Assembly: GCA_016871675.1 (NCBI GenBank)
Contig: VHCN01000004.1
Coordinates: 1 to 64,000, forward strand
Direction: 5' to 3'
From: Verrucomicrobiota bacterium
Lineage (GTDB): Bacteria > Verrucomicrobiota > Verrucomicrobiia > Limisphaerales > VHCN01
Length of the DNA: 64,000 nt
Shown: piece by piece, positions 1-64,000 of the stretch
Layout: each line of letters opens with the position of its first letter
Position numbering within the stretch: position 1 is the stretch's first letter
Made by a program: the position numbers and the translations under genes
The notes under the pieces: model-generated
What the model was told of the DNA's origin: nothing
Databases searched by the model: none
Seen by the model: the letters and a program-made list of their open reading frames with translations, nothing else

Positions 1-216
1 GGAGTAATCATCACCATACATCAGCCCGGCGTAGCTGATCTGGCGCGCATTGCCCAGGCACTTGATCGACTTGGCCCGCTCCTTGGCCTTGGTCAGTGCG
101 GGCAGTAGAAGTCCCGCAAGGATGGCGATGATGGCAATGACGACGAGCAACTCGATCAAGGTGAACGCCGCAACGGAAACCGGACTTCTTCGCTTTGGAA
201 ATACCAACGGATTCAT
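1..216 (-). CDS. Pseudopilin-like protein with prepilin cleavage/methylation domain, 3' end outside window
   Basis: Seventy-two codons are visible, starting at the ATG whose first base is 216; the rest lies left of the window. The protein begins with a short basic leader, then [19 protein letters not shown], the class III (prepilin peptidase) signal and hydrophobic helix of type II secretion pseudopilins, with the Glu at +5. It continues with a charged stretch and GLMYGDDYS, typical of the large PVC pseudopilin family. In this family the mature protein is exported and assembled or shed at the cell surface; the specific role is unknown. It is one of four such genes in the window and has no type II secretion genes beside it. 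The call is secure for the N-terminus only. Confidence 0.85.
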
Positions 217-458
217 GGTGGTCTTTCTCGGAAACGGGATGCGGGCCGGCGGTGGTGCCAATGCGCGAAGAATCGGAAGCTGAGTCGAATCCCCGCGGCG
301 GTTGCCGCCGGTCCCGCATCCCAGATTGTTCTCGCTTTGCGCCCGCCGTTCCCGTGGCTGGAATTTCAGCTCACTCTCGGAACATCCGCACACGCGGATC
401 GCGGGACTTCGAAAATGCCACCGGGGCACACGCCGGCAGCCGACAATCGGGAGGCGAT

Positions 459-833
459 TCAGGCCGCGCGGGGAGGCGGCACCGGGGGGGAGAGACTGCG
501 GGCTTGGAGGGCGCGAAGCGGGATCGGATACTGCGATTGGAATTCGGGAGGGAAGAGGATGACTTGCAGCGTCGCGGAGAGGCCATCCAGCGACGGACCG
601 AGCTTCTCCACCTGCTTCTTTTGTTCGGCCTTGTGGGCTTCGAGGACGAGGTCGCAGATGGTGCAAGGGTGCTTGCCGTCAAAGGTCATCGCGATTGCCT
701 CGCGAATCGGAACCTCGCGGGAGAATCGCACCGCCATGCCCGCCCACGCCACGGTTTGGAGGAACGCCCAGTGCAAGCCCAGCGACACCGCGAGCGCGGC
801 GACGAGGCAAACTTTGGCGAGGCGATTCAGCAC
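459..833 (-). CDS. Small exported or membrane protein with CTIC motif, function unknown
   Basis: A 124-residue product starting at GTG (833). Residues 1-32 form an uncleaved anchor or signal peptide ([20 protein letters not shown]). A short domain follows with HPCTICDLV, a CxxC pair that could bind metal or form a disulfide, then a Lys/Glu-rich helix ([13 protein letters not shown]) and a proline-rich end. It lies 109 bp downstream of the cytochrome gene on the same strand and may be its operon partner. The arrangement resembles the small CxxC membrane proteins found near metal-transport and copper genes in this phylum, but I cannot name a family. The start is uncertain because there is no clear ribosome binding site and no upstream ATG. 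Confidence 0.55.
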
Positions 834-942
834 CGGCGAAAATGGAAAGTCACGGCCGCGATAATGTCAATGCGGCAGTGGGAAACCGCCGCTGGCGCCC
901 GTCCCCCGCAGGAGGGGACAGGCGCGCAGCGACGGAGGAAAA

Positions 943-1344
943 CTACTTCTTCTTGGCGGCGGGACGATGAACTTCGTGGCACGCCTTGCAGTTGACGGCG
1001 GCCTTGTATTTGTCGACCGCGCCGGCTTCTCCCTTGTCGAGCGCGGTGGCTGCGGCGACGAGCGCGGCGCACTTGTCGGCCCAGCTCTTTTCATCGCCCT
1101 GCGGCGGCTTGGCCTTCGCCATCGCCTGATACGCGGCGAGCATGCCCTTGATCTCGTCCTTGGAGGCGGCTCCATTGGAAGCCTTCTTGCAGACGGGGTC
1201 GGCGTCCTTTGTGGCGCCCTTGTGGTATTTCTGCATCGCCTCCTTGATGGGCGACTTGGCGTCGGCGGCGTAGTCGGACGTGACGAGCACGCCGAGGAAC
1301 AAGGCAGCCGAAGCGGCTACGATGGGCAGGGTCTTCTTCTTCAT
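943..1344 (-). CDS. Periplasmic monohaem c-type cytochrome, class II-like
   Basis: A 133-residue protein with a clear Sec signal peptide (KKKTLPIVAASAALFLGVLV, residues 2-21). The mature part is Lys/Ala-rich and predicted helical. Its only haem-binding motif, CKACH, lies about 15 residues from the C-terminus in VNCKACHEVHRP. A CxxCH near the C-terminus of a small four-helix protein is the layout of class II cytochromes (cytochrome c' and c556). An extra Cys (DPVCKKA) and another in ADKCAAL are also present. Expected role: periplasmic electron carrier or redox sensor; the partner is not visible. It is transcribed alone or with the small CTIC protein downstream. Confidence 0.75.
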   Translation of the reverse strand: MKKKTLPIVAASAALFLGVLVTSDYAADAKSPIKEAMQKYHKGATKDADPVCKKASNGAASKDEIKGMLAAYQAMAKAKPPQGDEKSWADKCAALVAAATALDKGEAGAVDKYKAAVNCKACHEVHRPAAKKK

Positions 1345-1529
1345 GGGGTTTGTTTGGGTGTTGGGGTTTGCTGCGAGACCCGGCGCGCCGCACTGCGCGG
1401 TTGCCAGGCCAAAGGGTCAGCCGATTCGATCGTTCATGGTCCGCGGCTCAGGGTTGTCTTCCATGGCGTGATGTTGGCTCGATAGATACCCGGCGCGACG
1501 GAAAGGTTACGGCGCCAGGGAATCGATTC

Positions 1530-1618
1530 AACCACAAAGACACAAAGGACACGAAGAACGCGCGGACGAATGGCCTCTGCCCTCGCCGCCCTTTGTGTCC
1601 TTCGTGTCTTCGTGGTTT
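1530..1618. repeat. Intergenic inverted repeat built of 8-9 bp degenerate units
   Basis: The left arm (1530-1557) reads as successive units ACCACAAAG, ACACAAAGG, ACACGAAG; the right arm (1591-1618) is its near-perfect reverse complement, differing by A/G exchanges at the same position of each unit. The loop is about 33 bp. It fills the gap between the end of the ExbD-like gene (1630) and the start of the cytochrome gene (1344). A hairpin this long could act as an RNA 3'-end stabiliser or terminator, but no T-run follows. A GC-richer relative sits at 19869-19954. Elements of this style are scattered in several environmental phyla. Confidence 0.75.
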
Positions 1619-1629
1619 CACCAGCTTCC

Positions 1630-2787
1630 CTAGTCCAAGGTCTTCTTTGGCGGTGCAATGTTAATCTGTCCCGGCTTGGCCGGTTGCGGCGGTGGAGGCG
1701 GGGGCGGCTTGGCGCCGGGCGGGGGCGGCGGCGGGGGCGGGGGCGGTTCCTTGAGCCGGTTCACGACGAATTGCGGCAAGTTCTCCTGATACAACGCCGC
1801 GCCGTAAAACTCCCAGCCGGCGGGGATGCCGTAGCGGCTGCATTGCTCGCGCGCGGCGTGATACGCGGCGACGCCCGTCGGGTGCACCCAGAACCAGCAC
1901 ATCGCCTTCGGCCGCGACCGCAGCCGCACGAGTGTCTTCCGGAACTCCGAGTCCGCGTCGTCCACCTGCTCCGGGGTGTCGCCTCCGTCGGCGCGCGGCA
2001 CCAGTTGCATCAACACGCGATCGCTCATGCTGTTCGTGTTGAGCGGGAATCGCACTTCGAGAAACTCGTCCGACAGCTTCTTCTCCGTGAGGAACGTGAC
2101 CGTCTTGATGTGGTCGAAGACGGGTGTCATGCCCTTCTTGTCGGCGGTGGGAACGTTCGTGAGGATGAGGTCATACTTCGCCTTGTCCACCTCGGACCAC
2201 GCGCGGGTGCGCCAGCCGAAGTCATTGATCCAATACACCTTGTTGCTCATGCACAGCACGCGGAACGTCTCCGCGCCCGCGGGTATGGGCTTGGCGACGG
2301 GCACGCGCACGTCCACGGGCGGCGGGCGGTTGGGCTGCGGGGTCTTGTCGAGCACGGCCTTGAGGTTGTCGCGCTCGGCGAAGAGCGTGTTGATCCTGGC
2401 CCGCTCCTCCTGCTCAGCCTTGCGCTGGTTGGTGAAGTCGTCCCGCAGCGTGTCGAGGTCACGGAGCTTGACGCCCTTTTGCTCAAGGGTGGTCTCGAAC
2501 GCGCGCAGGTCATCGAGCTTGGACTTGGCCTCCTGGCGCAACTGCTCCTCGTTCGCGCCGGACTTTTGCGCGATGAGCTTGGTGGCTTCGAGTTGCTGCT
2601 TGGCCTGCTGAATCTGCTGCGGCGTGACCTTGGCGAGGCTTTCCTCGATCTGGCCGGCCTTCTCGTTGACCTGAAGCTGCACGATGATCAACACGAGCAG
2701 CAACGTGCCCACCACGTTGGTCATGTTATCCATCATGGAGTCCATGTTGACTCCCTCGTCCAGATTCTGTTGTTGCCGTTTGGCCAT
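1630..2787 (-). CDS. ExbD/MotB-like stator protein with membrane Asp and proline-rich tail
   Basis: A 385-residue protein. One N-terminal membrane helix is preceded by MDSMMDNMTNVVGTLLLVLI (residues 15-34); the Asp at about residue 20 sits just where the proton-carrying Asp of ExbD, TolR and MotB is found. Residues 40-150 are a charged coiled coil. A globular domain (residues 170-340) contains CWFWVHPTGVAAYHAA and YGIPAGWEFYG, the pattern of ExbD-type periplasmic domains in PVC bacteria. The end is a run of ten prolines, then seven, expected to span peptidoglycan or need EF-P. It is the third gene of a cassette after the MotA/ExbB-like channel (3797-6409) and an ExbD-like paralogue (2893-3678), 105 bp away. 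Inferred role: peptidoglycan- or partner-facing part of a proton-driven motor. Confidence 0.75.
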   Translation of the reverse strand: MAKRQQQNLDEGVNMDSMMDNMTNVVGTLLLVLIIVQLQVNEKAGQIEESLAKVTPQQIQQAKQQLEATKLIAQKSGANEEQLRQEAKSKLDDLRAFETTLEQKGVKLRDLDTLRDDFTNQRKAEQEERARINTLFAERDNLKAVLDKTPQPNRPPPVDVRVPVAKPIPAGAETFRVLCMSNKVYWINDFGWRTRAWSEVDKAKYDLILTNVPTADKKGMTPVFDHIKTVTFLTEKKLSDEFLEVRFPLNTNSMSDRVLMQLVPRADGGDTPEQVDDADSEFRKTLVRLRSRPKAMCWFWVHPTGVAAYHAAREQCSRYGIPAGWEFYGAALYQENLPQFVVNRLKEPPPPPPPPPPGAKPPPPPPPQPAKPGQINIAPPKKTLD

Positions 2788-2892
2788 CGTCTTATCCCAA
2801 GTCCGTCGTCCACGGGTCTGGGGTCACACTTCTCCCAGCCACCCGCACCCTCACGGTCCCGATTACGCCCCACGCCGGACGCATTCGCAACC

Positions 2893-3678
2893 TCACTTCA
2901 TGAACTTCTCGAACTCGCTCAAGTCCACCTTCCCCTGCCCGGGGATGGGCATCTTGCTGGTCGCCAGCTTGTATTGCTGCTCAGCCCAGCCCGCGCCGCG
3001 ATTGTAGCTGTTCATCCCGTCCGTGCGGACCAGAAAGAGCACGAGATGAGTCTTCACGGCGGCGACCTCGGCGAGGAAGTCGTTGTAATCCTTGTCTGCG
3101 CCGATGGCCCCGGTGGCGATCCGAAACCGGTCATCCTTGCTGCGATGGATCACGATCGAGTCATTGTTGGCCTCGACCACGAACAGCCGCCGCCCCACCG
3201 CGAACCCGCTGCCGCCGCCCTGCACGCGCAGCGCGGGCCGGATATCCTCCGGCTTCATCTTCCGCTCCACGAGGTCTTCCTTCAGCCTCGCGATTTCCTT
3301 TTGCACCCTTGGCTGGTCGTCCTTCAGGTTCGCGATCACGATCCGCAGGTTTTCGATTTCCTTCTGCAGCCGCGTCCGCACGGCGTCCGTGGTTTCCGCG
3401 CCCTGCGCGACTTCCCGCAAGGCGAGCAGTCGTTTCTCAAGCTCCTCCACGCTCGAAAGCTGGTCCGTGATGCTGCGGAACTCCGCGAGTTGCGCCTGCA
3501 CCTTCATCATCTCCTCGGCGAGCGGGTTTTTCTTGGCCGCTTTTGTCCCGGACGACGTCGCCTGAATGATCGTCAGGATGCAAATCATCACCACGAGCGC
3601 GCCGGACAGGCACGCGAGGATGCTCATGAACGGAAAGAGCGACATCGCGGGCGCTGAACTGGCTTTGATGCGGGCCAT
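2893..3678 (-). CDS. ExbD-like stator protein lacking the membrane Asp
   Basis: A 261-residue protein with the same plan as its downstream neighbour: one N-terminal helix (LFPFMSILACLSGALVVMI, residues 14-32), a coiled coil (residues 45-150) and an ExbD-like globular domain (THLVLFLVRTDGMNSYNRGA near residue 215). Where the partner protein has Asp before the helix, this one has Phe-Pro-Phe and no acidic residue anywhere in the helix. It also lacks the polyproline tail. It follows the MotA/ExbB-like gene by 118 bp. ExbB/MotA pores hold two ExbD/MotB helices, so a natural reading is that the two paralogues form a heterodimer with a single proton carrier. That assembly is inference; the family relationship is judged from layout and motifs. 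Confidence 0.7.
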   Translation of the reverse strand: MARIKASSAPAMSLFPFMSILACLSGALVVMICILTIIQATSSGTKAAKKNPLAEEMMKVQAQLAEFRSITDQLSSVEELEKRLLALREVAQGAETTDAVRTRLQKEIENLRIVIANLKDDQPRVQKEIARLKEDLVERKMKPEDIRPALRVQGGGSGFAVGRRLFVVEANNDSIVIHRSKDDRFRIATGAIGADKDYNDFLAEVAAVKTHLVLFLVRTDGMNSYNRGAGWAEQQYKLATSKMPIPGQGKVDLSEFEKFMK

Positions 3679-3796
3679 GGGGCGGCGGTGGGGCGTGGGC
3701 GAATGCGTCCGGATGGCGGCTCGCTACAGCCCTCGAACGATCATTGGGTCATTGGTTGTTCGGTGACTCAACTTTGAACCGTGAACGGCTGCCGCG

Positions 3797-6409
3797 CTAG
3801 CCCTTCCCCATCATGCGGCCGAAAAGACCGGCCTTGGGTTGCTGCTGCACGATGACTTGCTTGCCGTGCAGTTCGGCCAGCGTCTGGTTGAGCGCGGCGA
3901 TGCCCTGCTGCAGGGACGCGAGGTGGCCGGCCACCGTCTTCATCGTGTCGTCCACGGCGCGCGTGGCGTCGCTGTGCAGCCGGTTCACGCCGGCCTCCAT
4001 CGTGCGGGCGACGGAGGTCTGGTGTTCCTGCGCGTGCCGGTCGAGCGCGGCGACTTTGTCCGACGCGGCGCGCGCGGCCTCGCTGAGCGCGGAGAGTTGC
4101 GCGGCGGCGGGCTTCATCAACTCCTCGAGGGAGCGCGCGGTGTCGCGGCTGAGCTGGGTGACGGCCTCGTTCAACGCGCGCTGCGCGGCGGCCTGCTGCT
4201 CGCGTCCGGCGCGGTCCATGTTCTGAAGTTGCGTGATGGATTCCCGGACGGCCTCGGCGAGCGCGGCGACTTGCTGCGTCGCGGGCCGCGAGGTTTCCTC
4301 GACGGCGCGGGCGTTGTCGCGGCCAAGTTGCGTCACGGCTTCCTGCAGCAAGCGCTGCGCGTTCGCCTGCTGCTCGCGCGCCGCCTGATCGAGCGACTTG
4401 AGCTGGGCAAGCGAGTCCTTGACCGCATCGGCGAGCGCGCTGATCTGCTGCGTCGCGGGGCGGATGGTCTCCTCGAGCGAGCGGCTTGTGGCGCGCTGGA
4501 GCTGCTCCAACGAGGTGGTGAGGCTCTGCTGCGCCGCGCCCTGCTGGTCGCGCATCTGCCGCTGGAGGTCGGGCAGTTGCGCGGTCGCGGCCTTGAGGCT
4601 TTCGCCGAGCGAACCGACCTGCTGCGCAACGGGCCGGATGGCCTCCTCGACGGACTTGGCGAGGTCGCGCTGGAGCTTCGCCGTGGCATCGAGGAACGCC
4701 TGCTGCGCCGCGCTGTGCTGCTCGCGGGACTGGCGCTGAAGGTTGGTGGATTCGTGGACGGCGTTCTTCGCGGCCTCGCCGATGCCGGAGAGCTGGCTCA
4801 CGGCGGGCTTCATCAGTTCCTCCATCGCCTTGGCGGAATGTTCGGCGGTGACCTTGATGGAATCGCCGAGCATCTTCGAGGCGTCCTGCTGGACGCGGGT
4901 GATGGATTCCTGCATGGCCTTGAGCACGCTGGCCTGATGCTCGCTGGACTGTTTTTCGAGCGCGGCGACGTGCACGGTCGCGGCCTTGACGGCGTCGCTG
5001 AGCGTGCTGACCTGCTGGACGGCCGGCTTGATGGTGCCCTCGATGGACTTGGCGGTCTCGGTGACGGCGACCTTGACGGCCTCGCCGACGACCTTGCTGG
5101 AGTCCTCGTGCAACTTGGCCAGGGATTGCTTCACGCTCGCGTCGATCTGCGCCTGCTGCGTCGCGGCGGCCTTCTCGAGCGAGGCGACCTGGTCGGCGGC
5201 CTTCTTGAGCACGTCGTGGAGCGAGTTCAAACTCTTGCCCGCGGACTGGCCGAGTTCGTCGAGCGTCTTGCTCGCGCTGTCGTTGAAGGCCTTGATCGAC
5301 TTGTGGAACGTCTCCTGCACGGCCTTGGTGTTCTCCTCCGCGCGTTTCTCCAGCCCCTGCGATTGCTCGCGGATCAACTTCGACGCGCCGTCCAGGCCGG
5401 TGAGGAATTGCGTGTGCGCGCGCGTGAGCGAGGCCGTGAGCGTGTCCGCCAGCGCGCCCATGTCGCCGCCGGATGCGTTCGAGCCGTCGTTGAGCCGCGG
5501 CAGCAGGATTTCGTTACAGTAGGCGTCAATGTGGTTGAGGTTGTCCTCCTCCTGCTTCTGCATGGAGGACATCGGCAGGCTCAGAAACATCGCGTAAATC
5601 AGCGCGAGCAGCGTGGTGTCAAACGCCGTCGCCAGGCCGCTCGTCACGCCGCCCATGCTCGCCATCATGGCCTCGACGTCCTTGGCGCCGGACATGACGC
5701 CCTTGAAGTAGCCGATCGCCTGCGAGAGGCCGATGACCGTGCCGATGAAGCCGAGGATCGGGATCGCCCAGACGAAGACCTTGACCAGCGTGTAGCTGCC
5801 GCCGATGCGCGCGCCGTCGATGTTCGACTGGTTGCTCATCATCGTGGCGACCTCGGCGTTCACCGTGCGCACCTCGAACAGTTCGAGCGCCTTGCGGATG
5901 CGGTTCACCATCATGCTGTCCCGGAGCTTGAGGGGCAGTGAATACACGTGCGAGATGAACACGTGCAGGTTGGACTTGTTGATGTCCCGGCCCAGGTCCA
6001 TCGGCAGCACGTCCAGCGTGAGCGCGCGCTGCTGGTGACGGAACTTGACGAACTTCAGAATCAGGAACGCCACGCCCCAGCCGAAGAGGAACGTCTCGGC
6101 AAAGTTCACCCAGCCGCGTTTCGCGAGGATCGCGTAGAAGAACGAATTCTGAAACGGCAGCGCGAGCAGGTAGAAGAACAAGAAAATCCCCGCGCCGATC
6201 CCGAGCGCGATCCACACGTTGGGGTTTGTCGGGTCGGTTTCCTTCCACGCCTCGCGTTGATTCGGCGAGCCCGCGGCGTCCGTGCCGCCCTCCGGCGCGG
6301 CGGGCACGGACAGGCTGGTGCCGCAACCGGGACAGCTCACGTTCGTGCCGGCAAATTCCGGCTCGACCATCAGCTTCATCGCGCACTTGGAACAATGGAA
6401 TCGAATCAT
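3797..6409 (-). CDS. MotA/TolQ/ExbB-type proton channel with zinc ribbon and long repeat tail
   Basis: I start at ATG 6409 because the protein then opens with a zinc ribbon (CSKCAMKL, later CPGCGTSL); an upstream in-frame ATG at 6529 adds only non-domain sequence. The protein is 870 residues. Membrane helices are near residues 55-78, 98-118, 205-237 and 255-280; the last two (LVKVFVWAIPILGFIGTVIG and ATAFDTTLLALIYAMFLSLP) carry the conserved small residues and Thr positions of the MotA/ExbB pore. After the last helix about 585 residues form a cytoplasmic coiled coil made of about eight repeats beginning EETIRPATQQ or a variant, with 58-residue period (two early units are 73). The plan (pore helices plus long tail, with separate ExbD-like partners) resembles ZorA of Zorya, but no zorC, zorD or zorE is adjacent. 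Role inferred: proton-powered rotor whose tail works in the cytoplasm. Confidence 0.8.
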   Translation of the reverse strand: MIRFHCSKCAMKLMVEPEFAGTNVSCPGCGTSLSVPAAPEGGTDAAGSPNQREAWKETDPTNPNVWIALGIGAGIFLFFYLLALPFQNSFFYAILAKRGWVNFAETFLFGWGVAFLILKFVKFRHQQRALTLDVLPMDLGRDINKSNLHVFISHVYSLPLKLRDSMMVNRIRKALELFEVRTVNAEVATMMSNQSNIDGARIGGSYTLVKVFVWAIPILGFIGTVIGLSQAIGYFKGVMSGAKDVEAMMASMGGVTSGLATAFDTTLLALIYAMFLSLPMSSMQKQEEDNLNHIDAYCNEILLPRLNDGSNASGGDMGALADTLTASLTRAHTQFLTGLDGASKLIREQSQGLEKRAEENTKAVQETFHKSIKAFNDSASKTLDELGQSAGKSLNSLHDVLKKAADQVASLEKAAATQQAQIDASVKQSLAKLHEDSSKVVGEAVKVAVTETAKSIEGTIKPAVQQVSTLSDAVKAATVHVAALEKQSSEHQASVLKAMQESITRVQQDASKMLGDSIKVTAEHSAKAMEELMKPAVSQLSGIGEAAKNAVHESTNLQRQSREQHSAAQQAFLDATAKLQRDLAKSVEEAIRPVAQQVGSLGESLKAATAQLPDLQRQMRDQQGAAQQSLTTSLEQLQRATSRSLEETIRPATQQISALADAVKDSLAQLKSLDQAAREQQANAQRLLQEAVTQLGRDNARAVEETSRPATQQVAALAEAVRESITQLQNMDRAGREQQAAAQRALNEAVTQLSRDTARSLEELMKPAAAQLSALSEAARAASDKVAALDRHAQEHQTSVARTMEAGVNRLHSDATRAVDDTMKTVAGHLASLQQGIAALNQTLAELHGKQVIVQQQPKAGLFGRMMGKG

Positions 6410-6553
6410 CGGGGGAAAGATAGTGAGGGTTGCTTTCGGAGACGATACTGCGCTGATCTTGTCGTCGCTCTTGCCAAGGGTGGGTTCGTGACTGCGGACA
6501 TTGACACCCGGCATGGGGCGGAAATTCAACCCCAGAATCCCGCCCGGCTGTGA

Positions 6554-8074
6554 TCAAGCTCCTCTCAAGGTGTCTCTCGCCGTCGCCACTGCCCGCAACT
6601 TTGCCTCCGCCACCTGCGCGCTGGCCACGGGGTTGTCGGCGAAGGTCGCGAAGCCGCAGTCGGGCGTGAACAGCACCCGCTCGCGGCCGAACAGGTCGAG
6701 CGCGCGCCTCATGTGCGCGGCGATGTGCGCGGCGGACTCCACCGAGTCGAGCTTCTGGTTCACCACGCCCACGCCGATGCGCCGGTCGGCGGGCAGTTCG
6801 CGAAGCACCTCCATCTCCCCCGCGCGCGGGGTGCAGAGTTCGAGGAACAGCGTGCCGACGTTCACCGACTTCAACAGGTCGAGCAGCGGACGATAATCAC
6901 CGGTCAACGCCGCGGCTTCGTCACGCGTCCAGTTGCCGCGGCACATGTGAACCGCGACCCGCTCGCGAGGCAGTCCGGCCACGACGGCGTTCAACAGGTC
7001 GCGCGCGAAGGCGAGTTCCTCGCCCGCCGCCTTCTTCTCGCTGAGCGCGCCGCACATGAAGCTGCGCTGCGTCTTCGCGCCGGTGAACACCACCTCGGTC
7101 AGCACCGGCTCGTCGAATTGCACCAGCGAAGCGCCCGCAGCAAGCAGACCGTGCAGTTCCTCGCGCAGCACGCGGACGATGTCCGTCGCAAGCGCCTCGC
7201 GCGTCGCGTAAGGCCGGTCGGTCAGGCAATCCAGCCACATCGTGCGCGTGAGCAGATACGGACCGGGCAGCGCGACCTTCACCGGCTTGCCGGTGAGCTT
7301 CCGGACGAATTCGAGTTCGTGCACGGCGAACGGCCGGCTCCGGCCGAGCGGCCCGAACACGACCGGATGCCGCACGGCCGCCGCGGGCACGTCGAGCGCG
7401 CGCAGCTCCTTCTCGAACTTCTCCCGGTCGTCCACCATCGCCGTGAGGTCGGTGAGCGGGATGAGCTGGCAGTTGTCGAGCAACCCGCCGACAAAGCTGC
7501 TGTAGCTGTCGCGCCGCTGCTCGCCATCGGTCACAACATCCACGCCGGCGCGAAGCTGCGCCTCGACCGCGAGCCGCACCGAGTCGTCCGCCGTGGCCTG
7601 GTAGTCGGCCTCGGCGATGCGGCCTTCGAGCCGCTCGTGAATCGCCTGCAACATCCAGCGCGGCCGGGGCCAACTGCCGATGCCCATGATCGAGAGCGGC
7701 GCAATCGGCGGCGCAGGCGCGGCGGGAGGGAGGGACGCGGGAATGACTGGCCGGACGCGAAGCGACTTTGTGGAGGGGGGTTGCTGGATGGTGGATGGCG
7801 CGGCGGCGCGTTCGGCGAGCGCGCCTTTGCAGACGAGGTAGCTGCGCTGCCTGCCGGACTTGGTCCACGAGACGAGTTCGTTGCCCGTGAGCCGGCACCA
7901 CGCGGGCAGGTCGCCCTCGACGGAGGTGTCGGTGGAGAGAATTTCCAGAAGCCCGCCGCGCGGCATCGGATCAATGTGGCGGCGGATGAGCAGCAGCAAG
8001 CCGCCGCCGCAATCCAAGTCGCCGCCGTCGAACGAGACATCGGGGCGCCGGGAGTGTGAGCCGGTCGCGTTCAA
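6554..8074 (-). CDS. TusA-like sulfur-carrier domain fused to MetE-like (cobalamin-independent) methyltransferase
   Basis: The start is taken as TTG 8074, whose TTGA overlaps the stop of the DsrE-like gene; GTG 8086 is the alternative. The product is about 506 residues. Residues 10-75 match TusA from end to end (DGGDLDCGGGL, then DLPAWCRLTGNELVS), keeping the active Cys but with CGGG in place of CPxP. After a proline linker, residues 125-500 are a MetE C-terminal-type barrel: VVTDGEQRRDSY, VAVHMCRGNW, LFLELCTPRAGEM and TPDCGFATFAD supply the His, Cys, Glu and Cys that bind zinc in MetE. The MetE N-terminal folate-binding half is missing, as in core-MetE and folate-independent methionine synthases. 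The fusion and the operon suggest methyl or sulfur transfer on a protein-bound thiol; this is inference. Confidence 0.8.
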   Translation of the reverse strand: MNATGSHSRRPDVSFDGGDLDCGGGLLLLIRRHIDPMPRGGLLEILSTDTSVEGDLPAWCRLTGNELVSWTKSGRQRSYLVCKGALAERAAAPSTIQQPPSTKSLRVRPVIPASLPPAAPAPPIAPLSIMGIGSWPRPRWMLQAIHERLEGRIAEADYQATADDSVRLAVEAQLRAGVDVVTDGEQRRDSYSSFVGGLLDNCQLIPLTDLTAMVDDREKFEKELRALDVPAAAVRHPVVFGPLGRSRPFAVHELEFVRKLTGKPVKVALPGPYLLTRTMWLDCLTDRPYATREALATDIVRVLREELHGLLAAGASLVQFDEPVLTEVVFTGAKTQRSFMCGALSEKKAAGEELAFARDLLNAVVAGLPRERVAVHMCRGNWTRDEAAALTGDYRPLLDLLKSVNVGTLFLELCTPRAGEMEVLRELPADRRIGVGVVNQKLDSVESAAHIAAHMRRALDLFGRERVLFTPDCGFATFADNPVASAQVAEAKLRAVATARDTLRGA

Positions 8075-8430
8075 TAGCTCACGCACGGACTCCCGCCCGC
8101 GAGGAATTCGACCAGCTTCGCCCCGCCGACGATGGCCGCGCCGGCGACGAGGTTGTTCTCGTCGAGCTTGCGCTTTTTGAAGCACGGCGAGCAGACGAAG
8201 ATCTTCCCGCCCGCGCTGGCGAAGTTCGCCATCAGGTCCTTCAGCGGCGCAAAGCCCTCCTCGTGCACGCCGTCGGCGTAGCCTTTCTGGCTGAGGCGCA
8301 CGCCCTCGATGCTCAGAAACACGAGCGTGTCCTGCCCGGAACCGAGCGCGGCGTTGGCGACGACGAAGGCGACGGTGGCGCGGTCACAGTTGTCCCTGGC
8401 GGCGGTGAGGGAGACGCAGAACTTAGACAT
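8071..8430 (-). CDS. DsrE-like sulfur-transfer protein
   Basis: A 119-residue single-domain protein of the DsrE/DsrF-like fold: RATVAFVVANAAL, DTLVFLSIEGVRLSQKGY, then FVCSPCFKKRKLDE, a Cys-x-x-Cys in the loop where DsrE proteins carry their sulfur-accepting Cys, and a final LVAGAAIVGGAKLVEFLA helix. DsrE proteins take and pass persulfide sulfur in the cytoplasm and act with TusA. Here it is placed between two genes with TusA-like domains; it overlaps the downstream start by 4 bp and follows the upstream gene by 46 bp, so co-transcription and joint action are likely. Confidence 0.85.
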   Translation of the reverse strand: MSKFCVSLTAARDNCDRATVAFVVANAALGSGQDTLVFLSIEGVRLSQKGYADGVHEEGFAPLKDLMANFASAGGKIFVCSPCFKKRKLDENNLVAGAAIVGGAKLVEFLAGGSPCVSY

Positions 8431-8476
8431 GGTGGAGTGGGTGAATGCTGGGTGGTTGACTGATGGCAGGAGAACG

Positions 8477-9097
8477 TCACGGCTTGCGGCGAATCCAATA
8501 GACCGGATGCTGCGAGCGCAAGAGCGGATTGCCCGTCAACCCGCACCATGCCGGCAGGTCGGCCGGCGCGCCGGGGTCCCGGGCGGTGAGTTTGAAGATG
8601 GTTCCCGGCGCGGTTGCTTGCAGGCGGAGGCGCAATTCGAGCACGAGATCGCCGCAGCCCATGTCGCCGGCGTCCCACTCGGCCGTGAAAGGGGGCGCGT
8701 CACCGGAGACCGCAGGCGCCATGCACTGCGCCTGCGGCCCCGATGATGCCGAGTCCCGCGCAACACCCGCGGGGCTCGTGTGGGAGGAACAGCCGGGAAG
8801 TTCGTCCAAGCCCGCGCCTTCCTCGCGGCAGGCCCATTCCCAAGCCTCGCGAAAGCAGTCGTGGCGCTGGATGTAATCGTAAATCTGCGCGCCCAGCGCC
8901 GCGGATTCGCCGGTGAGCGCGGAGCCCAGGCACGGCAGGCAGCGTGGAGCGTCCTTGAATCCCATCGCGATGCTCATGAGGGATTCGCGAAGGCCGATCC
9001 CGCGGGAGGCGGGACACCCGGGGCACACCGCCGCGCGCAGCGCGCCGAGGTCGCGGATGAGCGACTCGGCGGTGCGCGGTTCGGCGGTGGGGGTCAT
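8477..9097 (-). CDS. Cys-rich protein with C-terminal TusA-like domain
   Basis: The start is ATG 9097 (13 bp after the transglutaminase stop); the product is 206 residues. The N-terminal half has paired cysteines (AVCPGCPAS near residue 24; RCLPCLGSAL near residue 52) and further Cys (HDCFREAWEWAC), suggesting metal or disulfide chemistry; I do not recognise the domain. Residues 137-205 are TusA-like: WDAGDMGCGDLVLELR, then DLPAWCGLTGNPLL and YWIRRK. As in the MetE fusion the active Cys is followed by Gly, not by Pro-x-Pro. It leads the DsrE-like and TusA-MetE genes on the same strand. Likely role: sulfur carrier or acceptor in the same relay. Confidence 0.7.
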   Translation of the reverse strand: MTPTAEPRTAESLIRDLGALRAAVCPGCPASRGIGLRESLMSIAMGFKDAPRCLPCLGSALTGESAALGAQIYDYIQRHDCFREAWEWACREEGAGLDELPGCSSHTSPAGVARDSASSGPQAQCMAPAVSGDAPPFTAEWDAGDMGCGDLVLELRLRLQATAPGTIFKLTARDPGAPADLPAWCGLTGNPLLRSQHPVYWIRRKP

Positions 9098-9110
9098 TGG
9101 CTCGAGGCTT

Positions 9111-10190
9111 CTACTTCTTCTCCCTGAACGTGAGCTTCCGCGTCCAGACTTCTTTTTCCGCGCCGGGCTTGCCATCCACCTCGACATAGGCCTTCGCCAG
9201 CGCGTTGACCGGACCGGCGTCCTGCTTGGGGGAAAGCGTGAGATCGCGGCCGCGGCTCCACGTCACGCGGCGCTCGTCGAGGTTGCCGAAGTAGTAATCA
9301 ATCTTCGACTTGTCGGCGTTGACCTTGCCGTCGCCGGTGGTGAGGCGCACGAGCTTGGCGTTCGCGTCGTTCACCGCGTAGCCGCCGGTGTAGAGGTCGG
9401 CCACGGCCACGTCATGCGGAACCCAGCCGACGCCCGGGGCGAAAAACTCCGGCCAGCAGTGATAGCTCTGGTCGGCGTCCTGCCCGTCGAGCTCGGCCTT
9501 GAAGAAGCTGCCGTAGATGATGCGTGTGGGAATCCCGCTGGCGCGGGCGAGCGACGCCCAGAGCGAGTGGAAGTCCGTGCAGTTCCCGGTCTTTGTCGTG
9601 AGGCAATAGTCGGTGCTGCCGACGGGCGACGCCTTCTTGGTGGCCGGGTCCTTCACCCAATACTCGATGTTGTCGAGCGTCCAGTCGTAGAGCTTGCGCG
9701 CGGCCAGCACGGGATTTTTCTCCGTGCCGACGATCTCAGCCGCGAGCTTCCTGATGCGGTCGTCGATGATCACGTTCGCGTTCGGCGCGAGCGACGCGGC
9801 GAACTTCGAGCGGTCGGCGGCGCTGATGGCCTTGGCCTTCTTCGCGTCCACGCCGCTGATTTGCTCGCGGCGCGTCACGCTGAAGGTCTCGACGATGGTG
9901 AACTCCTTGTTCAGGGGCGCGGCGACTTCGAGATAGACGGCCTTGTTGCCCTCGGAGTCGGTGGTGATGCGCGTGGGGAACGGGGCCTCGACCTTGAAGT
10001 CCGTGATTTGCTGGAGCGGGTCGTCCTGCGGCATGGTGAACCAGGCGCGGACCTTCTTCGCGCCGTCGGGAACCACGACCTTGAGCTCGTGGCGCGCCTC
10101 GAACGTCGCGGAACGCGGCGCGCTGGCGGCGAACACGGTGAACGACGCGGCGAGAACCGCGCCGATGCAGACGGACAGTGTGGTCTTCAT
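9111..10190 (-). CDS. Exported transglutaminase-like protein
   Basis: A 359-residue protein with a Sec signal peptide (residues 1-22, ending FAASA). Residues 30-110 are a beta-rich N-terminal domain. The transglutaminase core follows: ARKLYDWTLDNIEYW, Cys near residue 200 in TKTGNCTDFHSLWASLAR, His near 243 in QSYHCWPEFF, and Asp near 259 in VPHDVAVADLY, a complete Cys-His-Asp triad. Members of this bacterial family act as peptidases or cross-linkers in the periplasm or outside the cell. It sits 30 bp after the porin gene and 13 bp before the Cys-rich TusA gene, so it is probably part of the same transcript. The substrate is unknown. Confidence 0.85.
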   Translation of the reverse strand: MKTTLSVCIGAVLAASFTVFAASAPRSATFEARHELKVVVPDGAKKVRAWFTMPQDDPLQQITDFKVEAPFPTRITTDSEGNKAVYLEVAAPLNKEFTIVETFSVTRREQISGVDAKKAKAISAADRSKFAASLAPNANVIIDDRIRKLAAEIVGTEKNPVLAARKLYDWTLDNIEYWVKDPATKKASPVGSTDYCLTTKTGNCTDFHSLWASLARASGIPTRIIYGSFFKAELDGQDADQSYHCWPEFFAPGVGWVPHDVAVADLYTGGYAVNDANAKLVRLTTGDGKVNADKSKIDYYFGNLDERRVTWSRGRDLTLSPKQDAGPVNALAKAYVEVDGKPGAEKEVWTRKLTFREKK

Positions 10191-10220
10191 GGCGGGAGTC
10201 AGTGGGTGTTGCGGTTCAGG

Positions 10221-11597
10221 TTAGAACTTGTAGCTCACGAAAGCTTGGAAGCGGTTGTTCTGCCCCTTGCCCTGCGGGCCGGTGATGTCCTTGAAGTAAG
10301 TGGTCCAGTTCACGTAATCCAGGCCCAGTTCCACGGGGTCCAGATACAACCGCGCGGCGAGATACCAGATGCTGTTGAGCTCGGGCGACGACACCGGCAG
10401 GTCGCTGCTGCGCGGGTTGTCAAAGAGATAGCCCGAGTGAAACGAATACCACTTCGCCGGCTTCAGCGTGAGCTCCGCCCAGCCGCCGGTGGCGTGGATC
10501 TCGCGCCCCGTGGCCACGTTCACGCCCTGCAGGATGCCGCCGCGCACGTCGTCGAGATTCTTCCCCGTCCAGCCTTCGCCGCGCAGGGTCACGATGTCCT
10601 TGTAGAGCGGCGTGGAGAAGTCAAACCCCCAGCCCTCGCTGTTGAAGTTGTTGCGACCGCCGATGGCGATGTCCACCTTCTCGCGCGCCTGATGCGTCCA
10701 GAGCGCGAGCTCGATGTTCTGCTTCTCCCAGATCGGGAAACGGTAGCCGATGCGCCCCTGCACGGTGGGCAGGCCCGACGCCTCGCCGTCGCGGATGCCG
10801 TTGGCGTCCAGGTCCCGGTTGTCATCGGCGCCCGTCAACCCCGCCATGCCCTGCACAAACGCAGTCCCGCCCCACAACTTCGGCGTCCACTCCGCGCGGA
10901 ACTGCGGACGGCGGTCGCCCAGGTTGCCTGCGCCCCACATCACGAAGTCCGGGTTCACCGTGGGGAAATACTGCGAGATCAGGTCGCTCGTCTGCCCGGC
11001 GAGGAAGCTGGCGTTTTCCCACTTGAGCTGCCCGTAAGCGTGCCTCATGCGCAGGAACTCGCGCGACTCCGCGCCGCCGGCCACGACGTTGTAGAAATCA
11101 ATCTCCAGCTTGCCGCCCGTCTTCGCGCCCCACAGTGTTTCCACTTCGGGCCCGGAGAAATCCACACCGAGCCGGGTCAGGCGCGGGTGAATGTCGAAGT
11201 TCTCGTGGTTCGGGCCGGGCGCGAGGTTGGCCGCGCCGCCGAGGCCGTTCTCCGAGAGGATGAACGCGGGCACCAGCGAGCTGTTGATGCCGTTCCCGCC
11301 GGGGCGCGAATCGTCGTAAATCATGTCCGCGCGCAGGTAGCCGTAGAGCTTGAAGCGCGACTTGCCGGTGATGAACTCGCTCCACTTCATCGAGTCGTCC
11401 GGTTTGAGCTTGTCGTCCCCCGCGACCGGGGCGGCGGGCGTGACGGGTCTCTCGGCGAGCTTCTTCTCAAGCTCGGCCATGCGGGCCTTGAGCGCCTGCA
11501 ACTCGCGGAGCAGGTCGGCGTTGGACTGGGCCGGGGCAACGGTGGCACCGGCAAGGAATGCGGCGGCGACCGCCGCTGGGATGATGGGATGCTTCAT
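10221..11597 (-). CDS. DcaP-like outer-membrane porin
   Basis: A 458-residue protein with a signal peptide (PAAVAAAFLAGATVAPAQS) and a short coiled coil (LLRELQALKARMAELEKKLA, residues 30-49), then a beta-barrel opening FKLYGYLRADMIYDDSRP and closing in FQAFVSYKF with a terminal Phe recognised by the Bam machinery. The coiled coil followed by KLYGYLRADMIYD is the hallmark of DcaP-type trimeric porins, which take up dicarboxylic acids and similar anions. It leads the transglutaminase, TusA, DsrE and MetE genes at short spacing. Substrate specificity cannot be read from sequence. Confidence 0.85.
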   Translation of the reverse strand: MKHPIIPAAVAAAFLAGATVAPAQSNADLLRELQALKARMAELEKKLAERPVTPAAPVAGDDKLKPDDSMKWSEFITGKSRFKLYGYLRADMIYDDSRPGGNGINSSLVPAFILSENGLGGAANLAPGPNHENFDIHPRLTRLGVDFSGPEVETLWGAKTGGKLEIDFYNVVAGGAESREFLRMRHAYGQLKWENASFLAGQTSDLISQYFPTVNPDFVMWGAGNLGDRRPQFRAEWTPKLWGGTAFVQGMAGLTGADDNRDLDANGIRDGEASGLPTVQGRIGYRFPIWEKQNIELALWTHQAREKVDIAIGGRNNFNSEGWGFDFSTPLYKDIVTLRGEGWTGKNLDDVRGGILQGVNVATGREIHATGGWAELTLKPAKWYSFHSGYLFDNPRSSDLPVSSPELNSIWYLAARLYLDPVELGLDYVNWTTYFKDITGPQGKGQNNRFQAFVSYKF

Positions 11598-11659
11598 GGT
11601 TTTGGTTTCGTTCGTGTTGATTGTTACCGAAGTGGTTTCTGCCAGTGGATTCGCCTAAT

Positions 11660-11875
11660 TCAGATCTTTGAAACTCCAGTTCTCTCAGCCTGGACCGGTT
11701 TGCCGTCGGCCTCGGCGTGGGGGTTGAGGAAGTAGTTGATGGTTTGCACGGAGGAATCCTGCGGCACGGGCTTCAGGTAGTCGGGCGCGATGGATTGCTG
11801 CGCCGTCGCGCGCGCGGGCGCGGCGGACGCTGCGGACAGGTTCAGGTTTTTCATGGTGTCAGTGAGTCGTTGCAT
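11660..11875 (-). CDS. Small hypothetical protein
   Basis: A possible 71-residue product from ATG 11875 (another in-frame ATG at 11854 gives 64 residues, MKNLNLSAAS). The sequence is polar, rich in Ala, Pro and Gln, ends SVQTINYFLNPHAEADGK and onward, and has no membrane segment or known motif. It lies 62 bp upstream of the porin gene on the same strand. Codon use looks coding (third-position G/C), and the opposite strand offers nothing better. It could be a small lineage-specific protein or chance; I lean slightly to real. Confidence 0.4.
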   Translation of the reverse strand: MQRLTDTMKNLNLSAASAAPARATAQQSIAPDYLKPVPQDSSVQTINYFLNPHAEADGKPVQAERTGVSKI

Positions 11876-11878
11876 CAA

Positions 11879-12722
11879 AGTGATTTCTGGACCGCGCGCC
11901 GCACCGGAAACGCCGGGGCGGCGGATGAGGTGGATCTGGCGGGCAGAACGGCGCCTCAGGCGACCGTCACGGACTTGCAGCAGGGGTGGTTTGAAAGCAG
12001 CCGGGAGATGGACTCAGGCTGTTGAAGGAAACCCGTTACTGGGCGCCCGTGTGGAGAAATGGCCACGCCATCTCACACGCGTCGCACTCAGGTGAAGGGC
12101 TTGTTCGTGAAACGAACCCGGCGCACGAGGCAGGAGGGGTTGGCGCCGGACATGGGTGGAGGTAACGCCAAGCCGGGCGGGGCGTCAAGCGGGGATCTCG
12201 CCGGCAGGCGCAGGCTCATACTTCCAGTGCCCGCTCAACCCGACGGCGTGGGCGTCAAAGTGCTGGTGAGATTCGAAGCGGTAAGGCGGATGGACGGACC
12301 AGTGCCCGGGAAGTCCCCACTTGAGCCCGAGGGCCGCGCTCTGAAAGAGCCCCAAACCGATGAGGCCCTTGGTCAGCGATGCCGAGTTCTCATCCCCGGT
12401 GGAGTAGACCGCGCCGATCAAAGAGAGGCGGACGTGAGCCCGCCCTGCCACAAAGTGCATTGCGCCAGCTTGAAGCGCGGGCCGGTGCCGAGCGGGTTGC
12501 GGTCGCGCAGGACCTTCAGTTGGCGCAACGCGCCGGAGAGTTGCCCGCTGCGGGCGAGCCACCCGGCGCGAGGCGGTGTCGAGGTCGCCGTGTCCGTTCC
12601 GAGTCAGTAACTCCAAACAAGCAGTTTGAAACCCGGAACTGGGTCACGATCCCCCTGCCGTTGTCGGACCCCGGTGCGCACCATCAACGCCCGGTTCCGG
12701 AAACCACCAGCCCTCGCGCGCC
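11879..12722. other. Region of 844 bp without a confident gene
   Basis: No convincing complete gene is seen. The only interesting stretch is a minus-strand frame (12185-12616) whose C-terminal half reads like protein (SLIGAVYSTGDENSASL, then GLKWGLPGHWSVHPPYRFES and HFDAHAVGLSGHWKYEP), rather like strands of a small outer-membrane barrel, whereas its N-terminal half looks non-coding. It may be a decayed gene. The rest holds nothing recognisable apart from the upstream region of dnaB. Confidence 0.4.
12185..12460 (-). pseudogene. Possible relic of an outer-membrane barrel protein
   Basis: Only the last ~90 codons of this frame look coding. They alternate polar and apolar residues with aromatic-rich turns (WGLPGHWSVHPPYRFESHQH), loosely like the C-terminal strands of small barrels such as the PagL-type lipid A deacylases or generic outer-membrane transporters. 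No signal peptide, start or terminal Phe can be found. Placement next to the porin operon on the same strand is noted. The identification is a guess. Confidence 0.25.
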
Positions 12723-14156
12723 ATGCCCGACGACCTCTTCTCACCCACGCCGCGGCGCAATCCGCCGCCGCGCCCCGTCAACCTCGCCAGCATCGACCGC
12801 CACCCGCCGCACTCCATCGAGGCGGAGCAAGGCGTGCTCGGGTGCATCCTGCTCGCCGCGGATGATTGCGTGCCCCAGTGCCTGGAGATGCTTCACCACG
12901 ACGCGGCGGCGTTCTACGATCTGCGCCACCAGACGCTCTACGACCAACTCCTCGCGATGCACGACGAGCATTTGCAACCCGTCGAGATGAGCCTCGTCGT
13001 CCAGCGGTTGCGCGATCGCGGCATGCTCGAGGGCGTCGGCGGCGTGGGCTACCTCGCCAACCTCGCCAACGCCGTCCCCTCGGCGGCGAACCTGCCCCAC
13101 TACCTCGCCATCGTCCACGAGAAGCGCCTGCTCCGCCGCGTGCTCGCCGCGACCACGACGCTGGCGCAGCGCGTCCACGAAATGCAGGGCGACGTGAAGG
13201 CCTTCATGGACGACGTGGAGAAGGAATTCATGGCGCTGAGCGACGTGCGCATCACCACGGCGGCCTTCGTGATGAAGGACGTGGCGCACTCGGCCCTCGG
13301 CGAGATCGACGCGATCTACCAGCGGAACGGCGCGATCTCCGGGTTGCCATCGGGCTTCCCCATGCTCGACCGGATGACGGATGGCTTCCACGGCGGCGAG
13401 ATGATCGTGATCGCGGCGCGGCCGAGCATGGGCAAGACCTCCCTCGCGATGAACATGGCCGAGCACGCGGCCATCGACCTGCGCATCCCCGTGGGCGTGT
13501 TCAGCCTCGAGATGACCAGCCTGTCGCTCGTGAAGCGGCTGCTCCTCTCCCGCGCGCGCATCAACCCGCGCGACCTGAGCCACCAGTTCGTGACCGACCG
13601 CGACTTTGAGCGGCTCAAACGTGCGAGCGAAACGCTGGCCGACGCGCCGCTGTTCATTGACGACGCGCCCGGCTTGACCGTGATGGAACTTCGCGGCAAG
13701 GCCCGCCGCATGGTGCTCCAGCATCAGGTCCGGATGCTGGTGATTGACTACCTGCAACTCCTTCGAAGCGACAACACGCGCGCCGAGAACCGCCAGCAGG
13801 AAATCGCCTACATCTCCTCCGGCATCAAGTCCCTCGCCAAGGAACTCAACATCCCCATCCTCGTCCTCAGCCAGCTCAACCGCGACCTCGAGCGCGAGAA
13901 GCGCAAGCCGCGACTCTCCGACCTCCGCGAGTCGGGCTCCATCGAGCAGGACGCCGACCTCGTCACCATCCTGTATCGCGAGAAGGAACCGGACAAGGAA
14001 CCCGCCGCGACGACCGATCACGCGCCCGTGAACCTGCTCGTCGCCAAGCACCGCAACGGGCCGACCGGCGATGTTCCGCTCGTCTTCTTCAAATCGCACA
14101 CGCGCTTCGAGTCCGGCACGCGCGTCGAGGCCGAGGACGTGCCGAAGGCGGCGTGA
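12723..14156 (+). CDS. dnaB: Replicative DNA helicase DnaB
   Basis: A 477-residue protein of normal DnaB length. The N-terminal domain (residues 18-125) begins PPHSIEAEQGVLGCILLA; the RecA-like helicase domain starts near residue 205 with GLPSGFPMLDRMTDGFHGGE. Walker A is AARPSMGKTSLAMN (near residue 231), Walker B LVIDYLQLLR, followed by the Arg-finger region LSQLNRDLEREKRKPRLSDL and ESGSIEQDADLV. It unwinds the fork as a hexamer and binds primase DnaG. It stands alone, converging with the pseudopilin gene at 14197. The start ATG gives the usual family N-terminus. Confidence 0.97.
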   Translation: MPDDLFSPTPRRNPPPRPVNLASIDRHPPHSIEAEQGVLGCILLAADDCVPQCLEMLHHDAAAFYDLRHQTLYDQLLAMHDEHLQPVEMSLVVQRLRDRGMLEGVGGVGYLANLANAVPSAANLPHYLAIVHEKRLLRRVLAATTTLAQRVHEMQGDVKAFMDDVEKEFMALSDVRITTAAFVMKDVAHSALGEIDAIYQRNGAISGLPSGFPMLDRMTDGFHGGEMIVIAARPSMGKTSLAMNMAEHAAIDLRIPVGVFSLEMTSLSLVKRLLLSRARINPRDLSHQFVTDRDFERLKRASETLADAPLFIDDAPGLTVMELRGKARRMVLQHQVRMLVIDYLQLLRSDNTRAENRQQEIAYISSGIKSLAKELNIPILVLSQLNRDLEREKRKPRLSDLRESGSIEQDADLVTILYREKEPDKEPAATTDHAPVNLLVAKHRNGPTGDVPLVFFKSHTRFESGTRVEAEDVPKAA

Positions 14157-14196
14157 AACGCGACGTTGGGGGAGGCGAAGGCGCCGCGCCGCGAGA

Positions 14197-14931
14197 TCAC
14201 TTCTTGTCCCACAGCGCGAGCGGATGCCCCTCGGGAAACTGAAACCCGATGGCGCTGCTCTTCATCAACTCCGCGTGGCCGTCCACGTGCGCGGTCGCGG
14301 CGCGGCCCGTGTGCCGGTTCACCACGCGATACGGATCGGTGTTGTAGTCGGGCAGGTTGTTCGGCGTGCGGAAGACGATGCAATACGGGCTGGACGTCTG
14401 CTTGACGACCCAGAGGTCCGGATTCGGTTCGCTCGCGTTCGCCACATCCTGATCGTCCGCGAACGCCACGGTCGCGCCGGGAAACGCGACGTCCACCTCG
14501 CGAACGCGGTTCCGCGCGCCGTTCTTCTGGTCGCGCCAGACGCCGATCTCGATGTGGTTGATGCCGATGCCGAACAGGTTGGTGAGTCCGCCGCGGTTTG
14601 GGCAAAGCAGCGCCTTGGGCACGACGAGTGTCGGGCGCAGGATGTCCGGCCAGTAAGTGTAATTGGCGGCCGGCAACCACGCGCCCGGAGGCGCCGCGCC
14701 GTCGCGCGCCCACTGCACGAAGACGCCGTCGTGATCGTCCACGTAGAGCTTGGAGGCGAGCCCGATCTGGCGGACGTTGTTCAGGCACGTGATGCCCTTG
14801 GCGCGCTGCTTCGCGGACGCGAGCGCCGGGAGCAACAACGCCGCCAGGATCGCGATGATCGCGATCACCACCAGCAACTCGATGAGCGTGAACGCGCCCC
14901 GCGCTCGCGCAGAAATAGTGGAATGCCACAT
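14197..14931 (-). CDS. Pseudopilin-like protein, H-X9-DG type
   Basis: A 244-residue protein with leader and helix [20 protein letters not shown] (cleavage after Gly13, Glu at +5), a charged helix ([20 protein letters not shown]) and a beta-rich C-terminal domain ending near the [16 protein letters not shown] motif (His, nine residues, Asp-Gly) that defines one PVC pseudopilin family. Exported, membrane-anchored until processed by prepilin peptidase. The number and variety of these in the lineage suggests roles beyond secretion pilus structure. A consensus promoter lies at 14962-14990. Confidence 0.9.
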
Positions 14932-14961
14932 GGCGTGACGTGCTGTTGGCAGGCTCGGGCG

Positions 14962-14990
14962 ACGCTAGGTCTGGCACGGCGGGGTGTCAA
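14962..14990 (-). promoter_or_regulatory. Predicted sigma70-type promoter of the pseudopilin gene
   Basis: On the minus strand: TTGACA (14990-14985), 17-bp spacer, TAGCGT (14967-14962), 30 bp before the start codon at 14931. The perfect -35 and ideal spacing make this one of the strongest promoters in the window. It lies back to back with the nuoA promoter. Confidence 0.7.
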
Positions 14991-15011
14991 GATGCGCGCC
15001 CATCTCCACCC

Positions 15012-15040
15012 TTGCCAAAGCCGCGACCCATTCCTACCGT
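15012..15040 (+). promoter_or_regulatory. Predicted promoter giving a leaderless nuoA mRNA
   Basis: TTGCCA (15012-15017), 17-bp spacer, TACCGT (15035-15040); the start codon GTG is 6 bases after the -10 box. Transcription would begin on the start codon itself, so no ribosome binding site is needed and none is present. This decides the GTG start over the longer frame. Confidence 0.65.
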
Positions 15041-15046
15041 CGCCGC

Positions 15047-15451
15047 GTGGATTCGCAGTTGCCCCAGTATCTCCCCGTCCTGTTGCTTGGCGTCGTCGCC
15101 GTGCTCATGGCGGCGGGGATGATCGCCGGCTCGATCGTCGCCGGGCGGTTCTTCAACCGGAAGATCGCCGCGCGCACGACGCCCACGAAGGACGTCGCCT
15201 ACGAGTGCGGGATGCTTCCCGTCGGCGACGGGACGGCGCGGCTGTCGGTGAAGTTCCACCTCGTGGCGATGCTGTTCATCCTGTTTGATATCGAGGTGGT
15301 GTTCCTCTACCCGTGGGCCGTGGTGTATCGCGAGTTGCTCGCGACGCCGCAAGCCGGGCTCGCGCTCGGCTCCATGCTCACGTTCATCGCCATCCTGTTC
15401 GTCGGCTACATTTACGCGGTCAAGAAGCGCGCCTTCGACTGGAAGGGTTGA
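15047..15451 (+). CDS. nuoA: NADH-quinone oxidoreductase subunit A
   Basis: A 134-residue product from GTG 15047, chosen because it gives the normal NuoA length and fits the promoter. Three membrane helices: residues 8-34, 65-92, and 100-121. Between helices 1 and 2 lies the family signature YECGMLPVGDGTARLSVKF, followed by FILFDIEVVFLYPWAVVY with the Asp-Glu pair in helix 2 that lines the quinone-site region of complex I. NuoA is an inner-membrane core subunit normally at the head of the nuo operon. Here the next gene is a phosphohexomutase and no other nuo gene is in the window. Confidence 0.95.
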   Translation: MDSQLPQYLPVLLLGVVAVLMAAGMIAGSIVAGRFFNRKIAARTTPTKDVAYECGMLPVGDGTARLSVKFHLVAMLFILFDIEVVFLYPWAVVYRELLATPQAGLALGSMLTFIAILFVGYIYAVKKRAFDWKG

Positions 15452-15536
15452 GCCCGTGTGCCCGATGCGCGGCGCGTGAAGCCGCGTGTTCGCACCACCG
15501 GTTCACCCTCGACGCACCACCAATCACGCACCCCGG

Positions 15537-16967
15537 ATGAGCATCAAGTTCGGCACGAGCGGATGGCGCGGCCTCATCGCGCGCGACTTCACCTTCGACA
15601 AGGTCCGCGTCGCCACGCAAGGCATCGCGGACTTCCTCAAAGCCGAACTCCTCAACCCGCAGTCCGCCATCTGCAACCGAAAGCCCGTCGTCATCATCGG
15701 CCACGACACGCGCTTTCTCGGCCGCGAATTCTCCCTCGCCGCCGCCGAGGTGCTCGCCGCCGCGGGACTGACCCCGCTGCTCTGCGAACGCGACGCGCCG
15801 ACGCCCGTCATCGCGCACACCATCCGGCATCGCAAGGCCATCGGCGGCATCAACATGACCGCCAGCCACAACCCCGCCGAATATCAGGGGCTCAAATTCT
15901 CCACCAGCAACGGCGCGCCCGCGACGCCCGAGGTCACCAGGCAAATCGAAGCCGCGATCGCCCGGCGCCAGGCCGGGGGCTGGACGTTCAACGCCGCCAT
16001 CGCCGGCACGTTCGCGTGCAAGACCATCGACCCGCGCCCCGATTATGTGAAGCAGTTGAGGAAGCTCGTGAACTTCGCGGCCATCCGCCGCGCCAAGCTC
16101 AAGCTCGCCGTCGAGCTCATGTATGGCACGGGCCGGGGCTATCTCGACACCTTGCTCGAGGAAGCCGGCGCGCGAGTGACCGTGTTTCACAACGAACTCA
16201 ACCCGCTCTTCGGCGGCCATCATCCCGAACCGAACGCCGAGGGCATGGCGGGCGTGAGCCGGTTCGTCCGCAGCGGCAGGGCGCAGCTCGGCCTCGGGCT
16301 CGACGGCGACGCAGACCGGTTCGGCATCGTGGACAAGGACGGCGCGTGGCTCACGCCGAACCAGATTCTCGCGCTCGCGTTGTATCACCTGAAGAAGAAC
16401 CGTGGCTGGACCGGTGCCGTCGTGCGGACCGTGCCGACGAGTCACCAGGTGGACGCCGTCGCGAACCTGCTCGGCGTGCGCCTGCACGAGACACCCGTGG
16501 GCTTCAAATACATCGGCGCGCTGATGGAGTCCGAGCCCATCATCGTCGGCGGCGAGGAAAGCGGCGGCTTGAGCGTCAAAGGCCACGTGCCCGAAAAGGA
16601 CGGCATCCTCGCGTGCCTGCTCATGGCCGAACTCGTCGCCACCGAGCGCAAGTCGCTCGGGCAGATCCTCCGCTCGCTTGAGAAAGTCACCGGCGAATTC
16701 CACACCACACGCCTGAACCTCCGCATCGCGCCCGACAAGAAGGACGCCGTCGTCGCCAAGCTCGCCGCCGGGCTCGACAAGGTCGGCAGCGCCAAGGTGC
16801 AAAAGTTCATCATGACCGACGGCTTCAAATTCCTCCTGCCCGACGGCGAGTGGGTCGCGTTCCGCGCAAGCGGCACCGAGCCCGTCTTCCGCTGCTACAT
16901 CGAGGCGAAGTCCGCGGCCCGGATGAAGAAGCACGAGGCGGCCTGTTCCAAACTGCTCGCGGCCTGA
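15537..16967 (+). CDS. Phosphoglucomutase/phosphomannomutase family enzyme
   Basis: A 476-residue alpha-D-phosphohexomutase starting MSIKFGTSGWRGLIARDF. All four signature loops are present: catalytic Ser in TASHNPAEYQG (near residue 108), metal loop GLDGDADRFG (near 256), sugar-binding GGEESGG (near 338) and phosphate loop RASGTEPVFR (near 442). It interconverts hexose 1- and 6-phosphates; specificity for glucose, mannose or glucosamine cannot be settled from motifs. It starts 85 bp after nuoA on the same strand and may be co-transcribed. The longer upstream frame to 15486 is unlikely because the conserved N-terminus starts at this ATG. Confidence 0.92.
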   Translation: MSIKFGTSGWRGLIARDFTFDKVRVATQGIADFLKAELLNPQSAICNRKPVVIIGHDTRFLGREFSLAAAEVLAAAGLTPLLCERDAPTPVIAHTIRHRKAIGGINMTASHNPAEYQGLKFSTSNGAPATPEVTRQIEAAIARRQAGGWTFNAAIAGTFACKTIDPRPDYVKQLRKLVNFAAIRRAKLKLAVELMYGTGRGYLDTLLEEAGARVTVFHNELNPLFGGHHPEPNAEGMAGVSRFVRSGRAQLGLGLDGDADRFGIVDKDGAWLTPNQILALALYHLKKNRGWTGAVVRTVPTSHQVDAVANLLGVRLHETPVGFKYIGALMESEPIIVGGEESGGLSVKGHVPEKDGILACLLMAELVATERKSLGQILRSLEKVTGEFHTTRLNLRIAPDKKDAVVAKLAAGLDKVGSAKVQKFIMTDGFKFLLPDGEWVAFRASGTEPVFRCYIEAKSAARMKKHEAACSKLLAA

Positions 16968-17037
16968 CACCGGCTCCGTCACGCGCCGCGCGGAGAATGA
17001 GCTTGCGGCGCGGTGCCATTCGGCGACACCACTGGCC

Positions 17038-18927
17038 ATGCACTCCCCACTGCGGCGGCTCGCGTCTGCGCTCCTCTTCCTGTCTTCCGTCGTCCTCGCC
17101 ACGCATGCCCCGGCTGCCGGGCGCGAGGCGCCGTTCCAGGTCATCGTCCGCACGAACGTGATGGTCGCGCTGCGCGACGGCGTGAAGCTCGCCACGGACC
17201 TCTATCTCCCCGCGAAGGACGGCGCGCCCGTGGACGGCAGGTTCCCCGTCGTGCTCGTGCGCACGCCTTACAACAAGAACGGCGAGCGCGGCAACGCGAC
17301 CTACTTCGCGTCGCGCGGCTACGTCTATGTCGCGCAGGACACGCGCGGCCGCTACGCGAGCGAGGGCGTGTGGCACTGGATGACCGACGACGGCCGCGAC
17401 GGGTGGGATTGCGCGGCGTGGATCGGCCGGCAGCCGTGGTTCAACGGCCGCATCGGCATGATCGGCACGTCCTACGTCGGCGGCACGCAGCACGCGATGG
17501 CGATGGAAAAGGTGCCGCAACTCACCACGGTCATCCCCGTGGACGCCGTGTCGAACATGGGCCGGCAATCCATGCGCAATGCGGGCGCGTTCGAGATGCG
17601 CTTCTGGAACTGGATCATGCTCAACGCCGCCAACGGCAGCGCCGCGTCGCGCGATCCGGCCACGGCGGCGGTGCTGCGCGAGATGAGTTCCAACCGCCTC
17701 GATTATCTGAAACTTCTCCCCCACCGCCACGGCACCACGCCGCTCAAGCTCGCGCCCGATTACGAGGAATGGCTCCTCGAGGCGATGCGCCACGGCGCCA
17801 ACGATTCCTTCTGGGAGCAGAACAACATCGTGGACCATCCGCACCGCTACAAGGACATGCCCGTGTATCTCGTCGGCGGCTGGTATGACTCGTGGGCCGG
17901 AAACACGACGGCAAACTTCGCCGCGCTCAACCGCACCATCCAAGGCCCGGTCCATCTCATCATGGGACCGTGGATTCACGGCGGGCAGGGCGCATCCGCG
18001 CACGGACAGGTGGACTTCGGCCGCGCCGCCGCCATCCCCGACCCGCTCGCGTGGCGCCTCGAATGGTATGACCGCTGGCTCAAGGACGCCGACAACTCCG
18101 TCGGCAAGTCCGCGCCGTTCGCGACCAAAGTCCGCATCTTCGTCATGGGCGCCGGCGACGGGCGCAAGACTGATGCGGGCCGCCTGAATCACGGCGGCTT
18201 CTGGCGCGACGAGCACGAATGGCCGCTCACGCGCACGCGACCCACGGCGTTTCACCTGCACGCGGGCGGCAAGCTCGCCACCGCGACGCCCGCGACCGGC
18301 AGATCCTCGACAAGCTACGAGTTCGACCCGCGCAACCCCGTGCCCACGCTCGGCGGGCAGACCTCGTCGCAAGTCGGCATCATGCATCAGGGCGCGTTCG
18401 ACCAGCGTGGCGGCACCAACTTCTGGAACTGGCCCAAGCCCATCCCGCTCTCCGCGCGCAACGACGTGCTCGTCTTCCAGACCGACCCGCTGCCCGCCGA
18501 CCTCGAAGTCACCGGCGAGATCGAGGTCAGGCTGTGGGCGTCATCGTCCGCCGTGGACACGGACTTCACCGCGAAGCTCATCGACGTGTATCCGCCAAGC
18601 GCGGACTTCGCGGGCGGGTTCGACCTGCTGCTCGGCGACGGCATCCTGCGCGCCCGGTTCCGCGAGACGCTCGCGAAGGAAAAACTGATGAAGCCCGGCA
18701 CCGTGTATCCGATGACGATCAAGCTGTATCCGACCTCGAACATCTTCAAGAAGGGCCACCGCATCCGCGTGGACCTCTCGAGCAGCAACTTCCCGCGGTT
18801 CGACGTGAACCCGAACACCGGCGAACCGCTCGCGCAACACCGCCGGATGGAAACCGCCGTGAACACCATCTGGCACGACGCCTCGCGCCCGTCGCACATC
18901 GTGCTGCCGGTGATTCCGGCGAAGTGA
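17038..18927 (+). CDS. CocE/NonD-family exported hydrolase (Xaa-Pro peptidase-like)
   Basis: A 629-residue protein with a Sec signal peptide ([20 protein letters not shown]). The alpha/beta-hydrolase domain carries the nucleophile in [12 protein letters not shown] (near residue 144), the Asp in [10 protein letters not shown] (near 282) and the His in [11 protein letters not shown] (near 311). A C-terminal jelly-roll domain (residues 400-625) contains [16 protein letters not shown]. This is the plan of the CocE/NonD family, which covers cocaine esterase, glutaryl-7-ACA acylases and Xaa-Pro dipeptidyl peptidases. It probably cleaves acyl esters or peptides in the periplasm. It follows the mutase by 70 bp. 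Confidence 0.92.
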
Positions 18928-19069
18928 AGGCGCAACGCGGGAAGGAGTTTCAGTGTCCCGTATTCAGATTTCAAATCGTCCGAGGGTTGGCACTCACTTC
19001 CGAACACTGAACACTGGTTGCCCTCCCCACTTTGACACCTGCGCCGCCGACGTGCGAAGCTGCGCGCGG

Positions 19070-19861
19070 ATGTCCTTCGAACTGACCTTCCTCGGCACCG
19101 GCACGTCCGTCGGTTCGCCGCTGATCGGCAAGGATTACCCGCCCGGCTACCTCGACAATCCAAAGAACCATCGCACTCGCGCGTCCATTCACGTGGCGAC
19201 GGACGCAGTCAAGCTGGTCGTGGACACCACGCCGGAATTCCGGATGCAATGCCTGCGCGAGAACCTCCGCCGGCTCGACGCCGTGCTCGTGACGCACGCG
19301 CACGCAGACCACGTGATGGGCATGGACGACTGCCGCCGCTTCTGCGACCTCGCAGACGGCAAGCCGCTGCCCATCTACGCGTCGGCGCCGACGATGGACG
19401 CGTTGCGCCGCGTGTTCCTGTATGCATTCCACGAGGGCCCGCATCCGAAGGGCTACTTCGCGCCCGACCCGCGGCTCATCGAGGGGCCGTTTGAACTGGG
19501 CGACCTGCGCGTCTCGCCGCTCGAAGTGCTCCACGGAAACATCCACACGCTGGGGTTCCTCTTCGAGCAGGACGGCCGCCGGCGGCTTGCCTACATTCCC
19601 GACGTGAAGGAAATCCCCGCGCCCGTGATCGAGGCCATCCGCGGCGTCGAGGTCGCGGTGCTCGACGGTTTGCGCAAGACGACGCACTGGACGCACATGA
19701 GCCTGGACGAGGCCCTCACCGCGGCGCGGCGCATCGGCGCGGGCCGGACCTTGCTCACGCATCTCACCGACTACTACGACCACGACCTCGACCAGGCCGA
19801 GCTGCCGCCGGGCGTCGAACTGGCATGGGACGGCTTGCGGGTGCGGGGAGGTTTGTTATGA
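19070..19861 (+). CDS. PhnP-like metallo-beta-lactamase-fold phosphodiesterase
   Basis: A 263-residue cytoplasmic protein from ATG 19070; a TTGACA -35 at 19032-19037 sits upstream. It opens [15 protein letters not shown], carries the binuclear metal motif [16 protein letters not shown] (near residue 74), later [36 protein letters not shown] and [11 protein letters not shown]. This is the PhnP/ElaC-like group that hydrolyses phosphoribosyl 1,2-cyclic phosphate or related cyclic nucleotides. No phn genes are near, so a phosphonate role is not supported. Its stop overlaps the next start (ATGA). Confidence 0.88.
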
Positions 19862-21576
19862 GGCGGCGGCACAGAGACGCGGAGCCGCGGAGCCGCGGCA
19901 AGCGGGTGTTTTCACTGATGCTCCTGTGCCCCCGCGCCCCCGCGTCCCCGCGTCATTCCCCTGTCCCCTTTGCGCGTTCGCTCCTCGCCGCCCTCGTGTT
20001 CACCGCGGCATCGGCGTTCCCACTCGACGGCGCGGAGCCCGGCGAATCAGTCGTCGTCGTCTTCAATTCCAAGCAGCCCGAGTCGAAAGCCGTCGCGCAG
20101 CACTACGCCACGCGCCGCAAGGTGCCCGCAGCGCAAGTGATCGGCCTGCCGCTGCCGGCGGGAGACTCGATGTCGCGCGCTGACTTCAACGCGCAGTTGC
20201 AGACACCGCTGCTCCACGCGCTTGAATCGAAGAAACTCGTCACCTTCGGCGAAGGCAACAAGATCGTCGCGGCGAAGGCGCGGCACCTCGTGCTCTGTTT
20301 CGGTGTGCCGCTGAAGATCGCGCGCGATGCGACGCTCGTGGAGCCGGAGGTGGAGAAACTTCCCGAGCCGCTCCGGCGCAACGAGGCTTCAGTCGACGGC
20401 GAGCTCGCGCTGCTGCCGTTCGCCCGCGCGGGCTACATGCTCGCGGGGCCGCGGCAAAACCCGCACTTCGGCGCCACGAACGCCGCAGCGCTGCATCCGA
20501 CCAACGGCCTCATGCTCGTCGCGCGGCTCGACGGCCCGACTGCGGACATCGCCCGCGGCCTCGTGGACAAGGCGATGCAGGCCGAGTCCGACGGCCTGTG
20601 GGGCCGGGCCTGGTTCGACGCGCGCGGCCTCACGAACGGCCCGTATGCCCCCGGCGACGCGTGGATTCGTGGCGCGGCGGCGGCGGCCGCGCGCCACGGA
20701 TTCGAAACCGTGCTCGACGAACGGCCGGAGACGCTCCCGGCGGCGACGCCCCTGAGCCACGTGGCGCTCTACGCGGGCTGGTATGACGCGAACGCCTCCG
20801 GCCCGTTCGCGCGCGCGCAGGTCGAGTTCGTGCCCGGCGCGGTGGCGTATCACCTGCACTCGTTCAGCGCACAGACGCTGCGGACCGGCTCGGACCATTG
20901 GTGCGGTCCGCTCCTCGCGCGCGGCGCCACGGCCACGATGGGCAGCGTGAACGAACCCTATCTCGGCGGCACGCCGGACGTGCGGGTGTTCTTTGAGCGG
21001 TTCGTGGAGGCAGGCTTCTCCTTCGGCGAGGCGGCATCGGCGGCGCAAGGCTCGCTCTCGTGGCAGACGACCGTGATTGGCGACCCGTTGTATCGGCCGT
21101 TCGGAAAGTCACCGCGCGAGCAGCACGAGGCGCTCGCCGCGCGCAAGAGCCGCCTCATCGAGTGGTCGCACCTGATGGTCGTGAACCGCAACCTCGCGCG
21201 CGGCACCACGCCCGCCGAGATGGTGGGCTATCTCCGCGACGTGCCCGAATCGCAGTCGGGCGCGGTGCTGCTCGAAAAACTCGCGGACCTTCACGCGGCC
21301 GCGGCAAACGCGCCCGCGGCGTTGGAAGCGACCGCGCGCGCTCTCGAACTCCAGCCAAGCCCGCAGCAGAACATCCGGCTGCTGCTCGCGCTCGCGTCGC
21401 GCCGCGCCACGATGAGGGACGCCGCCGGCGAGCACGCCGCGCTGGAACGTCTGTTCACCGAGGCGCCCGATTACGCGGGCCGCCGCTCGTGCGTGGAGCG
21501 CCTGCTCGCGCTCGCGCAGCAACTCAACCGCCCCGCGGACTCGGCCCGGTGGAAGCTGGAGTTGGGAAAGTTCTAG
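19858..21576 (+). CDS. TIGR03790-family exported protein of unknown function
   Basis: The family body starts near residue 63 with [20 protein letters not shown] and [18 protein letters not shown], runs through [12 protein letters not shown] and the [19 protein letters not shown] region, and ends with tetratricopeptide-like helices (residues 450-570). A hydrophobic signal ([19 protein letters not shown]) precedes it. I place the start at ATG 19858 (ATGA overlap with the PhnP-like gene), giving 572 residues, but the first 35 codons are a G/C-rich inverted repeat, so translation may instead begin at ATG 19918 (552 residues). TIGR03790 proteins are exported and widespread in PVC and some other phyla; no activity is established. 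Confidence 0.85.
19869..19954. repeat. Inverted-repeat element overlapping the 5' end of the TIGR03790 gene
   Basis: The left arm (19869-19899) reads GCACAGAG, ACGCGGAG, CCGCGGAG, CCGCGG; the right arm (19921-19954) is a degenerate reverse complement with the same 8-bp rhythm (GTGCC, CCCGCGCC, CCCGCGTC, CCCGCGT). The layout matches the element at 1530-1618 apart from base composition. It is read through as codons if translation begins at 19858. Confidence 0.55.
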
Positions 21577-21607
21577 GAACGGCATGACGCGGCGCGGCTC
21601 CACGCGT

Positions 21608-24397
21608 TCACGCCGCCGAGTCCAGGCTCAGGATGGCCGCGCGGAGCTTGCCTTCGATGGCGTGCTGGCGCTCGACGGAGGTGATTTTGCGCCCGTCATC
21701 TTCCGTCAGATAAAAACTGTCCACGGCCGCGCCCTTCTCCGTGTTGATCTTCGCGAGCGAGATGTCGAGACCGAGTTCGGACAGCACCTGCAAGATGACG
21801 AAGAGCAGCCCGACGCGGTCCTCGGCCTGGATGTCGAGCACGGTGCGCGTGTCGGAGCCGTCGTTGTCGAACCGCACCTCGGTGGGTAGGCGCTCGCCCT
21901 CGAAGGACTGGTAGAGCGGTGCGTTGACCTTCTGCCGCGCGATGAGCGGGCGGAAGTCCACGTGCCCGAGGAGTGACCGGACGAGGGCGGATTCAAACTT
22001 CTCCCGGCTCGCGGGCGAGGCGAGCGCGCCCGTCGCCGCGTCGTTCACGTGGAATGTGTCGAGGATGACGCCGTCGGCGCGCGTGAAGATGTGGGCACTG
22101 AGGATGTTGAGCCCCGCGGCGGTGAAGGAGCCCGCGACCTTGCTGAAGAGCCCCGCGCGGTCAAAGGTGCAAATCCGCATCGACGTGCAGCCGCGGTCCG
22201 GGTCGTTCGCCCAGCGCACGACGGGTTCGAGCGCCTTTTCCTCCTCCATGAGCTGGCGGGTCATGAACTGGTTGGCGAGCTCGAGGTCGGTGACGATGTC
22301 GGACGCCTTGTGAATCTGAAAATATCGCGGCGGCAGGTTGTCGAAGTGCGCGGCGACTTCCTCGTCGGGGATGGACTCCGGGGCGAGCTTGCGGACTTCG
22401 TCCGCGATCAACCCGCGCTGCCGCTCCTCGGCGCGCTGGAATTCCGCGCCTCCGGCGAGCGCCTCCCGCGCGCGGTGATGCAGCGTGAGCAGCAGCGTGT
22501 CCTTGAAGCCGTTCCACAGCTTGTCGCTCGTGCCCAGCGAGTCGGCGACGGTGTGCAGCGTGAGCATCGAGAGCGTCTCCGGCGATGGCACGAGCGCGGC
22601 GAAGTTGCGCGCGACCGCGGGATCGTCGAGGTCGCGCTGCTGCGAAACCTGGGCCATGTCGAGGTGATGGCCGATGAGCAGGCCGAGCGTGGCCGCGGTG
22701 ATGCCGTCGAGGCCGAGCCGCCGTGAGACGCGCCGCGCGAGGCGGGCGCCAGCTGCCGAGTGGTCCTCGTTTTCGCCCGCTTTGCCGGCGTCGTGCAGGA
22801 GCAGCGCGAGGTAGAGCACCTCGGGATGCTCGATCTCGCGGAACAGTTCCGCGTAGGCGCTGAACGGCCGCACGGTCGCGTGGAAGAGCTGGTCGAGTTT
22901 CTCGATGCACACGAGCGTGTGCTCGTCGGCGGTGTATTGGTGGAAGAACTCGTGCTGCACGAGGCACGTGAGCTTGCCGAACTCCGGCAGGTAGCGCCCA
23001 AGGAAACCCGTCTCGTGCATGAGGCGGAGGATGGGCGCGACGTTCCCGCGCTGGCGCAACATCTCCAGGAAGGTGACGCGCACGTGCGGGTCGCGCAGGA
23101 ATCCGGCGTTCACAAGCTCATCGAGGTCGCGGCGGACCCGCGCGGCGAGCTCGGGATGCAGCCGGAGGTTGCGCTGCTGGCAGAGGAAGAACACGCGCAT
23201 GAGCCGCGCGGGCTGGTCCCTGAAGACGCGCGGCGACGACGCGTAGATGACGCCCTCGGCGATCTGGAAGCCGTCCGCCGACTGCTCCTTCATCCGGCGC
23301 CGGCCGGTGAGCAGGAGTTCGCGGAGGCTCGGGAGGCGGCGCGGCGCGGGCAGCAGCGCGAGGCGCTGCTCGACGGCGCGCGTGATGAGGTCGATCTGGC
23401 GCGTGTGCGCGTAGTAATCGCGCATGAGGCGCTCGAGGCGGCGGCTCGGCGAGCGCTCGTGGTGGCCGAGGTTGTGCGCGACCTGCGGCTGCACGCTCTT
23501 GGTGAGCACGTCCGCCGCGCGGCCGGTGTGGTAGTGGAGTTCGTTGCGCGTGCGCAGGAGGAAGTCGTAGGCCTCGTGCAGGTCGCGCGCGTCGCCGGGG
23601 CTGATGAGTTCGCGCGCCTCGAGGTCGGCGAGCGATCGTGTGCGATATTTCACAAACGCCATCCACAGCAGGTTTTGGTAGTCCCGCAAGCCGCCGCAGC
23701 CGCTCTTGATGTGCGGCTCCTGCATCAACGGCGAATTGCCGTGCTTCGCCCGGCGCGAGCACTGGTCCGCGATGCGCGCCGCGATGTAGGCGTCCTCGAA
23801 GCCGCGGATGCACTTGGTGAGCACGACGGCCTGCATGCGCTTGAAGAGCGCCTCATCGCCGGTGATCAGCCGCGCCTCGATGAGCGACGTCTTGGACTGC
23901 ATGTCCTCGTTCGCGGCGCGCACGCAGTCATCCACCGTGCGCACGCTGGACCCGACCTTGAGCTTGAGATCGTAGAGTGAATAGATCAGCCCGCCCTGCC
24001 CCGAGAGCGCGGCAAGCAGCGCCGGCAGCTTGCCGCGCGCCGCCGAAAGCCCGTCGCTGTCGTGCAGCAACATGATGTCAATGTCGCTGTGGGGATTGAG
24101 TTCCGAGCGCCCGTAGCCGCCCGTGGCAACCACGGCGACACGCACCGCGCGTGCCGGGGCGGCGTGCGCGGCGCAAACCGCGTCAAAGATGTGACGCACG
24201 ACGGCGTCGAGCACCGCGGCGCGCGCGCGGCATACGGCAAGGCCGCTGGAGCCGCCGCGGTGCAGCATCTTCAAGTGCTGCGTCTCGACTTTGAGGAATT
24301 TCTGGTAGCGGGCGAACTCGTCGGCCGGCAGCCGTCCCGCGGGCAGGGCAAGCTGCTTCGCGGCGTGCGCCGCAATCCGTTCTTCCAAGCTCGGCAT
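21608..24397 (-). CDS. glnD: Protein-PII uridylyltransferase/uridylyl-removing enzyme
   Basis: A 929-residue protein with the full GlnD order. Nucleotidyltransferase: ATGGYGRSELNPHSDIDIM (near residue 89), with the Asp-x-Asp metal pair. Linker helical domain, then HD hydrolase ALLLHDAGKAGENEDHS (near 542) that removes UMP. Two ACT domains: ICTFDRAGLFSKVAGSF (near 742) and LDIQAEDRVGLLFVILQ (near 854), which sense glutamine. It modifies GlnB/GlnK to signal nitrogen status. No PII gene or amtB is adjacent. It stands alone, divergent from the metallo-beta-lactamase-fold gene, with a good promoter at 24409-24437. Confidence 0.96.
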   Translation of the reverse strand: MPSLEERIAAHAAKQLALPAGRLPADEFARYQKFLKVETQHLKMLHRGGSSGLAVCRARAAVLDAVVRHIFDAVCAAHAAPARAVRVAVVATGGYGRSELNPHSDIDIMLLHDSDGLSAARGKLPALLAALSGQGGLIYSLYDLKLKVGSSVRTVDDCVRAANEDMQSKTSLIEARLITGDEALFKRMQAVVLTKCIRGFEDAYIAARIADQCSRRAKHGNSPLMQEPHIKSGCGGLRDYQNLLWMAFVKYRTRSLADLEARELISPGDARDLHEAYDFLLRTRNELHYHTGRAADVLTKSVQPQVAHNLGHHERSPSRRLERLMRDYYAHTRQIDLITRAVEQRLALLPAPRRLPSLRELLLTGRRRMKEQSADGFQIAEGVIYASSPRVFRDQPARLMRVFFLCQQRNLRLHPELAARVRRDLDELVNAGFLRDPHVRVTFLEMLRQRGNVAPILRLMHETGFLGRYLPEFGKLTCLVQHEFFHQYTADEHTLVCIEKLDQLFHATVRPFSAYAELFREIEHPEVLYLALLLHDAGKAGENEDHSAAGARLARRVSRRLGLDGITAATLGLLIGHHLDMAQVSQQRDLDDPAVARNFAALVPSPETLSMLTLHTVADSLGTSDKLWNGFKDTLLLTLHHRAREALAGGAEFQRAEERQRGLIADEVRKLAPESIPDEEVAAHFDNLPPRYFQIHKASDIVTDLELANQFMTRQLMEEEKALEPVVRWANDPDRGCTSMRICTFDRAGLFSKVAGSFTAAGLNILSAHIFTRADGVILDTFHVNDAATGALASPASREKFESALVRSLLGHVDFRPLIARQKVNAPLYQSFEGERLPTEVRFDNDGSDTRTVLDIQAEDRVGLLFVILQVLSELGLDISLAKINTEKGAAVDSFYLTEDDGRKITSVERQHAIEGKLRAAILSLDSAA

Positions 24398-24408
24398 CGT
24401 GAGTGCGG

Positions 24409-24437
24409 ACGATAGGCGGTCCCGCGGGGGAGTTCAA
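24409..24437 (-). promoter_or_regulatory. Predicted glnD promoter
   Basis: Minus strand: TTGAAC (24437-24432), 17-bp spacer, TATCGT (24414-24409), 11 bases before the glnD start. The predicted leader is only about 5 nt. The -35 box lies inside a TTGAACT-type short repeat. Confidence 0.6.
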
Positions 24438-24602
24438 AGTTCCAGTTTCAGCTTTCAGGCCGCGTCGGCCAGCAGGCCGGCTTGGCGACTTCCCGCTTCC
24501 ATTCCGGGGCGGGCGGGTGTCCCATCCCCAGCCAGATACCCGGCTGACCGGTTGGACACGCTGCGCGACTCGGGCGGACGCGCCGGGGCTCAACTTCAAA
24601 CT

Positions 24603-24629
24603 TTGAACTTCTAACAAACCCGCTACCGT
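24603..24629 (+). promoter_or_regulatory. Possible promoter of the metallo-beta-lactamase-fold gene
   Basis: TTGAAC (24603-24608), a short 15-bp spacer, TACCGT (24624-24629), 35 bases before ATG 24665. The -10 hexamer and the following CGCC match the nuoA promoter. The tight spacer lowers confidence. Confidence 0.4.
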
Positions 24630-24664
24630 CGCCCGCGAACTCCGACTCAGCACCAACCCGCGCC

Positions 24665-25528
24665 ATGAAATTCACCGCACTCTTCGCCGTCACATTCGCC
24701 GCCGCCACCGCCGCGTTCGCGCAGCAGAACTTCGACGCCGTGCAGATCAAGGCCGCGCACGTCGCCGGCAGCGTCCACATGCTCGAGGGCTCGGGCGGCA
24801 ACATCGGCGTCTCCGTCGGGCCCGAGGGACTGCTCATCGTGGACACGCAGTTCCTTCCGCTCGCGGGCAGGATCGATGCCGCGCTCGCCAAGCTCAACCC
24901 CGGCCCGCTCAAGTTCGTGCTCAACACCCACTGGCACGGCGACCACACCGGCGGCAACCCGCACTTCGGCAAGCGCGCCGCCGTCGTCGCGCACGACAAC
25001 GTCCGCAAGCGCCTGCTCGCCGCGAGCACGCCCCTGCCCAAGGAAGCCCTGCCGCTCGTCACCTTCAACCAGTCCACCTCCGTTCACTTCAACGGCGAGG
25101 AAATCAAAATGATTTCGCTCGTGCCCGGCCACACGGATGGCGACGCGCTCATCCACTTCACCAAGTCGGGCGTGTTTCACACCGGCGACCAGTTTTTGAA
25201 CCGCCGGTTCCCATTCATCGACGTCGGCAGCGGCGGCGACCTGCTCGGCTACATCCAGAACATCGACTTCATGGTCAAGACCATCCCGGCCGACGCGAAG
25301 ATCATCCCCGGGCACGGCGCGCTCGCGACCAAGGCCGACCTCGAAGCCACGCAACAAATGCTCAGCGAGACCACCGCGCTTGTGAGGAAGGCCATCGCCG
25401 AGGGCAAGACGCAGGAGCAAGTCCGCGCCGCCGGCGTCCCCGAGAAATACAAGGACTGGGGCGCGGGCTTCATCAACGTCAACCGCTACCTCGACGCCGT
25501 CTACAACGCGCTCTCACCGAAGAAGTGA
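24665..25528 (+). CDS. Exported metallo-beta-lactamase-fold hydrolase
   Basis: A 287-residue protein with a Sec signal peptide (FTALFAVTFAAATAAFAQQ). The zinc motif is NTHWHGDHTGGN (near residue 87), followed by VPGHTDGDALIHF, FHTGDQFLNRRFP and IIPGHGALATK, giving the usual two-metal set of His and Asp ligands. It resembles the periplasmic class B-like lactamase-fold proteins often annotated as MBL-fold hydrolases (quinoprotein relay partners, cyclases, SoxH-like). Resistance is not implied. It is followed after 81 bp by the enolase-superfamily gene, possibly one transcript. Confidence 0.88.
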   Translation: MKFTALFAVTFAAATAAFAQQNFDAVQIKAAHVAGSVHMLEGSGGNIGVSVGPEGLLIVDTQFLPLAGRIDAALAKLNPGPLKFVLNTHWHGDHTGGNPHFGKRAAVVAHDNVRKRLLAASTPLPKEALPLVTFNQSTSVHFNGEEIKMISLVPGHTDGDALIHFTKSGVFHTGDQFLNRRFPFIDVGSGGDLLGYIQNIDFMVKTIPADAKIIPGHGALATKADLEATQQMLSETTALVRKAIAEGKTQEQVRAAGVPEKYKDWGAGFINVNRYLDAVYNALSPKK

Positions 25529-25609
25529 AGTGACGCCACACACCTCGGTGGCCCGCGGGCGCCTCGCAAGTCCGTGATTCACACAGCCCCCCACTCCAAC
25601 CGGGAAGCC

Positions 25610-26824
25610 ATGACCTCCGAAGCCGCAACCACCCGCCGGCGCGCACTCCTCACCGCCGCCGCAGCCGCCGGCGGCGCCGCGCTCATGCGCGAACTTTCCC
25701 GCGCCGCCGACAATCCCGCCGCCGCCGTCGCCGACAAAGCCTCCGCCATCAAGATCACCAGGCTTCGGGCCGTGCCCGTCGGCGGCTCCATCTTCATCCG
25801 CATTGACACCAATCAAGGCGTCTACGGCTGGGGCGAAACCGCCGGCATCGAGGGCAAGGTCGGCGCCGCGCTCGCCAACTCGCTCTTCGAGTTGCTCGAC
25901 GGCGAGAACCCCACCCGCATCGAGCACCTCTGGCAGAAACTCTACCGCTCGCACCGCGACATCCGCGGCGGGCCCTTCATGGTCCACACCATCTCCGCGA
26001 TCGACATCGCGCTGTGGGACATCACGGGCAAACTCCTCGGCGTGCCCGTCTATCGCCTGCTCGGCGGGCCCACCCGCGACAAGATCCGCGTCTACTCCAC
26101 GCCCAAGGCGCAGAAAGTCCCGCCCCACGGCATCTACGAGCACAGCGGCGGCCCGGTGGACATCGAGCGCATGGTCAACGCCGTCGCCGAGGCCCGCAAA
26201 CGCGTCGGGCCCGATGGCACCGTGATGTTCGATGCCCACTGCGCCGTGCCGCCCGCCACGCTCATCCAGTTCGCCAACGCCATCAAACCCTACGACGTGC
26301 TCTTCATCGAGGAAGTCGCCGTGCCCGGGAACATCGAGGTCTTCAAACGCCTCAAGCAATCCATCCACGTCCCGCTGGCCACCGGCGAACGCGACCGCAC
26401 CATCTGGGAATTCATCCCCTACTTGCAGGAACGCTGCATCGACATCCTGCAACCCGACGTGACCCATTCCGGCGGCATCTCGCAGCTCAAGAAAATCGCC
26501 GCGCTCGCCGAGGCGTATCATGTGCCGCTCGCGCCGCACAACACCAACTCCCTGCTCGGCCTCGCCGCGGGACTGCACCTCGTCGCGAGCATCCCGCTCT
26601 TCCTCATCCACGAAGCCTACGGCTTCAACCCCAAGAACAAGGCCGGCCAGACCATCATCAAGGGCACGTGGGAAGTGGACAAGGACGGCTACGCGCCGCT
26701 CCCGCCCGGCCCCGGCATCGGCCTGGAGCCCGACGAGGCCGTGCTCGAGGAACTCTCGCGCGACACCAAGTTCAAGTGGCCCACCTACGGCCGCCTCAAG
26801 GACGGCAGCATCGCGGATTATTGA
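25610..26824 (+). CDS. Enolase-superfamily sugar-acid dehydratase, Tat-exported
   Basis: A 404-residue protein from ATG 25610, preceded by GGGAAG; a GTG at 25574 is the alternative. A twin-arginine-type leader (TTRRRALLTAAAAAGGAALM) is followed by the mandelate racemase/muconate lactonising fold: VYGWGETAGIEGKVG, DIALWDITGKLLGVPVYRLL, and the metal ligands in FDAHCAVP (near residue 208), LFIEEVAVPG (near 233) and LATGERDRT (near 258), then the general acid/base His in LAPHNTN (near 308). This set is that of the D-galactonate dehydratase-like group. Tat export of such an enzyme is common in Verrucomicrobiota. The exact acid sugar is not predictable. Confidence 0.88.
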   Translation: MTSEAATTRRRALLTAAAAAGGAALMRELSRAADNPAAAVADKASAIKITRLRAVPVGGSIFIRIDTNQGVYGWGETAGIEGKVGAALANSLFELLDGENPTRIEHLWQKLYRSHRDIRGGPFMVHTISAIDIALWDITGKLLGVPVYRLLGGPTRDKIRVYSTPKAQKVPPHGIYEHSGGPVDIERMVNAVAEARKRVGPDGTVMFDAHCAVPPATLIQFANAIKPYDVLFIEEVAVPGNIEVFKRLKQSIHVPLATGERDRTIWEFIPYLQERCIDILQPDVTHSGGISQLKKIAALAEAYHVPLAPHNTNSLLGLAAGLHLVASIPLFLIHEAYGFNPKNKAGQTIIKGTWEVDKDGYAPLPPGPGIGLEPDEAVLEELSRDTKFKWPTYGRLKDGSIADY

Positions 26825-26923
26825 GACGCGAAGGGGTGAAGCAACCGCGATGAAGTGGGCCCGGTGGACGGGTTCGCGTTCCGTCGATTTTCGATTTGGA
26901 ACTGCTCTCGCGACCGCGCAGGC

Positions 26924-28354
26924 TCACGCCAGCAACTTCTTCACCACGTTCCCGTGCACGTCGGTAAGGCGGAAGTCGCGGCCGTTGTAGCGGAAGGTGA
27001 GCTTCTCGTGGTCGAAGCCAAGCAGGTGCAGGAGCGTCGCGTGCAGGTCGTGGATGTGGACTTTGTCCTCGACGGCTCTTCCGCCGAGGTCGTCGGTTTT
27101 GCCGACAATGGTGCCAGCCTTGACGCCTGCGCCTGCGAGCCAGACGGAGAAGGCGCGGTGGTTGTGGTTGCGGCCGGGATTGCCCTGCGCGTTGCCGTCG
27201 GCGGCGGGTGTGCGGCCGAACTCGCCGCCCCAGACGATGAGCGTGTCGTTGAGCATTCCATTCTGCGCCATCTCGGTCAGCATCGCGGCGATGGGCGCGT
27301 CGCACTCGCCGGCCTTTTGCCGGAGCGCGGCGGCGATGTTGCTGTGGTGATCCCAGCCGCCGTGCCAGACTTGCACGAAGCGCACGCCCTTTTGCAGGAG
27401 GCGGCGCGCGATGAGGAGCTGCCGGCCGAAGGGGTTGTTCACGCCGTAGGCGTCGCGCACGGCTTGCGGCTCCTTGCTGATGTCGAACGCGTCCTGCGCC
27501 TCCATCTGCATCTGAAACGCGAGCTCGTAGGATTGCAGGCGCGCCTCGAGCTGGCCGTCTTTTCGGAGTTTCTGCGAGTTGAGTTCGTTGAGCTGGTGCA
27601 GCAGGTCGAGCTGGCGCCGCTGCTCGGGGATGGATGTGAAGTTGTTCTGGATGTTCTCAATGAGCCGCTCGACGCGCAGTTCGCGGGTGTTGACGGGCGT
27701 GCCCTGGAAGACACCGGGGAGGAACGCCGATCGGAGATTCTGCGCGTCCACGTTGCCGGGCGAAAGCGCGATGTAGCCAGGCAGGCTCAGGTTCTCGCTG
27801 CCGAGTCCATACACGACCCACGAGCCCACGCTCGGCCGCACGAAGCGCAACGAGCCGGTGTTCATGAAGATCGTCGCCTGATCGTGCGCGGGAATGTCCG
27901 TCATCATCGAGCGGATGATGGCAAGCTTGTCGGCGTGCTCGCCAAGGCGCGGGAAGACTTCGCTGATTTCGAGCCCGCTCTTGCCCTTCTTCTCGAACTT
28001 GAACGGCGAGGCGAATCCCGTGCCGCGCGCGTCGTCGGGCAGCGACCTGCCGTCGAACTCGGCGAGCCCGGGCTTCGGGTCGAACGTGTCGATGTGCGAC
28101 GGCGCGCCTTGCGCGAAGAGGTGGAGGATGCGCTTCGCCTTGGCGGGGAAATGCGGCTGCCTGGGCGCGAGCGGCGAATAACTGTTCGCAGCGGCGCCAC
28201 GGGCATCGCCACCGAGCAGGCCCATCGCGGAGAGCCCGAGCAGGCTCGTCATGCCGAAGCCCATGCCGGCGCGCTCGAGGAAGTCGCGGCGCGGGAGCGG
28301 CAGGCCGGGCCGTGCGGGGGACGGGGCGCGCGGCGGGAACATTGCGGGGCGCAT
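26924..28354 (-). CDS. DUF1501 protein, Tat signal
   Basis: A 476-residue protein from ATG 28354 (ATG 28342 also possible). The leader PLPRRDFLERAGMGFGMTSL is a twin-arginine signal. The body is the sulfatase/alkaline-phosphatase-like DUF1501 fold: RILHLFAQGAPSHIDTFDP, GSWVVYGLGSEN, FVQVWHGGWDHHSNI, LIVWGGEFGRTP and NHNHRAFSVWLAGAG. DUF1501 genes normally sit beside a DUF1549/DUF1553 cytochrome gene; here there is none, its neighbours being an enolase-family enzyme and a zinc-ribbon protein. No activity is established for the family; it is thought to act in the periplasm on polymers in PVC bacteria. Confidence 0.92.
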   Translation of the reverse strand: MRPAMFPPRAPSPARPGLPLPRRDFLERAGMGFGMTSLLGLSAMGLLGGDARGAAANSYSPLAPRQPHFPAKAKRILHLFAQGAPSHIDTFDPKPGLAEFDGRSLPDDARGTGFASPFKFEKKGKSGLEISEVFPRLGEHADKLAIIRSMMTDIPAHDQATIFMNTGSLRFVRPSVGSWVVYGLGSENLSLPGYIALSPGNVDAQNLRSAFLPGVFQGTPVNTRELRVERLIENIQNNFTSIPEQRRQLDLLHQLNELNSQKLRKDGQLEARLQSYELAFQMQMEAQDAFDISKEPQAVRDAYGVNNPFGRQLLIARRLLQKGVRFVQVWHGGWDHHSNIAAALRQKAGECDAPIAAMLTEMAQNGMLNDTLIVWGGEFGRTPAADGNAQGNPGRNHNHRAFSVWLAGAGVKAGTIVGKTDDLGGRAVEDKVHIHDLHATLLHLLGFDHEKLTFRYNGRDFRLTDVHGNVVKKLLA

Positions 28355-28378
28355 GGGAGTCGGCGTTTGCGTTGATGG

Positions 28379-28407
28379 AACGTGGCACAGCGCTGCGCGC
28401 GTGACAA
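28379..28407 (-). promoter_or_regulatory. Predicted promoter of the solitary DUF1501 gene
   Basis: Minus strand: TTGTCA (28407-28402), 17-bp spacer, CACGTT (28384-28379), 24 bases before ATG 28354. It lies just upstream of the zinc-ribbon gene's stop codon side, so DUF1501 has its own promoter. Confidence 0.45.
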
Positions 28408-28416
28408 GGCTCCCGC

Positions 28417-29139
28417 TCAGTTGTCCTCGGTGATCTTCGCGAGCTTCGCGCTTGTGGCCCGGCGCTCGACCACGAGCGCCCGGAAGCGCCACGTCGCGCG
28501 CGGTTCCATGGACGCCGTGTAATCGGTTGCGGTCCCGACCTTCGCGCCCGCTGCGTCAAGGAGGTCAAGCTCCACTCGCACACCGTATCGCAGGAGGTCG
28601 GATTCATTTTTCACCGTGCCCGTGGCGTAAACGAGCCTGCTGCCCTTCGCGCCTTTCGGTTCCTCGACAGACACGGAGTCGCCAGCCCGCAAGTCGGCGA
28701 TGGCCTTGGGCGGCTTCGCCTTCGGCGCAGGCGCGGGCGGTTTCGCCGGCTCGTCGGGCGACTTTGAATGGTGCGTCGCTGGCGGTTCCGCGCCCGGCAA
28801 TTCCGGCGGCGCTGATTGCTTCCGGTGTTTTGCCAATCCCGCCGCGACGGCGAGCGCCGCCAGCAGCGCCACGCAACACGCACCGGCGCCGACGACCACG
28901 GCCACGCTCCGGCGCGCGGCCCGTTTCGGCGGCGTGGCGTGGACCTTGGGCGGAGGGACGCTGGGCGGCTTCGACGGGGGCGTTTGCGGAATGGGAGGCG
29001 CCGCGAAGGCCGCGGGCAGGCGGACCTGGTTGCCGCACTTCGGGCAGTTCATCACGCCGCCCACGGTGTAATCCGGATACTCGATCGGCCCGCCGCACTT
29101 CGGGCAGCCGCAGCGGAGATATACCTTCGGGGAGGACAT
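28417..29139 (-). CDS. Zinc-ribbon, single-pass membrane protein with FxLYD-like domain
   Basis: A 240-residue protein. Residues 8-40 are a zinc ribbon with two CPKCG knuckles (CGCPKCGGPIEY and NCPKCGNQVRLP). A proline-rich linker leads to a membrane helix (SVAVVVGAGACCVALLAALA, residues 78-97), another Pro/Ala/Lys-rich linker, and a C-terminal beta-sandwich (ATGTVKNESDLLRYGVRVEL, then PRATWRFRALV), which resembles the FxLYD domain of PVC and Gram-positive membrane proteins. Cytoplasmic ribbon with external sandwich is the likely topology. Function unknown; similar zinc-ribbon heads are common in PVC membrane proteins, including the stator-like channel in this window. Confidence 0.75.
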   Translation of the reverse strand: MSSPKVYLRCGCPKCGGPIEYPDYTVGGVMNCPKCGNQVRLPAAFAAPPIPQTPPSKPPSVPPPKVHATPPKRAARRSVAVVVGAGACCVALLAALAVAAGLAKHRKQSAPPELPGAEPPATHHSKSPDEPAKPPAPAPKAKPPKAIADLRAGDSVSVEEPKGAKGSRLVYATGTVKNESDLLRYGVRVELDLLDAAGAKVGTATDYTASMEPRATWRFRALVVERRATSAKLAKITEDN

Positions 29140-29159
29140 GGCTCTGAGCGTCGGCCTGC

Positions 29160-29188
29160 AGGGTAGCAGGCCGCAGCCGGTGGCTCAA
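29160..29188 (-). promoter_or_regulatory. Predicted promoter of the zinc-ribbon membrane protein
   Basis: Minus strand: TTGAGC (29188-29183), 17-bp spacer, TACCCT (29165-29160), 20 bases before the start at 29139. Confidence 0.55.
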
Positions 29189-29265
29189 AAATTTTCCGGC
29201 TCAGACGGAGTATGTCCCAGCCCGCGGTGTAGGGTGTGGCGCAAAGAACAACTGAAAGGCAAACC

Positions 29266-29472
29266 ATGATCCCGCGCCACCAAATGGAACTCGTGTTCGA
29301 CAACAGCCACCTCCTGCCGAAGCCGGGGCACCGGGCGCGTCGGCTCCGGAGCGCCGCGTGGTGGTTTGAGCAGATGCACCGCGCCGTGGATCGCGCCACG
29401 CCGTGGGGCAAACCCGCATTCGTGCCGCGCCCGCATCAGGATTCCTTCAGCCTGCCGCCCGCGAACGAATGA
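29266..29472 (+). CDS. Small basic protein, probably lineage-specific
   Basis: A 68-residue protein from ATG 29266, with AAAGG ten bases upstream. The sequence opens MIPRHQMELVFDNSHLLPKP, then RRLRSAAWWFEQMHRAVD, and is rich in Arg and aromatic residues with no membrane segment. I recall similar short ORFs (ELxFDNSxLLP followed by a WWF helix) in other Verrucomicrobiota, but cannot verify that here. No function is known. It stands alone between divergent and convergent neighbours. A nucleic-acid-binding role would suit the charge; that is inference. Confidence 0.6.
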   Translation: MIPRHQMELVFDNSHLLPKPGHRARRLRSAAWWFEQMHRAVDRATPWGKPAFVPRPHQDSFSLPPANE

Positions 29473-29517
29473 CGCCACCCCGCGGCTCCGGTCCTCCACT
29501 CTGCGGCGCGCGTGGAG

Positions 29518-30012
29518 TCAGAATTGAAGCCGGGCGTCAGACTTGAGCAAGTCGTCCAGCGCGGGCCACCTGATGTGGTTCATCGAGGCGAAGGCGTTGA
29601 GGTAGGCGGCAACCACGGCGGGCGGGTGCTTCGCAAGCGCGGCCTCGACCGCGGCGCGCACCTTCGCGTCGTCCATCGTCTCGGGAAGATGCTCGACCGC
29701 GCCGTCCTTGTGGGTGATGCCGAGGGCGTCGAGGAACTCCCTGAGCAGTGCCGCCTGGCGTTTGAGCAGCCAGCCTTGGAGCAGCGCCTGCGCGGCGGCG
29801 TCGAGGGCGGGCTTGGCGAGCGAGGCGGTCATGGTCGGGTGCCGCTGCGTGCGCGCCTGTTGTTGCAGGAAGACCGGGCGCACCTTGCGCGCTTGTGCGA
29901 CAGCGGTGAGGGTGGCCTTGTAGAGCGGCTTGTCCTCGGCATAGGCGAATTCAAGGATTTCGCCGGACAACGCGGCGGGCATGAATCCAAACAGTTCGTG
30001 GGCGGTGAGCAT
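29518..30012 (-). CDS. Conserved-looking hypothetical protein
   Basis: A 164-residue product from ATG 30012, opening MLTAHELFGFMPAALSGEIL. It is predicted to be entirely helical and soluble, with FAYAEDKPLYKATLTAVAQA and a middle segment LLQGWLLKRQAALLREFLDA, ending NAFASMNHIRWPALDDLL. I recognise no family. Coding is supported by strong third-position G/C bias and clean domain-like composition. It diverges from the aminopeptidase gene, with 122 bp between the starts. Possibly a lineage-restricted protein. Confidence 0.65.
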   Translation of the reverse strand: MLTAHELFGFMPAALSGEILEFAYAEDKPLYKATLTAVAQARKVRPVFLQQQARTQRHPTMTASLAKPALDAAAQALLQGWLLKRQAALLREFLDALGITHKDGAVEHLPETMDDAKVRAAVEAALAKHPPAVVAAYLNAFASMNHIRWPALDDLLKSDARLQF

Positions 30013-30134
30013 GGTGGTTGAACCAACGGCGCGCGAGTGTAAGGACGGCCCGCGGATTGGCAAGGTGCATGCGCGGCGACGGGGGTGCGCCGGGGCTCGA
30101 CTTTCACGGTTCGGCCGGTAACGTCGCCGCACCT

Positions 30135-31244
30135 ATGACTGACCCACGGTTCACGAAACTCGCCAGCCTCCTTGTCAATTACTCGACCAAGCTCCGCAAG
30201 GGCGACGTCGTGTTGCTCGACATGATCGACGTGCCGGATGAGTTCAGCGTCGAGTTGATCCGCGCGGCGCGTGCCGCGGGCGCGATTCCGCTGGTCGAAG
30301 CGCGCCACACGCGCCTCATCCGCGAGATGCAGCGCGAAACCGACGAGGCGCACGCCACGATCGTCCGCGACATCGAGTTGTTCCGGATGAAGCGCTGCCA
30401 GTCCTACATCGCCATCCGAGGCTCGAACAACGCGAGCGAAACCTCCGACGTGCCCAGCTCCAAGCTCCAGCTCTACGCGCGCACACTCCGCCCCGTGCTG
30501 AACTATCGCGTCAACGAAACCCGCTGGTGCGTGTTGCGCTGGCCGTCGCCGAGCATGGCGCAGAGCGCGAACATGAGCACGGAGGCCTTCGAGAATCTCT
30601 ACTTCGACGTCTGCACCATGGACTACGCGAAGATGGCCCGCGCACAAGTGCCCCTGTGGAAGCGCATGAAACGCGCCGACCGCGTGCACCTCAAGGCGCC
30701 GGGCACCGACCTGACCTTCAGCATCAAGCGTATCGGCGCGCAGATGTGCAAGGGCGACCGCAACATCCCCGACGGCGAAGTCTTCTCCTGCCCCGTGAAA
30801 ACCAGTGTGAACGGCACGATTCAGTTCAACACGCCCACCCTTTACAGCGGGACGAAGTTTGAAAATGTGCGGCTCGAGTTCAAGGACGGCAGGATCGTCA
30901 ACGCCACCTCGAGCAACACGAAAAAGCTCAACGAGATTCTCGACACCGACGCGGGCGCGCGCTACGTGGGCGAATTCAGCCTCGGCTTCAATCCGCACAT
31001 CCTCTCGCCGATGTGCGACATCCTCTTCGACGAGAAGATCGCCGGCTCACTGCACTTCACGCCCGGCCAGGCCTATGAAGAGTGCGACAACGGCAACCGC
31101 AGCGCCGTCCACTGGGACATGGTGCTCATCCAGCGGCCCGAGTGGGGCGGCGGTGAGGTGTGGTTCGACGGCGAACTCATCCGCAAGGACGGCCTGTTCC
31201 TGCCCAAGGACCTTCAACCGTTGAATCCAAAGAATCTGAAGTAG
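30135..31244 (+). CDS. Aminopeptidase, M29 (AmpS/PepS) family
   Basis: A 369-residue protein from ATG 30135, where the family N-terminus begins (FTKLASLLVNYSTKLRKGDV). It shows the M29 core: IPLVEARHTRL, VPLWKRMKRADRVHLKAPGT, then the metal-binding C-terminal domain with GARYVGEFSLGFNP (Glu near residue 278), SLHFTPGQAYEECDNGNR (His) and SAVHWDMVLIQ (His and Asp). M29 enzymes are cobalt- or zinc-dependent cytoplasmic aminopeptidases with broad specificity. It is a single gene with a short predicted leader. Confidence 0.93.
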   Translation: MTDPRFTKLASLLVNYSTKLRKGDVVLLDMIDVPDEFSVELIRAARAAGAIPLVEARHTRLIREMQRETDEAHATIVRDIELFRMKRCQSYIAIRGSNNASETSDVPSSKLQLYARTLRPVLNYRVNETRWCVLRWPSPSMAQSANMSTEAFENLYFDVCTMDYAKMARAQVPLWKRMKRADRVHLKAPGTDLTFSIKRIGAQMCKGDRNIPDGEVFSCPVKTSVNGTIQFNTPTLYSGTKFENVRLEFKDGRIVNATSSNTKKLNEILDTDAGARYVGEFSLGFNPHILSPMCDILFDEKIAGSLHFTPGQAYEECDNGNRSAVHWDMVLIQRPEWGGGEVWFDGELIRKDGLFLPKDLQPLNPKNLK

Positions 31245-31269
31245 CGGCCGCGCGTCGCCGAATGGCGGC

Positions 31270-31298
31270 TTGACACGCCCCCCACCCGTACGCACGGT
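31270..31298 (+). promoter_or_regulatory. Predicted promoter of the pseudopilin-sialidase pair
   Basis: TTGACA (31270-31275), 17-bp spacer, CACGGT (31293-31298), 17 bases before ATG 31316. Confidence 0.6.
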
Positions 31299-31315
31299 GG
31301 AAATGCCCCAAGACC

Positions 31316-32110
31316 ATGAAAGCGCCTTCGTGCCGTCACTCCCTGCGGGCTGGCTTCACTCTCATCGAACTGCTCGTCGTCATCGCCATCATCGAGATCC
31401 TCGCAGCGATGCTGCTGCCCGCCCTGAGCAAGGCCAAGGCGAAGGCCGCGCAAGCCAAGTGCATGTCCAACATGCGAAACTGGGCGTTCGCCAACCAGAT
31501 GTATGCGGACGATTACGACAATTGCCTGCCGCCCTTCGGTTACGATTCGAACGACTACACCAAACCCTTCTGGCACATGGGCCTTGCGCCCTACGTCGCG
31601 CGGCAGACCCAAATGGGCGTGCTCTTCAGCAGCACCGAGGTCTACACAAACGACCTGCGCCGCTGTCCCGGAGGCAGCTTCGGCAACGCGCCGCTTTCGA
31701 ACGTGTCCGGCCCGAACAACTGGAATTGCTGGATCGGCACCAACTTCGGCCGCTTCGGCAATCCGCTCAGCGGCCCCTACTACTACATCAACACCACGCG
31801 CCCGCTCCGCCTCGAGACCATCAACAAACCCGCCGACGCGATGACCTTCACCGACACCATCACGCACTACGTTTACTCGCCGGTGGACACGCAGTATTTC
31901 TTCACGCTCGACCTCGATCGCAACGGGCGCCTCGACACCATGCCCCAGTATCCGAACGTCGCCTACAACCACGCGCGCCCGACCGTCCACAACAACGGCG
32001 CCAACGTCACCCTCCTCGACAGCCACGTCGAGCGTGTGGACTTCCCGAAGCTGTGGGACATCGGCGCGAACAATCGCGTGACACACTCCTTCTGGTATTT
32101 GCTCGATTGA
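31316..32110 (+). CDS. Pseudopilin-like protein
   Basis: A 264-residue protein: [20 protein letters not shown] (cleavage after Gly13, Glu at +5), then [18 protein letters not shown] and a C-terminal beta-rich domain with [20 protein letters not shown] near the end, a variant of the H-X9-DG ending in which Ser replaces Gly (His, nine residues, Asp-Ser). The middle carries several Trp/Tyr and Cys (RRCPGG, NCWIGT). It is followed after 8 bp by a sialidase gene, so the pair is probably one transcript. A surface or periplasmic anchoring role in glycan use is possible but unproven. Confidence 0.9.
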
Positions 32111-32118
32111 ACCGCCCC

Positions 32119-33240
32119 GTGAAAGCCGGCCGCGCCGCCCTGTTCGCTGCACTCGCTGCGCTTCCCGCAGCCGCCCTCGCCGCCACGCCCGCCTCGCCCG
32201 GACAGACCACTCTCTGGACGGCAGGCCTCGACGGCTACCACACTTATCGCATCCCCGCGCTGCTCGTGACCGCGAGGGGCTCTGTGCTCGCCTTTTGCGA
32301 AGGCCGCAAGACCGGCTCCGGCGACCATGGCGACGTGGACCTTCTCATCAAACGCAGCACCGACGGTGGACACACGTGGTCTCCGCACAGCATCGTGCAA
32401 GAGGAAGGCGCCGACGCCCAAATCACCATCGGCAATCCGTGCCCCGTCGAAGACGCGAAGACCGGCACACTCTGGCTGCCGTTTACACGCGACAACAAAG
32501 CCGTGTTCGTCACCTCCAGCACTGACGACGGCAAGACGTGGTCCGCGCCTCGCGACCTGAGCGCGGCCACGATGAAGCCCGGCTGGACATGGGTCGCCAC
32601 CGGACCCGGCACCGGCATCCAACTCACGCGCGGTCAACATCGCGGCCGGCTCGTCATCCCGTGCGACCACAAACGAACCCTTGCCGGCGGCGCACAGGAG
32701 ATGAACTCGCACATGATGTTCAGCGACGACGGCGGCAAGTCATGGCAACTCAGCGCCCCGATCCAGACCGGCGGCAACGAGTGCCAGATCATCGAGCGCA
32801 CCGACAGCTCGCTGCTCGTCAACGCCCGGATGCAAGGCGACTGGCAGGGCTCGCGCGGCGTGGCGACCAGCGCGGACGGCGGCTCCACTTGGAGCGCCCT
32901 CACGCACGACAAACAGCTCCCATGCCCCAAGTGCCAGGCCAGCATGATCCGCCTCGACGACCAACATCTGCTCTTCAGCAACCCACATCCGCCCGGGCCC
33001 AAGGACGGCAAACCCAGCGGCGCACGCGTGCGAATGACCGTCCGCGCCAGCACCGACGACGGCAAATCATGGCCCTTCGCACGCGAGCTGACCTCCGGTC
33101 CATCCGCCTATTCGACCTTGGCACGGCTCCCCGATGGCACCGTGCTTTGCCTCTACGAAACCGGCGCGCAACGCCCCTATGAAACGTTGCGACTCGCGCG
33201 CTTCAACCTCGAATGGCTCAAGGAATCCCAGCAGAAGTGA
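32119..33240 (+). CDS. Exported sialidase (exo-alpha-sialidase, BNR/Asp-box propeller)
   Basis: A 373-residue product from GTG 32119, which gives a clean signal peptide (KAGRAALFAALAALPAAALA); TTG 32107 overlapping the previous stop is an alternative. The six-blade propeller has the N-terminal YRIPALLV motif (first catalytic Arg) and five Asp boxes: STDGGHTWS, STDDGKTWS, SDDGGKSWQ, SADGGSTWS, STDDGKSWP. Further catalytic-site stretches include GNECQIIERTD and the Tyr/Glu region near ALYETGAQRPYETLR-like end. It cleaves terminal sialic acids or related sugars outside the cytoplasm. Proteins of this group in PVC genomes may instead act on other glycans. Confidence 0.88.
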   Translation: MKAGRAALFAALAALPAAALAATPASPGQTTLWTAGLDGYHTYRIPALLVTARGSVLAFCEGRKTGSGDHGDVDLLIKRSTDGGHTWSPHSIVQEEGADAQITIGNPCPVEDAKTGTLWLPFTRDNKAVFVTSSTDDGKTWSAPRDLSAATMKPGWTWVATGPGTGIQLTRGQHRGRLVIPCDHKRTLAGGAQEMNSHMMFSDDGGKSWQLSAPIQTGGNECQIIERTDSSLLVNARMQGDWQGSRGVATSADGGSTWSALTHDKQLPCPKCQASMIRLDDQHLLFSNPHPPGPKDGKPSGARVRMTVRASTDDGKSWPFARELTSGPSAYSTLARLPDGTVLCLYETGAQRPYETLRLARFNLEWLKESQQK

Positions 33241-33313
33241 TATCCGCGCGGGCAACCCGCGCTGCAGGCTTCCCAATCGGCGCGCGTTCGACTTCAATGC
33301 CGCCGCAGTGGCC

Positions 33314-33390
33314 GCGCTGGTAGCTCAATTGGATAGAGCTTCTGACTTCGGATCAGAAGGTTGCAGGTTCGAGTCCTGCCCGGCGCGCCA
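33314..33390 (+). tRNA. tRNA-Arg, anticodon TCG
   Basis: A complete 77-nt cloverleaf. Acceptor stem GCGCTGG pairs with CCGGCGC (one G-T pair); D arm GCTC/GAGC; anticodon stem TCTGA/TCAGA around loop CTTCGGA, giving anticodon TCG (CGA/CGN codons); T arm GCAGG/CCTGC around TTCGAGT. The CCA end is encoded (33388-33390). Confidence 0.95.
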
Positions 33391-33448
33391 TACTTGACTC
33401 CCACGAGGACGATGGACTGCCGTTGCTTGACGCCGCCGACGCCTTCGC

Positions 33449-36400
33449 CTAGTCGAGGAACGCCATCTCGTTCGCCAGCAGGAGGACCTGCGCGTATTTC
33501 TCCCAGGTGTTCAGCGGCTTCGCGGGGGCAGTGCTGCCGGCGCGGTTGAAGTCGGCGGAGGCGCGCCACTCGCTGGCGGCGGCGGGGTCGCCTGCCGCCA
33601 TGTTGCCGGACATCATCGCCGGCGCACCCACGACGCGTATGGTCGGCGCCCATGTGAACGTGTCGCCCTGCCAGTTGCCGCGCGAGCCGGCGTCCACGAT
33701 GAAGTCGATGGTGTCGCCTTTCTTGAGATCCACCTTCGCGACGGTGGTGGTGGCGGTTTTGGAGCGAACGTCGAGGTAGCGGCCGAGTTCGCCGCGACCC
33801 GAGGCTGCGATGTAGGCGTTGACGCCGTCGCCCTGCGCGTTGCGCATCAATTGATGGCCAACGGTGCCGTCGATTGCGACGCTCACATCGCGCGGGGCGG
33901 TCCAGCGGCGGATGACTGCGATCCCGCGCATCGTGCCGACGGTGCCGCCGGTGGCGTCGAGCTTGATCGGGCCGAGGGGCTTCGCGGTGTCCTTGGGGTC
34001 GCCCATCCACGCGCGCCCGTCGTAGACGGGGAGCGGGAAGAAGTTCACGACGCGGCGGTTGGCGGCGTCGTATTGGCCGTAGCCGTAACGCCAGACTTGC
34101 GCGCTGGCGGGGCCGGTGGACTTGATTCCTGATTGTTCCTCGAGGAAGCGGTGCCCGAGCTTGAGCTCGATGTCGGTGGGCGGCCGTTGGAACGCAATCT
34201 GGTAGATCTGCACGATGCGCTGGCGCTCATCCATGTCCTTCTTGAAGTCGGTGCGGTTGACGACTTCGCGTGCGAGTTGCGTGATGAAATCGCTGTTCAT
34301 CATGTAGAGCGCCTGCTGGGGAACGGTGGAGTTGAAACGCTGGCCGGTGGTGATGTCGGGGTTTGCGAAATCGAATGTGCGGAACACCGTCGCAAGATTG
34401 CCGCGGTCCACCTTCGCATAGATCGTGCGCCGATACGGATCGAAGGTGTGAAGGGGGTCGTTGCGATTGGCGATGTTGACCGGCGGGCCGCCCATCTCGT
34501 CCTTGAGCTTGCCGCTGATCAGGAGCAGCGAGTCGCGGAAGGCTTCGAAGTCAAGGCGACGACGATTCATTTTCCAGACAAGCAGGTTCGCCGGGTCCAC
34601 GGCCATGGCCTTGCCGCGGTCGTCGCTGCCCTGCTGGTAGACATTGGAGAGCATGATGAACTTGTGGAGCTTCTTGAGGGACCAGCCGTTCTCGATGAGG
34701 TAGGCGGACAGATAATCGAGGAGCTCGGGATGCGTGGGGTCTTCAGCGCGGACGCCAAAGTCGGTCGGGGTGCGCACGAGCGGCGCGCCGAAGTGGTTCA
34801 TCCAAACGCGATTCACGGCGACCCGGGCGGTGAGCGGGTTCTTCTCGCTGGCGATGGCCTTGGCGAGTTCGAAGCGGCCGCTGCCGTCCTTGAACGGCTT
34901 GCGGTCGGGGCCGGAAAGGACTTCGAGGAAGCGCCGCGGAACCTCCGGGCCGAGGTTGCGCTGGTCGCCCTTGATCATGATCTTCGCGTTGACCGGACTG
35001 GGGCGATCCATGAGCGTCATGGCGCGTTTCGGGGCACCGGGGTGTTGGACCTCGAGTTTCTGGCGCTCGTCGTTGAAGCGGTTTTCGCCGTTCCGGATGC
35101 GGTTGTTGTTCAGGTTGGCGACCTCAATGTATCCATAAGCGGCTGGAGCGTTGCCCGTCAAATAGGTCTTGCGCAGCGCCTCCATCGCAGCGTCGGGCAG
35201 CGCCTTGAGGTCGTCCACCTTTTCGCCGTCCTTCGCGGTGGCCTTCTTCTTTTCGTTGAGCGTGACGGCCGCAGACCACGCCTTTTCCGCGTCGGCGAAG
35301 AGTTTGGCGTAGCGCTCGGCGACGACCTGCATGTTGGCCGCGGGCGTGGAGAAGGCGCGGGCGACGAGCGCGTTGAACTTCTTGCTCGCGTCGTTGCTCG
35401 GGGAGAATTTTGCGGCGATGTCCTTGCCCTTGGCCGCGAATTCCTTGTCGTCGAGCTTGTGATACGAAGCCCACGGTCCCCAGATGGGGTCGGCCTCCTG
35501 GGTCTTGCCGCGGAGGTAGGTGAACCAACGGTTCATGACGAACTGATCGAGCTTATACATGCGCTCGAATTCCTGCTGGTCGGCGCGGTTGCCAATCCGC
35601 TTTTCGGGATCCTTCTCCATGATGTGCGCGAGTTGCATGTAGCGCGCGGTGTTCGCGCGCGCGTCGCCGAGGTGCTTGGCGAGGTTTGAATTGCGGTATC
35701 CCTCGAGGTCGGCGTCGATCTTGGCCATCTGGCGGAGGAAGTCCTTGTATTCCGGGCTCTCAGTGTCGGCCTCGACGACGGGCCGCTCGCCGGGTTCGGC
35801 GCAGCTTTGGAACACGCCGTAAAGTGAGTAGTAATCTGCCGTGGGGATGGGATCGAACTTGTGGTCGTGGCAGCGCGCGCAGTAAACGCTGAAGGACATC
35901 ATCCCGCGGGTGATGACGTCGATGCGGTCATCGATGGTCTCGATCGCATTCGCCTGACGGCTGAGCGTGAGCAGGCCCATCGCCGCAAGGTGTTTCTTCT
36001 CGGTCGTGGCCTTGTCGGCTGCGATCTGGTAGGTGAGGAAACGGTCGTAGGGGAGGTCGTCGTTGTGCGCATTCACCACCCAGTCGCGGTAGGTGTAGGC
36101 CTGGGTCATGACATTGCCCATGCGCTGGTTGTTGTTGTTTGCGCCGCGGGTGTCGGCGTAGCGGGCGACATCGAGCCAGTAACGGCCCCACCGTTCGCCG
36201 TAATGATTCGAGGCGAGCAGCTTGTCGATCACTTTGGACCATGCCTCCGGGGATTCGTCGTTGATAAACGCCTCGACTTCCTCGGGTGACGGCGGCAGGC
36301 CGATCAGGTCGAAATACGCGCGCCGGATCAGGGTCCACTTGTCTGCGGGAGGTGTGGGAAGGAGCCCTTTCCCTTCGAGCTTGGCGAGGACGAAGATGTC

Positions 36401-36940
36401 GATGTCATTTTGAATCCAAGACTTCAAGTGGCTCTTGGGCTTGGGAACCTCGGGCTTCTTGATAGGCCTGAAGGACCAGTGCTGCTTGGCCTTTTCCTTG
36501 TCGGCGTCGGACTTGAGGATGCCGACGGCCTTGCCGGTGCGCGGGTCGGGCGCCCCCATGCGGATCCAATTCTCGAAGTCGCTCACGATGTTGTCGGGGA
36601 GCTTTTCTTTCGGTGGCATTTGGAGGTTCGGATCCGTGTAGGTGACGGCCTTGTAGAGGAGGCTCTTCTGAGGGTTGCCGGGCACGACCGCGGCGCCGGA
36701 GGAACCGCCCTTGAGCAGTCCCGCCTTGGAGTCGAGCTGCAGGCCGCCCTTGATCTTGGCGTCCTTGTCGCCGCTGTGGCACTTGTGGCAGTGCTCGATG
36801 AGGGCGGGGCGAATCTTGGTCTCGAAGAACTCGAGTTCCTCGGGTGTGAGGGGTCGGTCCTGTGCGGGCGCGGTGCCGGCGGCGAGCGCGAGCGCGAGCG
36901 CTGCAGCGGGATGCAGAAGCAGTCGGGTCGTGGTCTTCAT
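33449..36940 (-). CDS. DUF1549/DUF1553 planctomycete-type cytochrome c (PSD1) protein
   Basis: An 1163-residue exported protein from ATG 36940 with a signal peptide (LLLHPAAALALALAAGTAPA). A planctomycete cytochrome C domain binds haem at IEHCHKCHSGD (near residue 50). DUF1549 follows (residues 150-390) with NHYGERWGRYWLDVARYADT and the YCARCHDHKFDPIPT motif (near 353), a second CxxCH. DUF1553 is near 690-870 (ARVAVNRVWMNHFGAPLVRT). A C-terminal beta-sandwich (residues 950-1110) shows GTMRGIAVIRRWTAPRDVSV. The family is an abundant PVC exoprotein linked to polymer breakdown, always paired with DUF1501, here the upstream gene. Electron transfer to or from a substrate is inferred. Confidence 0.95.
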   Translation of the reverse strand: MKTTTRLLLHPAAALALALAAGTAPAQDRPLTPEELEFFETKIRPALIEHCHKCHSGDKDAKIKGGLQLDSKAGLLKGGSSGAAVVPGNPQKSLLYKAVTYTDPNLQMPPKEKLPDNIVSDFENWIRMGAPDPRTGKAVGILKSDADKEKAKQHWSFRPIKKPEVPKPKSHLKSWIQNDIDIFVLAKLEGKGLLPTPPADKWTLIRRAYFDLIGLPPSPEEVEAFINDESPEAWSKVIDKLLASNHYGERWGRYWLDVARYADTRGANNNNQRMGNVMTQAYTYRDWVVNAHNDDLPYDRFLTYQIAADKATTEKKHLAAMGLLTLSRQANAIETIDDRIDVITRGMMSFSVYCARCHDHKFDPIPTADYYSLYGVFQSCAEPGERPVVEADTESPEYKDFLRQMAKIDADLEGYRNSNLAKHLGDARANTARYMQLAHIMEKDPEKRIGNRADQQEFERMYKLDQFVMNRWFTYLRGKTQEADPIWGPWASYHKLDDKEFAAKGKDIAAKFSPSNDASKKFNALVARAFSTPAANMQVVAERYAKLFADAEKAWSAAVTLNEKKKATAKDGEKVDDLKALPDAAMEALRKTYLTGNAPAAYGYIEVANLNNNRIRNGENRFNDERQKLEVQHPGAPKRAMTLMDRPSPVNAKIMIKGDQRNLGPEVPRRFLEVLSGPDRKPFKDGSGRFELAKAIASEKNPLTARVAVNRVWMNHFGAPLVRTPTDFGVRAEDPTHPELLDYLSAYLIENGWSLKKLHKFIMLSNVYQQGSDDRGKAMAVDPANLLVWKMNRRRLDFEAFRDSLLLISGKLKDEMGGPPVNIANRNDPLHTFDPYRRTIYAKVDRGNLATVFRTFDFANPDITTGQRFNSTVPQQALYMMNSDFITQLAREVVNRTDFKKDMDERQRIVQIYQIAFQRPPTDIELKLGHRFLEEQSGIKSTGPASAQVWRYGYGQYDAANRRVVNFFPLPVYDGRAWMGDPKDTAKPLGPIKLDATGGTVGTMRGIAVIRRWTAPRDVSVAIDGTVGHQLMRNAQGDGVNAYIAASGRGELGRYLDVRSKTATTTVAKVDLKKGDTIDFIVDAGSRGNWQGDTFTWAPTIRVVGAPAMMSGNMAAGDPAAASEWRASADFNRAGSTAPAKPLNTWEKYAQVLLLANEMAFLD

Positions 36941-36966
36941 AGTCTTGGTCCCCGCTCGGTTGTCAC

Positions 36967-37006
36967 AAGAAAAAGCCGCCGGGTGCGCGAGCACACACCC
37001 GGCGGC
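36967..37006 (-). terminator. Intrinsic terminator after DUF1501
   Basis: Minus strand: an 11-bp perfect stem, GCCGCCGGGTG (37006-36996) and CACCCGGCGGC (36985-36975), 10-nt loop, followed directly by TTTTTCTT. It starts 14 bp after the DUF1501 stop and 27 bp before the DUF1549/DUF1553 start. Confidence 0.9.
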
Positions 37007-37019
37007 GTGAAATCCACCG

Positions 37020-38447
37020 TCAGGCGAACAGTCCCTTGACCGGCGTGGCGCCCGACACGTCGGTGAGCCGGAAGTCGCGCCCGCCATTGCGGAACGTGAG
37101 CTTCTCGGAGTCGAACCCGAGCGCATGCAAGATGGTTGAGTGCAGTTCGTGCACGTGCACCTTGTTCTCGGCGGCTTCGCTGCCGATTTCGTTGGTGGCC
37201 CCGTAAGCCTGGCCGCCCTTGATCCCGCCGCCTGCAAGCCACGACGCGAAGGCCTTTGCGTTGTGATTGCGGCCGCCGGGGGCGTCCTCGGTCGAGCTGC
37301 GGCCGAATTCCGTGCTGCACACAATGATGGTGTCCTTGAGCAGGCCGCGCTGCTTGAGGTCCTTGATGATCGCGGCGCTGGGTTGGTCGATCGCGCGGGC
37401 GTTGTTGGCCATGGCGGTGACGATGCCGCCGTGGTTGTCCCAACCGCCCTGCCAGACTTGAACGAAGCGGACGCCTCGCTCGAGCAGTCGGCGGGCGATC
37501 ATGAATTGGCGGCCCTGCGGCGTCTCGCCGTAGAGCTTCTTCATCGTGTCGGGCTCCTTGTTGACGTCGAACGCCTCGACGGCGTCGGTCTGCATGCGGA
37601 ACGCGAGCTCGAAGGACTGGATGCGGGCGTCGAGTTGCGACTCGGCGGCGCGCTTTTGCTTGTGCACCTCGTTCAGTTGATAGAGCAGGTCGAGCTGCTG
37701 CCGCTGCTCCTTCGAGGAGGTGACGTTGTTCTTGATGTTCTCGATGATCTCCTCGATGCGGGTGTTGCGGGAGTCAACGAACGTGCCCTGATACGCGCCC
37801 GGCATGAACGCAGACTGCCAGTTTTTCTGGCCGCCGGTCGGAAAACCGCCGGGGTTCATCGAGACGAAGGCGGGCAGGTTCTGGTTTTCCGTCCCGAGAC
37901 CGTAAACCACCCACGAACCCATCGAGGGCTTCGGCAGGCGGAAGTCGCCCGTCGTGCCAATCAATGTGGCCTCCTCGTGCGCCGGGACATCCGTGTGCAT
38001 CGAGCGCACGACGGCGATGTCGTCAATGATCGAGCCGAGTTCCTTCCAGATTTCGCTGACCTCAACGCCGCTCTTGCCCTGCTTGGCGAATTTGAATTGC
38101 GCCGGGAGGATCCTGCCGCCTCGCATTCCCTTGCCGCCCTCGACGGTTTTGCCCTCGTTGCTGGGATTGACGAGGTCGGGCGCGGGATTCCACGAATCCT
38201 GCGAAGCCTGGCCGCCGGAGAGCATGATATGCAGCACGCGCTTGGCGGTGGGCTTGAAGTGGGGTTCCTTGGGCGCAAGCAGGCCTGCGTTGCTCGACTG
38301 CGCGTGGCTGCTGCCGACGAGTTCGGGATACAGCATGCTGGCGAGGGCGAGCATGCCGAAGCCGGTGCCGGCCTTGTTCAAAAACTCTCGCCGTGTCGCG
38401 TATTGCTCGGGATACATCCCGGGGTGGTTCTTGCAGTTGAGGACCAT
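37020..38447 (-). CDS. DUF1501 protein paired with DUF1549/DUF1553
   Basis: A 475-residue protein. The leader TRREFLNKAGTGFGMLALAS is twin-arginine type. Core motifs: RVLHIMLSGGQASQDSWNP, GSWVVYGLGTENQNLPAFV, RGVRFVQVWQGGWDNHGGI, IIVCSTEFGRSS and GRNHNAKAFASWLAGGGIKG. It is a close relative of the solitary DUF1501 at 26924 in layout. It precedes the DUF1549/DUF1553 gene by 79 bp, the standard PVC pairing, but an intrinsic terminator lies between them, so read-through or a second promoter must set their ratio. Confidence 0.95.
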   Translation of the reverse strand: MVLNCKNHPGMYPEQYATRREFLNKAGTGFGMLALASMLYPELVGSSHAQSSNAGLLAPKEPHFKPTAKRVLHIMLSGGQASQDSWNPAPDLVNPSNEGKTVEGGKGMRGGRILPAQFKFAKQGKSGVEVSEIWKELGSIIDDIAVVRSMHTDVPAHEEATLIGTTGDFRLPKPSMGSWVVYGLGTENQNLPAFVSMNPGGFPTGGQKNWQSAFMPGAYQGTFVDSRNTRIEEIIENIKNNVTSSKEQRQQLDLLYQLNEVHKQKRAAESQLDARIQSFELAFRMQTDAVEAFDVNKEPDTMKKLYGETPQGRQFMIARRLLERGVRFVQVWQGGWDNHGGIVTAMANNARAIDQPSAAIIKDLKQRGLLKDTIIVCSTEFGRSSTEDAPGGRNHNAKAFASWLAGGGIKGGQAYGATNEIGSEAAENKVHVHELHSTILHALGFDSEKLTFRNGGRDFRLTDVSGATPVKGLFA

Positions 38448-38676
38448 AAGTAGATGCGTTGGATGGGCGTCAGTGGTGCTGGTTCTTCGCCGCTATCGAG
38501 TTGACGAACAGCCCGGGCATTAATTCAACCCGAAGGGCTTGAATCCGAGACTCGCGCGTCTTCACTGGCGCGAACCTAGCATCACCCGCCCGGCGCTCAA
38601 GCCAATAGTCCGCCCGCCGGGCTACGGAAGTTTACTTGCCCCGACCGCTCGGCTGGACCTCTGCCGCCGCGCGCGG

Positions 38677-38705
38677 TTGCATCGCGCCCGGGCTCGCGCC
38701 ACACT
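38677..38705 (+). promoter_or_regulatory. Predicted promoter of the histone-deacetylase-fold gene
   Basis: TTGCAT (38677-38682), 17-bp spacer, CACACT (38700-38705), 19 bases before ATG 38725. Confidence 0.5.
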
Positions 38706-38724
38706 GCGCGCCAGTCCGACCCTC

Positions 38725-39588
38725 ATGAAGATCATCACCGACGAACGCTGCGCCGGTTACGCTTCCGCCGGGCATCCGGAACGGCCCGCACGCATCACGC
38801 GCACCCTCGAGCGGCTCCGCTCCCAAAAGGACCTCGCGCTCGAGTGGGTCACGCCGCTGCCCGTCGAGCAAGCCTCGCTCCTGCGCGCCCACTCGCCCGA
38901 GCATCTCAAACGCCTCGCCGTCCCCGTGGATTTCGACGGCGACACGCCCGCCCACAAAGGCATCGTCGAGCACGCCTCCCGGTCCGTCGGCGGCGCGTTG
39001 CAGGCGCTCGCCACCGCGCGCAAGGGCGATCATGCGTTCAGCTTGCTCCGCCCGCCCGGCCACCACGCGACGCGCACAACCGCGATGGGTTTCTGTTACC
39101 TGAACTCGATCGCCATTGCCGCCCTGGAGGCGCTCGCGACGGGGTCGAAGAAGGTCTGTGTCTTCGACTTCGACGTGCATCACGGCAACGGCACCGAGGC
39201 GATCCTCGTGGACCGGCTGGGCTGCACGTTCACCTCGATCCACCAGCATCCGTGCTATCCGGGGACCGGCACGAAGAACGTCGGCGTCAATTGCTTCAAC
39301 TACCCTGTGGCACCGCGAACGCCACGGCTGGAATACCGGAAGGTCCTTCAACGCGCTCTCGACGAAATCAAACAGCAGAAGCCCGACCTCGTGTGCGTCA
39401 GCGCGGGCTTCGACGCTTACGCGCGCGACCCGCTCGCGCAGGAAACGCTCGAGGCCGAGGACTATCACTGGCTCGGCGAGAACATCCGCAAACTCGCCGT
39501 CCCCGCGTTCAGCGCGCTCGAAGGCGGCTACAGCGATGACCTCCCCGACTTGATCCTCGCCTATCTCAACGGCCTCGAAGGCAGGTAG
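38725..39588 (+). CDS. Histone-deacetylase-fold amidohydrolase
   Basis: A 287-residue protein from ATG 38725, where the family start (MKIITDERCAGYASAGHPER) lies. The arginase/deacetylase signatures are all present: RPPGHHATR (near residue 108, the two catalytic His), VFDFDVHHGNGTEAIL (zinc Asp and His near 150), CVSAGFDAYARDPLAQ (second zinc Asp) and SALEGGYSDDLPDL (catalytic Tyr). Bacterial members deacetylate acetoin-pathway proteins, polyamines or other acetyl-amides in the cytoplasm. No acetoin or polyamine genes are adjacent. Its 3' end overlaps the convergent ROK kinase gene by 23 bp. Confidence 0.93.
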   Translation: MKIITDERCAGYASAGHPERPARITRTLERLRSQKDLALEWVTPLPVEQASLLRAHSPEHLKRLAVPVDFDGDTPAHKGIVEHASRSVGGALQALATARKGDHAFSLLRPPGHHATRTTAMGFCYLNSIAIAALEALATGSKKVCVFDFDVHHGNGTEAILVDRLGCTFTSIHQHPCYPGTGTKNVGVNCFNYPVAPRTPRLEYRKVLQRALDEIKQQKPDLVCVSAGFDAYARDPLAQETLEAEDYHWLGENIRKLAVPAFSALEGGYSDDLPDLILAYLNGLEGR

Positions 39589-40495
39589 CCGCGAGCAGGA
39601 GGGCGCCCGCCGGCACCGCGTCCTCGCCGAGCCCCGCCAGCGCCACGCGCGGACCGGGCCGAAACACTTCCATCACCCACCGGCGCAATGCCGCCTCGAC
39701 ACCGGCCCGCAGCGGCTCGCCCAGCAGCGACAATCCGCCGCCGACCACGATCACTTCCGGGTGCATCAAGTGCGTGACGTGCGAAAGCGCGAACGCGAGG
39801 TCGTCCGCCGTCTCGCCGAGGATTCGCCGCGCCGTGGCGTCGCCCGCCGCAAGCGCAGGCGCGAGATACCTTGCCTCGCCGCGCGTGGCTCCCGCGACAA
39901 GCCCCGCGAGCAGCCCCGAAGGCTCGCGCCGCGCCGCCTCGCGCACGCGCCGGTCCACCGCCCAGCCCGAACAACGATTTTCGACAACCGTGCCGTCGCG
40001 ATCCAGGCGCACGTGGCCAATCTCGGATTCGCCCGGTTTCGCGCCGTGAAAAATCCGCCCATCCACTACAAGCCCGCCGCCCACGCCACTGCCGAGCGTG
40101 ACGTAGAAAACCGGACTCGCCCCGTGCCCCGCACCGCAGCGCGCCTCGCCGAGCGCCGCGGCGTTCGCGTCGTTTTCCACCACCACGGGAACATCGCAAA
40201 GCCCTTCGAGCCAGCTTCGCAATCCGAAATCCGCCCAGCCCGCCACTTGATGCGAGCAACAAATCCTGCCCGTCCCGGCTTCCACCGGCCCGCCGAAACC
40301 CACGCCAATGGCCGCGGGCTTCGTCACAGGCAAAATCGAGCCGAGCGCCGCGGCGAGTTGCTTGCGAATCCCCCCGCCACCGGACGTCGCGTCCACCTGG
40401 AACCGGTGCCGCTCGCGGATGCAACCGTCTCCGCCGCCGACGGCCAGTTGCAGTTTGGTGCCGCCGATTTCGATTCCGAGGAAAGTGGAGTTCAT
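39566..40495 (-). CDS. ROK-family sugar kinase, atypical zinc motif
   Basis: A 309-residue ROK protein without a DNA-binding domain, so a kinase. ATP loop FLGIEIGGTKLQLAV; sugar-binding and catalytic Asp in VVVENDANAAALGEARCG; phosphate loop YVTLGSGVGGGLVVDG; then GESEIGHVRLDRDG. The usual ROK zinc cluster (CxCGxxGCxE) is absent: ENRCSGWAVDRRVREAA keeps one Cys. C-terminal HPEVIVVGGGLSLLGEPL is normal. It probably phosphorylates glucose or a related sugar or sugar acid. The KDPG aldolase gene lies upstream (89 bp), suggesting a shared transcript and a role in sugar-acid catabolism. Confidence 0.88.
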   Translation of the reverse strand: MNSTFLGIEIGGTKLQLAVGGGDGCIRERHRFQVDATSGGGGIRKQLAAALGSILPVTKPAAIGVGFGGPVEAGTGRICCSHQVAGWADFGLRSWLEGLCDVPVVVENDANAAALGEARCGAGHGASPVFYVTLGSGVGGGLVVDGRIFHGAKPGESEIGHVRLDRDGTVVENRCSGWAVDRRVREAARREPSGLLAGLVAGATRGEARYLAPALAAGDATARRILGETADDLAFALSHVTHLMHPEVIVVGGGLSLLGEPLRAGVEAALRRWVMEVFRPGPRVALAGLGEDAVPAGALLLAATCLRGR

Positions 40496-40583
40496 CGCGC
40501 AGGCTTCACTCGATGGGACTCACGGGACCCAGCAGACCCGGGCGGCTCATCCGACCCGTCCGATTCGCGCAGCGCCTCCCCCA

Positions 40584-41234
40584 TCACGCCTCCTTCGCCG
40601 CGCGCGCCAGCGCGACAAACTGCGCCGCCTGCCGCTTCAACTCGCCCCAGTTGTTCTCCGCGAGAATCCGCGGCGTCATCAACGGCGAGCCCACCCCCGC
40701 CGCGACGCAACCGGCCTTCAGGAAGTCCGCGATGTTCGCCTGCGTGACGCCGCCCGTCGGCACGATCCGCAAGTGCGGCAGCGGGGCGAGCAGATTCTTG
40801 ATGTAGCCCGGCCCGAGCGTGTCGGCCGGAAAAACCTTGATGAAATCCGCGCCCGCCTCGTGCGCGAGCTGTGCCTCCGTCGGCGTGTAAGCTCCGAGCA
40901 TCACCGGGCAGCCCGACGCGCGCGCCACCGCGGCCACGTCCGGCCGCAACACGGGCGTGACCACGAATTCCGCGCCGGCGTCGATCGCAGCCCGGCATGT
41001 GGCGGCGTCGAGCACCGTGCCCACGCCGACGACCGCGCCGGCGCCGAGGCGCGCGCGCGCGGCGCGAATCGCGTCGAGCGCGCCCGGAGTCGTCATCGTG
41101 ATCTCGATCGCCACCACGCCGCCGGCGACGAGCGCATCGCAAAGCGGCGGCACCTGCGCGGCGCTCCGGGTGCGGACCACCGCGATCACGCCAGGATGGG
41201 TGAGCAGGTTTTCGATTTCGGGTTTCGAGCGCAT
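40584..41234 (-). CDS. eda: 2-keto-3-deoxy-6-phosphogluconate aldolase
   Basis: A 216-residue class I aldolase of the KDPG/KHG type. The catalytic Glu is in VVAIEITMTTPGALDAI, GVGTVLDAATCRAA precedes the phosphate site, and the Schiff-base Lys is in ADFIKVFPADTLGPGYIKN; the phosphate loop is VPTGGVTQANIADFLKAG. It splits KDPG into pyruvate and glyceraldehyde-3-phosphate (Entner-Doudoroff or uronate catabolism). The ROK kinase lies downstream on the same strand; no edd or KDG kinase is adjacent. Confidence 0.93.
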   Translation of the reverse strand: MRSKPEIENLLTHPGVIAVVRTRSAAQVPPLCDALVAGGVVAIEITMTTPGALDAIRAARARLGAGAVVGVGTVLDAATCRAAIDAGAEFVVTPVLRPDVAAVARASGCPVMLGAYTPTEAQLAHEAGADFIKVFPADTLGPGYIKNLLAPLPHLRIVPTGGVTQANIADFLKAGCVAAGVGSPLMTPRILAENNWGELKRQAAQFVALARAAKEA

Positions 41235-41309
41235 CCGGATTTCGCGGGAGCGTATCGGACCATCCGCGCGCGCGCGAGCAGAAGGAACGTGCCGGCCGGC
41301 GACCGGGCT

Positions 41310-41450
41310 TCAGCGGAGGTCGAAGACGACGTTGACCACGGGCGACTCGCCGCGTTTGACCTCAACGACTTGTTCCTTGCGCCCGGCTTTGCGGTGGACG
41401 GCTTCCAGCGCAAACGTCCCCGGCGGCGGCAGCGGCACGCGGTCACTCAA
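41310..41450 (-). pseudogene. 3' fragment of a carboxypeptidase-regulatory-like domain gene
   Basis: About 46 codons that read VPLPPPGTFALEAVHRKAGR, then EQVVEVKRGESPVVNVVF and a stop. This is exactly the C-terminal strand set of the carboxypeptidase-regulatory-like fold as it ends plastocyanin-like exported proteins in PVC genomes. No matching 5' part precedes it: sequence upstream is out of frame and trmB ends 91 bp away. A relic is likely; a frame-broken small gene is possible. Confidence 0.55.
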
Positions 41451-41541
41451 GACTGTGTGCTGAAGTGGGGCGCGCCGCGTGCAACGACTTGTCGCGCTGT
41501 GAAACGCCTGGCTTCGCCCGGACGGGTCCACCCTGACCGAG

Positions 41542-42237
41542 TCAGGCGAGCCGTCGCCACGCGCACCGCCGGGTGGCGATGCCTCGGGCGTTGAAGTCGC
41601 GCTCGAAATCGGTCACGACGGCGGCGAGGTCTGCGGGCGTCTCGGCGGGCGTGAAGTCCGGGTTCGCGCCGAACGCCTCGATCACCTGCGCGAAGTAATC
41701 CGCGTCATCCGTGCGCAGATACGCGACGCCGCCGGGCGCGAGCGCCGCCGCGGCGATCCCGGTGAAGCGCGGGTTGACGAGCCGGTGCTTGCGATGGCGG
41801 CGCTTCGGCCACGGGTCGGGGAAATAGACGTGCAGCGCGGTCGCCCCGCCGGGCGGCAGGAGATATTCGAGCCCGTAAGCCGCCTCGATGCGCAGTGCGC
41901 ACAAGTTTGTGAGCCCCGCGCGCCGGCCTTTTTTGTCGACCTTCCGCAGGCGCCCGAGCAACCGCTCGACCGCGATGAAGTTGCGCCCGGGATGCGCCGC
42001 CGCCCACTGCACGATGAACGAGCCGTCGCCGCTGCCGAGTTCGACTTCGAGCGGCTGCCGTTGGGGGAAGATCGTCGCGAGGTCGAGCCGCTCCAGGATG
42101 CTCGCGGGGCGATGGATGAGGGAATGCGGCGCGCGGACCGCGGATTGCCGAGTCTCGGAGAGATGTTGCACGGGTTGGCACGCGGCCTCACCGGACCCGC
42201 CGCGGGTGCCCGCGGCAGCGGCGAGGGTGTTTGTCAT
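41542..42237 (-). CDS. trmB: tRNA (guanine-N7-)-methyltransferase
   Basis: A 231-residue protein from ATG 42237. After about 50 non-conserved residues comes the methyltransferase core: PLEVELGSGDGSFIVQWA (SAM site), NFIAVERLLGRLRKVDKKG, and the TrmB signature HVYFPDPWPKRRHRKHRLVN, then FTGIAAAALAPGGVAYLRTD and a C-terminal FERDFNARG. It makes m7G46 in tRNA. It is 44 bp downstream of the Gfo/Idh gene and probably co-transcribed. Confidence 0.93.
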   Translation of the reverse strand: MTNTLAAAAGTRGGSGEAACQPVQHLSETRQSAVRAPHSLIHRPASILERLDLATIFPQRQPLEVELGSGDGSFIVQWAAAHPGRNFIAVERLLGRLRKVDKKGRRAGLTNLCALRIEAAYGLEYLLPPGGATALHVYFPDPWPKRRHRKHRLVNPRFTGIAAAALAPGGVAYLRTDDADYFAQVIEAFGANPDFTPAETPADLAAVVTDFERDFNARGIATRRCAWRRLA

Positions 42238-42281
42238 GGCCGTTGCGGGTGAAGAGCGCGCGAGCGCGGTCTGCCGCCGCG

Positions 42282-43664
42282 TTACGCGACGTCGAAAAGT
42301 TCCTTCGCGATGTCGAGCCGTTTGCGGGCGACGACGGCCTCGTTCGCCTTGATGGCGAGAATCGTCGCCTCGTAGCCCTCCTTCCATCCGGCGCCGGGCA
42401 GCAGCTTGAGGTCGGCGAGGTATTTCGCGAGCGCGGCCTTGTCGTTGGGATTGAAGGTGGCGACGAAATCCTCGACGGCGCCGCCGACTTCGTTGGCGTT
42501 GGCGAGGAAGTTTTCGAGCGCGAAGTTGATCGGCAGCTCGGTGAAGCTGGTTTCGGCCGCCGCGCTTTCACCGACGGCCGCGAGTTTCGTCGCGTCCATC
42601 ACGAGCGCGATGCCGGTTTCCTTGTAGAAGATGTCCTTGCGCGCGTAGACCTCCCAGCCGAGCAGCGGCGCGTCGGTCTCCTTGAACATCCACGCCTTCT
42701 GGCCGCGGATCATCACGGCCGCGTCGGTCCCGTAAATCATGTCGTAGTCGTTGTCGAAGGAGTTCGCCAGCGTGGCGTCGTAGGTGAAGTGGACGCCATT
42801 CGGGAATTCAAACACGGCCTGCGCGGTGTCGGCGACATCGCGGCCGTCCGCCCAGTGAACGATGCTGCCAAATCCGGTGATCGCCGCCGGCCGGCCCCGC
42901 AGGAACCACGCCGTCGCGTCGATCTGGTGGATGCCCATCTCGCCGACGAGCCCGAGCGAGAGTTTCTTGTCGAGGCGCCAGTTGATGGCCTTCACGCGCT
43001 CGTCGTTGCCGGAGGTGAACCGCCAGCTCGTCTTCTTGTGCCACTGCGCGTGCGCCGACGCGAACTTGCCGCAGGCCCCCGAGCGGACGAACTGCAGCAG
43101 GAACAACCGCTGCGGGTCGGAACGCGTCTGGAGGCCGGACTGGAAGTGAACCTTGCCCGCGGCCTTCGCGGCGCCGGCGATCGCGCGCGCATCCTCGACC
43201 GTGTGCGCGAGCGGGACTTCGCAATAGACGTGTTTGCCGGCGGCGAGCGCGTCGAGCGCGATTTGTTTGTGGAGGTGCGTGGGCGTGGCGATGATCACCG
43301 CCTGCACGGTCTTGTCCGCGAGGATTTGCCTGTAGTCCTCGACTTGCTTCGCGTCGGGCGCGTTCGGTGCGGAACGGCGGAGCATGGCGGGATAATTGTC
43401 GCAGATGGCGACGACTCTGGCTTCCTTGCGCCGGTTGAGCGCGGCGAGGAGTTCGCGGCCCCACGTGCCGAGGCCGATGAGCGCGACGTTGATGGTGAAG
43501 TTGGGCGCCTTGGCGTCGATTCCGCCGGGCTTCTTGGCGTCCTGCGCGCGGAGCTCGACCGCGCCCATCATGCTCATGAGCGCGGCGAACGACCCGCCGC
43601 GGAGGAAGTCGCGGCGGTTGACATCGGGAGCGGGCGAATCGGCCGGCAGCGGCTGCAAGTTCAT
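42282..43664 (-). CDS. Gfo/Idh/MocA-family oxidoreductase, Tat-exported
   Basis: A 460-residue protein from ATG 43664 (ATGA overlap with the preceding small gene). Twin-arginine leader VNRRDFLRGGSFAALMSMMG. Rossmann fold: NVALIGLGTWGRELLAALN (near residue 57), VQAVIIATPTHLHKQIA, then KHVYCEVPLAHTVEDA. The usual catalytic Lys of this family (EKP) is replaced by Val (EVP), as in some exported PVC relatives and in NAD-dependent GH109 glycosidases. C-terminal sheet: GEMGIHQIDATAWFLRG with conserved His and Asp. Likely acts on a sugar with tightly bound NAD(P) in the periplasm; substrate unknown. The frame stays open upstream to 44132 but that part is not coding-like. Confidence 0.88.
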   Translation of the reverse strand: MNLQPLPADSPAPDVNRRDFLRGGSFAALMSMMGAVELRAQDAKKPGGIDAKAPNFTINVALIGLGTWGRELLAALNRRKEARVVAICDNYPAMLRRSAPNAPDAKQVEDYRQILADKTVQAVIIATPTHLHKQIALDALAAGKHVYCEVPLAHTVEDARAIAGAAKAAGKVHFQSGLQTRSDPQRLFLLQFVRSGACGKFASAHAQWHKKTSWRFTSGNDERVKAINWRLDKKLSLGLVGEMGIHQIDATAWFLRGRPAAITGFGSIVHWADGRDVADTAQAVFEFPNGVHFTYDATLANSFDNDYDMIYGTDAAVMIRGQKAWMFKETDAPLLGWEVYARKDIFYKETGIALVMDATKLAAVGESAAAETSFTELPINFALENFLANANEVGGAVEDFVATFNPNDKAALAKYLADLKLLPGAGWKEGYEATILAIKANEAVVARKRLDIAKELFDVA

Positions 43665-43967
43665 CGTGGCGGGATTGTTGCCAGTGCCCGCGGATGAACG
43701 CGAATGATTTTTTCCACGTCGCGGTCCAGAGGCACGCCGACGAAGTCGAGCGCGTTGCGGATCGCCGGCTGCGTGTTGTCGTCGCCATCCGCGCCGGGCA
43801 CCAGCACCCCGAGGTCGATGACCGGGCTGGTGACCGTGGCGGCCAAGGCGCCGCGGGGGCGCGAGGGCGAGTGGCGCGGCGGGCGTGAGCCCCGCGAGGG
43901 ACTTGAGCCACTGCGGGCGCGACGGGCGGTTCGGCGCGGCGTCGGGGGCGGTGGATTGTGGATTCAT
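43661..43967 (-). pseudogene. Small gene interrupted by a frameshift in a C5 run
   Basis: ATG 43967 is preceded by a strong AAGGAG 13 bases upstream and encodes MNPQSTAPDAAP, then PQWLKSLAGLTPAAPLA. At the run of five C (minus strand, 43859-43855) the sensible protein moves to another frame: LAATVTSPVIDLGVLVPGAD, NTQPAIRNALDFVGVPLDRD and so on, ending at a TGA that overlaps the ATG of the oxidoreductase. Joined, it would be about 103 residues. The good ribosome site in one frame and the coupled stop in the other argue for one gene broken by a single-base indel, a sequencing error, or programmed frameshifting. No family is recognised. Confidence 0.6.
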
Positions 43968-44021
43968 GGCGGGTGTCTCCTTCGTTTCCGTCGGGCGTTG
44001 GTTGCGTTGCGCCCGCGGCCC

Positions 44022-44049
44022 TTGCCAAATCCGCCACCCGGCGCACAAT
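44022..44049 (+). promoter_or_regulatory. Predicted promoter of the SCO1-like gene
   Basis: TTGCCA (44022-44027), 16-bp spacer, CACAAT (44044-44049), 9 bases before ATG 44059, so the leader would be a few nt at most. The -35 and next bases match those of nuoA. Confidence 0.55.
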
Positions 44050-44058
44050 CTCCTCGCA

Positions 44059-45021
44059 ATGAACCGCGCCTTGGCCACCGCAGTCTTGGTTTCCACGCTT
44101 GCCGCGCTCGCGTCCGCGTGTCGCGACGCCACGCCAGCAGCAGCGACACAACCGCCGGCCGCTGCATTGACGAACGCGCCCGCCGCTTCGACCCTTCACA
44201 CAAACGCCGCGTCCTCGAACAAGGTTTTCACCGTCAAGGGCATCGTGGATCACCTCAAGGAAAACGGCCGCATCGCCGTCATCAAGCACGAAGCCATCCC
44301 GGATTACATGGAGGCGATGACGATGCCCTTCACCGTGAAGGAGCCCGCCGACCTGCGGAACCTGTTGCCGGGCGCGACGGTGCTTTTCCGCCTCGTGGTC
44401 ACGGAGGACGACAGTTGGATTCAGGATGTTGCGCTGCTTGGCGGGAGCAAGCTGCCCGAGACGCCCGCGCTCAAGTCCTTCCGGCTCGTTCGGGATGTCG
44501 AGCCCCTGAAAGTCGGCGACGCGATGCCGGACTACCGCTTCACCAACGAACTCGGCCGCGCGGTGAGTTTCGCGGACTACAAGGGCCGGCCGTATGCGTT
44601 CTCGTTCATCTTCACGCGCTGCCCGCTGCCGGATTTCTGCCCGCGGATGAACCAGAATTTCTCGAAGGCGCTCACGCAATTGAAAGCCGGACCGGCCGCG
44701 CCGACCAACGTCCATCTCTTCTCGATTTCGTTCGACGTGGGCTTCGACTCGCCGGCCGTGCTGCTCAACTACGCGCGCCGCCACTCCGGCTACGACCCGC
44801 AGCAATGGAGTTTCCTCACCGGCGCGCTCATCGACATCGACGCGGTCACCGAGCAGTTCGGCCTCGTGTTCCGGCGCGAATCGGGACGGATCGATTTCGA
44901 CCACAACCTCCGGACGGTCGTGGTGAACTCCGCGGGAAAAATCCAGGCGATCCTCATCGGCAACACGTGGAAGCCCGACGAACTTGTGTCGGAGCTTGTG
45001 AAAGCCGCAGCGGTGAAGTAG
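44059..45021 (+). CDS. CusF-like plus SCO1/SenC copper lipoprotein
   Basis: A 320-residue lipoprotein: lipobox LAALASAC (Cys21). Residues 55-120 form a CusF-like copper-binding domain (VFTVKGIVDHLKENGRIAVI, DYMEAMTMPFTVKEPADL). Residues 150-315 form a SCO1/SenC thioredoxin-fold domain: VSFADYKGRPYAFSFIFTRC, with copper Cys pair in CPLPDFCPRMN (near 189 and 195), spaced CX5C rather than the usual CX3C, and the His ligand in DFDHNLRTVVV (near 281). SCO proteins deliver copper to CuA of cytochrome oxidase or act as thiol reductants. No cox genes are in the window. The two copper domains in one chain point to donor-acceptor transfer. Confidence 0.92.
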   Translation: MNRALATAVLVSTLAALASACRDATPAAATQPPAAALTNAPAASTLHTNAASSNKVFTVKGIVDHLKENGRIAVIKHEAIPDYMEAMTMPFTVKEPADLRNLLPGATVLFRLVVTEDDSWIQDVALLGGSKLPETPALKSFRLVRDVEPLKVGDAMPDYRFTNELGRAVSFADYKGRPYAFSFIFTRCPLPDFCPRMNQNFSKALTQLKAGPAAPTNVHLFSISFDVGFDSPAVLLNYARRHSGYDPQQWSFLTGALIDIDAVTEQFGLVFRRESGRIDFDHNLRTVVVNSAGKIQAILIGNTWKPDELVSELVKAAAVK

Positions 45022-45027
45022 CAGGAC

Positions 45028-46905
45028 CTACACGCTGGCGACCGGCTCGACGGGCGTCTCCGCGACGGGCGTCTCCGCGGCGGGCGCGGCGGGCGGGATC
45101 ACCACCTCGATGTGCTCGATGCGGTAGCGCTTCTTCGCGCCGTCGAGTTCGAAGTCCACTTCATCGCCAACGCGGTGGTTGAGGAGGGCCTGCGCCAGCG
45201 GGCTCAGGTAGCTGACGATGCCATGCTCTGCATCGAAGTCCCACGCGCCCATCAACGCGTAAGTCTCCGCCTGCTGTGTGTTCAGGTCGGTGACGCGCAC
45301 CCGCGTGCCGATGCCCGCCGCGTCGGCGCGGGCGTCCGTGAAGTCCGTGCCGCGGGCGCGGCCAAGCTGGTTCTCCAATTCGTGCTTCCGGCGCATGAGG
45401 ACCTTCTGCATTTCCTTGGCGGCCTTGTATTCGTGGTTCTCGCGCAAGTCGCCGTAGCTCCGGGCGATGGCGATGTCCTTCGAATTCGCCGGGATCTTTT
45501 TTTGCACCAGCTCGGTGTATTCGTTGCGGCGCCGGTCGAGGCTGTTCCATGAGACAACGAACGCGGCGTCCTGCTTGGTGTGCTCGCCGCTGATGAGCGG
45601 CTGGATCACCGGATAGGCCTTGACGATGCGCGCGAGCAGCGAACGCTTGTCCATGTCATCAAAGCTCGGCGAATGCTGCAGCGCGCGCGTGAGGTCCTTG
45701 ATGACCTCGATGTCCGCGGACTCGATAAGTTCCACGAGCAACTCCTGGTCGCTCATGATGAAGTCGCGCAGCCGGTTGGACTTCTTCTCGTTGAACTGGT
45801 CGCGCTCGATCGCCGTGACCATCGCACGGAAAACTTCCGGCCCGAGGATGTCCGCAAACGTGTCGGATCGCTCCTTGGCGAGCCAGAGCAGCAACTCGCT
45901 GCTCGCCTGGTGCTGGCTGATGAGCCGCGCCAGGCGGTCCTTGAGCGACTGCAACAAGCCGTCCGCGTTGAGTGCGTTGACGCATTCGCTGCACGTCTTG
46001 GCGGAGACGTTGTTGAGCAGGTCGAGCACGGCGTCGACCCAGCCGGGGTTCGCGGTGCGGATGGCTTGCAGCGCTCGCTTGTGCTTCGCCGCGGGGAGTT
46101 GGTCCAGCAACTGCGTAAGCCGCGGGTTCTGCCGAAGGATCGAATCGGAGGTGACCTCTCCGGCCACGGGCTGCTGCCCGGCCGCGCCGCGCAGGTCGTC
46201 GCGCATGAACACCGCCTCGAGCGCGAGCGCGGGTTGCGTGCGCTGGTGCGACACGATCTCGGTGTTCAGCAACGCAACCGCCTCGTTCACGGACGCCGCG
46301 CGGTCTGCGAGATCCGGCACGCCCTTGAGCAACTCGGCCGCGACCACGAGCCGCGCCTTCAAGCCCTTCGCCCCGCGGAATTCGCCCATGAGGCGGTCCT
46401 GCACCGACACTTCGGCGGCCTGATAGGTGACCGGGTCGGTCTTCTTCAGCGGCACGACGAAATGGCCGTCCTTCTTCATCTCGCGTTTCGCGACTTCGAG
46501 CCACTTCTTGTAGTCCGAGGTGATCACATCCGGCACGAGCACCTGCTGGATTTGCTCGAGCGTGGCCTTGCCGCCGAAGCTCTCGATCACGAGCTTGATC
46601 AAGTCGAGGTGATGCAGCGCGGCCATCTGCCGCAACGCGCCGAGGTCGGCGGCCTTGCGCGCGAGGATGTGCTCGCGCGGGATGGCCTTGAGCGACTCCG
46701 CCGCGAAGGTCAGGTCCATCGAGTGGCCCGGCTTGGTCTGGAAATCGATGGTGAACCGCGCGAACACCGTGTCCACCGTGGTGATTTTCCCGAATCCCCA
46801 GCTCCGGTGCATGCAATAGCTGCCCCGGGCGAGCACCACCAGCGGGTCGATGTGCTTGGTGTTGATCTTCCCGGCGGCGGCAAGTTTCTCAAACTCTTCT
46901 CTCAT
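45028..46905 (-). CDS. GreA-like transcription factor with large N-terminal extension
   Basis: A 625-residue protein starting MREEFEKLAAAGKI, with AGGA nine bases upstream. Residues 1-100 contain LARGSYCMHRSWGFGKITTV, a small beta domain like those of CarD/Tudor-like proteins; residues 150-450 are helical repeats of unknown type. From about 465 the protein is GreA: the acidic coiled-coil tip is IARSYGDLRENHEYKAAKEM (tip Asp and Glu kept), then RVTDLNTQQAETYALMGAW and YLSPLAQALLNHRVGDEVDF. It ends with a tandem AETPVAETPVEP. Expected role: rescue of backtracked RNA polymerase, or another secondary-channel function modulated by the extension. It diverges from rsmB by 46-49 bp. Confidence 0.88.
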   Translation of the reverse strand: MREEFEKLAAAGKINTKHIDPLVVLARGSYCMHRSWGFGKITTVDTVFARFTIDFQTKPGHSMDLTFAAESLKAIPREHILARKAADLGALRQMAALHHLDLIKLVIESFGGKATLEQIQQVLVPDVITSDYKKWLEVAKREMKKDGHFVVPLKKTDPVTYQAAEVSVQDRLMGEFRGAKGLKARLVVAAELLKGVPDLADRAASVNEAVALLNTEIVSHQRTQPALALEAVFMRDDLRGAAGQQPVAGEVTSDSILRQNPRLTQLLDQLPAAKHKRALQAIRTANPGWVDAVLDLLNNVSAKTCSECVNALNADGLLQSLKDRLARLISQHQASSELLLWLAKERSDTFADILGPEVFRAMVTAIERDQFNEKKSNRLRDFIMSDQELLVELIESADIEVIKDLTRALQHSPSFDDMDKRSLLARIVKAYPVIQPLISGEHTKQDAAFVVSWNSLDRRRNEYTELVQKKIPANSKDIAIARSYGDLRENHEYKAAKEMQKVLMRRKHELENQLGRARGTDFTDARADAAGIGTRVRVTDLNTQQAETYALMGAWDFDAEHGIVSYLSPLAQALLNHRVGDEVDFELDGAKKRYRIEHIEVVIPPAAPAAETPVAETPVEPVASV

Positions 46906-46954
46906 AACGTCCTGTTTTCCTCGCGCCCCTCATGGGGTTCGCTATTCTTAGGTG

Positions 46955-48319
46955 GTGCCGTTTCAAATACCAAGAGAAAATCCGGAATCGCGCCGCGCTC
47001 CCGCACCGCCCGCGCGTCCGTCCCCGCGGCAACTCGCCTTCGAGGTGCTCGTCGAGCGCGAGCGCGGGACGGACTTCACCGAGGACCTGCTCGAGGACGC
47101 CCTCGATTGCGCCCGGCTCGCCCCGCAAGACCGCGCGCTGTGCCAGGAACTCGTCTTCGGCATCGTCCGCTGGCAGGCCGCGCTCGACTGGCTCATCGCG
47201 CACAAGACGCAGGGCCGCCGCCAGCTCCTTCCCGTGCGCGTCATCCTCCGGCTCGGCATCTATCAACTCTTCTGGCTCGACCGCATCCCGCAGCACGCCG
47301 CCGTGAGCGAGAGCGTCGAACTCGCCCGATCCAACGACCTCGAGCCGCAAGCCAGCTTCGTCAACGCCGTCCTCCGCACCTTCACGCGCGAGATCGAACC
47401 CACGCGCCTTGCGCTCGACGACCTCAAGGCCCGCGAGCCCCACCTCGGCTGGTCGCACCCCGCATGGCTCGTCCGCCGCTGGCTCGCGCGGTGGAGCGCG
47501 GACGATTGCGCCCGCCTCTTCGCATGGAACAATTCCCCGCCTCCAACGTTTGCCCGTGTCAACACCCTCAGGTGCGACCCCGGCACGCTGCTCGAAAAAT
47601 GGCGACACGAAGGCGTCGAATACGACTTTGTCCGCCGCGACTGGGTGCGCGAGAACTTCCTCTTCAAACTCAAGTCCCACCCGCCGCTTGGCCGGCTCGA
47701 GAGTTTTCTCACCGGGTGCTTCTACGTGCAGGACCCGAGCACGCTCCTCGCCGTCACCGAGCTCGCGCCGCAGTCCGGCGAAACCATCCTCGACCTCGGC
47801 GCCGCGCCCGGCGGCAAGACCACCGTCATCGCCGCGCGGATGAACAACGCTGGGCGCATCTTCGCCGTGGATGACTCGCCCGCGCGCATCAGGTTGCTCA
47901 ACGACAACTGCCGACGCGCCGGCATCAACTGTGTCGAGACGACCTCCGATCCCACGACCGCCACGTGGATCGCCCGCCACGGCTTGTTCCACCGCGCGCT
48001 CGTGGACGCGCCGTGCTCGAACACCGGCGTCCTGCGCCGGCGCGTGGACCTTCGCTGGCGTCTCACCGAGGCCGACCTCTCGATCCTTCGCGCGACGCAG
48101 CTCGAACTGCTCACGCGCGCCGCCTCGTGCCTCAAGCCCGGCGGCACACTCATCTACAGCACGTGCAGCCTCGAGCCCGACGAAAACTCCGAGGTTGTGA
48201 ACGAGTTTCTCTCCGCGCACAAGGAGTTCACGCTCGAACGCGAGCGGGAGTTGCTGCCCTTCCGCGACGAGACCGACGGAGCCTACGTAGCGACGCTCCG
48301 GCGCCGTGGAGGCGGGTAG
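46955..48319 (+). CDS. rsmB: 16S rRNA (cytosine-967-C5)-methyltransferase
   Basis: A 454-residue protein. Two tandem GTG codons (46952, 46955) are possible starts; the second lies 6 bases after a TATTCT -10 box. Residues 15-150 are the NusB-like RNA-binding domain (QLAFEVLVERERGTDF, HKTQGRRQLLPVRVILRLG). The methyltransferase domain has the SAM loop DLGAAPGGKTTVIAARMNN (near 282), DAPCSNTGVLRRRVDLRW (first Cys) and YSTCSLEPDENSE (nucleophilic Cys near 403). It makes m5C967 in 16S rRNA. Confidence 0.94.
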   Translation: MPFQIPRENPESRRAPAPPARPSPRQLAFEVLVERERGTDFTEDLLEDALDCARLAPQDRALCQELVFGIVRWQAALDWLIAHKTQGRRQLLPVRVILRLGIYQLFWLDRIPQHAAVSESVELARSNDLEPQASFVNAVLRTFTREIEPTRLALDDLKAREPHLGWSHPAWLVRRWLARWSADDCARLFAWNNSPPPTFARVNTLRCDPGTLLEKWRHEGVEYDFVRRDWVRENFLFKLKSHPPLGRLESFLTGCFYVQDPSTLLAVTELAPQSGETILDLGAAPGGKTTVIAARMNNAGRIFAVDDSPARIRLLNDNCRRAGINCVETTSDPTTATWIARHGLFHRALVDAPCSNTGVLRRRVDLRWRLTEADLSILRATQLELLTRAASCLKPGGTLIYSTCSLEPDENSEVVNEFLSAHKEFTLERERELLPFRDETDGAYVATLRRRGGG

Positions 48320-48407
48320 CCGGCGGGTTCCGAGCGCACTTTGCACTGCGTTGCCAGTGCGGCGCGGCGACACCGCGTCCGCCAAGGCACCGTGCGTTCA
48401 AAAGATT

Positions 48408-49742
48408 TCACCTCCACTGCGACCACCACTCTTCGAATGACTCACGCTCACGCGCGACGACGATCTTGCCGTCTTCGTGCCAGAGCACCGCGGCAAGCCC
48501 GTGCGAAAAACGTGTCTCCCACGGCACATGATACGCGCCCGCCTCCATCCACACCAGGTGATCGCCCGCGCGCAACGTGTCCGGCAACTCGAACCGCCCG
48601 AGTTGATCGAACGCCATGCACGTCGGTCCGTGCACCGCCGTGGGCACGCGCTTGCCGCGCCGGTTCGGAAGCGTGAACACGCGATGCCGCTCCCAGTTTG
48701 ACACGAGCGCGCTCAACGTGCGCCCGCCGTCGCAGATGAGCTGGCGAACCCCGCCGCGCTCCTTCACGTCGAGCACCTGCACCACCAGCACCCCCGAACG
48801 CGCGAGCACGAACCTCCCGTTCTCCAGCCACAACTCGCGCAAGCCGGGAAACAACGGCAGCGTGCGCTGAAACACCGCCGCGAGTTCGCGCAGGTCGAAC
48901 CTCGCTCCGAACGCCCTCCCGTCGTGCGCCCAAGTAAACGGCGGGGGCAACCCGCCACCGCCGTCGAGATGCAACGGCTGGAATTTCGCCGCGCGGCAGA
49001 CTTCCGCCGCCTCGCGAATGGCGCGCTCGTAAGTGCCCGCCCCCGCCACGTTCGTGCGCAGGTGAAAGTGCAGTGTCTCCGCTTCAACGCTTGAACGCTT
49101 CAACGCTTCGACGGCCTTGACCAGTTCCGCCCGCTCCATCCCGAACTGCGTCGGCCACTTCGGATTCTCCGGGTCGTGTTCGAGGCTCGTGCGCAAGCGG
49201 ACGCCGCAACGCCAGCGGTGTTGCTTCGCGAGCGGAAGCAGCGCCTTGAGTTCGGCGGGCGAGTCGAAGTTCACCCGCAGCCGCGGCGCGGCGTGTCGCG
49301 GGAGCCAGTGATGCTTCGCCGGGCCGTTGAGGAGAATCTGGTCCGTTTCGAATCCCTCGCGTCGCGCCGCAAGATACTCGAACTCGCTCACGACCTCGAT
49401 GGGCCGGCCCTGTTTGCGCCACCAACGCAGCAGCGGCGCGACCGGCTGCGTCTTGCACGAAAGCCAGTGGCGGACAGGGAGCGCACGCGCCTCGCGTGCG
49501 ACGGCCGGCGCCTCGCCGACCGTTTTGCCGCGGCGAGACGCCGTGGTGTGCAAGCCGGAGGCTTGCGCTCCCCTGCGTGCTTCCGGCCCGAGCACGCGCA
49601 GTTCGTCGAGCGCCTCCCGCACGGGGCCGGCGGAAAAGAGATAGAACGGTGTCGCTTGAGACGAGACCACGCTTGCAGCCAGTGTGCGCCAGAAGCGGAC
49701 TTGGGGATCAACGGTCGCGCCAGTCTCCCTGTCGCGATTCAT
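48408..49742 (-). CDS. PLP-dependent decarboxylase (ornithine/DAP decarboxylase fold) with in-frame insertion
   Basis: A 444-residue fold-type III decarboxylase from ATG 49742 (ATGA overlap with the upstream gene). The PLP Lys is Lys97 in HWLSCKTQPVAPLL; phosphate-binding GGGGLPPPF is near residue 264; the active-site Cys and Asp are in HGPTCMAFDQLG (near 372); GAYHVPWET follows. Between LDELRVL (residue 51) and LPVRHWLSC (residue 88) lie about 32 extra residues encoded by a 96-bp palindromic element, so the barrel's first turn is enlarged. Substrate could be ornithine, lysine, arginine, carboxynorspermidine or diaminopimelate, or a novel amino acid. Last gene of a three-gene operon with a radical SAM protein. 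Confidence 0.88.
   Translation of the reverse strand: MNRDRETGATVDPQVRFWRTLAASVVSSQATPFYLFSAGPVREALDELRVLGPEARRGAQASGLHTTASRRGKTVGEAPAVAREARALPVRHWLSCKTQPVAPLLRWWRKQGRPIEVVSEFEYLAARREGFETDQILLNGPAKHHWLPRHAAPRLRVNFDSPAELKALLPLAKQHRWRCGVRLRTSLEHDPENPKWPTQFGMERAELVKAVEALKRSSVEAETLHFHLRTNVAGAGTYERAIREAAEVCRAAKFQPLHLDGGGGLPPPFTWAHDGRAFGARFDLRELAAVFQRTLPLFPGLRELWLENGRFVLARSGVLVVQVLDVKERGGVRQLICDGGRTLSALVSNWERHRVFTLPNRRGKRVPTAVHGPTCMAFDQLGRFELPDTLRAGDHLVWMEAGAYHVPWETRFSHGLAAVLWHEDGKIVVARERESFEEWWSQWR
49477..49572. mobile_element. 96-bp palindromic (MITE-like) insertion inside the decarboxylase gene
   Basis: The ends are inverted repeats GGGAGCGC (49477-49484) and GCGCTCCC (49565-49572). Inside are short hairpins in series, among them GCAAGCC/GGCTTGC around a 3-nt loop (49550-49566) and CGCACGC/GCGTGCG near the left end (about 49482-49500). 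The length is exactly 32 codons, so the reading frame is kept. No coding capacity and no clear target duplication. Spread by a transposase or REP-associated tyrosine transposase elsewhere in the genome is inferred. Confidence 0.65.
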
Positions 49743-50281
49743 GGCGCGAGAACAAGGTTCTTCGCGCTCGCGCGGTCCCTTTGAAGGATGACGAAAGACA
49801 TCCAAAGCGAACTGCCGGGCGGTGGTGGCTTGCTGCATGCGATGTTGATTGCGTAAGCGCGACCCGGCTTGAGCAGGTTGACGAGCCTGGGCCCGGTTGG
49901 TGAATTGTTCAAAATCCATGCGTTTGGCAACCGGTGCCTTTGAAGCCAGTTGCGTTGCTGTGCAGCAGGCACCTCGAACTCAGAGACCAATCTCGTGCCC
50001 TCAAGGACACGCCCCGTTCCCGAAAACAATCTGCCGGGCTTTGGGTCTGATTGCGGTGATTGCACTGAAGCTTCAGGAATCCCCAGCACGAAGTGGAAGG
50101 TTCGCGCCGGTGGCATTCGGAAGGACGCGACGAAGCTGCCAGAAGAAGTGACCGCCAACTTTTCCGGCAAGACCAAATGTGCGTGGTCGTATGCCAGCTT
50201 GAACCAGGCGCACGCAGCCAAGAGCAAACCACCGACGACAAGCGTCGGAGCATGCTTGCGAAGTTTGGCGCCGGCTTGCAT
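49739..50281 (-). CDS. Membrane-anchored protein of unknown function
   Basis: A 180-residue protein from ATG 50281, whose A is also the last base of the radical SAM gene's TGA, and whose own stop overlaps the decarboxylase start. One N-terminal membrane helix (PTLVVGGLLLAACAWFKLAY, residues 13-32) is followed by a beta-rich extracytoplasmic domain (VASFRMPPARTFHFVLGIP, LVSEFEVPAAQQRN, AYAINIACSKPPPPGSSLWM). Two Cys are in the visible chain, one in the helix and one in NIACSK. No family is recognised. The tight coupling suggests work with the decarboxylase and radical SAM proteins, perhaps at the membrane. Confidence 0.75.
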   Translation of the reverse strand: MQAGAKLRKHAPTLVVGGLLLAACAWFKLAYDHAHLVLPEKLAVTSSGSFVASFRMPPARTFHFVLGIPEASVQSPQSDPKPGRLFSGTGRVLEGTRLVSEFEVPAAQQRNWLQRHRLPNAWILNNSPTGPRLVNLLKPGRAYAINIACSKPPPPGSSLWMSFVILQRDRASAKNLVLAP

Positions 50282-51162
50282 CACTCAAACGCCACCACCG
50301 CCAGCCCCGTCCGGCTGCGGATGACTTCCGCCATCGCTTCAAGTTCGCCGCGGGTGAGCTTGGTCACGTAGGGCTCGGGCGTCGGGCGCGCGATGGTGTA
50401 GGCATGCACTTCCTTGATCTGCGCGCCGTCGCGCTTAAGTTCGCTGAGACGGTCGCAGTAGGCGGCGAGTTCGGCCGGCGGCATCGGCTCGCCGCGCACT
50501 TTCATGAAAAGGCTCTGGATGATGATGGGCCGCGCGCGCGCCGTGAGCAGCAAGTTGTGCAGGATGCGGTCGAAGCGCACGGTGGTCCGGTTGATGAGGT
50601 GGAAGTAGCCCTCGGTGCCCGCGTCGAGTTTGCCCCAGACTTCGCCGTTGTTCGCGTCCATGACGTCGAGGCCGCGGCGCACGTCGGCCTTGTCGAGGCC
50701 CGCGGCGTCCGTGATGAGGACGATCTTGGTCCGGTCAAGTCCTTCGGACCGCTTCACGTCAGCGACCGCCTGCACGCACTCGGCGAAGTTAGCGATCATC
50801 GTGGGCTCGCCGTCGCCGCTGAAGGCGATGTCCTTGATGTTGCGCGTAAGGAAGGGCGGAAGCTCGCTGAACTTCGGTTCCTTCGCCAGGCCACCGTCGC
50901 GAGCGAAGTGGATCATCGCAGCCAATTCGTCGCGCATCTGGTTGAGATCCACGTTGGAGACCTTGCCGGGGATCTTGCGGTCCACCTCGCAGTAGATGCA
51001 GTCGAAGTTGCAGACTTTGTCAGGATTCAGGTTGATGCCGATGGAGAGTCCGCCCGAGCGACGCGAGATGACCGGATAGACAAACGTGAAGTCGCTGAAC
51101 TGCCGCGCGTGATCCTGCACCGCGGCATAGGAGGGCTTGATTTGAACCGGTGCCTCGGCCAC
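50281..51162 (-). CDS. Radical SAM protein
   Basis: A 293-residue product from GTG 51162, chosen because a promoter ends exactly 6 bases upstream and the family start (PSYAAVQDHARQFSDFTFVY) follows; an ATG at 51267 would add 35 poorly conserved residues. The cluster motif is VCNFDCIYCEVDR (CX3CX2C). GGLSIGINLNPDKVCN, FSGDGEPTMIANFAE (GGE-like SAM contact) and KLDAGTEGYFHLINR follow. It belongs to the cytoplasmic radical SAM group that also contains wyosine-type and pyruvate-formate-lyase-activating-like enzymes of unknown substrate. First gene of an operon with an anchored unknown and a PLP decarboxylase. Confidence 0.9.
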   Translation of the reverse strand: MAEAPVQIKPSYAAVQDHARQFSDFTFVYPVISRRSGGLSIGINLNPDKVCNFDCIYCEVDRKIPGKVSNVDLNQMRDELAAMIHFARDGGLAKEPKFSELPPFLTRNIKDIAFSGDGEPTMIANFAECVQAVADVKRSEGLDRTKIVLITDAAGLDKADVRRGLDVMDANNGEVWGKLDAGTEGYFHLINRTTVRFDRILHNLLLTARARPIIIQSLFMKVRGEPMPPAELAAYCDRLSELKRDGAQIKEVHAYTIARPTPEPYVTKLTRGELEAMAEVIRSRTGLAVVAFE

Positions 51163-51168
51163 GGCGGA

Positions 51169-51196
51169 ACTGTAGGCGGGAAGGCTCGCGGGGCAA
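51169..51196 (-). promoter_or_regulatory. Predicted promoter giving a leaderless radical SAM mRNA
   Basis: Minus strand: TTGCCC (51196-51191), 16-bp spacer, TACAGT (51174-51169), then 6 bases to GTG 51162. The same geometry as nuoA, lemA and the lipoprotein gene at 57725. Confidence 0.65.
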
Positions 51197-51333
51197 GTTC
51201 CGAAGTGGCAGGCTGAGCCCGAACCCTTGCGGTCCGATCTGAACTCTCGGCTTGAGGGCGGCGGCATTGCTTGTGAGACTTCGCGTTGGGCACGCTTGCA
51301 CTTCTGGTTCCAACCGTCGGCAAGGCCCTGTCC

Positions 51334-53295
51334 ATGAAGAGACCTCCGCCACTCCTCTACATCGCGCTGATAGTCCCATTGCTGTTGCTGGGCGGATTGT
51401 ATTGGAAAGTGGTGCGCACGGAACCAAAGGCCCAATCCGCCCCGAAGCGCGTAACCCCGCACGGCGCCGGTCGCCCCAAACCCGTCGACATGTTCATCAT
51501 CCCGGGCTTGCGAGGTCCTACGAACCGCACAATCATCCCGCCGCCAATTCCGACGGATTGGAGGGCATACTCCGGTGGCACGACCAGCCGATTGGCGATT
51601 CTCCTCACCCAAACCAACTCGGCTTGGCTCGGATTGACGCACGGACTGGAGTCAATCGGCGTTCCATTTCGCGTAACAACTGACTGGCGGACTGCGTCGA
51701 AGCACGCTGTCGTATTTGTTTATCCTGAAGTTTCAGGAACTGTGCTTCAATATGATGCCCTTCAGGCACTTGCACAAATACCTCGCCGTGGAGGAGCGCT
51801 GCTTGCTTGCGGTGTTCTTGGAGGCGGATTGAACGAGACATTTGGTTTTGGAGAAGCGATCCCTTCGAAGTCTCATTCAGAGGTTCGATTCGCCGTTACG
51901 AACTTGCACACGGCGGAATTCACCGATCCCCGTGAGTGGACATTTCGGATCGCGAATCCAAGAAACTCACAGGCAACCGCTGGCAGTTACACCTTCATCG
52001 GCGAGGTGTCAGGCACAAAGCGGCCCAGGGAATCGAACTTTCAGCCACTCGCTGTCTATGAAGACGGAACCGCCGCGATCTCGCAGCGTCACTTTCCAGG
52101 CGGAGGCGCCGCCTACGCGTTCGGTTGGGATCTCGGGAACATCATCTTGATCGGACACAACAATCGCGAGGAAGGCATCGCTCGCGCTTACGTCAACCAA
52201 TTTGAGCCTAGTTTGGATGTGCAACTAAGGTTGATCCGCAGCATTTATCGGCACGGACAACCCGGCGCCGTGACACTCGGGACCGTTCCATTCAATCGCT
52301 CGCTATCCATCCTGCTTACGCACGACGTCGATTACTCCAAGTCGCTCTCGAACGCCATCGAGTTTGCATCCGTCGCCAAGTCGGCCGGAATCAAATCAAC
52401 CTTCTTCGTCCAAACGAAGTATGTCCGGGATTACGAAAACGACATCTTCTTCCATGACCAGGCAATTCCGCTGCTGAAGCAACTCGTTGGAATGGGGATG
52501 GAGGTTGGCAGCCATTCAGTGGCTCATTCACCTGTTTTCGCAACATTTGAATCCGGAACTGGATTGGAAACATACCCGGACTATGCGCCATTCGTGCGTG
52601 ACCGAAAGACCACTCGAGATGGCACAATCCTCGGGGAACTCCGGGTCAGCAAGTTTCTTCTCGAGTCGGCAACACGGACCGCAGTCCGATCCTTTCGCCC
52701 AGGTGAACTGTCAAATCCGTATTCCTTGCCCGAATCGCTCCATGCCGTCGAAATCCTTCACTCATCTTCGGTCACGGCTAACAGTTCGCTAACACACTTC
52801 CCGTTCAGGGTGAACTACTCCCGCCGACAAATGACCGAGCTACCAATTGTTGAATTTCCAGTATCAATTGAAGATGAAGAACTTCCTAGGTTAATTGATC
52901 GGTCCGATCAGGCCATGGCCTTGGCAAGGCGACTCGCAAGATACGGTGCGATCATGGTTCTGCTTGTTCACACGGATTCTGTAACTCACAAACTGGATTT
53001 TTCGAGCTCATTTATCGATCGAACGAAATCGGCAGCTTGGTATGACACTATATCGGGATTTGGAACATGGTGGACTGCTCGAAGTGGGGCGCAAATTGAC
53101 ATTTCAATCGAAGCTGACCGGTGCGTTGCAACGTTGACCAGCAGTCCATCGGCGAAAGGCCTCACAATCTTCAATCCAAATGGTTTTAGGTTCGACTCCG
53201 CTGTCCCACCAGATGCCAACCTCACAATCTACGAGAATCAGGTTGTGATCCAATCTGCAAATCAAACTCATTCACTCAGGTTTAAGCGACGTTGA
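51334..53295 (+). CDS. Membrane-anchored polysaccharide deacetylase-like protein
   Basis: A 653-residue protein from ATG 51334. One N-terminal anchor (PLLYIALIVPLLLLGGLYW, residues 6-24). Residues 75-290 look like a class I glutamine amidotransferase/ThuA-like fold (RLAILLTQTNSAWLGLTHGL, GGALLACGVLGGG, AYAFGWDLGNIILIGHN). From about 322 comes a NodB-type deacetylase: RSLSILLTHDVDYSKSLSNA (metal Asp), MEVGSHSVAHSP (two metal His), SFRPGELSNPYSLPESL, MVLLVHTDSV. It ends with a beta-sandwich. Codon usage and base composition differ from neighbours (near 50% G+C). Likely acts on an extracytoplasmic polysaccharide. Acquired or old AT-richer DNA. Confidence 0.8.
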   Translation: MKRPPPLLYIALIVPLLLLGGLYWKVVRTEPKAQSAPKRVTPHGAGRPKPVDMFIIPGLRGPTNRTIIPPPIPTDWRAYSGGTTSRLAILLTQTNSAWLGLTHGLESIGVPFRVTTDWRTASKHAVVFVYPEVSGTVLQYDALQALAQIPRRGGALLACGVLGGGLNETFGFGEAIPSKSHSEVRFAVTNLHTAEFTDPREWTFRIANPRNSQATAGSYTFIGEVSGTKRPRESNFQPLAVYEDGTAAISQRHFPGGGAAYAFGWDLGNIILIGHNNREEGIARAYVNQFEPSLDVQLRLIRSIYRHGQPGAVTLGTVPFNRSLSILLTHDVDYSKSLSNAIEFASVAKSAGIKSTFFVQTKYVRDYENDIFFHDQAIPLLKQLVGMGMEVGSHSVAHSPVFATFESGTGLETYPDYAPFVRDRKTTRDGTILGELRVSKFLLESATRTAVRSFRPGELSNPYSLPESLHAVEILHSSSVTANSSLTHFPFRVNYSRRQMTELPIVEFPVSIEDEELPRLIDRSDQAMALARRLARYGAIMVLLVHTDSVTHKLDFSSSFIDRTKSAAWYDTISGFGTWWTARSGAQIDISIEADRCVATLTSSPSAKGLTIFNPNGFRFDSAVPPDANLTIYENQVVIQSANQTHSLRFKRR

Positions 53296-53357
53296 CCTAT
53301 CCTAGGTTCGGAATCACGTCGTCGGACGGTCGAGCATCCAAAATCTCCGTGCTTGAA

Positions 53358-53371
53358 GTTCCACGTGGAAC
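53358..53371. promoter_or_regulatory. parS-like centromere site
   Basis: GTTCCACGTGGAAC is a perfect 14-bp palindrome and identical to the core of Pseudomonas-type parS (consensus TGTTNCACGTGNAACA), the site loaded by ParB. It lies in the 136-bp gap between two convergent genes, away from coding constraint. By simple arithmetic a given 14-mer is expected about 0.0002 times in 64 kb of random sequence. ParA and ParB genes are not in the window. Confidence 0.7.
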
Positions 53372-53431
53372 GGAAGTCGATGTTTGCCGCCACTTGACTG
53401 GTTTTGGCTCTGGATTCCAAAAATGCGAGAT

Positions 53432-55024
53432 TCAAGTGGAGCAGAACCTAGCGTTAATGATCGGGCTGCCTTGGTCCCTGTCGACAACGATACGGCCGCT
53501 TGCGGCAAGTTGAACGCATATTCTGAGCACAGCTTCCACATCCGCATCGGTTCCGAGCTTGGATGCGATATCTTCAACCGTAAGCCATTTGGATTTGCAC
53601 CCGGTGAGCAACCTTATCACATTAACCTGCGTCTCGAGGTATCGTGAAGCAGCCTGCTTCCCGGCCTCAACACCTGGCTGATGGTAGGCGTTCACATCAA
53701 TGATCGAAGCGTATAGCCCAACCGCGCGTTCGAAAAGTGCGATTAGCGATCCGATCGTTCGGGCGTTAGCTCGATTCAAAGTGATGGTCACGGATTGCCG
53801 TCCGCCGTCAGTGAGTGCTTCTCGCGTGCCGTGCATGAACCCTGAAAGGTAGTCAACTGATCTGATCATCGGGTCAACCTCGATTGATGCTGAATCATTT
53901 GGTTCCAGCACTTCAATGAACGTCACAAAAAAATTGTCAATGCCATCTCTAAGTTGTTGAATATACGCATGTTGATCAGTTGATCCCTTGTTGCCGTAGA
54001 CCGCAATCCCTTGGTTCACCGGAGTCCCAGCTCGCGTCTTGGATTTCCCAAGAGACTCCATCACAAGTTGTTGTAGATACCTCGAGAATAGCACAAGCCT
54101 GTCTCTGTAGGGCAAAACAACCATGTCACGCAACCCTTGGCCATTGCCTGATGCAAACCACATCGCTGCGACAAGTGCTGCTGGGTTCCGCATAACGTCC
54201 CGGTGCCGAGTAAGTTGGTCACAATCTCGTGCACCCGCCAGCAAACCAGTGACGTCGATGCCTTGAAGCGCTGCGGGAAGCAGTCCGACTCCCGACATCT
54301 GGCTCGTTCTGCCACCTACCCAATCCCACATTGGGAATCGAGCGAGCCAACCCTCACCCTCTGCAAACTTGTCGAGTTCGCTCCCGGCCCCGGTTATGGC
54401 AACGGCGTGCGGGGAGAAACGCAAGCCCTTCGATCGATATCGGGCCATCGTTTCGATCATGCCATTTCGCGTCTCCTTCGTGGCACCGGACTTGGAGACT
54501 ACCAAGCACAAGGTGGTGCCGAAATCTCTAATCGTCGAGAACACACGTTGCAATCCATCGGGGTCAGTGTTGTCGAGGAACGAGATTCCCATCGGCGAAC
54601 TGGCTGGCTCGCAAAGCGCGTCTGAAACGAATTGAGGCCCCAGAGCCGAGCCGCCGATTCCGATCAGAATCACGTGATCGAAACGACCATTGGTTCCACG
54701 AATTTCACCCCGGTGGACTTTCGCGGCGAATTCGATGACTTGCGCCTGAGTGCGCGTGATGTTTTCCGCGATGGATTTGGTCGGCGCGAGTTCCGGCGCT
54801 CGAAGCCAGTAGTGGCCGACCATCCGGTGCTCGTCCTTGTTCGCGATGGCGCCTGCTTCCAACTCGGCCATCTCGTGGAATGCTCTCTCGAATCGCTGCA
54901 TCATCGACTCCAAGAAGGAATCGTCGAAGTGCATTCGGCTGATGTCGAGTGAGAGCCCGATCTCCGGATACTCACGGTAATACCTTTTGAATCGCGCCCA
55001 GCGCTCGTGGTTTTCGATTCTCAT
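53432..55024 (-). CDS. pgi: Glucose-6-phosphate isomerase
   Basis: A 530-residue protein. Signatures: VILIGIGGSALGPQFVSDAL, LVVSKSGATKETRNGMIET, WVGGRTSQMSGVGLLPAAL, and YGNKGSTDQHAYIQQLRDG with the catalytic His; NAYHQPGVEAGK carries the last active-site Lys. It interconverts glucose- and fructose-6-phosphate. The last 60 residues (LTVEDIASKLGTDADVEAVL and on) look like a winged-helix appendix not needed for catalysis. The gene is lower in G+C than most neighbours. A promoter-like pair TTCACG and TAGCCT precedes the ATG by 9 bases. Confidence 0.94.
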   Translation of the reverse strand: MRIENHERWARFKRYYREYPEIGLSLDISRMHFDDSFLESMMQRFERAFHEMAELEAGAIANKDEHRMVGHYWLRAPELAPTKSIAENITRTQAQVIEFAAKVHRGEIRGTNGRFDHVILIGIGGSALGPQFVSDALCEPASSPMGISFLDNTDPDGLQRVFSTIRDFGTTLCLVVSKSGATKETRNGMIETMARYRSKGLRFSPHAVAITGAGSELDKFAEGEGWLARFPMWDWVGGRTSQMSGVGLLPAALQGIDVTGLLAGARDCDQLTRHRDVMRNPAALVAAMWFASGNGQGLRDMVVLPYRDRLVLFSRYLQQLVMESLGKSKTRAGTPVNQGIAVYGNKGSTDQHAYIQQLRDGIDNFFVTFIEVLEPNDSASIEVDPMIRSVDYLSGFMHGTREALTDGGRQSVTITLNRANARTIGSLIALFERAVGLYASIIDVNAYHQPGVEAGKQAASRYLETQVNVIRLLTGCKSKWLTVEDIASKLGTDADVEAVLRICVQLAASGRIVVDRDQGSPIINARFCST

Positions 55025-55115
55025 GATGCGGTCAGGCTACCGCACGGGCCGCCATGCGTGAACTTGAAACTTGCGCGCCCTACAAACTGCACCCGGACTT
55101 GTAGGATCGCCGCTG

Positions 55116-55143
55116 TTGCAAATCCAGCTGCAGCGCCTACTAT
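55116..55143 (+). promoter_or_regulatory. Predicted promoter giving a leaderless lemA mRNA
   Basis: TTGCAA (55116-55121), 16-bp spacer, TACTAT (55138-55143), then 6 bases to ATG 55150. Confidence 0.65.
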
Positions 55144-55149
55144 CGCGCC

Positions 55150-55722
55150 ATGTCCACAATACCAATACTCCTCGTTGTCGTGGTGGCCCTCGTCGGCCTG
55201 GCAATCATCATCGGCCTCTGGCTCATGGGCTGTTACAACGGACTCGTGAAGCTGCGCCAGGTCGTCCGCAACGCCTGGGCGCAAATCGACGTCCAGCTCA
55301 AGCGCCGCCATGACCTGATCCCGAACCTGGTCAACACCGTGAAGGGCTACGCGGCGCACGAGAAAGACACGCTCGAGCGCGTCATCAACGCGCGATCCCG
55401 CGCCACGAGCGCGACCACACCCGCGGATGCCATCAAGGCGGAGGGCGAACTCACCTCAGCGATCGCCCGGTTGCTTGTCGTCTCGGAAGCCTATCCCGAG
55501 CTCAAGGCGAACCAGAATTTCATGTCCCTTCAGGGCGAACTCTCCTCGACCGAAGACCGCGTCGCCTTCTCGCGGCAAGCCTACAACGATTCTGTGCAGC
55601 AACTGAACACGGCCATCCAGACGTTTCCAACGGTGCTCATCGCGGGGATGTTTGGCTTCAAGGAAGAGCCGTTTTTCGAGACGCCCACCGAGCAGAAGGA
55701 AGCGCCGAAGGTTCAGTTCTAA
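55150..55722 (+). CDS. lemA: LemA family membrane protein
   Basis: A 190-residue protein. One N-terminal membrane helix (PILLVVVVALVGLAIIIGLW, residues 5-24) with a short outside part and long helical cytoplasmic or periplasmic domain: NGLVKLRQVVRNAWAQIDVQ, LKRRHDLIPNLVNTVKGYAA, RLLVVSEAYPELKANQNFMS, LQGELSSTEDRVAFSRQAYN. This is the full LemA signature set. LemA proteins are widespread; their biochemical role is unsettled. The usual partner (a TPM-domain or HtpX gene) is not adjacent here. Confidence 0.95.
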   Translation: MSTIPILLVVVVALVGLAIIIGLWLMGCYNGLVKLRQVVRNAWAQIDVQLKRRHDLIPNLVNTVKGYAAHEKDTLERVINARSRATSATTPADAIKAEGELTSAIARLLVVSEAYPELKANQNFMSLQGELSSTEDRVAFSRQAYNDSVQQLNTAIQTFPTVLIAGMFGFKEEPFFETPTEQKEAPKVQF

Positions 55723-55779
55723 TCCAGCGAGCGCCGGAGGCCGCGCGCGGTCGTGGGCGAGAATCCGCTCCTCGCGGCG

Positions 55780-56625
55780 TCATTCCACGAACTCCAGCGC
55801 CGGCGCGCGCGGAATCAACCCGCGCTCGTGCGCCCGCGTGAGGAATCGCCGGATGCTCTCGCGCCCGCGCGGACCGTAGTCGAGCGTCCAGTGGTTCACA
55901 TACATCCCCACGAACTTGTCCGCCAGATCGCGTCCCATGTCGCGCGCGAATTGCAACGCGTGCTCCACAGCCTCCGCGCGATGGGCGAGTCCGTAACGGA
56001 TGCTGTCCGCGATGATTCCAGCGACTTGCCGGCGCACTTCCGGCGTGTGCCGCTTGTGCACCACGTTGCCGCCGAGGGGCAGCGGCAGCCCGTCATTCTC
56101 CGCGCCCCACCACAGGCCGAGATCCGCACAGCCCACGAGCCCCTCGTTCTGGAACGTGAGTTGGCCCTCGTGGATGATCAGCCCCACATCCGCGGCGTCC
56201 GAGCGCACCGTTTCGAAGATGCGGTCAAACGGAACGACCACGTGTTCGAATTCCTCCGCGCGACGGCCGAGCCAGAGTTGCAACGCGAGAAACGCGCTCG
56301 TCATCTTTCCCGGCACAGCGATGCGCAACTTGGAAATCTCCCGGCGCGAATGCCGCCGCTTCGAGACGAGCATCGGCCCGTAACCATCACCCATGCTTGC
56401 GCCGCTCGGCAGCATTGCATACCGGTCGCACACGTGCGCGTAGGCATGGATGCTGATCGCCGAGATGTCGAGCTCGCCGCGCGTCGCGCGTTCGTTGAGC
56501 GTCTGGATGTCCTGCAGGATGTGCTCGAACTTCAGCCCGTGCGACGGCACGAGCTCCTTCGCCATCGCGTAGAACATGAAGGCATCATCCGGATCGGGCG
56601 AATGGCCGAGCGTGAGGGTGTTCAT
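55780..56625 (-). CDS. mqnD: 1,4-dihydroxy-6-naphthoate synthase (futalosine menaquinone pathway)
   Basis: A 281-residue protein with the MqnD opening TLTLGHSPDPDDAFMFYAMA, followed by DIQTLNERATRGELDISAIS, YAMLPSGASMGDGYGPMLVS, ADVGLIIHEGQLTFQNEGLV and LPLPLGGNVVHKRH. It cleaves cyclic dehypoxanthine futalosine to give the naphthoate precursor, showing that menaquinone is made by the futalosine route. It follows the hydroxyacid dehydrogenase gene by 13 bp. The other mqn genes are not in the window. Confidence 0.95.
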   Translation of the reverse strand: MNTLTLGHSPDPDDAFMFYAMAKELVPSHGLKFEHILQDIQTLNERATRGELDISAISIHAYAHVCDRYAMLPSGASMGDGYGPMLVSKRRHSRREISKLRIAVPGKMTSAFLALQLWLGRRAEEFEHVVVPFDRIFETVRSDAADVGLIIHEGQLTFQNEGLVGCADLGLWWGAENDGLPLPLGGNVVHKRHTPEVRRQVAGIIADSIRYGLAHRAEAVEHALQFARDMGRDLADKFVGMYVNHWTLDYGPRGRESIRRFLTRAHERGLIPRAPALEFVE

Positions 56626-56638
56626 CGCGCGCGAGGCA

Positions 56639-57592
56639 TCAGTTCACCACATTCCTCGGCGTGCCCGCGAGGAACGCGCGCACGTTGTCCATCGCCGTGC
56701 TCATCAACCGCGACCGCGCCGCGCGCGACATCCACGCGTTGTGCGGTGTGATGATGCAATGCTTCGCCGTGAAGAGCGGGTTCCCGGCGGGCGGCGGCTC
56801 CGTCGAGAGCACATCAAGTCCCGCGCCGGCGATGCGGCCCGTGTTCAGCGCATCCGCGAGCGCCGCCTCGTCCACGAGCGGCCCGCGGCTGGTGTTGAGC
56901 AGGAACGCGCCTGCTTTCATCCACCCGAGCCGGGTCGCGTCCACCAGTTTGTCCGTCTCCGGTGTCAGCGGACAGTGCAGGCTCACCACGTCGCTTTGGC
57001 GGAATAGTGTTTCAAGATCCGCGAACTCGACGCCCGTCGCCGGCTCGCCCGGCGGCGTGCGCGTGAACGCGAGCACGCGCATCCCGAATCCCCGCGCCAG
57101 CTCCGCCACGGCGCGGCCGATGCGGCCAAATCCCACCACACCCATCGTCAATCCATCCAGTTCCACCAGCGGGAAGTCCGCGAACGCATAATCCGGGCAC
57201 GCCGCCCAGCGACCCTCGCGCACTGATGCCGCGTGATGACCCGCGCGGTTCGCGAGTTCAAGCAGCAACGCGAACGTGTGTTGCGCCACGGACCGCGTGC
57301 CATACGCCGGCACGTTGCAGACGGGAATCCCGCGCTCGCGCGCCGCGGCGGTGTCCACGATGTTGAAACCCGTTGCCAGCACGCCCACGTAGCGCAACGC
57401 CGGCAGCGCGGCCAGGCTCGCGCGCGTGAGCGGCGTCTTGTTGGTCAGCACGAGTTCAGCGCCCGCGGCGCGCTCCACCACGAGCGCGGGCGCCGTGCGC
57501 TCATGAATCGCGCACTCTCCGAACGCGCGCAACGCGTCCCAGCTCAAGTCGCCTGGGTTCAAAGTGTGGGCGTCGAGGACGACGATTCTCAT
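56639..57592 (-). CDS. D-isomer-specific 2-hydroxyacid dehydrogenase (hydroxypyruvate/glycerate type)
   Basis: A 317-residue protein from ATG 57592 (MRIVVLDAHTLNPGDLSWDA). NAD loop MGVVGFGRIGRAVAELARGF; catalytic Arg in LLNTSRGPLVDEAALADAL, Glu in AGLDVLSTEPPPAGN, His in IITPHNAWMS. These are the features of glycerate/hydroxypyruvate reductases. It is upstream of mqnD by 13 bp, likely in one transcript, though the two reactions are not obviously linked. The upstream frame (to 57709) is not coding-like. Confidence 0.9.
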   Translation of the reverse strand: MRIVVLDAHTLNPGDLSWDALRAFGECAIHERTAPALVVERAAGAELVLTNKTPLTRASLAALPALRYVGVLATGFNIVDTAAARERGIPVCNVPAYGTRSVAQHTFALLLELANRAGHHAASVREGRWAACPDYAFADFPLVELDGLTMGVVGFGRIGRAVAELARGFGMRVLAFTRTPPGEPATGVEFADLETLFRQSDVVSLHCPLTPETDKLVDATRLGWMKAGAFLLNTSRGPLVDEAALADALNTGRIAGAGLDVLSTEPPPAGNPLFTAKHCIITPHNAWMSRAARSRLMSTAMDNVRAFLAGTPRNVVN

Positions 57593-57690
57593 GCGGGCGC
57601 GAGAGTAATGAAGTCGCGCGAGAACGCAACGACTGCAAAACACGCTGAACACGGCCGCCAGCGCCACCGTGCTTCGCCGGGAGAATTCCG

Positions 57691-57718
57691 TTGAAGCACT
57701 GCCGGGCAATTGTAAGAT
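57691..57718 (+). promoter_or_regulatory. Predicted promoter giving a leaderless lipoprotein mRNA
   Basis: TTGAAG (57691-57696), 16-bp spacer, TAAGAT (57713-57718), then 6 bases to ATG 57725. Confidence 0.65.
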
Positions 57719-57724
57719 GCCCGC

Positions 57725-58093
57725 ATGAAGTTGCTTCGCACTGCGATGCTCCTCGTGGCGTTCGGCGCGTTGGCGTGCCGCGACAATCCGGGTTCCACCC
57801 CGGCCGCGCCCGTCGCCGCGCCGCCGCCCAAGAATGTGCCGACCGTTCCGGCGGCTGCGCCTGCGGCCCCCGTGGTTTCGCCCGGGGATTCGAAGCCCGC
57901 GAAGGATGAGAATCCCGACCTTGCGGCGCTCAACGCCGCCTACAAGAAATTCTGGCAGGAAACCCAGAGCCCGCCCGCCAACTTGGAAATCCTCGTCAAG
58001 CGCGGCTACTTGAAATCAATGCCAGTCGCGCCGAGGGGCAAGCGCTTCGTGCTGAGCTGGGAGAAGATGGAAGTCACGCTCGCGCCGGAGTGA
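57725..58093 (+). CDS. Small lipoprotein
   Basis: A 122-residue lipoprotein: lipobox AFGALAC (Cys18). Residues 20-60 are a Pro/Ala linker (PAAPVAAPPPKNVPTVPAAA). The C-terminal part (residues 65-120) is a small domain: NPDLAALNAAYKKFWQETQS, PANLEILVKRGYLKSMPVAP, KRFVLSWEKMEVTL. The phrase NLEILVKRGYLKxMP and the nearby pseudopilin resemble periplasmic helper proteins next to pseudopilins in PVC genomes; this is inference. The gene converges with the pseudopilin at 58107. Confidence 0.8.
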   Translation: MKLLRTAMLLVAFGALACRDNPGSTPAAPVAAPPPKNVPTVPAAAPAAPVVSPGDSKPAKDENPDLAALNAAYKKFWQETQSPPANLEILVKRGYLKSMPVAPRGKRFVLSWEKMEVTLAPE

Positions 58094-58106
58094 GCCGCGC
58101 GTCGGC

Positions 58107-58895
58107 TCACAAGTTGCGCGGAGTGCCGTTCACGTTGCCGAGGAAGTTGAACTTGTTCGACCGGACTTCGGGGTAGGTCCACGACTCGGCGTGACCGTCG
58201 ATGAAGGTCATGTTGCACCGAAAGCCGACGTGCCTCGCGGCGGGTTGCTGCTCGGGTTCTCCGGTGCCGGTGTTGATGGTCCACACGGTTGGCGCGCCCA
58301 CCCACGGGCCGGTTGCATCGAGCGCGCCCCCGCCCCGAATCGCAATCCACGGCTTGTAGCCGGCCTTGGGATTATTCTGGGCCAGCGCGCGCCCGGCATC
58401 ACCCATCAGCCAGATTTGCGTCGTGCGAAGAATCTCGTCGAGCCGCCGGCTCCCGAGTCGAACCGTGCTTGGCGGTGTGTTGGAGGCGTAACGAATGATC
58501 GTGTCCTCGATGGGCGCGTAGCCCTCCCATGTCCCTCCCCAACCCGCGCGAATCTGCTCATCGGTCGCCTCGGGACACCGCCAGATGCCGTTGCGATTCG
58601 TGAACGCGGGGAGATATCGCATGGGCACCAGGGTCTCGTAATACCACTGGCCCCCTGCAACGCCGGGTGCAAGGGAGTAGAGGTTGATGAGCTTGTTGTC
58701 AAAGTCATCCGCATACAGCAGGAAGGTCGTGCCGATCTGCTTGATGTTGTTCATGCACTTCGTGGACTTGGCCTTTGCCTTCGCCGACGCCAGCGCGGGC
58801 AGCAGCAGTCCCGCGAGGATCGCGATGATGGCGATCACAACGAGCAGTTCGATGAGCGTGAAGGCCTCGCGGCGCGGTTGGTTCGTCGGATGCAT
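58107..58895 (-). CDS. Pseudopilin-like protein
   Basis: A 262-residue protein: [20 protein letters not shown] (Glu at +5), then [20 protein letters not shown] and a variable beta-rich C-terminal domain with [20 protein letters not shown] near the end, a relative of the H-X9-DG ending (His, eight residues, then Asp-Gly-His). It has [20 protein letters not shown] and ICLA-like core strands typical of the family. It has its own promoter at 58924-58951. The lipoprotein gene faces it with 13 bp between ends. Confidence 0.9.
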
Positions 58896-58923
58896 GATGG
58901 ACTGGAGCTTCTATTCACCGTCA

Positions 58924-58951
58924 ATCGTAGGGTGGAGGTGGCGGTTCGCAA
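58924..58951 (-). promoter_or_regulatory. Predicted pseudopilin promoter
   Basis: Minus strand: TTGCGA (58951-58946), 16-bp spacer, TACGAT (58929-58924), 28 bases before the start at 58895. Confidence 0.55.
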
Positions 58952-58959
58952 TTCATTTC

Positions 58960-59403
58960 TCACTTCAACGCCTCGGCGGGCGCGACTTCGATTTGCGCCG
59001 CGATGAACTCCGGGATCGGCGCGGCGCTCATCTTGCCCGTGGCGTCGCGCGTCACGCACACCACCGTGAGCCGTCCGCGCGCGACCTCCAATTGCGGCGT
59101 CGCGTTGAGTTTGCGGAAGCGAAATTCGTAGGTCAGCGCCTTGGTTTTCTTCTCCGCGACGAGCAGTTGGATTTCCACCTCGTCCTCGAACCGCAACGGG
59201 TGCCGGTAGTCGCAGGTCACGTGGACGCGCGGCCAGCCCGCCGGCGAATCCGTGTCGCGCATCACGATCGAAAACCCGAGCGAGCGGAAAAACGCGTGCT
59301 CCGCCGTCTCCATGTAGCGGAAGAAATTCGAGTAGTGGACGATGCCGGCCATGTCCGTCTCGCTGAACTCCACGCGGCGCACCGCTTTGAACTCGTAGGG
59401 CAT
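58960..59403 (-). CDS. Acyl-CoA thioesterase, hot-dog fold (YbgC/FadM-like)
   Basis: A 147-residue single-domain 4-hydroxybenzoyl-CoA thioesterase-type protein. The family motif RVEFSETDMAGIVHYSNFFR contains the catalytic Asp; ETAEHAFFRSLGFS and VTCDYRHPLRFEDEVEIQLL complete the hot-dog core. It hydrolyses acyl thioesters in the cytoplasm. It is the last gene of the operon entering from the right edge, 37 bp after the glycosyltransferase. In aryl-polyene and related pathways such enzymes release or proofread thioesters, which fits the rest of this operon. Confidence 0.9.
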   Translation of the reverse strand: MPYEFKAVRRVEFSETDMAGIVHYSNFFRYMETAEHAFFRSLGFSIVMRDTDSPAGWPRVHVTCDYRHPLRFEDEVEIQLLVAEKKTKALTYEFRFRKLNATPQLEVARGRLTVVCVTRDATGKMSAAPIPEFIAAQIEVAPAEALK

Positions 59404-59407
59404 GGCT

Positions 59408-59447
59408 GACGTTCAAAGTTCGGGGTTCAAACTTCAAGGTTCAAAAT
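59408..59447. repeat. TTGAACT-type short tandem repeat
   Basis: The 37-bp gap between the glycosyltransferase and thioesterase genes is made of GTTCAAAG, TTCGGG, GTTCAAAC, TTCAAG, GTTCAAAA units, a degenerate 7-bp tandem repeat. Similar stretches occur near 3765-3790, 24430-24453, 24583-24612 and 60751-60775. Confidence 0.6.
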
Positions 59448-60745
59448 TTCGCCGCGTCCTGGAACACCTTCACCATCTCGCGCGCGAGGTGCCCGACGCT
59501 GAATTTCTCGTAAACCGCGTGGCGGCCCTTGTCGCCGAGCGCCCGGGCGTGCGCGGGATCCAGCAGCAGCGACTCGATGCCGGATGCGAGCGCGGACGCG
59601 TTCGCATCGCACACCACGCCGCCGCCCGTCGCCTCGATGAGTTCCGGGAAGGATGCCGCGCGCGGTTGCACCACGGGCACGCCCGCGGCCATGGCCTCGA
59701 TGAGATACAGCCCGAATGCCTCGCCGTAAACCGCCGGCACGCTGAACACCGATAGTGCGTGGAAGAAATCCAGCTTCCGCTCTCGGTCGAGGTTCGGGAA
59801 GAACTCCGCATCCGCGAGCACGCCCGCGGCGCGCAGCTTTGCCGTCTGCTCCTGCACGAAGCCCTCGTCTCCCGGACCGCAGCCGCCGCCGATGTGCAGG
59901 CGCAGGTTTGGCACCTTGCCCCGCTGCTTGATCGCGATGAAGGCGTCCACCAGCACATCGAGCCCCTTCTCGCGGCACATGCGCGCGAAGAAGCCCAGCA
60001 CCGGCGGGCCCGCGCCTTGCACGTGCGCTTCCGACTCTCGCACCATCGCGTAGCCGTCGAGGTTGATGCCGTTGTGCACCACGCGCACGCGGCCGCCGGG
60101 CAGGCCGAGCCGCCCGGTCATCCGGTCCGCAAAGTAACGGCTCGGCGCCACGAGCGCATCCGCCTCTCGCGCGCGCTCCGCGAGCGTGCGCCACACGGCC
60201 GTGCGATGCGGCTCCGGCATCGCGTCGAGAAAGTAGTCCTCGCCCTGCAACGTCACCACCACGGGACAGCGCAGCTCGGACTTCAGCCTGCGCACGAGCC
60301 CCGCGAGCATCGCGTTGGACAGGCAGATGGCATCGGGCCTGGGCTGCGACTTGAGGAACGCGATGAGTCCGTCAAGTTCGCGCGCCTGGTTGCCCTCCTC
60401 GCCGCGCAACATCGAGAGCGTCAGCTCGGCGACATCCTCGGGCCGCGTCTTGGCCGCCTTGCCCGCGGCCCACTTGAGCAGCACCGGCGAGGCGAGCATG
60501 CCGTGAAGCCACGCCGGCGCGCGGCGGAAGAACGCGGTCTTCTGCTCCAGATACACGTTCACGCCGCTGAAGAACATCGGCGTGCCGCGCGACTGGTCGT
60601 CCTCGTCGAGCGTCATCGGCAGGTAGAGCGGGATCATGAGCACGTCGTGGCTCATGCCGCGCAGCGCCGCCACGAGCGCGTTGTCGCGGAAACAGTTCCC
60701 GCAATACATCCCGCCCGCGCCGGGGGTGATTTGCACGAGGGTCAT
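59441..60745 (-). CDS. Glycosyltransferase family 4
   Basis: A 434-residue GT-B protein from ATG 60745. N-terminal domain: TLVQITPGAGGMYCGNCFRD, LRCPVVVTLQGEDYFLDAMP. C-terminal nucleotide-sugar site: VHNGINLDGY, LGFFARMCREKGLDVLVDAF and the EX7E loop in YGEAFGLYLIEAMAAGVPVV. It transfers a sugar from a nucleotide donor, usually at the cytoplasmic face of the membrane. It belongs to the operon with the halogenase-like and radical SAM genes and could glycosylate the product or a lipid. Confidence 0.9.
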   Translation of the reverse strand: MTLVQITPGAGGMYCGNCFRDNALVAALRGMSHDVLMIPLYLPMTLDEDDQSRGTPMFFSGVNVYLEQKTAFFRRAPAWLHGMLASPVLLKWAAGKAAKTRPEDVAELTLSMLRGEEGNQARELDGLIAFLKSQPRPDAICLSNAMLAGLVRRLKSELRCPVVVTLQGEDYFLDAMPEPHRTAVWRTLAERAREADALVAPSRYFADRMTGRLGLPGGRVRVVHNGINLDGYAMVRESEAHVQGAGPPVLGFFARMCREKGLDVLVDAFIAIKQRGKVPNLRLHIGGGCGPGDEGFVQEQTAKLRAAGVLADAEFFPNLDRERKLDFFHALSVFSVPAVYGEAFGLYLIEAMAAGVPVVQPRAASFPELIEATGGGVVCDANASALASGIESLLLDPAHARALGDKGRHAVYEKFSVGHLAREMVKVFQDAAKF

Positions 60746-60750
60746 CGGCC

Positions 60751-60818
60751 GTAATGAGTAACGAGTAATGCGTCCATGGGCAACCGGCGGTTGTAATGAC
60801 GCGCCAGGCATTACTCGT
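60751..60818. repeat. Inverted repeat with TAATGAG-type heptamers
   Basis: ACGAGTAATGC (60761-60771) and GCATTACTCGT (60808-60818) are a perfect 11-bp inverted pair with about 36 bp between. The first arm is preceded by TAATGAGTA, giving a heptamer run. The second arm contains the stop codon of the halogenase-like gene. It lies in the 65-bp gap inside the operon and could act on mRNA processing or stability. Confidence 0.6.
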
Positions 60819-62076
60819 GAGGGATCGGCAGAGCCGGCCCACCCACAGGCAGGTCCTCCGGCAGGGGCGCGAATTCCCTGACTTTGTTCCAGAGGCTCGT
60901 GAAGTCCTTGTTCACATCGCCGCTCAGGCAATCGGTGATTTCTCCGGCGGCGTCGGGGTATTTCATGATCACGTCCTTGAAGGAGAACGCCGGATTGTAA
61001 AACGCGTAAACCAGCTTGCGCATGTTCTCGACGCCCTGGCGCAGCGTGGTTGCGTAGGGCGCGAAGCGCGATGGCGAGACGTCGCGCGCGAGCAGCGCTT
61101 CGTGCACGGCATCGCCGGCCATCACGCCGCTCTTGAGCGCGAGCATCAGCCCGCTGCTGAACACGGGGTCGAGGAACGCAAACGCGTCGCCGACGAGCAG
61201 CAAGCCCTCGCAGCCGCAGTGGCGCGAGTGAAAGCTGTATTCGCTCGTGACGAAGTAGTCGCCCTCCGATGCGCCGATGGAGAGGTGGTCCTTGATCCAG
61301 AGGTTCTCCTCCACCTCGCGGTGGAAGATGGCCTTCAGGTCCTTCACGCCGCCGCGCGTGAGATACCTGCCCTCGGCCACGACGCCGACGCTGACCCGGT
61401 CGTCGTGCATCGGGATGTGCCAGAACCAGCCCTTGTCCGGCACGAACGCGACCGTGGTCTGCCCCTCGTCAATGCCCGGTTCGCGTTTCGAGCCGCGGTA
61501 GTAGGTCCACACGGCGACCTTGTTGAGATACGGATCGTTCATGCGCCAGCCGTTGCGCACGGCGGCGAAGGCTTCTTTGCCGGTGCAGTCGAGCGTCATC
61601 GGCGCGCGGAACTCGGCGGTCGCGCCGGACTTCAACAGCGCGCGAACACCGGCCACGCGGCCGTCCTCGCAAAGCAGCTCCTTCACCGTGGTTTCTTCCA
61701 GCACCTGCGCGCCGCGGTCGCGCGCGTGGTCGAGCAGCATCTGGTCGAACTCGCTGCGGAGCACCTGCCACGTCTGCGCGACAGTCTCGCGGTCGTAGCG
61801 GTTGAAGAAGTAGAAGGGCTGGCTGGCCTTGCCGTCGGGCTGCACGAACACGACGCTGTATTTCTTCTGGAAACACGACGCCTTCATCTTCGGGATGAGG
61901 CCGAGCCGCTCGAGCGGGCCGTAGGTGAACGGGATGAGCGATTCGCCGATGTGGTATCGGGGAAATTTCTCGCGTTCGAGCATCAGCACGCGGTGGCCGT
62001 GCGCGGCGAGGATCGCCGCCGCGCTCGAGCCCGCGGGCCCGGCGCCGATAATGAGCGTGTCGAAGCTGGCGTTCAC
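60811..62076 (-). CDS. FAD-dependent halogenase-like monooxygenase
   Basis: A 421-residue flavoprotein from GTG 62076 (GTGA overlap with the upstream stop). FAD loop TLIIGAGPAGSSAAAILAAH, GESLIPFTYGPLERLG, second FAD motif LLLVGDAFAFLDPVFSSGLM. KGWFWHIPMHDD contains the WxWxIP motif typical of flavin-dependent halogenases. Related proteins also include geranylgeranyl reductases and hydroxylases, so halogenation is likely but not certain. Together with the chorismate-lyase-like gene immediately upstream it suggests modification of an aromatic ring. Confidence 0.82.
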   Translation of the reverse strand: MNASFDTLIIGAGPAGSSAAAILAAHGHRVLMLEREKFPRYHIGESLIPFTYGPLERLGLIPKMKASCFQKKYSVVFVQPDGKASQPFYFFNRYDRETVAQTWQVLRSEFDQMLLDHARDRGAQVLEETTVKELLCEDGRVAGVRALLKSGATAEFRAPMTLDCTGKEAFAAVRNGWRMNDPYLNKVAVWTYYRGSKREPGIDEGQTTVAFVPDKGWFWHIPMHDDRVSVGVVAEGRYLTRGGVKDLKAIFHREVEENLWIKDHLSIGASEGDYFVTSEYSFHSRHCGCEGLLLVGDAFAFLDPVFSSGLMLALKSGVMAGDAVHEALLARDVSPSRFAPYATTLRQGVENMRKLVYAFYNPAFSFKDVIMKYPDAAGEITDCLSGDVNKDFTSLWNKVREFAPLPEDLPVGGPALPIPHE

Positions 62077-62651
62077 TTCAACGCGGGCGGGAGGATTTCC
62101 ACGATCTCGGCCAGCGGACGCTGCTGCGGGTCCCAATGCGTGTTGCGCCGGCCGAAGAGCGTGTGCGGACCGCCGAGGCCGAGCACGGAGTTGATGAATG
62201 TGTCGGACTGCACGCGCAAAAACGCCTTGGGCCGGCTCTCGTGCGCGACGGCGCGTTCGTCGAGGATGCGCCCAAGCGGCACGCGCTCGGCGAGGATGTC
62301 GGCCTTCGCCGCGGGCGGGAACAGCGCGAGGTTGATCTTGATCGCGCCGAACTCGACCGGCCGCCCGTCCTTGTCCGTCACGAGCAGGACCTCGCGGAAG
62401 TAGAAGTCATCGCGCTGCTGGCGGCGCAGCACGCGGATGTGGATGGTGTCGCCGTGGAACTTCTCGAGCGTCGGCGTCATGTCGTCCTGATGCACCAGCA
62501 GCGTCCGGAACGGCTCCGGCACCTCGTCGCCCCGGACGGCCTCGATGACCGGCAGCGCCAGGCCCGCCTGCGTGTAAAAATCGTCCAGAGGATACGCGAG
62601 GGGGAGGGCGACTGGAGTCGCCGGAGAACCGGATGTCGTCTGGTTGGTCAT
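62073..62651 (-). CDS. Chorismate lyase-like (UbiC/DUF98) protein
   Basis: A 192-residue protein: FRTLLVHQDDMTPTLEKFHG, DFYFREVLLVTDKDGRPVEF, AIKINLALFPPAAKADILAE, RVPLGRILDERAVAHESRPK. The pattern (R.LL, then MT..LE, then an R-x-V-LL strand, then PLG.IL) is that of UbiC and its DUF98 relatives, which remove pyruvate from chorismate to give hydroxybenzoate. It starts 5 bp after the radical SAM gene and overlaps the halogenase-like gene. A 4- or 3-hydroxybenzoate starter for a pigment or quinone-like product is inferred. Confidence 0.65.
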   Translation of the reverse strand: MTNQTTSGSPATPVALPLAYPLDDFYTQAGLALPVIEAVRGDEVPEPFRTLLVHQDDMTPTLEKFHGDTIHIRVLRRQQRDDFYFREVLLVTDKDGRPVEFGAIKINLALFPPAAKADILAERVPLGRILDERAVAHESRPKAFLRVQSDTFINSVLGLGGPHTLFGRRNTHWDPQQRPLAEIVEILPPALK

Positions 62652-62656
62652 GGCCG

Positions 62657-64000
62657 CTAGACGTAGCGCGCGATGTTGTGCTCCGGCTTGAAGAATTCGT
62701 GCAGCAGCTTGTCCACCTGCAGCAGCGCCTCGCGCGTGAGCACGATGCGGTCGCCTTCCACGCTGAGGAAGCCCCAGTCCTTCAATCGTTGGGTCGGTTC
62801 AGCGAAGCGCTCGACCGGGTCTGCGCCGAATTTCGCCTTGAAGTCGCTGCGGCTGTTTGAGCCAAGCTTGAGTTGCAGGATGAACTCGCGGATGAACCGT
62901 TCGTCGTCTGTCGGCGTGAGTGCGCGGAAGATGGGGAACTGTCCCGCGTTCACCTGCGCCACGTAGGGATCGAAGTCCGCGTGGTTCTGGTAATGCACAC
63001 CGCCGATGTGGCCGAAGCTCGCCACGCCGACGGACAGCAAATCCGCGCCCGCCCACAGCTTGTCCCGATAGACGAACTTGGTCTTCGCCTTGTCCTTCAC
63101 CGCCGTGTAGGCGCTCGCGACGGTGTAGCCCGCGCGCTCGAACGCCGTGAAGGCGTCGTTGACCCAGCGGCGCTTGGTCGCCCAATCGGCCACCGGAGCG
63201 ACGAGCTTTTCCTCGGCCTTCATGCGCTGGTAGATGGTCGTGTTATACGGAATCTCCATCTCGTAGATGGTCACCGAGTCGGGCGCGAGTTCGAGGGTCT
63301 TGCGGATGTTCTCGCGCCAGTTGGCCTCGGTTTCCTCGACCATGCCCGCGATGAGGTCGATGTTGATCTGCGGGAAGCCCACGCTGCGCGCAAACGCGTA
63401 GGCGCGGGCGATTTCCTTGCTGTGATGTGCGCGGCCGTTGATCTCCAAAATGTGGTCGTCGAAGTTCTCCACGCCGAGCGAGAGGCGCGTGACACCGAGG
63501 TCGCGGATGGCCTTCAGCTTGTGGTCGGTGAGCGTGCCCGGCTCGCATTCAAAGGTGACTTCCTCTGCCGCGTCCCACGGCAGCAGCGCCTTCATGCCGT
63601 CGGTGAGGTGCCGCAGCTGCTCGACCGAGAGGTAGCTCGGCGTGCCGCCGCCGAAGTAGATGAAGCCCGGCGTGCGCCCGCCAACACAGGGCCTGGCCGC
63701 GTGCAGCGCGAACTCGCGCAGCACGGCGTCAATGTAACCCTTGATGGCCGCGGAATCCTTGTCGGTGTAAACCTTGAAGTAGCAAAAGTGGCAGCGCTTC
63801 CGGCAGAAGGGAATGTGGACGTAGATGCCGAGCGGCGTGCCGGGCTTGGGCGGGCGCTGCATCGCGTCGAGCACCTGCGGGACGAACTCGGGTTTCCAGA
63901 ACGAAAACGGCGGGTAGTTCGAGACGAAGTAGTTGCCGGCGGTCGTCTCCTTTTGGATGGGAGGTGTGGAGGGTCGGGGCGCTTCGAGAGTGGCTGGCTG
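62657..64000 (-). CDS. Radical SAM, HemN/HemW-like protein; 5' end beyond the window
   Basis: The frame is open to the edge and coding-like there (GNYFVSNYPPFSFWKPE just before the GTG at 63874), so the true start lies beyond 64000. The visible 447 codons show YVHIPFCRKRCHFCYFKV (CX3CX2C cluster), FIYFGGGTPSYLSVEQLRHL, VTFECEPGTLTDHKLKAIRD and LSLGVENFDDHILEINGR, then a HemW-like C-terminal domain. HemN makes protoporphyrinogen IX; HemW-like relatives carry haem or methylate or modify other substrates. Its place before chorismate-lyase-like and halogenase-like genes argues for a biosynthetic role rather than haem synthesis. Confidence 0.88.
   Translation of the reverse strand, partial: QPATLEAPRPSTPPIQKETTAGNYFVSNYPPFSFWKPEFVPQVLDAMQRPPKPGTPLGIYVHIPFCRKRCHFCYFKVYTDKDSAAIKGYIDAVLREFALHAARPCVGGRTPGFIYFGGGTPSYLSVEQLRHLTDGMKALLPWDAAEEVTFECEPGTLTDHKLKAIRDLGVTRLSLGVENFDDHILEINGRAHHSKEIARAYAFARSVGFPQINIDLIAGMVEETEANWRENIRKTLELAPDSVTIYEMEIPYNTTIYQRMKAEEKLVAPVADWATKRRWVNDAFTAFERAGYTVASAYTAVKDKAKTKFVYRDKLWAGADLLSVGVASFGHIGGVHYQNHADFDPYVAQVNAGQFPIFRALTPTDDERFIREFILQLKLGSNSRSDFKAKFGADPVERFAEPTQRLKDWGFLSVEGDRIVLTREALLQVDKLLHEFFKPEHNIARYV

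Follow-up and report, generated by a model that had tools for sequence, protein, structure and literature searches.

A MotA/ExbB-family cassette of Verrucomicrobiota and Planctomycetota with two paralogous partners, a candidate hetero-axle motor

The A-B-C locus and its products

The window, a 64,000-nucleotide stretch of contig VHCN01000004.1 from a Verrucomicrobiota bacterium, carries on its minus strand three genes, here called A, B, and C, that form one unit with gaps of 118 bp (A/B) and 105 bp (B/C). Our gene boundaries agree with the coordinates, strand, and single-unit layout given in the initial annotation. The contig stops 1.6 kb beyond C. The cassette was found again as a stand-alone operon in Verrucomicrobiota and Planctomycetota, and the order A-B-C is kept in nearly all loci across both phyla; in one genome (G269), C is unlinked from A-B. 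B and C occur 1:1 and adjacent in every sister subfamily having complete triples. No neighbor family recurs across lineages in the neighborhoods of the relatives examined, lineage-specific housekeeping loci excepted. Because neighbors are not conserved between lineages, a function guessed from genome neighborhood was dropped. With the queries used, no relatives of B were found in plasmids or viral contigs.

Gene A (3797..6409, from the ATG at 6409), which is also the first gene in related loci, encodes an 870-aa zinc-ribbon channel subunit of the MotA/TolQ/ExbB family. Residues 170 to 287 match Pfam MotA_ExbB above the cut-off (1.2e-7), and this domain together with four hydrophobic helices places A among the channels of the MotA/TolQ/ExbB superfamily. 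The zinc ribbon (6296..6409) has the form CxxC...CxxC, with Cys 9, 26, and 29 invariant and Cys6 nearly invariant (alignment A4). The TM2 region (6056..6136) contains Glu105 (codon 6095-6097), which is Glu in type I and Asn in type II of the two pore types described below. TM3 (WAIPILGFIGTVIGLS; 5732..5788), with the type-specific Val211, and TM4 (AFDTTLLAL; 5582..5638) are predicted by homology to line the pore. Within TM4, Thr266 is invariant (alignment A3) and Thr265 (codon 5615-5617) is replaced by Ala in type II. The remainder of A is a cytoplasmic coiled-coil tail (3800..5476) with a 58-residue sequence period; its length is highly variable among homologues, in which the entire protein spans 419 to 1183 aa. 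The domain match, the four helices, and the coiled tail bear out the initial description of A as a channel with a long cytoplasmic tail.

Gene B (2893..3678, 261 aa) and gene C (1630..2787, 385 aa) encode full-length paralogues (hhalign probability 99.7%, E = 6.6e-27). Each product has a single N-terminal transmembrane helix, at 3565..3636 in B (FPFMSILACLSGALVVMICILTII) and at 2662..2745 in C, and AF2 monomer models of both consist of a helical stalk and a beta/alpha head, with stalks of nearly equal length (about 161 residues in B and 152 in C). In hhalign comparisons with ExbD, LFPFMSILACL of B aligns with ITPLLDLAFVL, so that Ser19 (codon 3622-3624) falls on the ExbD Asp, and LDSLMD of C aligns with TPLLD, so that Asp20 (codon 2728-2730) falls on the same residue. 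The Asp is thus missing in B and present in C, as had been claimed. Since Ser19 is conserved in all 58 triples of type I, the absence of Asp from B does not represent decay. Both ExbDs keep the Asp in three of three ordinary ExbB-ExbD-ExbD cassettes found in the order of the source bacterium. The C helix has a second acid, Asp16 (codon 2740-2742), which the initial annotation overlooked; its counterpart in the ExbD profile lies in the membrane-interface part.

Homology to ExbD is weak by sequence (0.0013 for C and 0.42 for B in pairwise profile comparison). Neither B nor C matched Pfam ExbD/TolR (PF02472) up to E = 1, Pfam and NCBIfam searches returned coiled-coil chance matches only, and a sequence search of solved structures likewise returned only coiled-coil matches. 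The two families are without a Pfam name despite being common in two phyla. The head of B (2896..3243) is modeled at a pLDDT of 83 to 96 over most of the domain, with an ExbD/TolR-like topology that resembles TolR (5by4; Foldseek probability 0.97, E = 0.089); helical coiled coils dominate the matches in further structural comparison of B. The head of C (1783..2295), modeled at a pLDDT of about 90 over most of the domain, aligns in its last part with the B head in profile comparison, but its structure search retrieved TolR only at rank 39 (E = 0.4) and gave no clear fold. The ExbD-like character initially claimed for the outer domains is therefore moderately supported: the B head resembles TolR, but the Pfam ExbD match is missing. 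C ends in a proline-rich tail (1633..1758) whose terminal Leu-Asp is present in 79 of 99 homologues.

Two pore types and their exchange

Alignment of position 20 across homologous cassettes, a check the initial annotation had proposed, covered 116 triples, in all of which C has Asp20. This invariant residue corresponds to the canonical axle Asp of the 5:2 motor superfamily and is putatively essential. The remaining pore residues define two main types. Type I, to which the window belongs, has Ser19 in B, Asp16 and Asp20 in C, and Glu105 in A; type II has an Asp at the corresponding site of B, within an ExbD-like PFLD motif, Val16 in C, and Asn in A. Other subfamilies have three acids (B Asp, C Glu or Asp16, and C Asp20). 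The only columns that separate the types are A 98-100, 105, 211, and 265; B 13, 15, and 19; and C 14, 16, 17, and 37, all of which lie within or beside membrane helices. Among 96 loci of both types we found no mismatched set. B does lack the Asp in the window, as first noted, but this marks just one of the two pore types, and many orthologues have an Asp in B. Because those orthologues lack the second acid of C, the axle acid seems to have been relocated rather than simply lost. We also considered Glu105 of A as a strict requirement for Ser in B and rejected it; A varies at this position in Planctomycetota, and Glu105 is therefore a marker of verrucomicrobial type I only.

The types form one split in the tree of A (support 94) and in that of the transmembrane pieces (support 100*), whereas the heads have re-associated with the other pore type, with at least five switches for B and at least seven for C on supported branches. 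In the AU test, monophyly of type II is rejected both for the heads of B (p = 0.0005) and for those of C (p = 6e-42). In an independent-pairs analysis the type label was set against itself; its output serves as a count of independent contrasts only. In one same-locus pair (L043 and L085), the flanks near the operon are mostly 81 to 93% identical at the DNA level, whereas residues 31 to 160 of A are 47 to 60% identical, B rises from 67% at its N terminus to 94%, and C rises from 57 to 65% at its start to as much as 94%. These comparisons show a mosaic: A moves as one module with the helices of B and C, while the heads re-associate. The co-substitution itself is a single event on the A tree, and later exchange moved the finished module; independent origins therefore do not follow.

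A candidate motor and competing readings

The cassette belongs with the ion-driven motors of flagella and nutrient uptake, as a relative that had not been classified before. We consider it probable, with fair confidence, that it encodes a single MotA/ExbB-type 5:2 motor of the inner membrane whose axle is a B-C heterodimer. The type covariation and the mosaic exchange seen in trees and DNA identity support the placement of the B and C helices in one A pore. The most likely stoichiometry would be A5:B1:C1, and C alone would hold the canonical carrier. The heterodimer suggested initially fits the covariation and the mosaic history, but its single-carrier label has to contend with Asp16 of C in type I, which may act as a second carrier. 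The fuller proposition, that of an obligate hetero-axle motor with one canonical carrier, widespread in Verrucomicrobiota and Planctomycetota, whose pore module was repeatedly exchanged between one-carrier and two-carrier forms under conserved periplasmic heads, is tentative, and we would put it slightly short of even.

The second acid could mean that C carries protons on Asp16 as well as on Asp20, the acid having moved there from B. This reading is a variant of the hetero-axle motor and is compatible with a B-C axle. The axle acids do total two in each main type (D16 and D20 of C in type I; D19 of B and D20 of C in type II), but the ExbD counterpart of position 16 is at the membrane interface, and an acid there may be no more than an exit residue; other subfamilies have three acids. 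We regard two carriers as somewhat unlikely. Covariation of A with both helices would also be expected if separate B2 and C2 complexes shared A, with A5C2 the working motor and A5B2 a regulator or inactive complex. The 5:2 motors tested so far have homodimeric axles (PMC9389320), and C is unlinked from A-B in one genome. However, a type I A5B2 axle would lack any canonical acid, yet Ser19 of B is strictly conserved; B and C remain 1:1 and adjacent in sister subfamilies with complete triples, and the acid that B lacks is matched by one that C has. Such a pair of motors appears unlikely.

Alternatively, C could form a homodimeric axle with B as a peripheral third component outside the ring, since the Ton and Tol motors have a third one-helix protein (TonB/TolA) beside their 5:2 core and B of the window has no acid. 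We find this quite improbable: B and C are paralogous over their full length, and type II B has the ExbD-like PFLD at the same place, as expected for an axle helix. A degenerate Zorya-type defense unit, composed of ZorA and two ZorB-like proteins, is the least credible reading and very improbable. PADLOC ZorA models match A (7.4e-10 and weaker), and A, like ZorA, is MotA-like and has a long coiled tail in the cytoplasm; the Zorya likeness noted initially comes down mostly to this tail. Several of these matches span the coiled-coil tail, however, and NCBIfam ZorA scores are far below cut-offs. Neither B nor C gave a match to any ZorB model up to E = 1, and, unlike ZorAB, the cassette has two partners, a zinc ribbon, and no recurring nearby gene. 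Its neighbors in relatives are unrelated housekeeping genes, and the queries used brought up no relative of B in plasmids or viral contigs.

In the favored hetero-axle motor, a ring of A, presumably five copies, would surround a single helix each from B and C. Asp20 of C alone would serve as canonical carrier, with Ser19 of B at the same position and Asp16 as a second acid one turn cytoplasm-ward on the C helix. Protons would enter from the periplasm, reach Asp20 through the TM3/TM4 pore of A, and leave into the cytoplasm, and this flow would rotate A against the B-C axle. The matched stalks would raise both heads into the periplasm, where the proline-rich tail of C, with its conserved end, could reach a partner; on the cytoplasmic side, the tail and zinc ribbon of A may relay the motion or put it to use. 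Current rotary 5:2 models use two equivalent axle acids in turn, in 36-degree steps (PMC9389320). With one canonical carrier, steps would be unequal or 72 degrees, not uniformly 36 degrees. A one-acid motor with two-acid relatives at the same chromosomal locus would make the alternating-acid model directly testable, with predictable differences expected in step size, ions per turn, and torque. The coupled pore residues over three proteins also constitute strong information for modeling the proton path.

Relation to described systems

The initial view of the cassette as an undescribed system holds, as we found no described family for it. It is neither Zorya nor Ton/Tol, and AglRQS, the gliding motor of Myxococcus xanthus, is the closest in layout. 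AglRQS likewise combines in one operon a MotA/TolQ-like subunit and two ExbD/TolR-like paralogues, and in nearly all of our loci the channel gene precedes the two axle paralogues. AglR, however, has 245 aa and lacks the long tail of A, and AglQ and AglS are recognized by Pfam ExbD (PMC3169522), whereas B and C are not; Glt machinery was not noticed alongside the cassette. Proton conductance is lost with the D28N substitution in AglQ (PMC3858216). The cassette has a bearing on the question, still open, of an AglQ-AglS heterodimer (PMC9389320).

ExbB-ExbD and TolQ-TolR share with the cassette the MotA_ExbB fold and a one-helix partner with an Asp near the helix start, and the topology of the B head is like that of TolR. 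They differ in that the cassette has two partner proteins, one without the Asp, a coiled stalk of about 110 residues, and head families absent from Pfam. The source genome additionally contains three ordinary ExbB-ExbD pairs. A GAP1 link was considered and rejected for the window cassette, a stand-alone operon whose genome gave no match to GAP1-N2 (PF20013). In two loci (L028 and L029), GAP1-like genes do share an operon with a related A-B-C triple, as in the GTPase-associated GAP1-N2 systems (Kaur et al. 2020, PMC7159879), and GAP1-N2 and GAP1-M domains were confirmed in L028.

Architecture and carrier position of the paired partners

Genes A (3797-6409), B (2893-3678) and C (1630-2787) make up one unit on the minus strand of the window. 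A encodes an 870-aa MotA/ExbB-like channel protein with an N-terminal CxxC...CxxC zinc ribbon, four hydrophobic helices, a MotA_ExbB domain (Pfam, 1.2e-7) and a coiled-coil tail that repeats every 58 residues. In AlphaFold2 monomers (overall pLDDT, 78 for B and 73 for C; heads mostly 83-96), the partners B (261 aa) and C (385 aa) each have a single N-terminal helix followed by a helical stalk and a beta/alpha head. Neither partner matched a Pfam or NCBIfam family except for coiled-coil noise. They are full-length paralogues of one another (hhalign 99.7%, E 6.6e-27, 267 columns), and a profile of C recovered B genes in a search of genomes of the class. The tail of C is proline-rich with a final Leu-Asp conserved in 79 of 99 cases, a feature suggestive of docking with a periplasmic partner. 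In C proteins of about 515 aa (e.g., at loci L016 and L022), the head carries a large inserted stretch, common to both pore types and absent from the window's C. Just downstream of C, positions 943-1344 on the minus strand encode a small exported-looking, cytochrome c-like protein with one CxxCH motif (CKACH) and no match in Pfam or NCBIfam.

The initial annotation held that one partner lacks the proton-carrying Asp and the other retains it, and profile alignment with ExbDs of the same order bears this out. With a profile of 116 B sequences, ITPLLDLAFVL of ExbD aligned with LFPFMSILACL of B, so Ser19 replaces the carrier Asp; TPLLD aligned with LDSLMD of C, so Asp20 of C is the carrier. Sequence homology to ExbD is weak (pairwise E 0.0013 for C and 0.42 for B). 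The proposed ExbD-like outer domain gained moderate support for one partner: the head of B is similar to TolR (5by4; rmsd 3.2, with a Foldseek probability of 0.97 but an E of only 0.089), whereas the head of C had no clear match. Ordinary ExbB-ExbD-ExbD cassettes of the order have Asp in both ExbDs in all three cases looked at. At L253:2280-2687, clustered with two ExbB-like genes, an otherwise ordinary ExbD has Asn as its carrier residue (PLLNLAF). A planctomycete family forms a second acid-less partner lineage, with Ala or Thr at this position (FPFLAVLLC) in long B proteins of roughly 550-770 aa (L150, L151, L166, L167, L173, L175, L179 and L180).

Two pore types and a proposed axle

Asp20 of C is unvarying across 116 complete A-B-C triples, and two main sets of pore residues accompany it. 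Type I, found in the window, has A Glu105, B Ser19 and C Asp16; type II has A Asn, B Asp and C Val16. Among 58 type I and 41 type II triples (56 and 40 without three duplicate loci), we saw no mismatched combination. Every column separating the types (A 98-100, 105, 211 and 265; B 13, 15 and 19; C 14, 16, 17 and 37) lies inside or directly beside a membrane helix. In planctomycete zinc-ribbon triples, B-Ser always occurs with C-Asp16 and A is variable; L220 pairs B-Ala with C-Asp16, and GAP1-linked and similar loci, L058 and L210 pair B-Asp with C-Glu or Asp16.

The best reading of these sequences is a motor in which a ring of A, probably five copies by homology, would surround a B-C axle. We infer that both helices enter one pore from the paralogy of B and C, their strict pairing, their matched stalks (about 161 and 152 residues, respectively), and the covariation across the three proteins. 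In addition, an axle of B alone in type I would hold no canonical acid. The symmetric 5:2 model predicts 36-degree steps, one per ion (PMC9389320). With C Asp20 as the sole canonical carrier, type I would be expected to step unequally or by 72 degrees. Alternatively, C Asp16 may act as a second carrier, in keeping with a total of two axle acids in each main type.

Mosaic history of pore and heads

Recombination has parted the pore module, comprising A and both helices, from the heads several times, as the conflict among trees (from quick searches) and the identity pattern at one locus indicate. The A tree and the membrane-piece tree each show a single split between types (support, 94 and 100), and type II forms a clade in A (96). 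In contrast, the type label changes on supported branches at least five times on the non-pore tree, at least five times among B heads and at least seven times among C heads, and a single type II clade was rejected by the AU test both among B heads (p 0.0005) and among C heads (p 6e-42). At the ribBA-ribH-nusB-ftsY locus, the close relatives L043 (type I) and L085 (type II) have flanking proteins 95-96% identical and an upstream flank with 81-93% DNA identity over most of its length. Their zinc ribbon starts are 94% identical, but identity falls to 47-60% over A31-A160 and is 67% and 57-65% at the starts of B and C, reaching 94% in parts of B and C outside the helices. Through these head exchanges the B and C helices always remained matched to A. 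The coupled substitutions arose once on the A tree; the repeated event is exchange, not independent origin. Because head exchange alone gives no mismatched helices, the lack of mismatches lends support but no proof.

Known systems and distribution

The cassette shares its one-plus-two layout with AglRQS (PMC3169522), in which AglQ D28N abolishes proton conductance (PMC3858216) and AglQ-AglS heterodimer formation is unsettled in the literature (PMC9389320). Passages returned by a term search of a 2025 mBio survey of MotAB relatives (PMC12505986) contain no such pair. The layout had also been likened to Zorya; membership fails, with no ZorB match and no neighbour seen to recur in relatives save lineage-specific housekeeping genes such as ribBA-ribH-nusB-ftsY. 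Ton/Tol membership fails as well, on account of the partner family.

Among surveyed genomes, often fragmentary MAGs, B was present in 15 of 289 from the phylum and C in 51 of 384 from the class; on the planctomycete side, 31 of 294 had B-like proteins. Viral contigs and plasmids yielded no relative of B. Elsewhere in the window's genome are three ordinary ExbB-ExbD pairs, and the genome has no GAP1-N2 match. Gene order A-B-C is conserved in nearly all loci; the one clear exception, genome G269, has a type II A-B (L018/L041) and C (L200) on separate contigs, with C near its contig's end, and is the only split-cassette genome seen. Related A-B-C triples without the zinc ribbon occur in other classes of the phylum (L027, L028 and L029), the latter two in operons with GAP1-like genes (at L028, GAP1-N2, 7e-21, and GAP1-M); searching Kaur et al. 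2020 by term brought up no mention of MotA, ExbD or a proton channel. Origin labels of surveyed loci are doubtful: contig CALQJI020000007.1 (L031), titled Klebsiella pneumoniae, carries a cassette whose A is 76% identical to the window's, and this record is probably mislabelled, and several MAGs titled Akkermansia muciniphila likewise look doubtful.

Follow-up and report, generated by a model that had tools for sequence, protein, structure and literature searches.

A TusA–MetE fusion gene and its operon in about nine bacterial phyla: a probable role in selenium metabolism

What does a TusA-like carrier domain do when it is joined in one polypeptide to the catalytic half of the methionine synthase MetE? 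The question is raised by three minus-strand genes at positions 6554-9097 of a 64,000-nucleotide stretch of contig VHCN01000004.1 from a Verrucomicrobiota bacterium (the window), which encode a Cys-rich protein with a TusA-like end, a DsrE-like protein and the TusA–MetE fusion (Table 1). The first-pass annotation had read these genes as a sulfur relay operon. Their place and strand were as it described, and Pfam matches to Meth_synt_2, TusA and DsrE agree with its domain assignments. The extent of the operon was another matter: the three-gene core stands, but transglutaminase-like and porin-like genes upstream also belong to it, an order that is repeated in Planctomycetota loci L075 and L125, where the porin-like gene again precedes the transglutaminase gene (40% and 49% identity to that of the window). 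For the fusion, a TTG start at 8074 was favoured over GTG at 8185; locus L009 and most relatives start at the same place. No selenocysteine (Sec) read-through genes were found in the window, as TGA extensions enter neighbouring genes. Elsewhere the window carries a DUF1501 gene (26924-28342) and a PSCyt1/PSCyt2/PSD1 gene (33449-36940), of the planctomycete-cytochrome kind.

Table 1. Features of the operon in the window (VHCN01000004.1) and of accessory genes at related loci (L numbers).
Feature	Position	Strand	Remarks
TusA–MetE fusion gene	6554..8074	-	506 aa; TTG start overlaps the DsrE stop codon
TusA-like domain of fusion, residues 12-84	7823..8041	-	aligned to solved TusA, E=1e-4
Carrier Cys22 codon of fusion TusA domain	8009-8011	-	motif CGGG
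Core MetE catalytic domain of fusion, residues 126-500	6575..7699	-	Pfam Meth_synt_2 E=3e-31
DsrE-like gene, 119 aa, VCSPC motif (Cys80, Cys83)	8071..8430	-	Pfam DsrE E=9e-14
206-aa protein: Cys-rich N-terminal part and TusA-like C-terminus	8477..9097	-	TusA E=2e-5
Extracytoplasmic transglutaminase-like gene, same operon	9111..10190	-	Transglut_core E=1e-23
Porin-like gene, probable first gene of operon	10221..11597	-	without Pfam match
HtxB-like binding protein (example)	L048 6393-7280		and 15 further loci; inside operon
fam8/fam7 loci	L081 6865-8913, L101, L111, L120, L121, L124, L126 9862-11946

The N-terminal domain of the fusion was recognised as TusA-like by both phmmer and Pfam, with a Pfam TusA match (E=1e-5) that falls just under the cut-off in hmmscan and just over it in the genome search, and with an alignment to the solved Escherichia coli TusA (3lvj/1dcj) that places Cys22 over the TusA Cys19. 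Its carrier motif is CGGG or CGNG across the family and not the CPxP of TusA. The folate-binding N-terminal domain of MetE is absent, so that TusA alone precedes the catalytic half. In this half the zinc ligands, which the first-pass annotation had noted as retained (H376, C378, E412 and C473), and the homocysteine-binding residues S134, E185 and D321 are all kept when roles are assigned by comparison with the E. coli MetE residues given in PMC7857596, and conservation of both sets exceeds 98.5% across 81 sequences and is complete in a 47-row alignment. AlphaFold2 modelled the fusion as two folded domains (pLDDT 84.7, pTM 0.87) and the best PDB match of the model by Foldseek was the MesD-type methionine synthase 3rpd (E=3e-21).

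A single scan across genome contigs recovered 80 fusion loci with 63-76% identity from about nine phyla, among them Pseudomonadota, Chloroflexota, Planctomycetota, Verrucomicrobiota, Acidobacteriota, Rokubacteria, Latescibacterota, Binatota and Myxococcota, and nearly all have the same three-gene core, with small TusA and DsrE genes directly upstream of the fusion or a few genes away. Misassembly, which the first-pass annotation had named as the way in which the two domains might have come together, is excluded, as are a frame error and a chance open reading frame, because the 80 relatives share the TusA–MetE frame and the structural prediction gives two domains. Two relatives (L060 and L114) carry a single in-frame TAG and one is clipped by a contig end; these TAG codons are the sole in-frame stops of the fusions, and no Sec codons were found in the operon proteins. 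A draw across Verrucomicrobiota, the phylum of the window, returned the fusion in one of 387 genomes, the window's own. An apparent fusion at L014 (genome G018) was discarded, since what lies there is a core MetE in an open frame that follows other genes. At L040 (4727-5134; G051) what is left of the fusion, in mid-contig, is its final ~124 residues, and this resembles a decaying copy.

Conservation within the family is higher in the carrier half, with a mean pairwise identity of 77% for TusA versus 70% for MetE, and TusA is the higher in 88% of pairs. The partner proteins also keep their cysteines: in the DsrE-like protein Cys80 is present in 74 of 74 relatives and Cys83 in 73 of 74, and the carrier Cys148 and Cys185 of the Cys-rich/TusA-like protein are both present in all 73. 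Such near-universal cysteines fit a functioning cysteine relay. The small TusA has a CGD or CGE motif and not CPxP, and outside the window a short TusA that lacks the Cys-rich part is the commoner form of the first gene. A second small DsrE-like gene (fam5) occurs near the operon at L066 (10517-10876) and 15 further loci; in many betaproteobacteria it lies directly 3' of the fusion.

The element that such a relay might carry was approached through genome content. selD was over the cut-off in 44 of 48 distinct fusion genomes and selA in 38, with one or the other in 47 (G040 and G059 are one genome and were counted once); neither was found in G058. For the 30 non-betaproteobacterial fusion genomes the counts are 27 for selD and 29 for selD or selA. 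Background selD frequencies were 33/387 in Verrucomicrobiota and 210/245 in Burkholderiaceae, and the statistics are limited by kinship and by base rates that cover these two groups. As selD is near-universal in Burkholderiaceae, its co-occurrence with the fusion there is uninformative and was dropped as evidence; the 18 betaproteobacteria among the 48 genomes accordingly carry no weight. A within-phylum test gave selD in two of three fusion genomes versus background (Fisher p=0.02), a value that rests on three genomes because the phylum draw returned the window's fusion alone.

Gene position points the same way. In three lineages a sel gene (selA, selB or selD) adjoins the fusion. Plasmid pFER4 of Paracoccus ferrooxidans carries, in this order, TusA, DsrE, fam7, fam8, the fusion, selA and trxB, with selB ~11 kb upstream; in Bradyrhizobiaceae SJ505 (L120) selD directly follows the fusion and selA and selB lie within 10 kb; and in the Verrucomicrobia genome G040 selB is next to the fusion, with selA and an FAD-fused SelD beside it. 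At three Dehalococcoidia loci, which are related, the distance from selB to the fusion is 5-6 kb. Overall, a sel gene is within reach at five of the 80 loci and on the Paracoccus plasmid, and most loci have none. On another contig (C44; L139, 7074-9675) of the window's genome (G000), the genes for tRNA-Sec, for SelA and for a SelD whose frame contains a TGA are clustered, and formate-dehydrogenase-like genes lie within a few kb of them; the organism is a selenium user that makes selenoproteins. Taking genome content and gene position together, we consider it likely, with good confidence, that the operon works in selenium metabolism.

These data bear directly on the sulfur relay that was first suggested for the locus, in which the carrier either supplies the sulfide from which homocysteine is made on the spot or bears a methylated thiol that donates its methyl group. 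TusA and DsrE proteins are usually sulfur carriers, and in Paracoccus a cysteine desulfurase gene lies beside the operon. The tight link to selD and selA and the positions of the sel genes speak against this reading, which we regard as very unlikely, and sulfide delivery is further opposed by the retention of the residues that bind ready-made homocysteine and by the finding of no recognisable homocysteine-forming gene among the neighbours examined. Of the first-pass annotation, the proposal that the methyl donor is bound to a carrier survives; the element, because of the co-occurrence with selD and selA and the sel genes beside the fusion, is probably selenium and not sulfur.

Another possibility is that the fusion is an additional methionine synthase that uses a corrinoid protein or a common methyl donor, with TusA serving in docking, redox sensing or regulation and with selenium linked indirectly, for example through lifestyle. 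Every residue for methionine synthesis is kept, and core MetE enzymes that lack a fusion partner are genuine methionine synthases (PMC7857596; PMC7005905). In two Planctomycetota metagenome-assembled genomes (MAGs; G066 and G078) and a Gallionellaceae MAG (G080) the fusion is the sole methionine-synthase-type protein found, neither MetH nor a full MetE being detected in them; if the three MAGs are complete in this respect, the methionine of these organisms could not come from a trace donor and a more abundant methyl donor would be required. MetH, however, was over the cut-off in 33 of the 48 fusion genomes, so that an extra methionine synthase would usually be unneeded. It is also hard to see on this account why the cysteines of TusA and of the partner TusA and DsrE are kept more tightly than the MetE half overall, and the sel genes adjoining the fusion in three lineages are left unexplained. 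We therefore hold this role to be unlikely. In the window's genome a metH start was seen where the window's contig ends (G000:C4:88861-88983) and the remainder was not found; MetH is probably present, its gene having been truncated in the assembly. The Chloroflexota MAGs G061 and G062, which underlie L049 and L051, have ~20 Meth_synt_2 matches each in genomes of 2.2-2.9 Mb, a striking expansion of core MetE-like proteins.

The best explanation for the data, which we put forward tentatively, is that the genes form a selenium acquisition and trafficking operon in which the fusion demethylates carrier-bound methyl-selenium to give methionine. That the fusion acts on methyl-selenium is itself plausible and not yet probable, the donor being deduced from the parts of the system. 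Selenium would be taken up in methylated or oxyanion form, by an HtxB-like importer in certain lineages and in the window perhaps by way of the porin and the transglutaminase, and would be carried on the cysteines of DsrE and TusA, with loading on TusA-type cysteines as a mixed selenosulfide, either TusA-S-Se-CH3 or TusA-S-SeH. Methylseleninate reacts with thiols to R-S-Se-CH3, and a selenopersulfide is a reasonable leaving group. The MetE half would bind homocysteine as a zinc thiolate and accept the methyl group from the carrier-bound methyl-selenium, so that the products would be methionine and TusA-S-Se-, the latter a selenium source for SelD. Such a system would parallel the corrinoid methyl-selenide systems without a need for B12. 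The scheme in its entirety, a B12-free, carrier-based methyl-selenium:homocysteine methyltransferase with its own DsrE/TusA relay and, in many proteobacteria, a dedicated HtxB-like importer, is more speculative and we offer it as one possible arrangement.

The putative importer is a PhnCDE-type ABC transporter that is present in the operon at 18 loci, usually between dsrE and the fusion, mostly in Burkholderiales but also in Nitrospirillum and one Rokubacterium. Its binding protein could be read at 16 of the 18 loci and is closest to HtxB (E=6e-78). All 16, which come from relatives, as the window itself has no HtxB-like gene, show the HtxB-like signature of N128S, F158H and M176F/Y with W52 kept, and R178 and D206 are kept as well. 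Selenite is similar to phosphite in shape, and selenite or methylseleninate are candidate ligands of these proteins; the transporter may possibly carry a selenium oxyanion. The same signature marks an 'HtxB-like' subfamily that was modelled without a measured ligand (PMC6629693). In that work the HtxB-like pocket is larger and gains a His where the third oxygen would sit. Such a pocket suits an anion with three oxygens and would be in keeping with a selenium relay that involves no demethylation: a selenite-like species would be imported, reduced and passed to SelD on the TusA and DsrE cysteines, and the MetE half would do something secondary, for instance sense methionine status or unload sulfur or selenium onto homocysteine. 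This proposal accounts for the selenium association equally well, but the kept zinc and homocysteine residues are hard to explain by it unless methyl transfer to homocysteine persists, and we think it improbable that the relay works in this way.

Other accessory genes differ between lineages. A transglutaminase-like gene replaces the transporter in the window, in three Planctomycetota loci, a Myxococcota-type locus, two Rokubacteria and one Paraburkholderia locus, and transglutaminase homologues adjoin the operon in L056, L062, L065, L069, L075, L084, L094 and L125; between the transglutaminase of Paracoccus and that of the window, identity is only 27%. A search of the literature on DsrE with transglutaminase, and on Rv1681, returned nothing relevant. 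In Rhizobiales, Alcaligenaceae, some Oxalobacteraceae and Paracoccus the operon has the membrane protein fam7, which bears the motif C(L)APxLSVVGLG and has no Pfam match, and with it travels fam8, an extracytoplasmic protein of ~500 aa with a C-terminal membrane anchor, which has neither a Pfam nor an NCBIfam match and an AlphaFold2 model (pLDDT 47) that allows no interpretation. The selenium model gives no explained place to the transglutaminase, the porin, fam7 or fam8.

If the demethylase and transporter roles hold, the operon would represent a complete and previously undescribed pathway of selenium acquisition across about nine phyla. According to reviews of 2022 and 2026 (PMC9312934; PMC13188914), prokaryotes have no known high-affinity system for selenium transport, and in the literature examined we found no gene assigned to the freeing of selenium from methylated forms in aerobic bacteria; the operon provides named and testable genes for both transport and release. 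It also places the orphan HtxB-like binding proteins in a context and extends the methionine synthases by a branch fused to a carrier, and, if the proposal is true, some genes annotated as '5-methyltetrahydropteroyltriglutamate--homocysteine methyltransferase' or 'sulfurtransferase TusA' are misassigned. As the first-pass annotation had supposed, no described pathway with this architecture was found, in a literature search conducted mostly without subscription papers and preprints. Selenium-linked TusA/DsrE proteins (YedF) and corrinoid methyl-selenide systems are already known.

Among known proteins, the core methionine synthases MesA-MesD (PMC7857596; PMC7005905) likewise consist of the catalytic half alone with the zinc and homocysteine residues kept, whereas the fusion has an N-terminal TusA domain and a selenium-linked operon and is ~25-30% identical to them; no gene for MesX (DUF1852), the partner of MesD, was recognised in the fusion neighbourhoods examined. 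YedF, a selenium-linked TusA(SirA)-DsrE protein (PMC5322559; PMC2432076), resembles the present system in bringing TusA and DsrE modules together in a selenium-linked setting, but it is one fused protein with CPxP and CGxC motifs, and here the modules are separate genes with CGxG and VCxPC motifs and the MetE fusion is added. Among HtxB and the HtxB-like phosphite/hypophosphite binding proteins (PMC5700983; PMC6629693), the binding proteins in the operons of relatives share the HtxB-like signature, and they differ in sitting in a selenium-linked operon. The closest parallels in proposed function are SdmABC of Methanococcus, which demethylates methyl selenides, in an organism group where Methanococcus maripaludis tusA/D mRNAs rise ~4.5 log2 on selenium depletion (PMC11097638), and the type I corrinoid (mlp) gene clusters, which were proposed to recycle methyl selenides into methionine and of which 87% of the host species encode the Sec machinery (PMC10418091). 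As in those systems, the operon described here is tied to selenium users and to sel genes (47/48 genomes, with adjacency in three lineages), has a methyltransferase of the UroD/MetE superfamily and is proposed to free selenium from methyl-selenium with recycling of the methyl group. No corrinoid or MtaA-like genes were recognised in the window operon or at the loci examined, and where SdmABC and type I mlp pair a corrinoid protein with an MtaA-like enzyme in mostly anoxic hosts, the present system has a TusA-fused core MetE and many of its hosts are aerobic.
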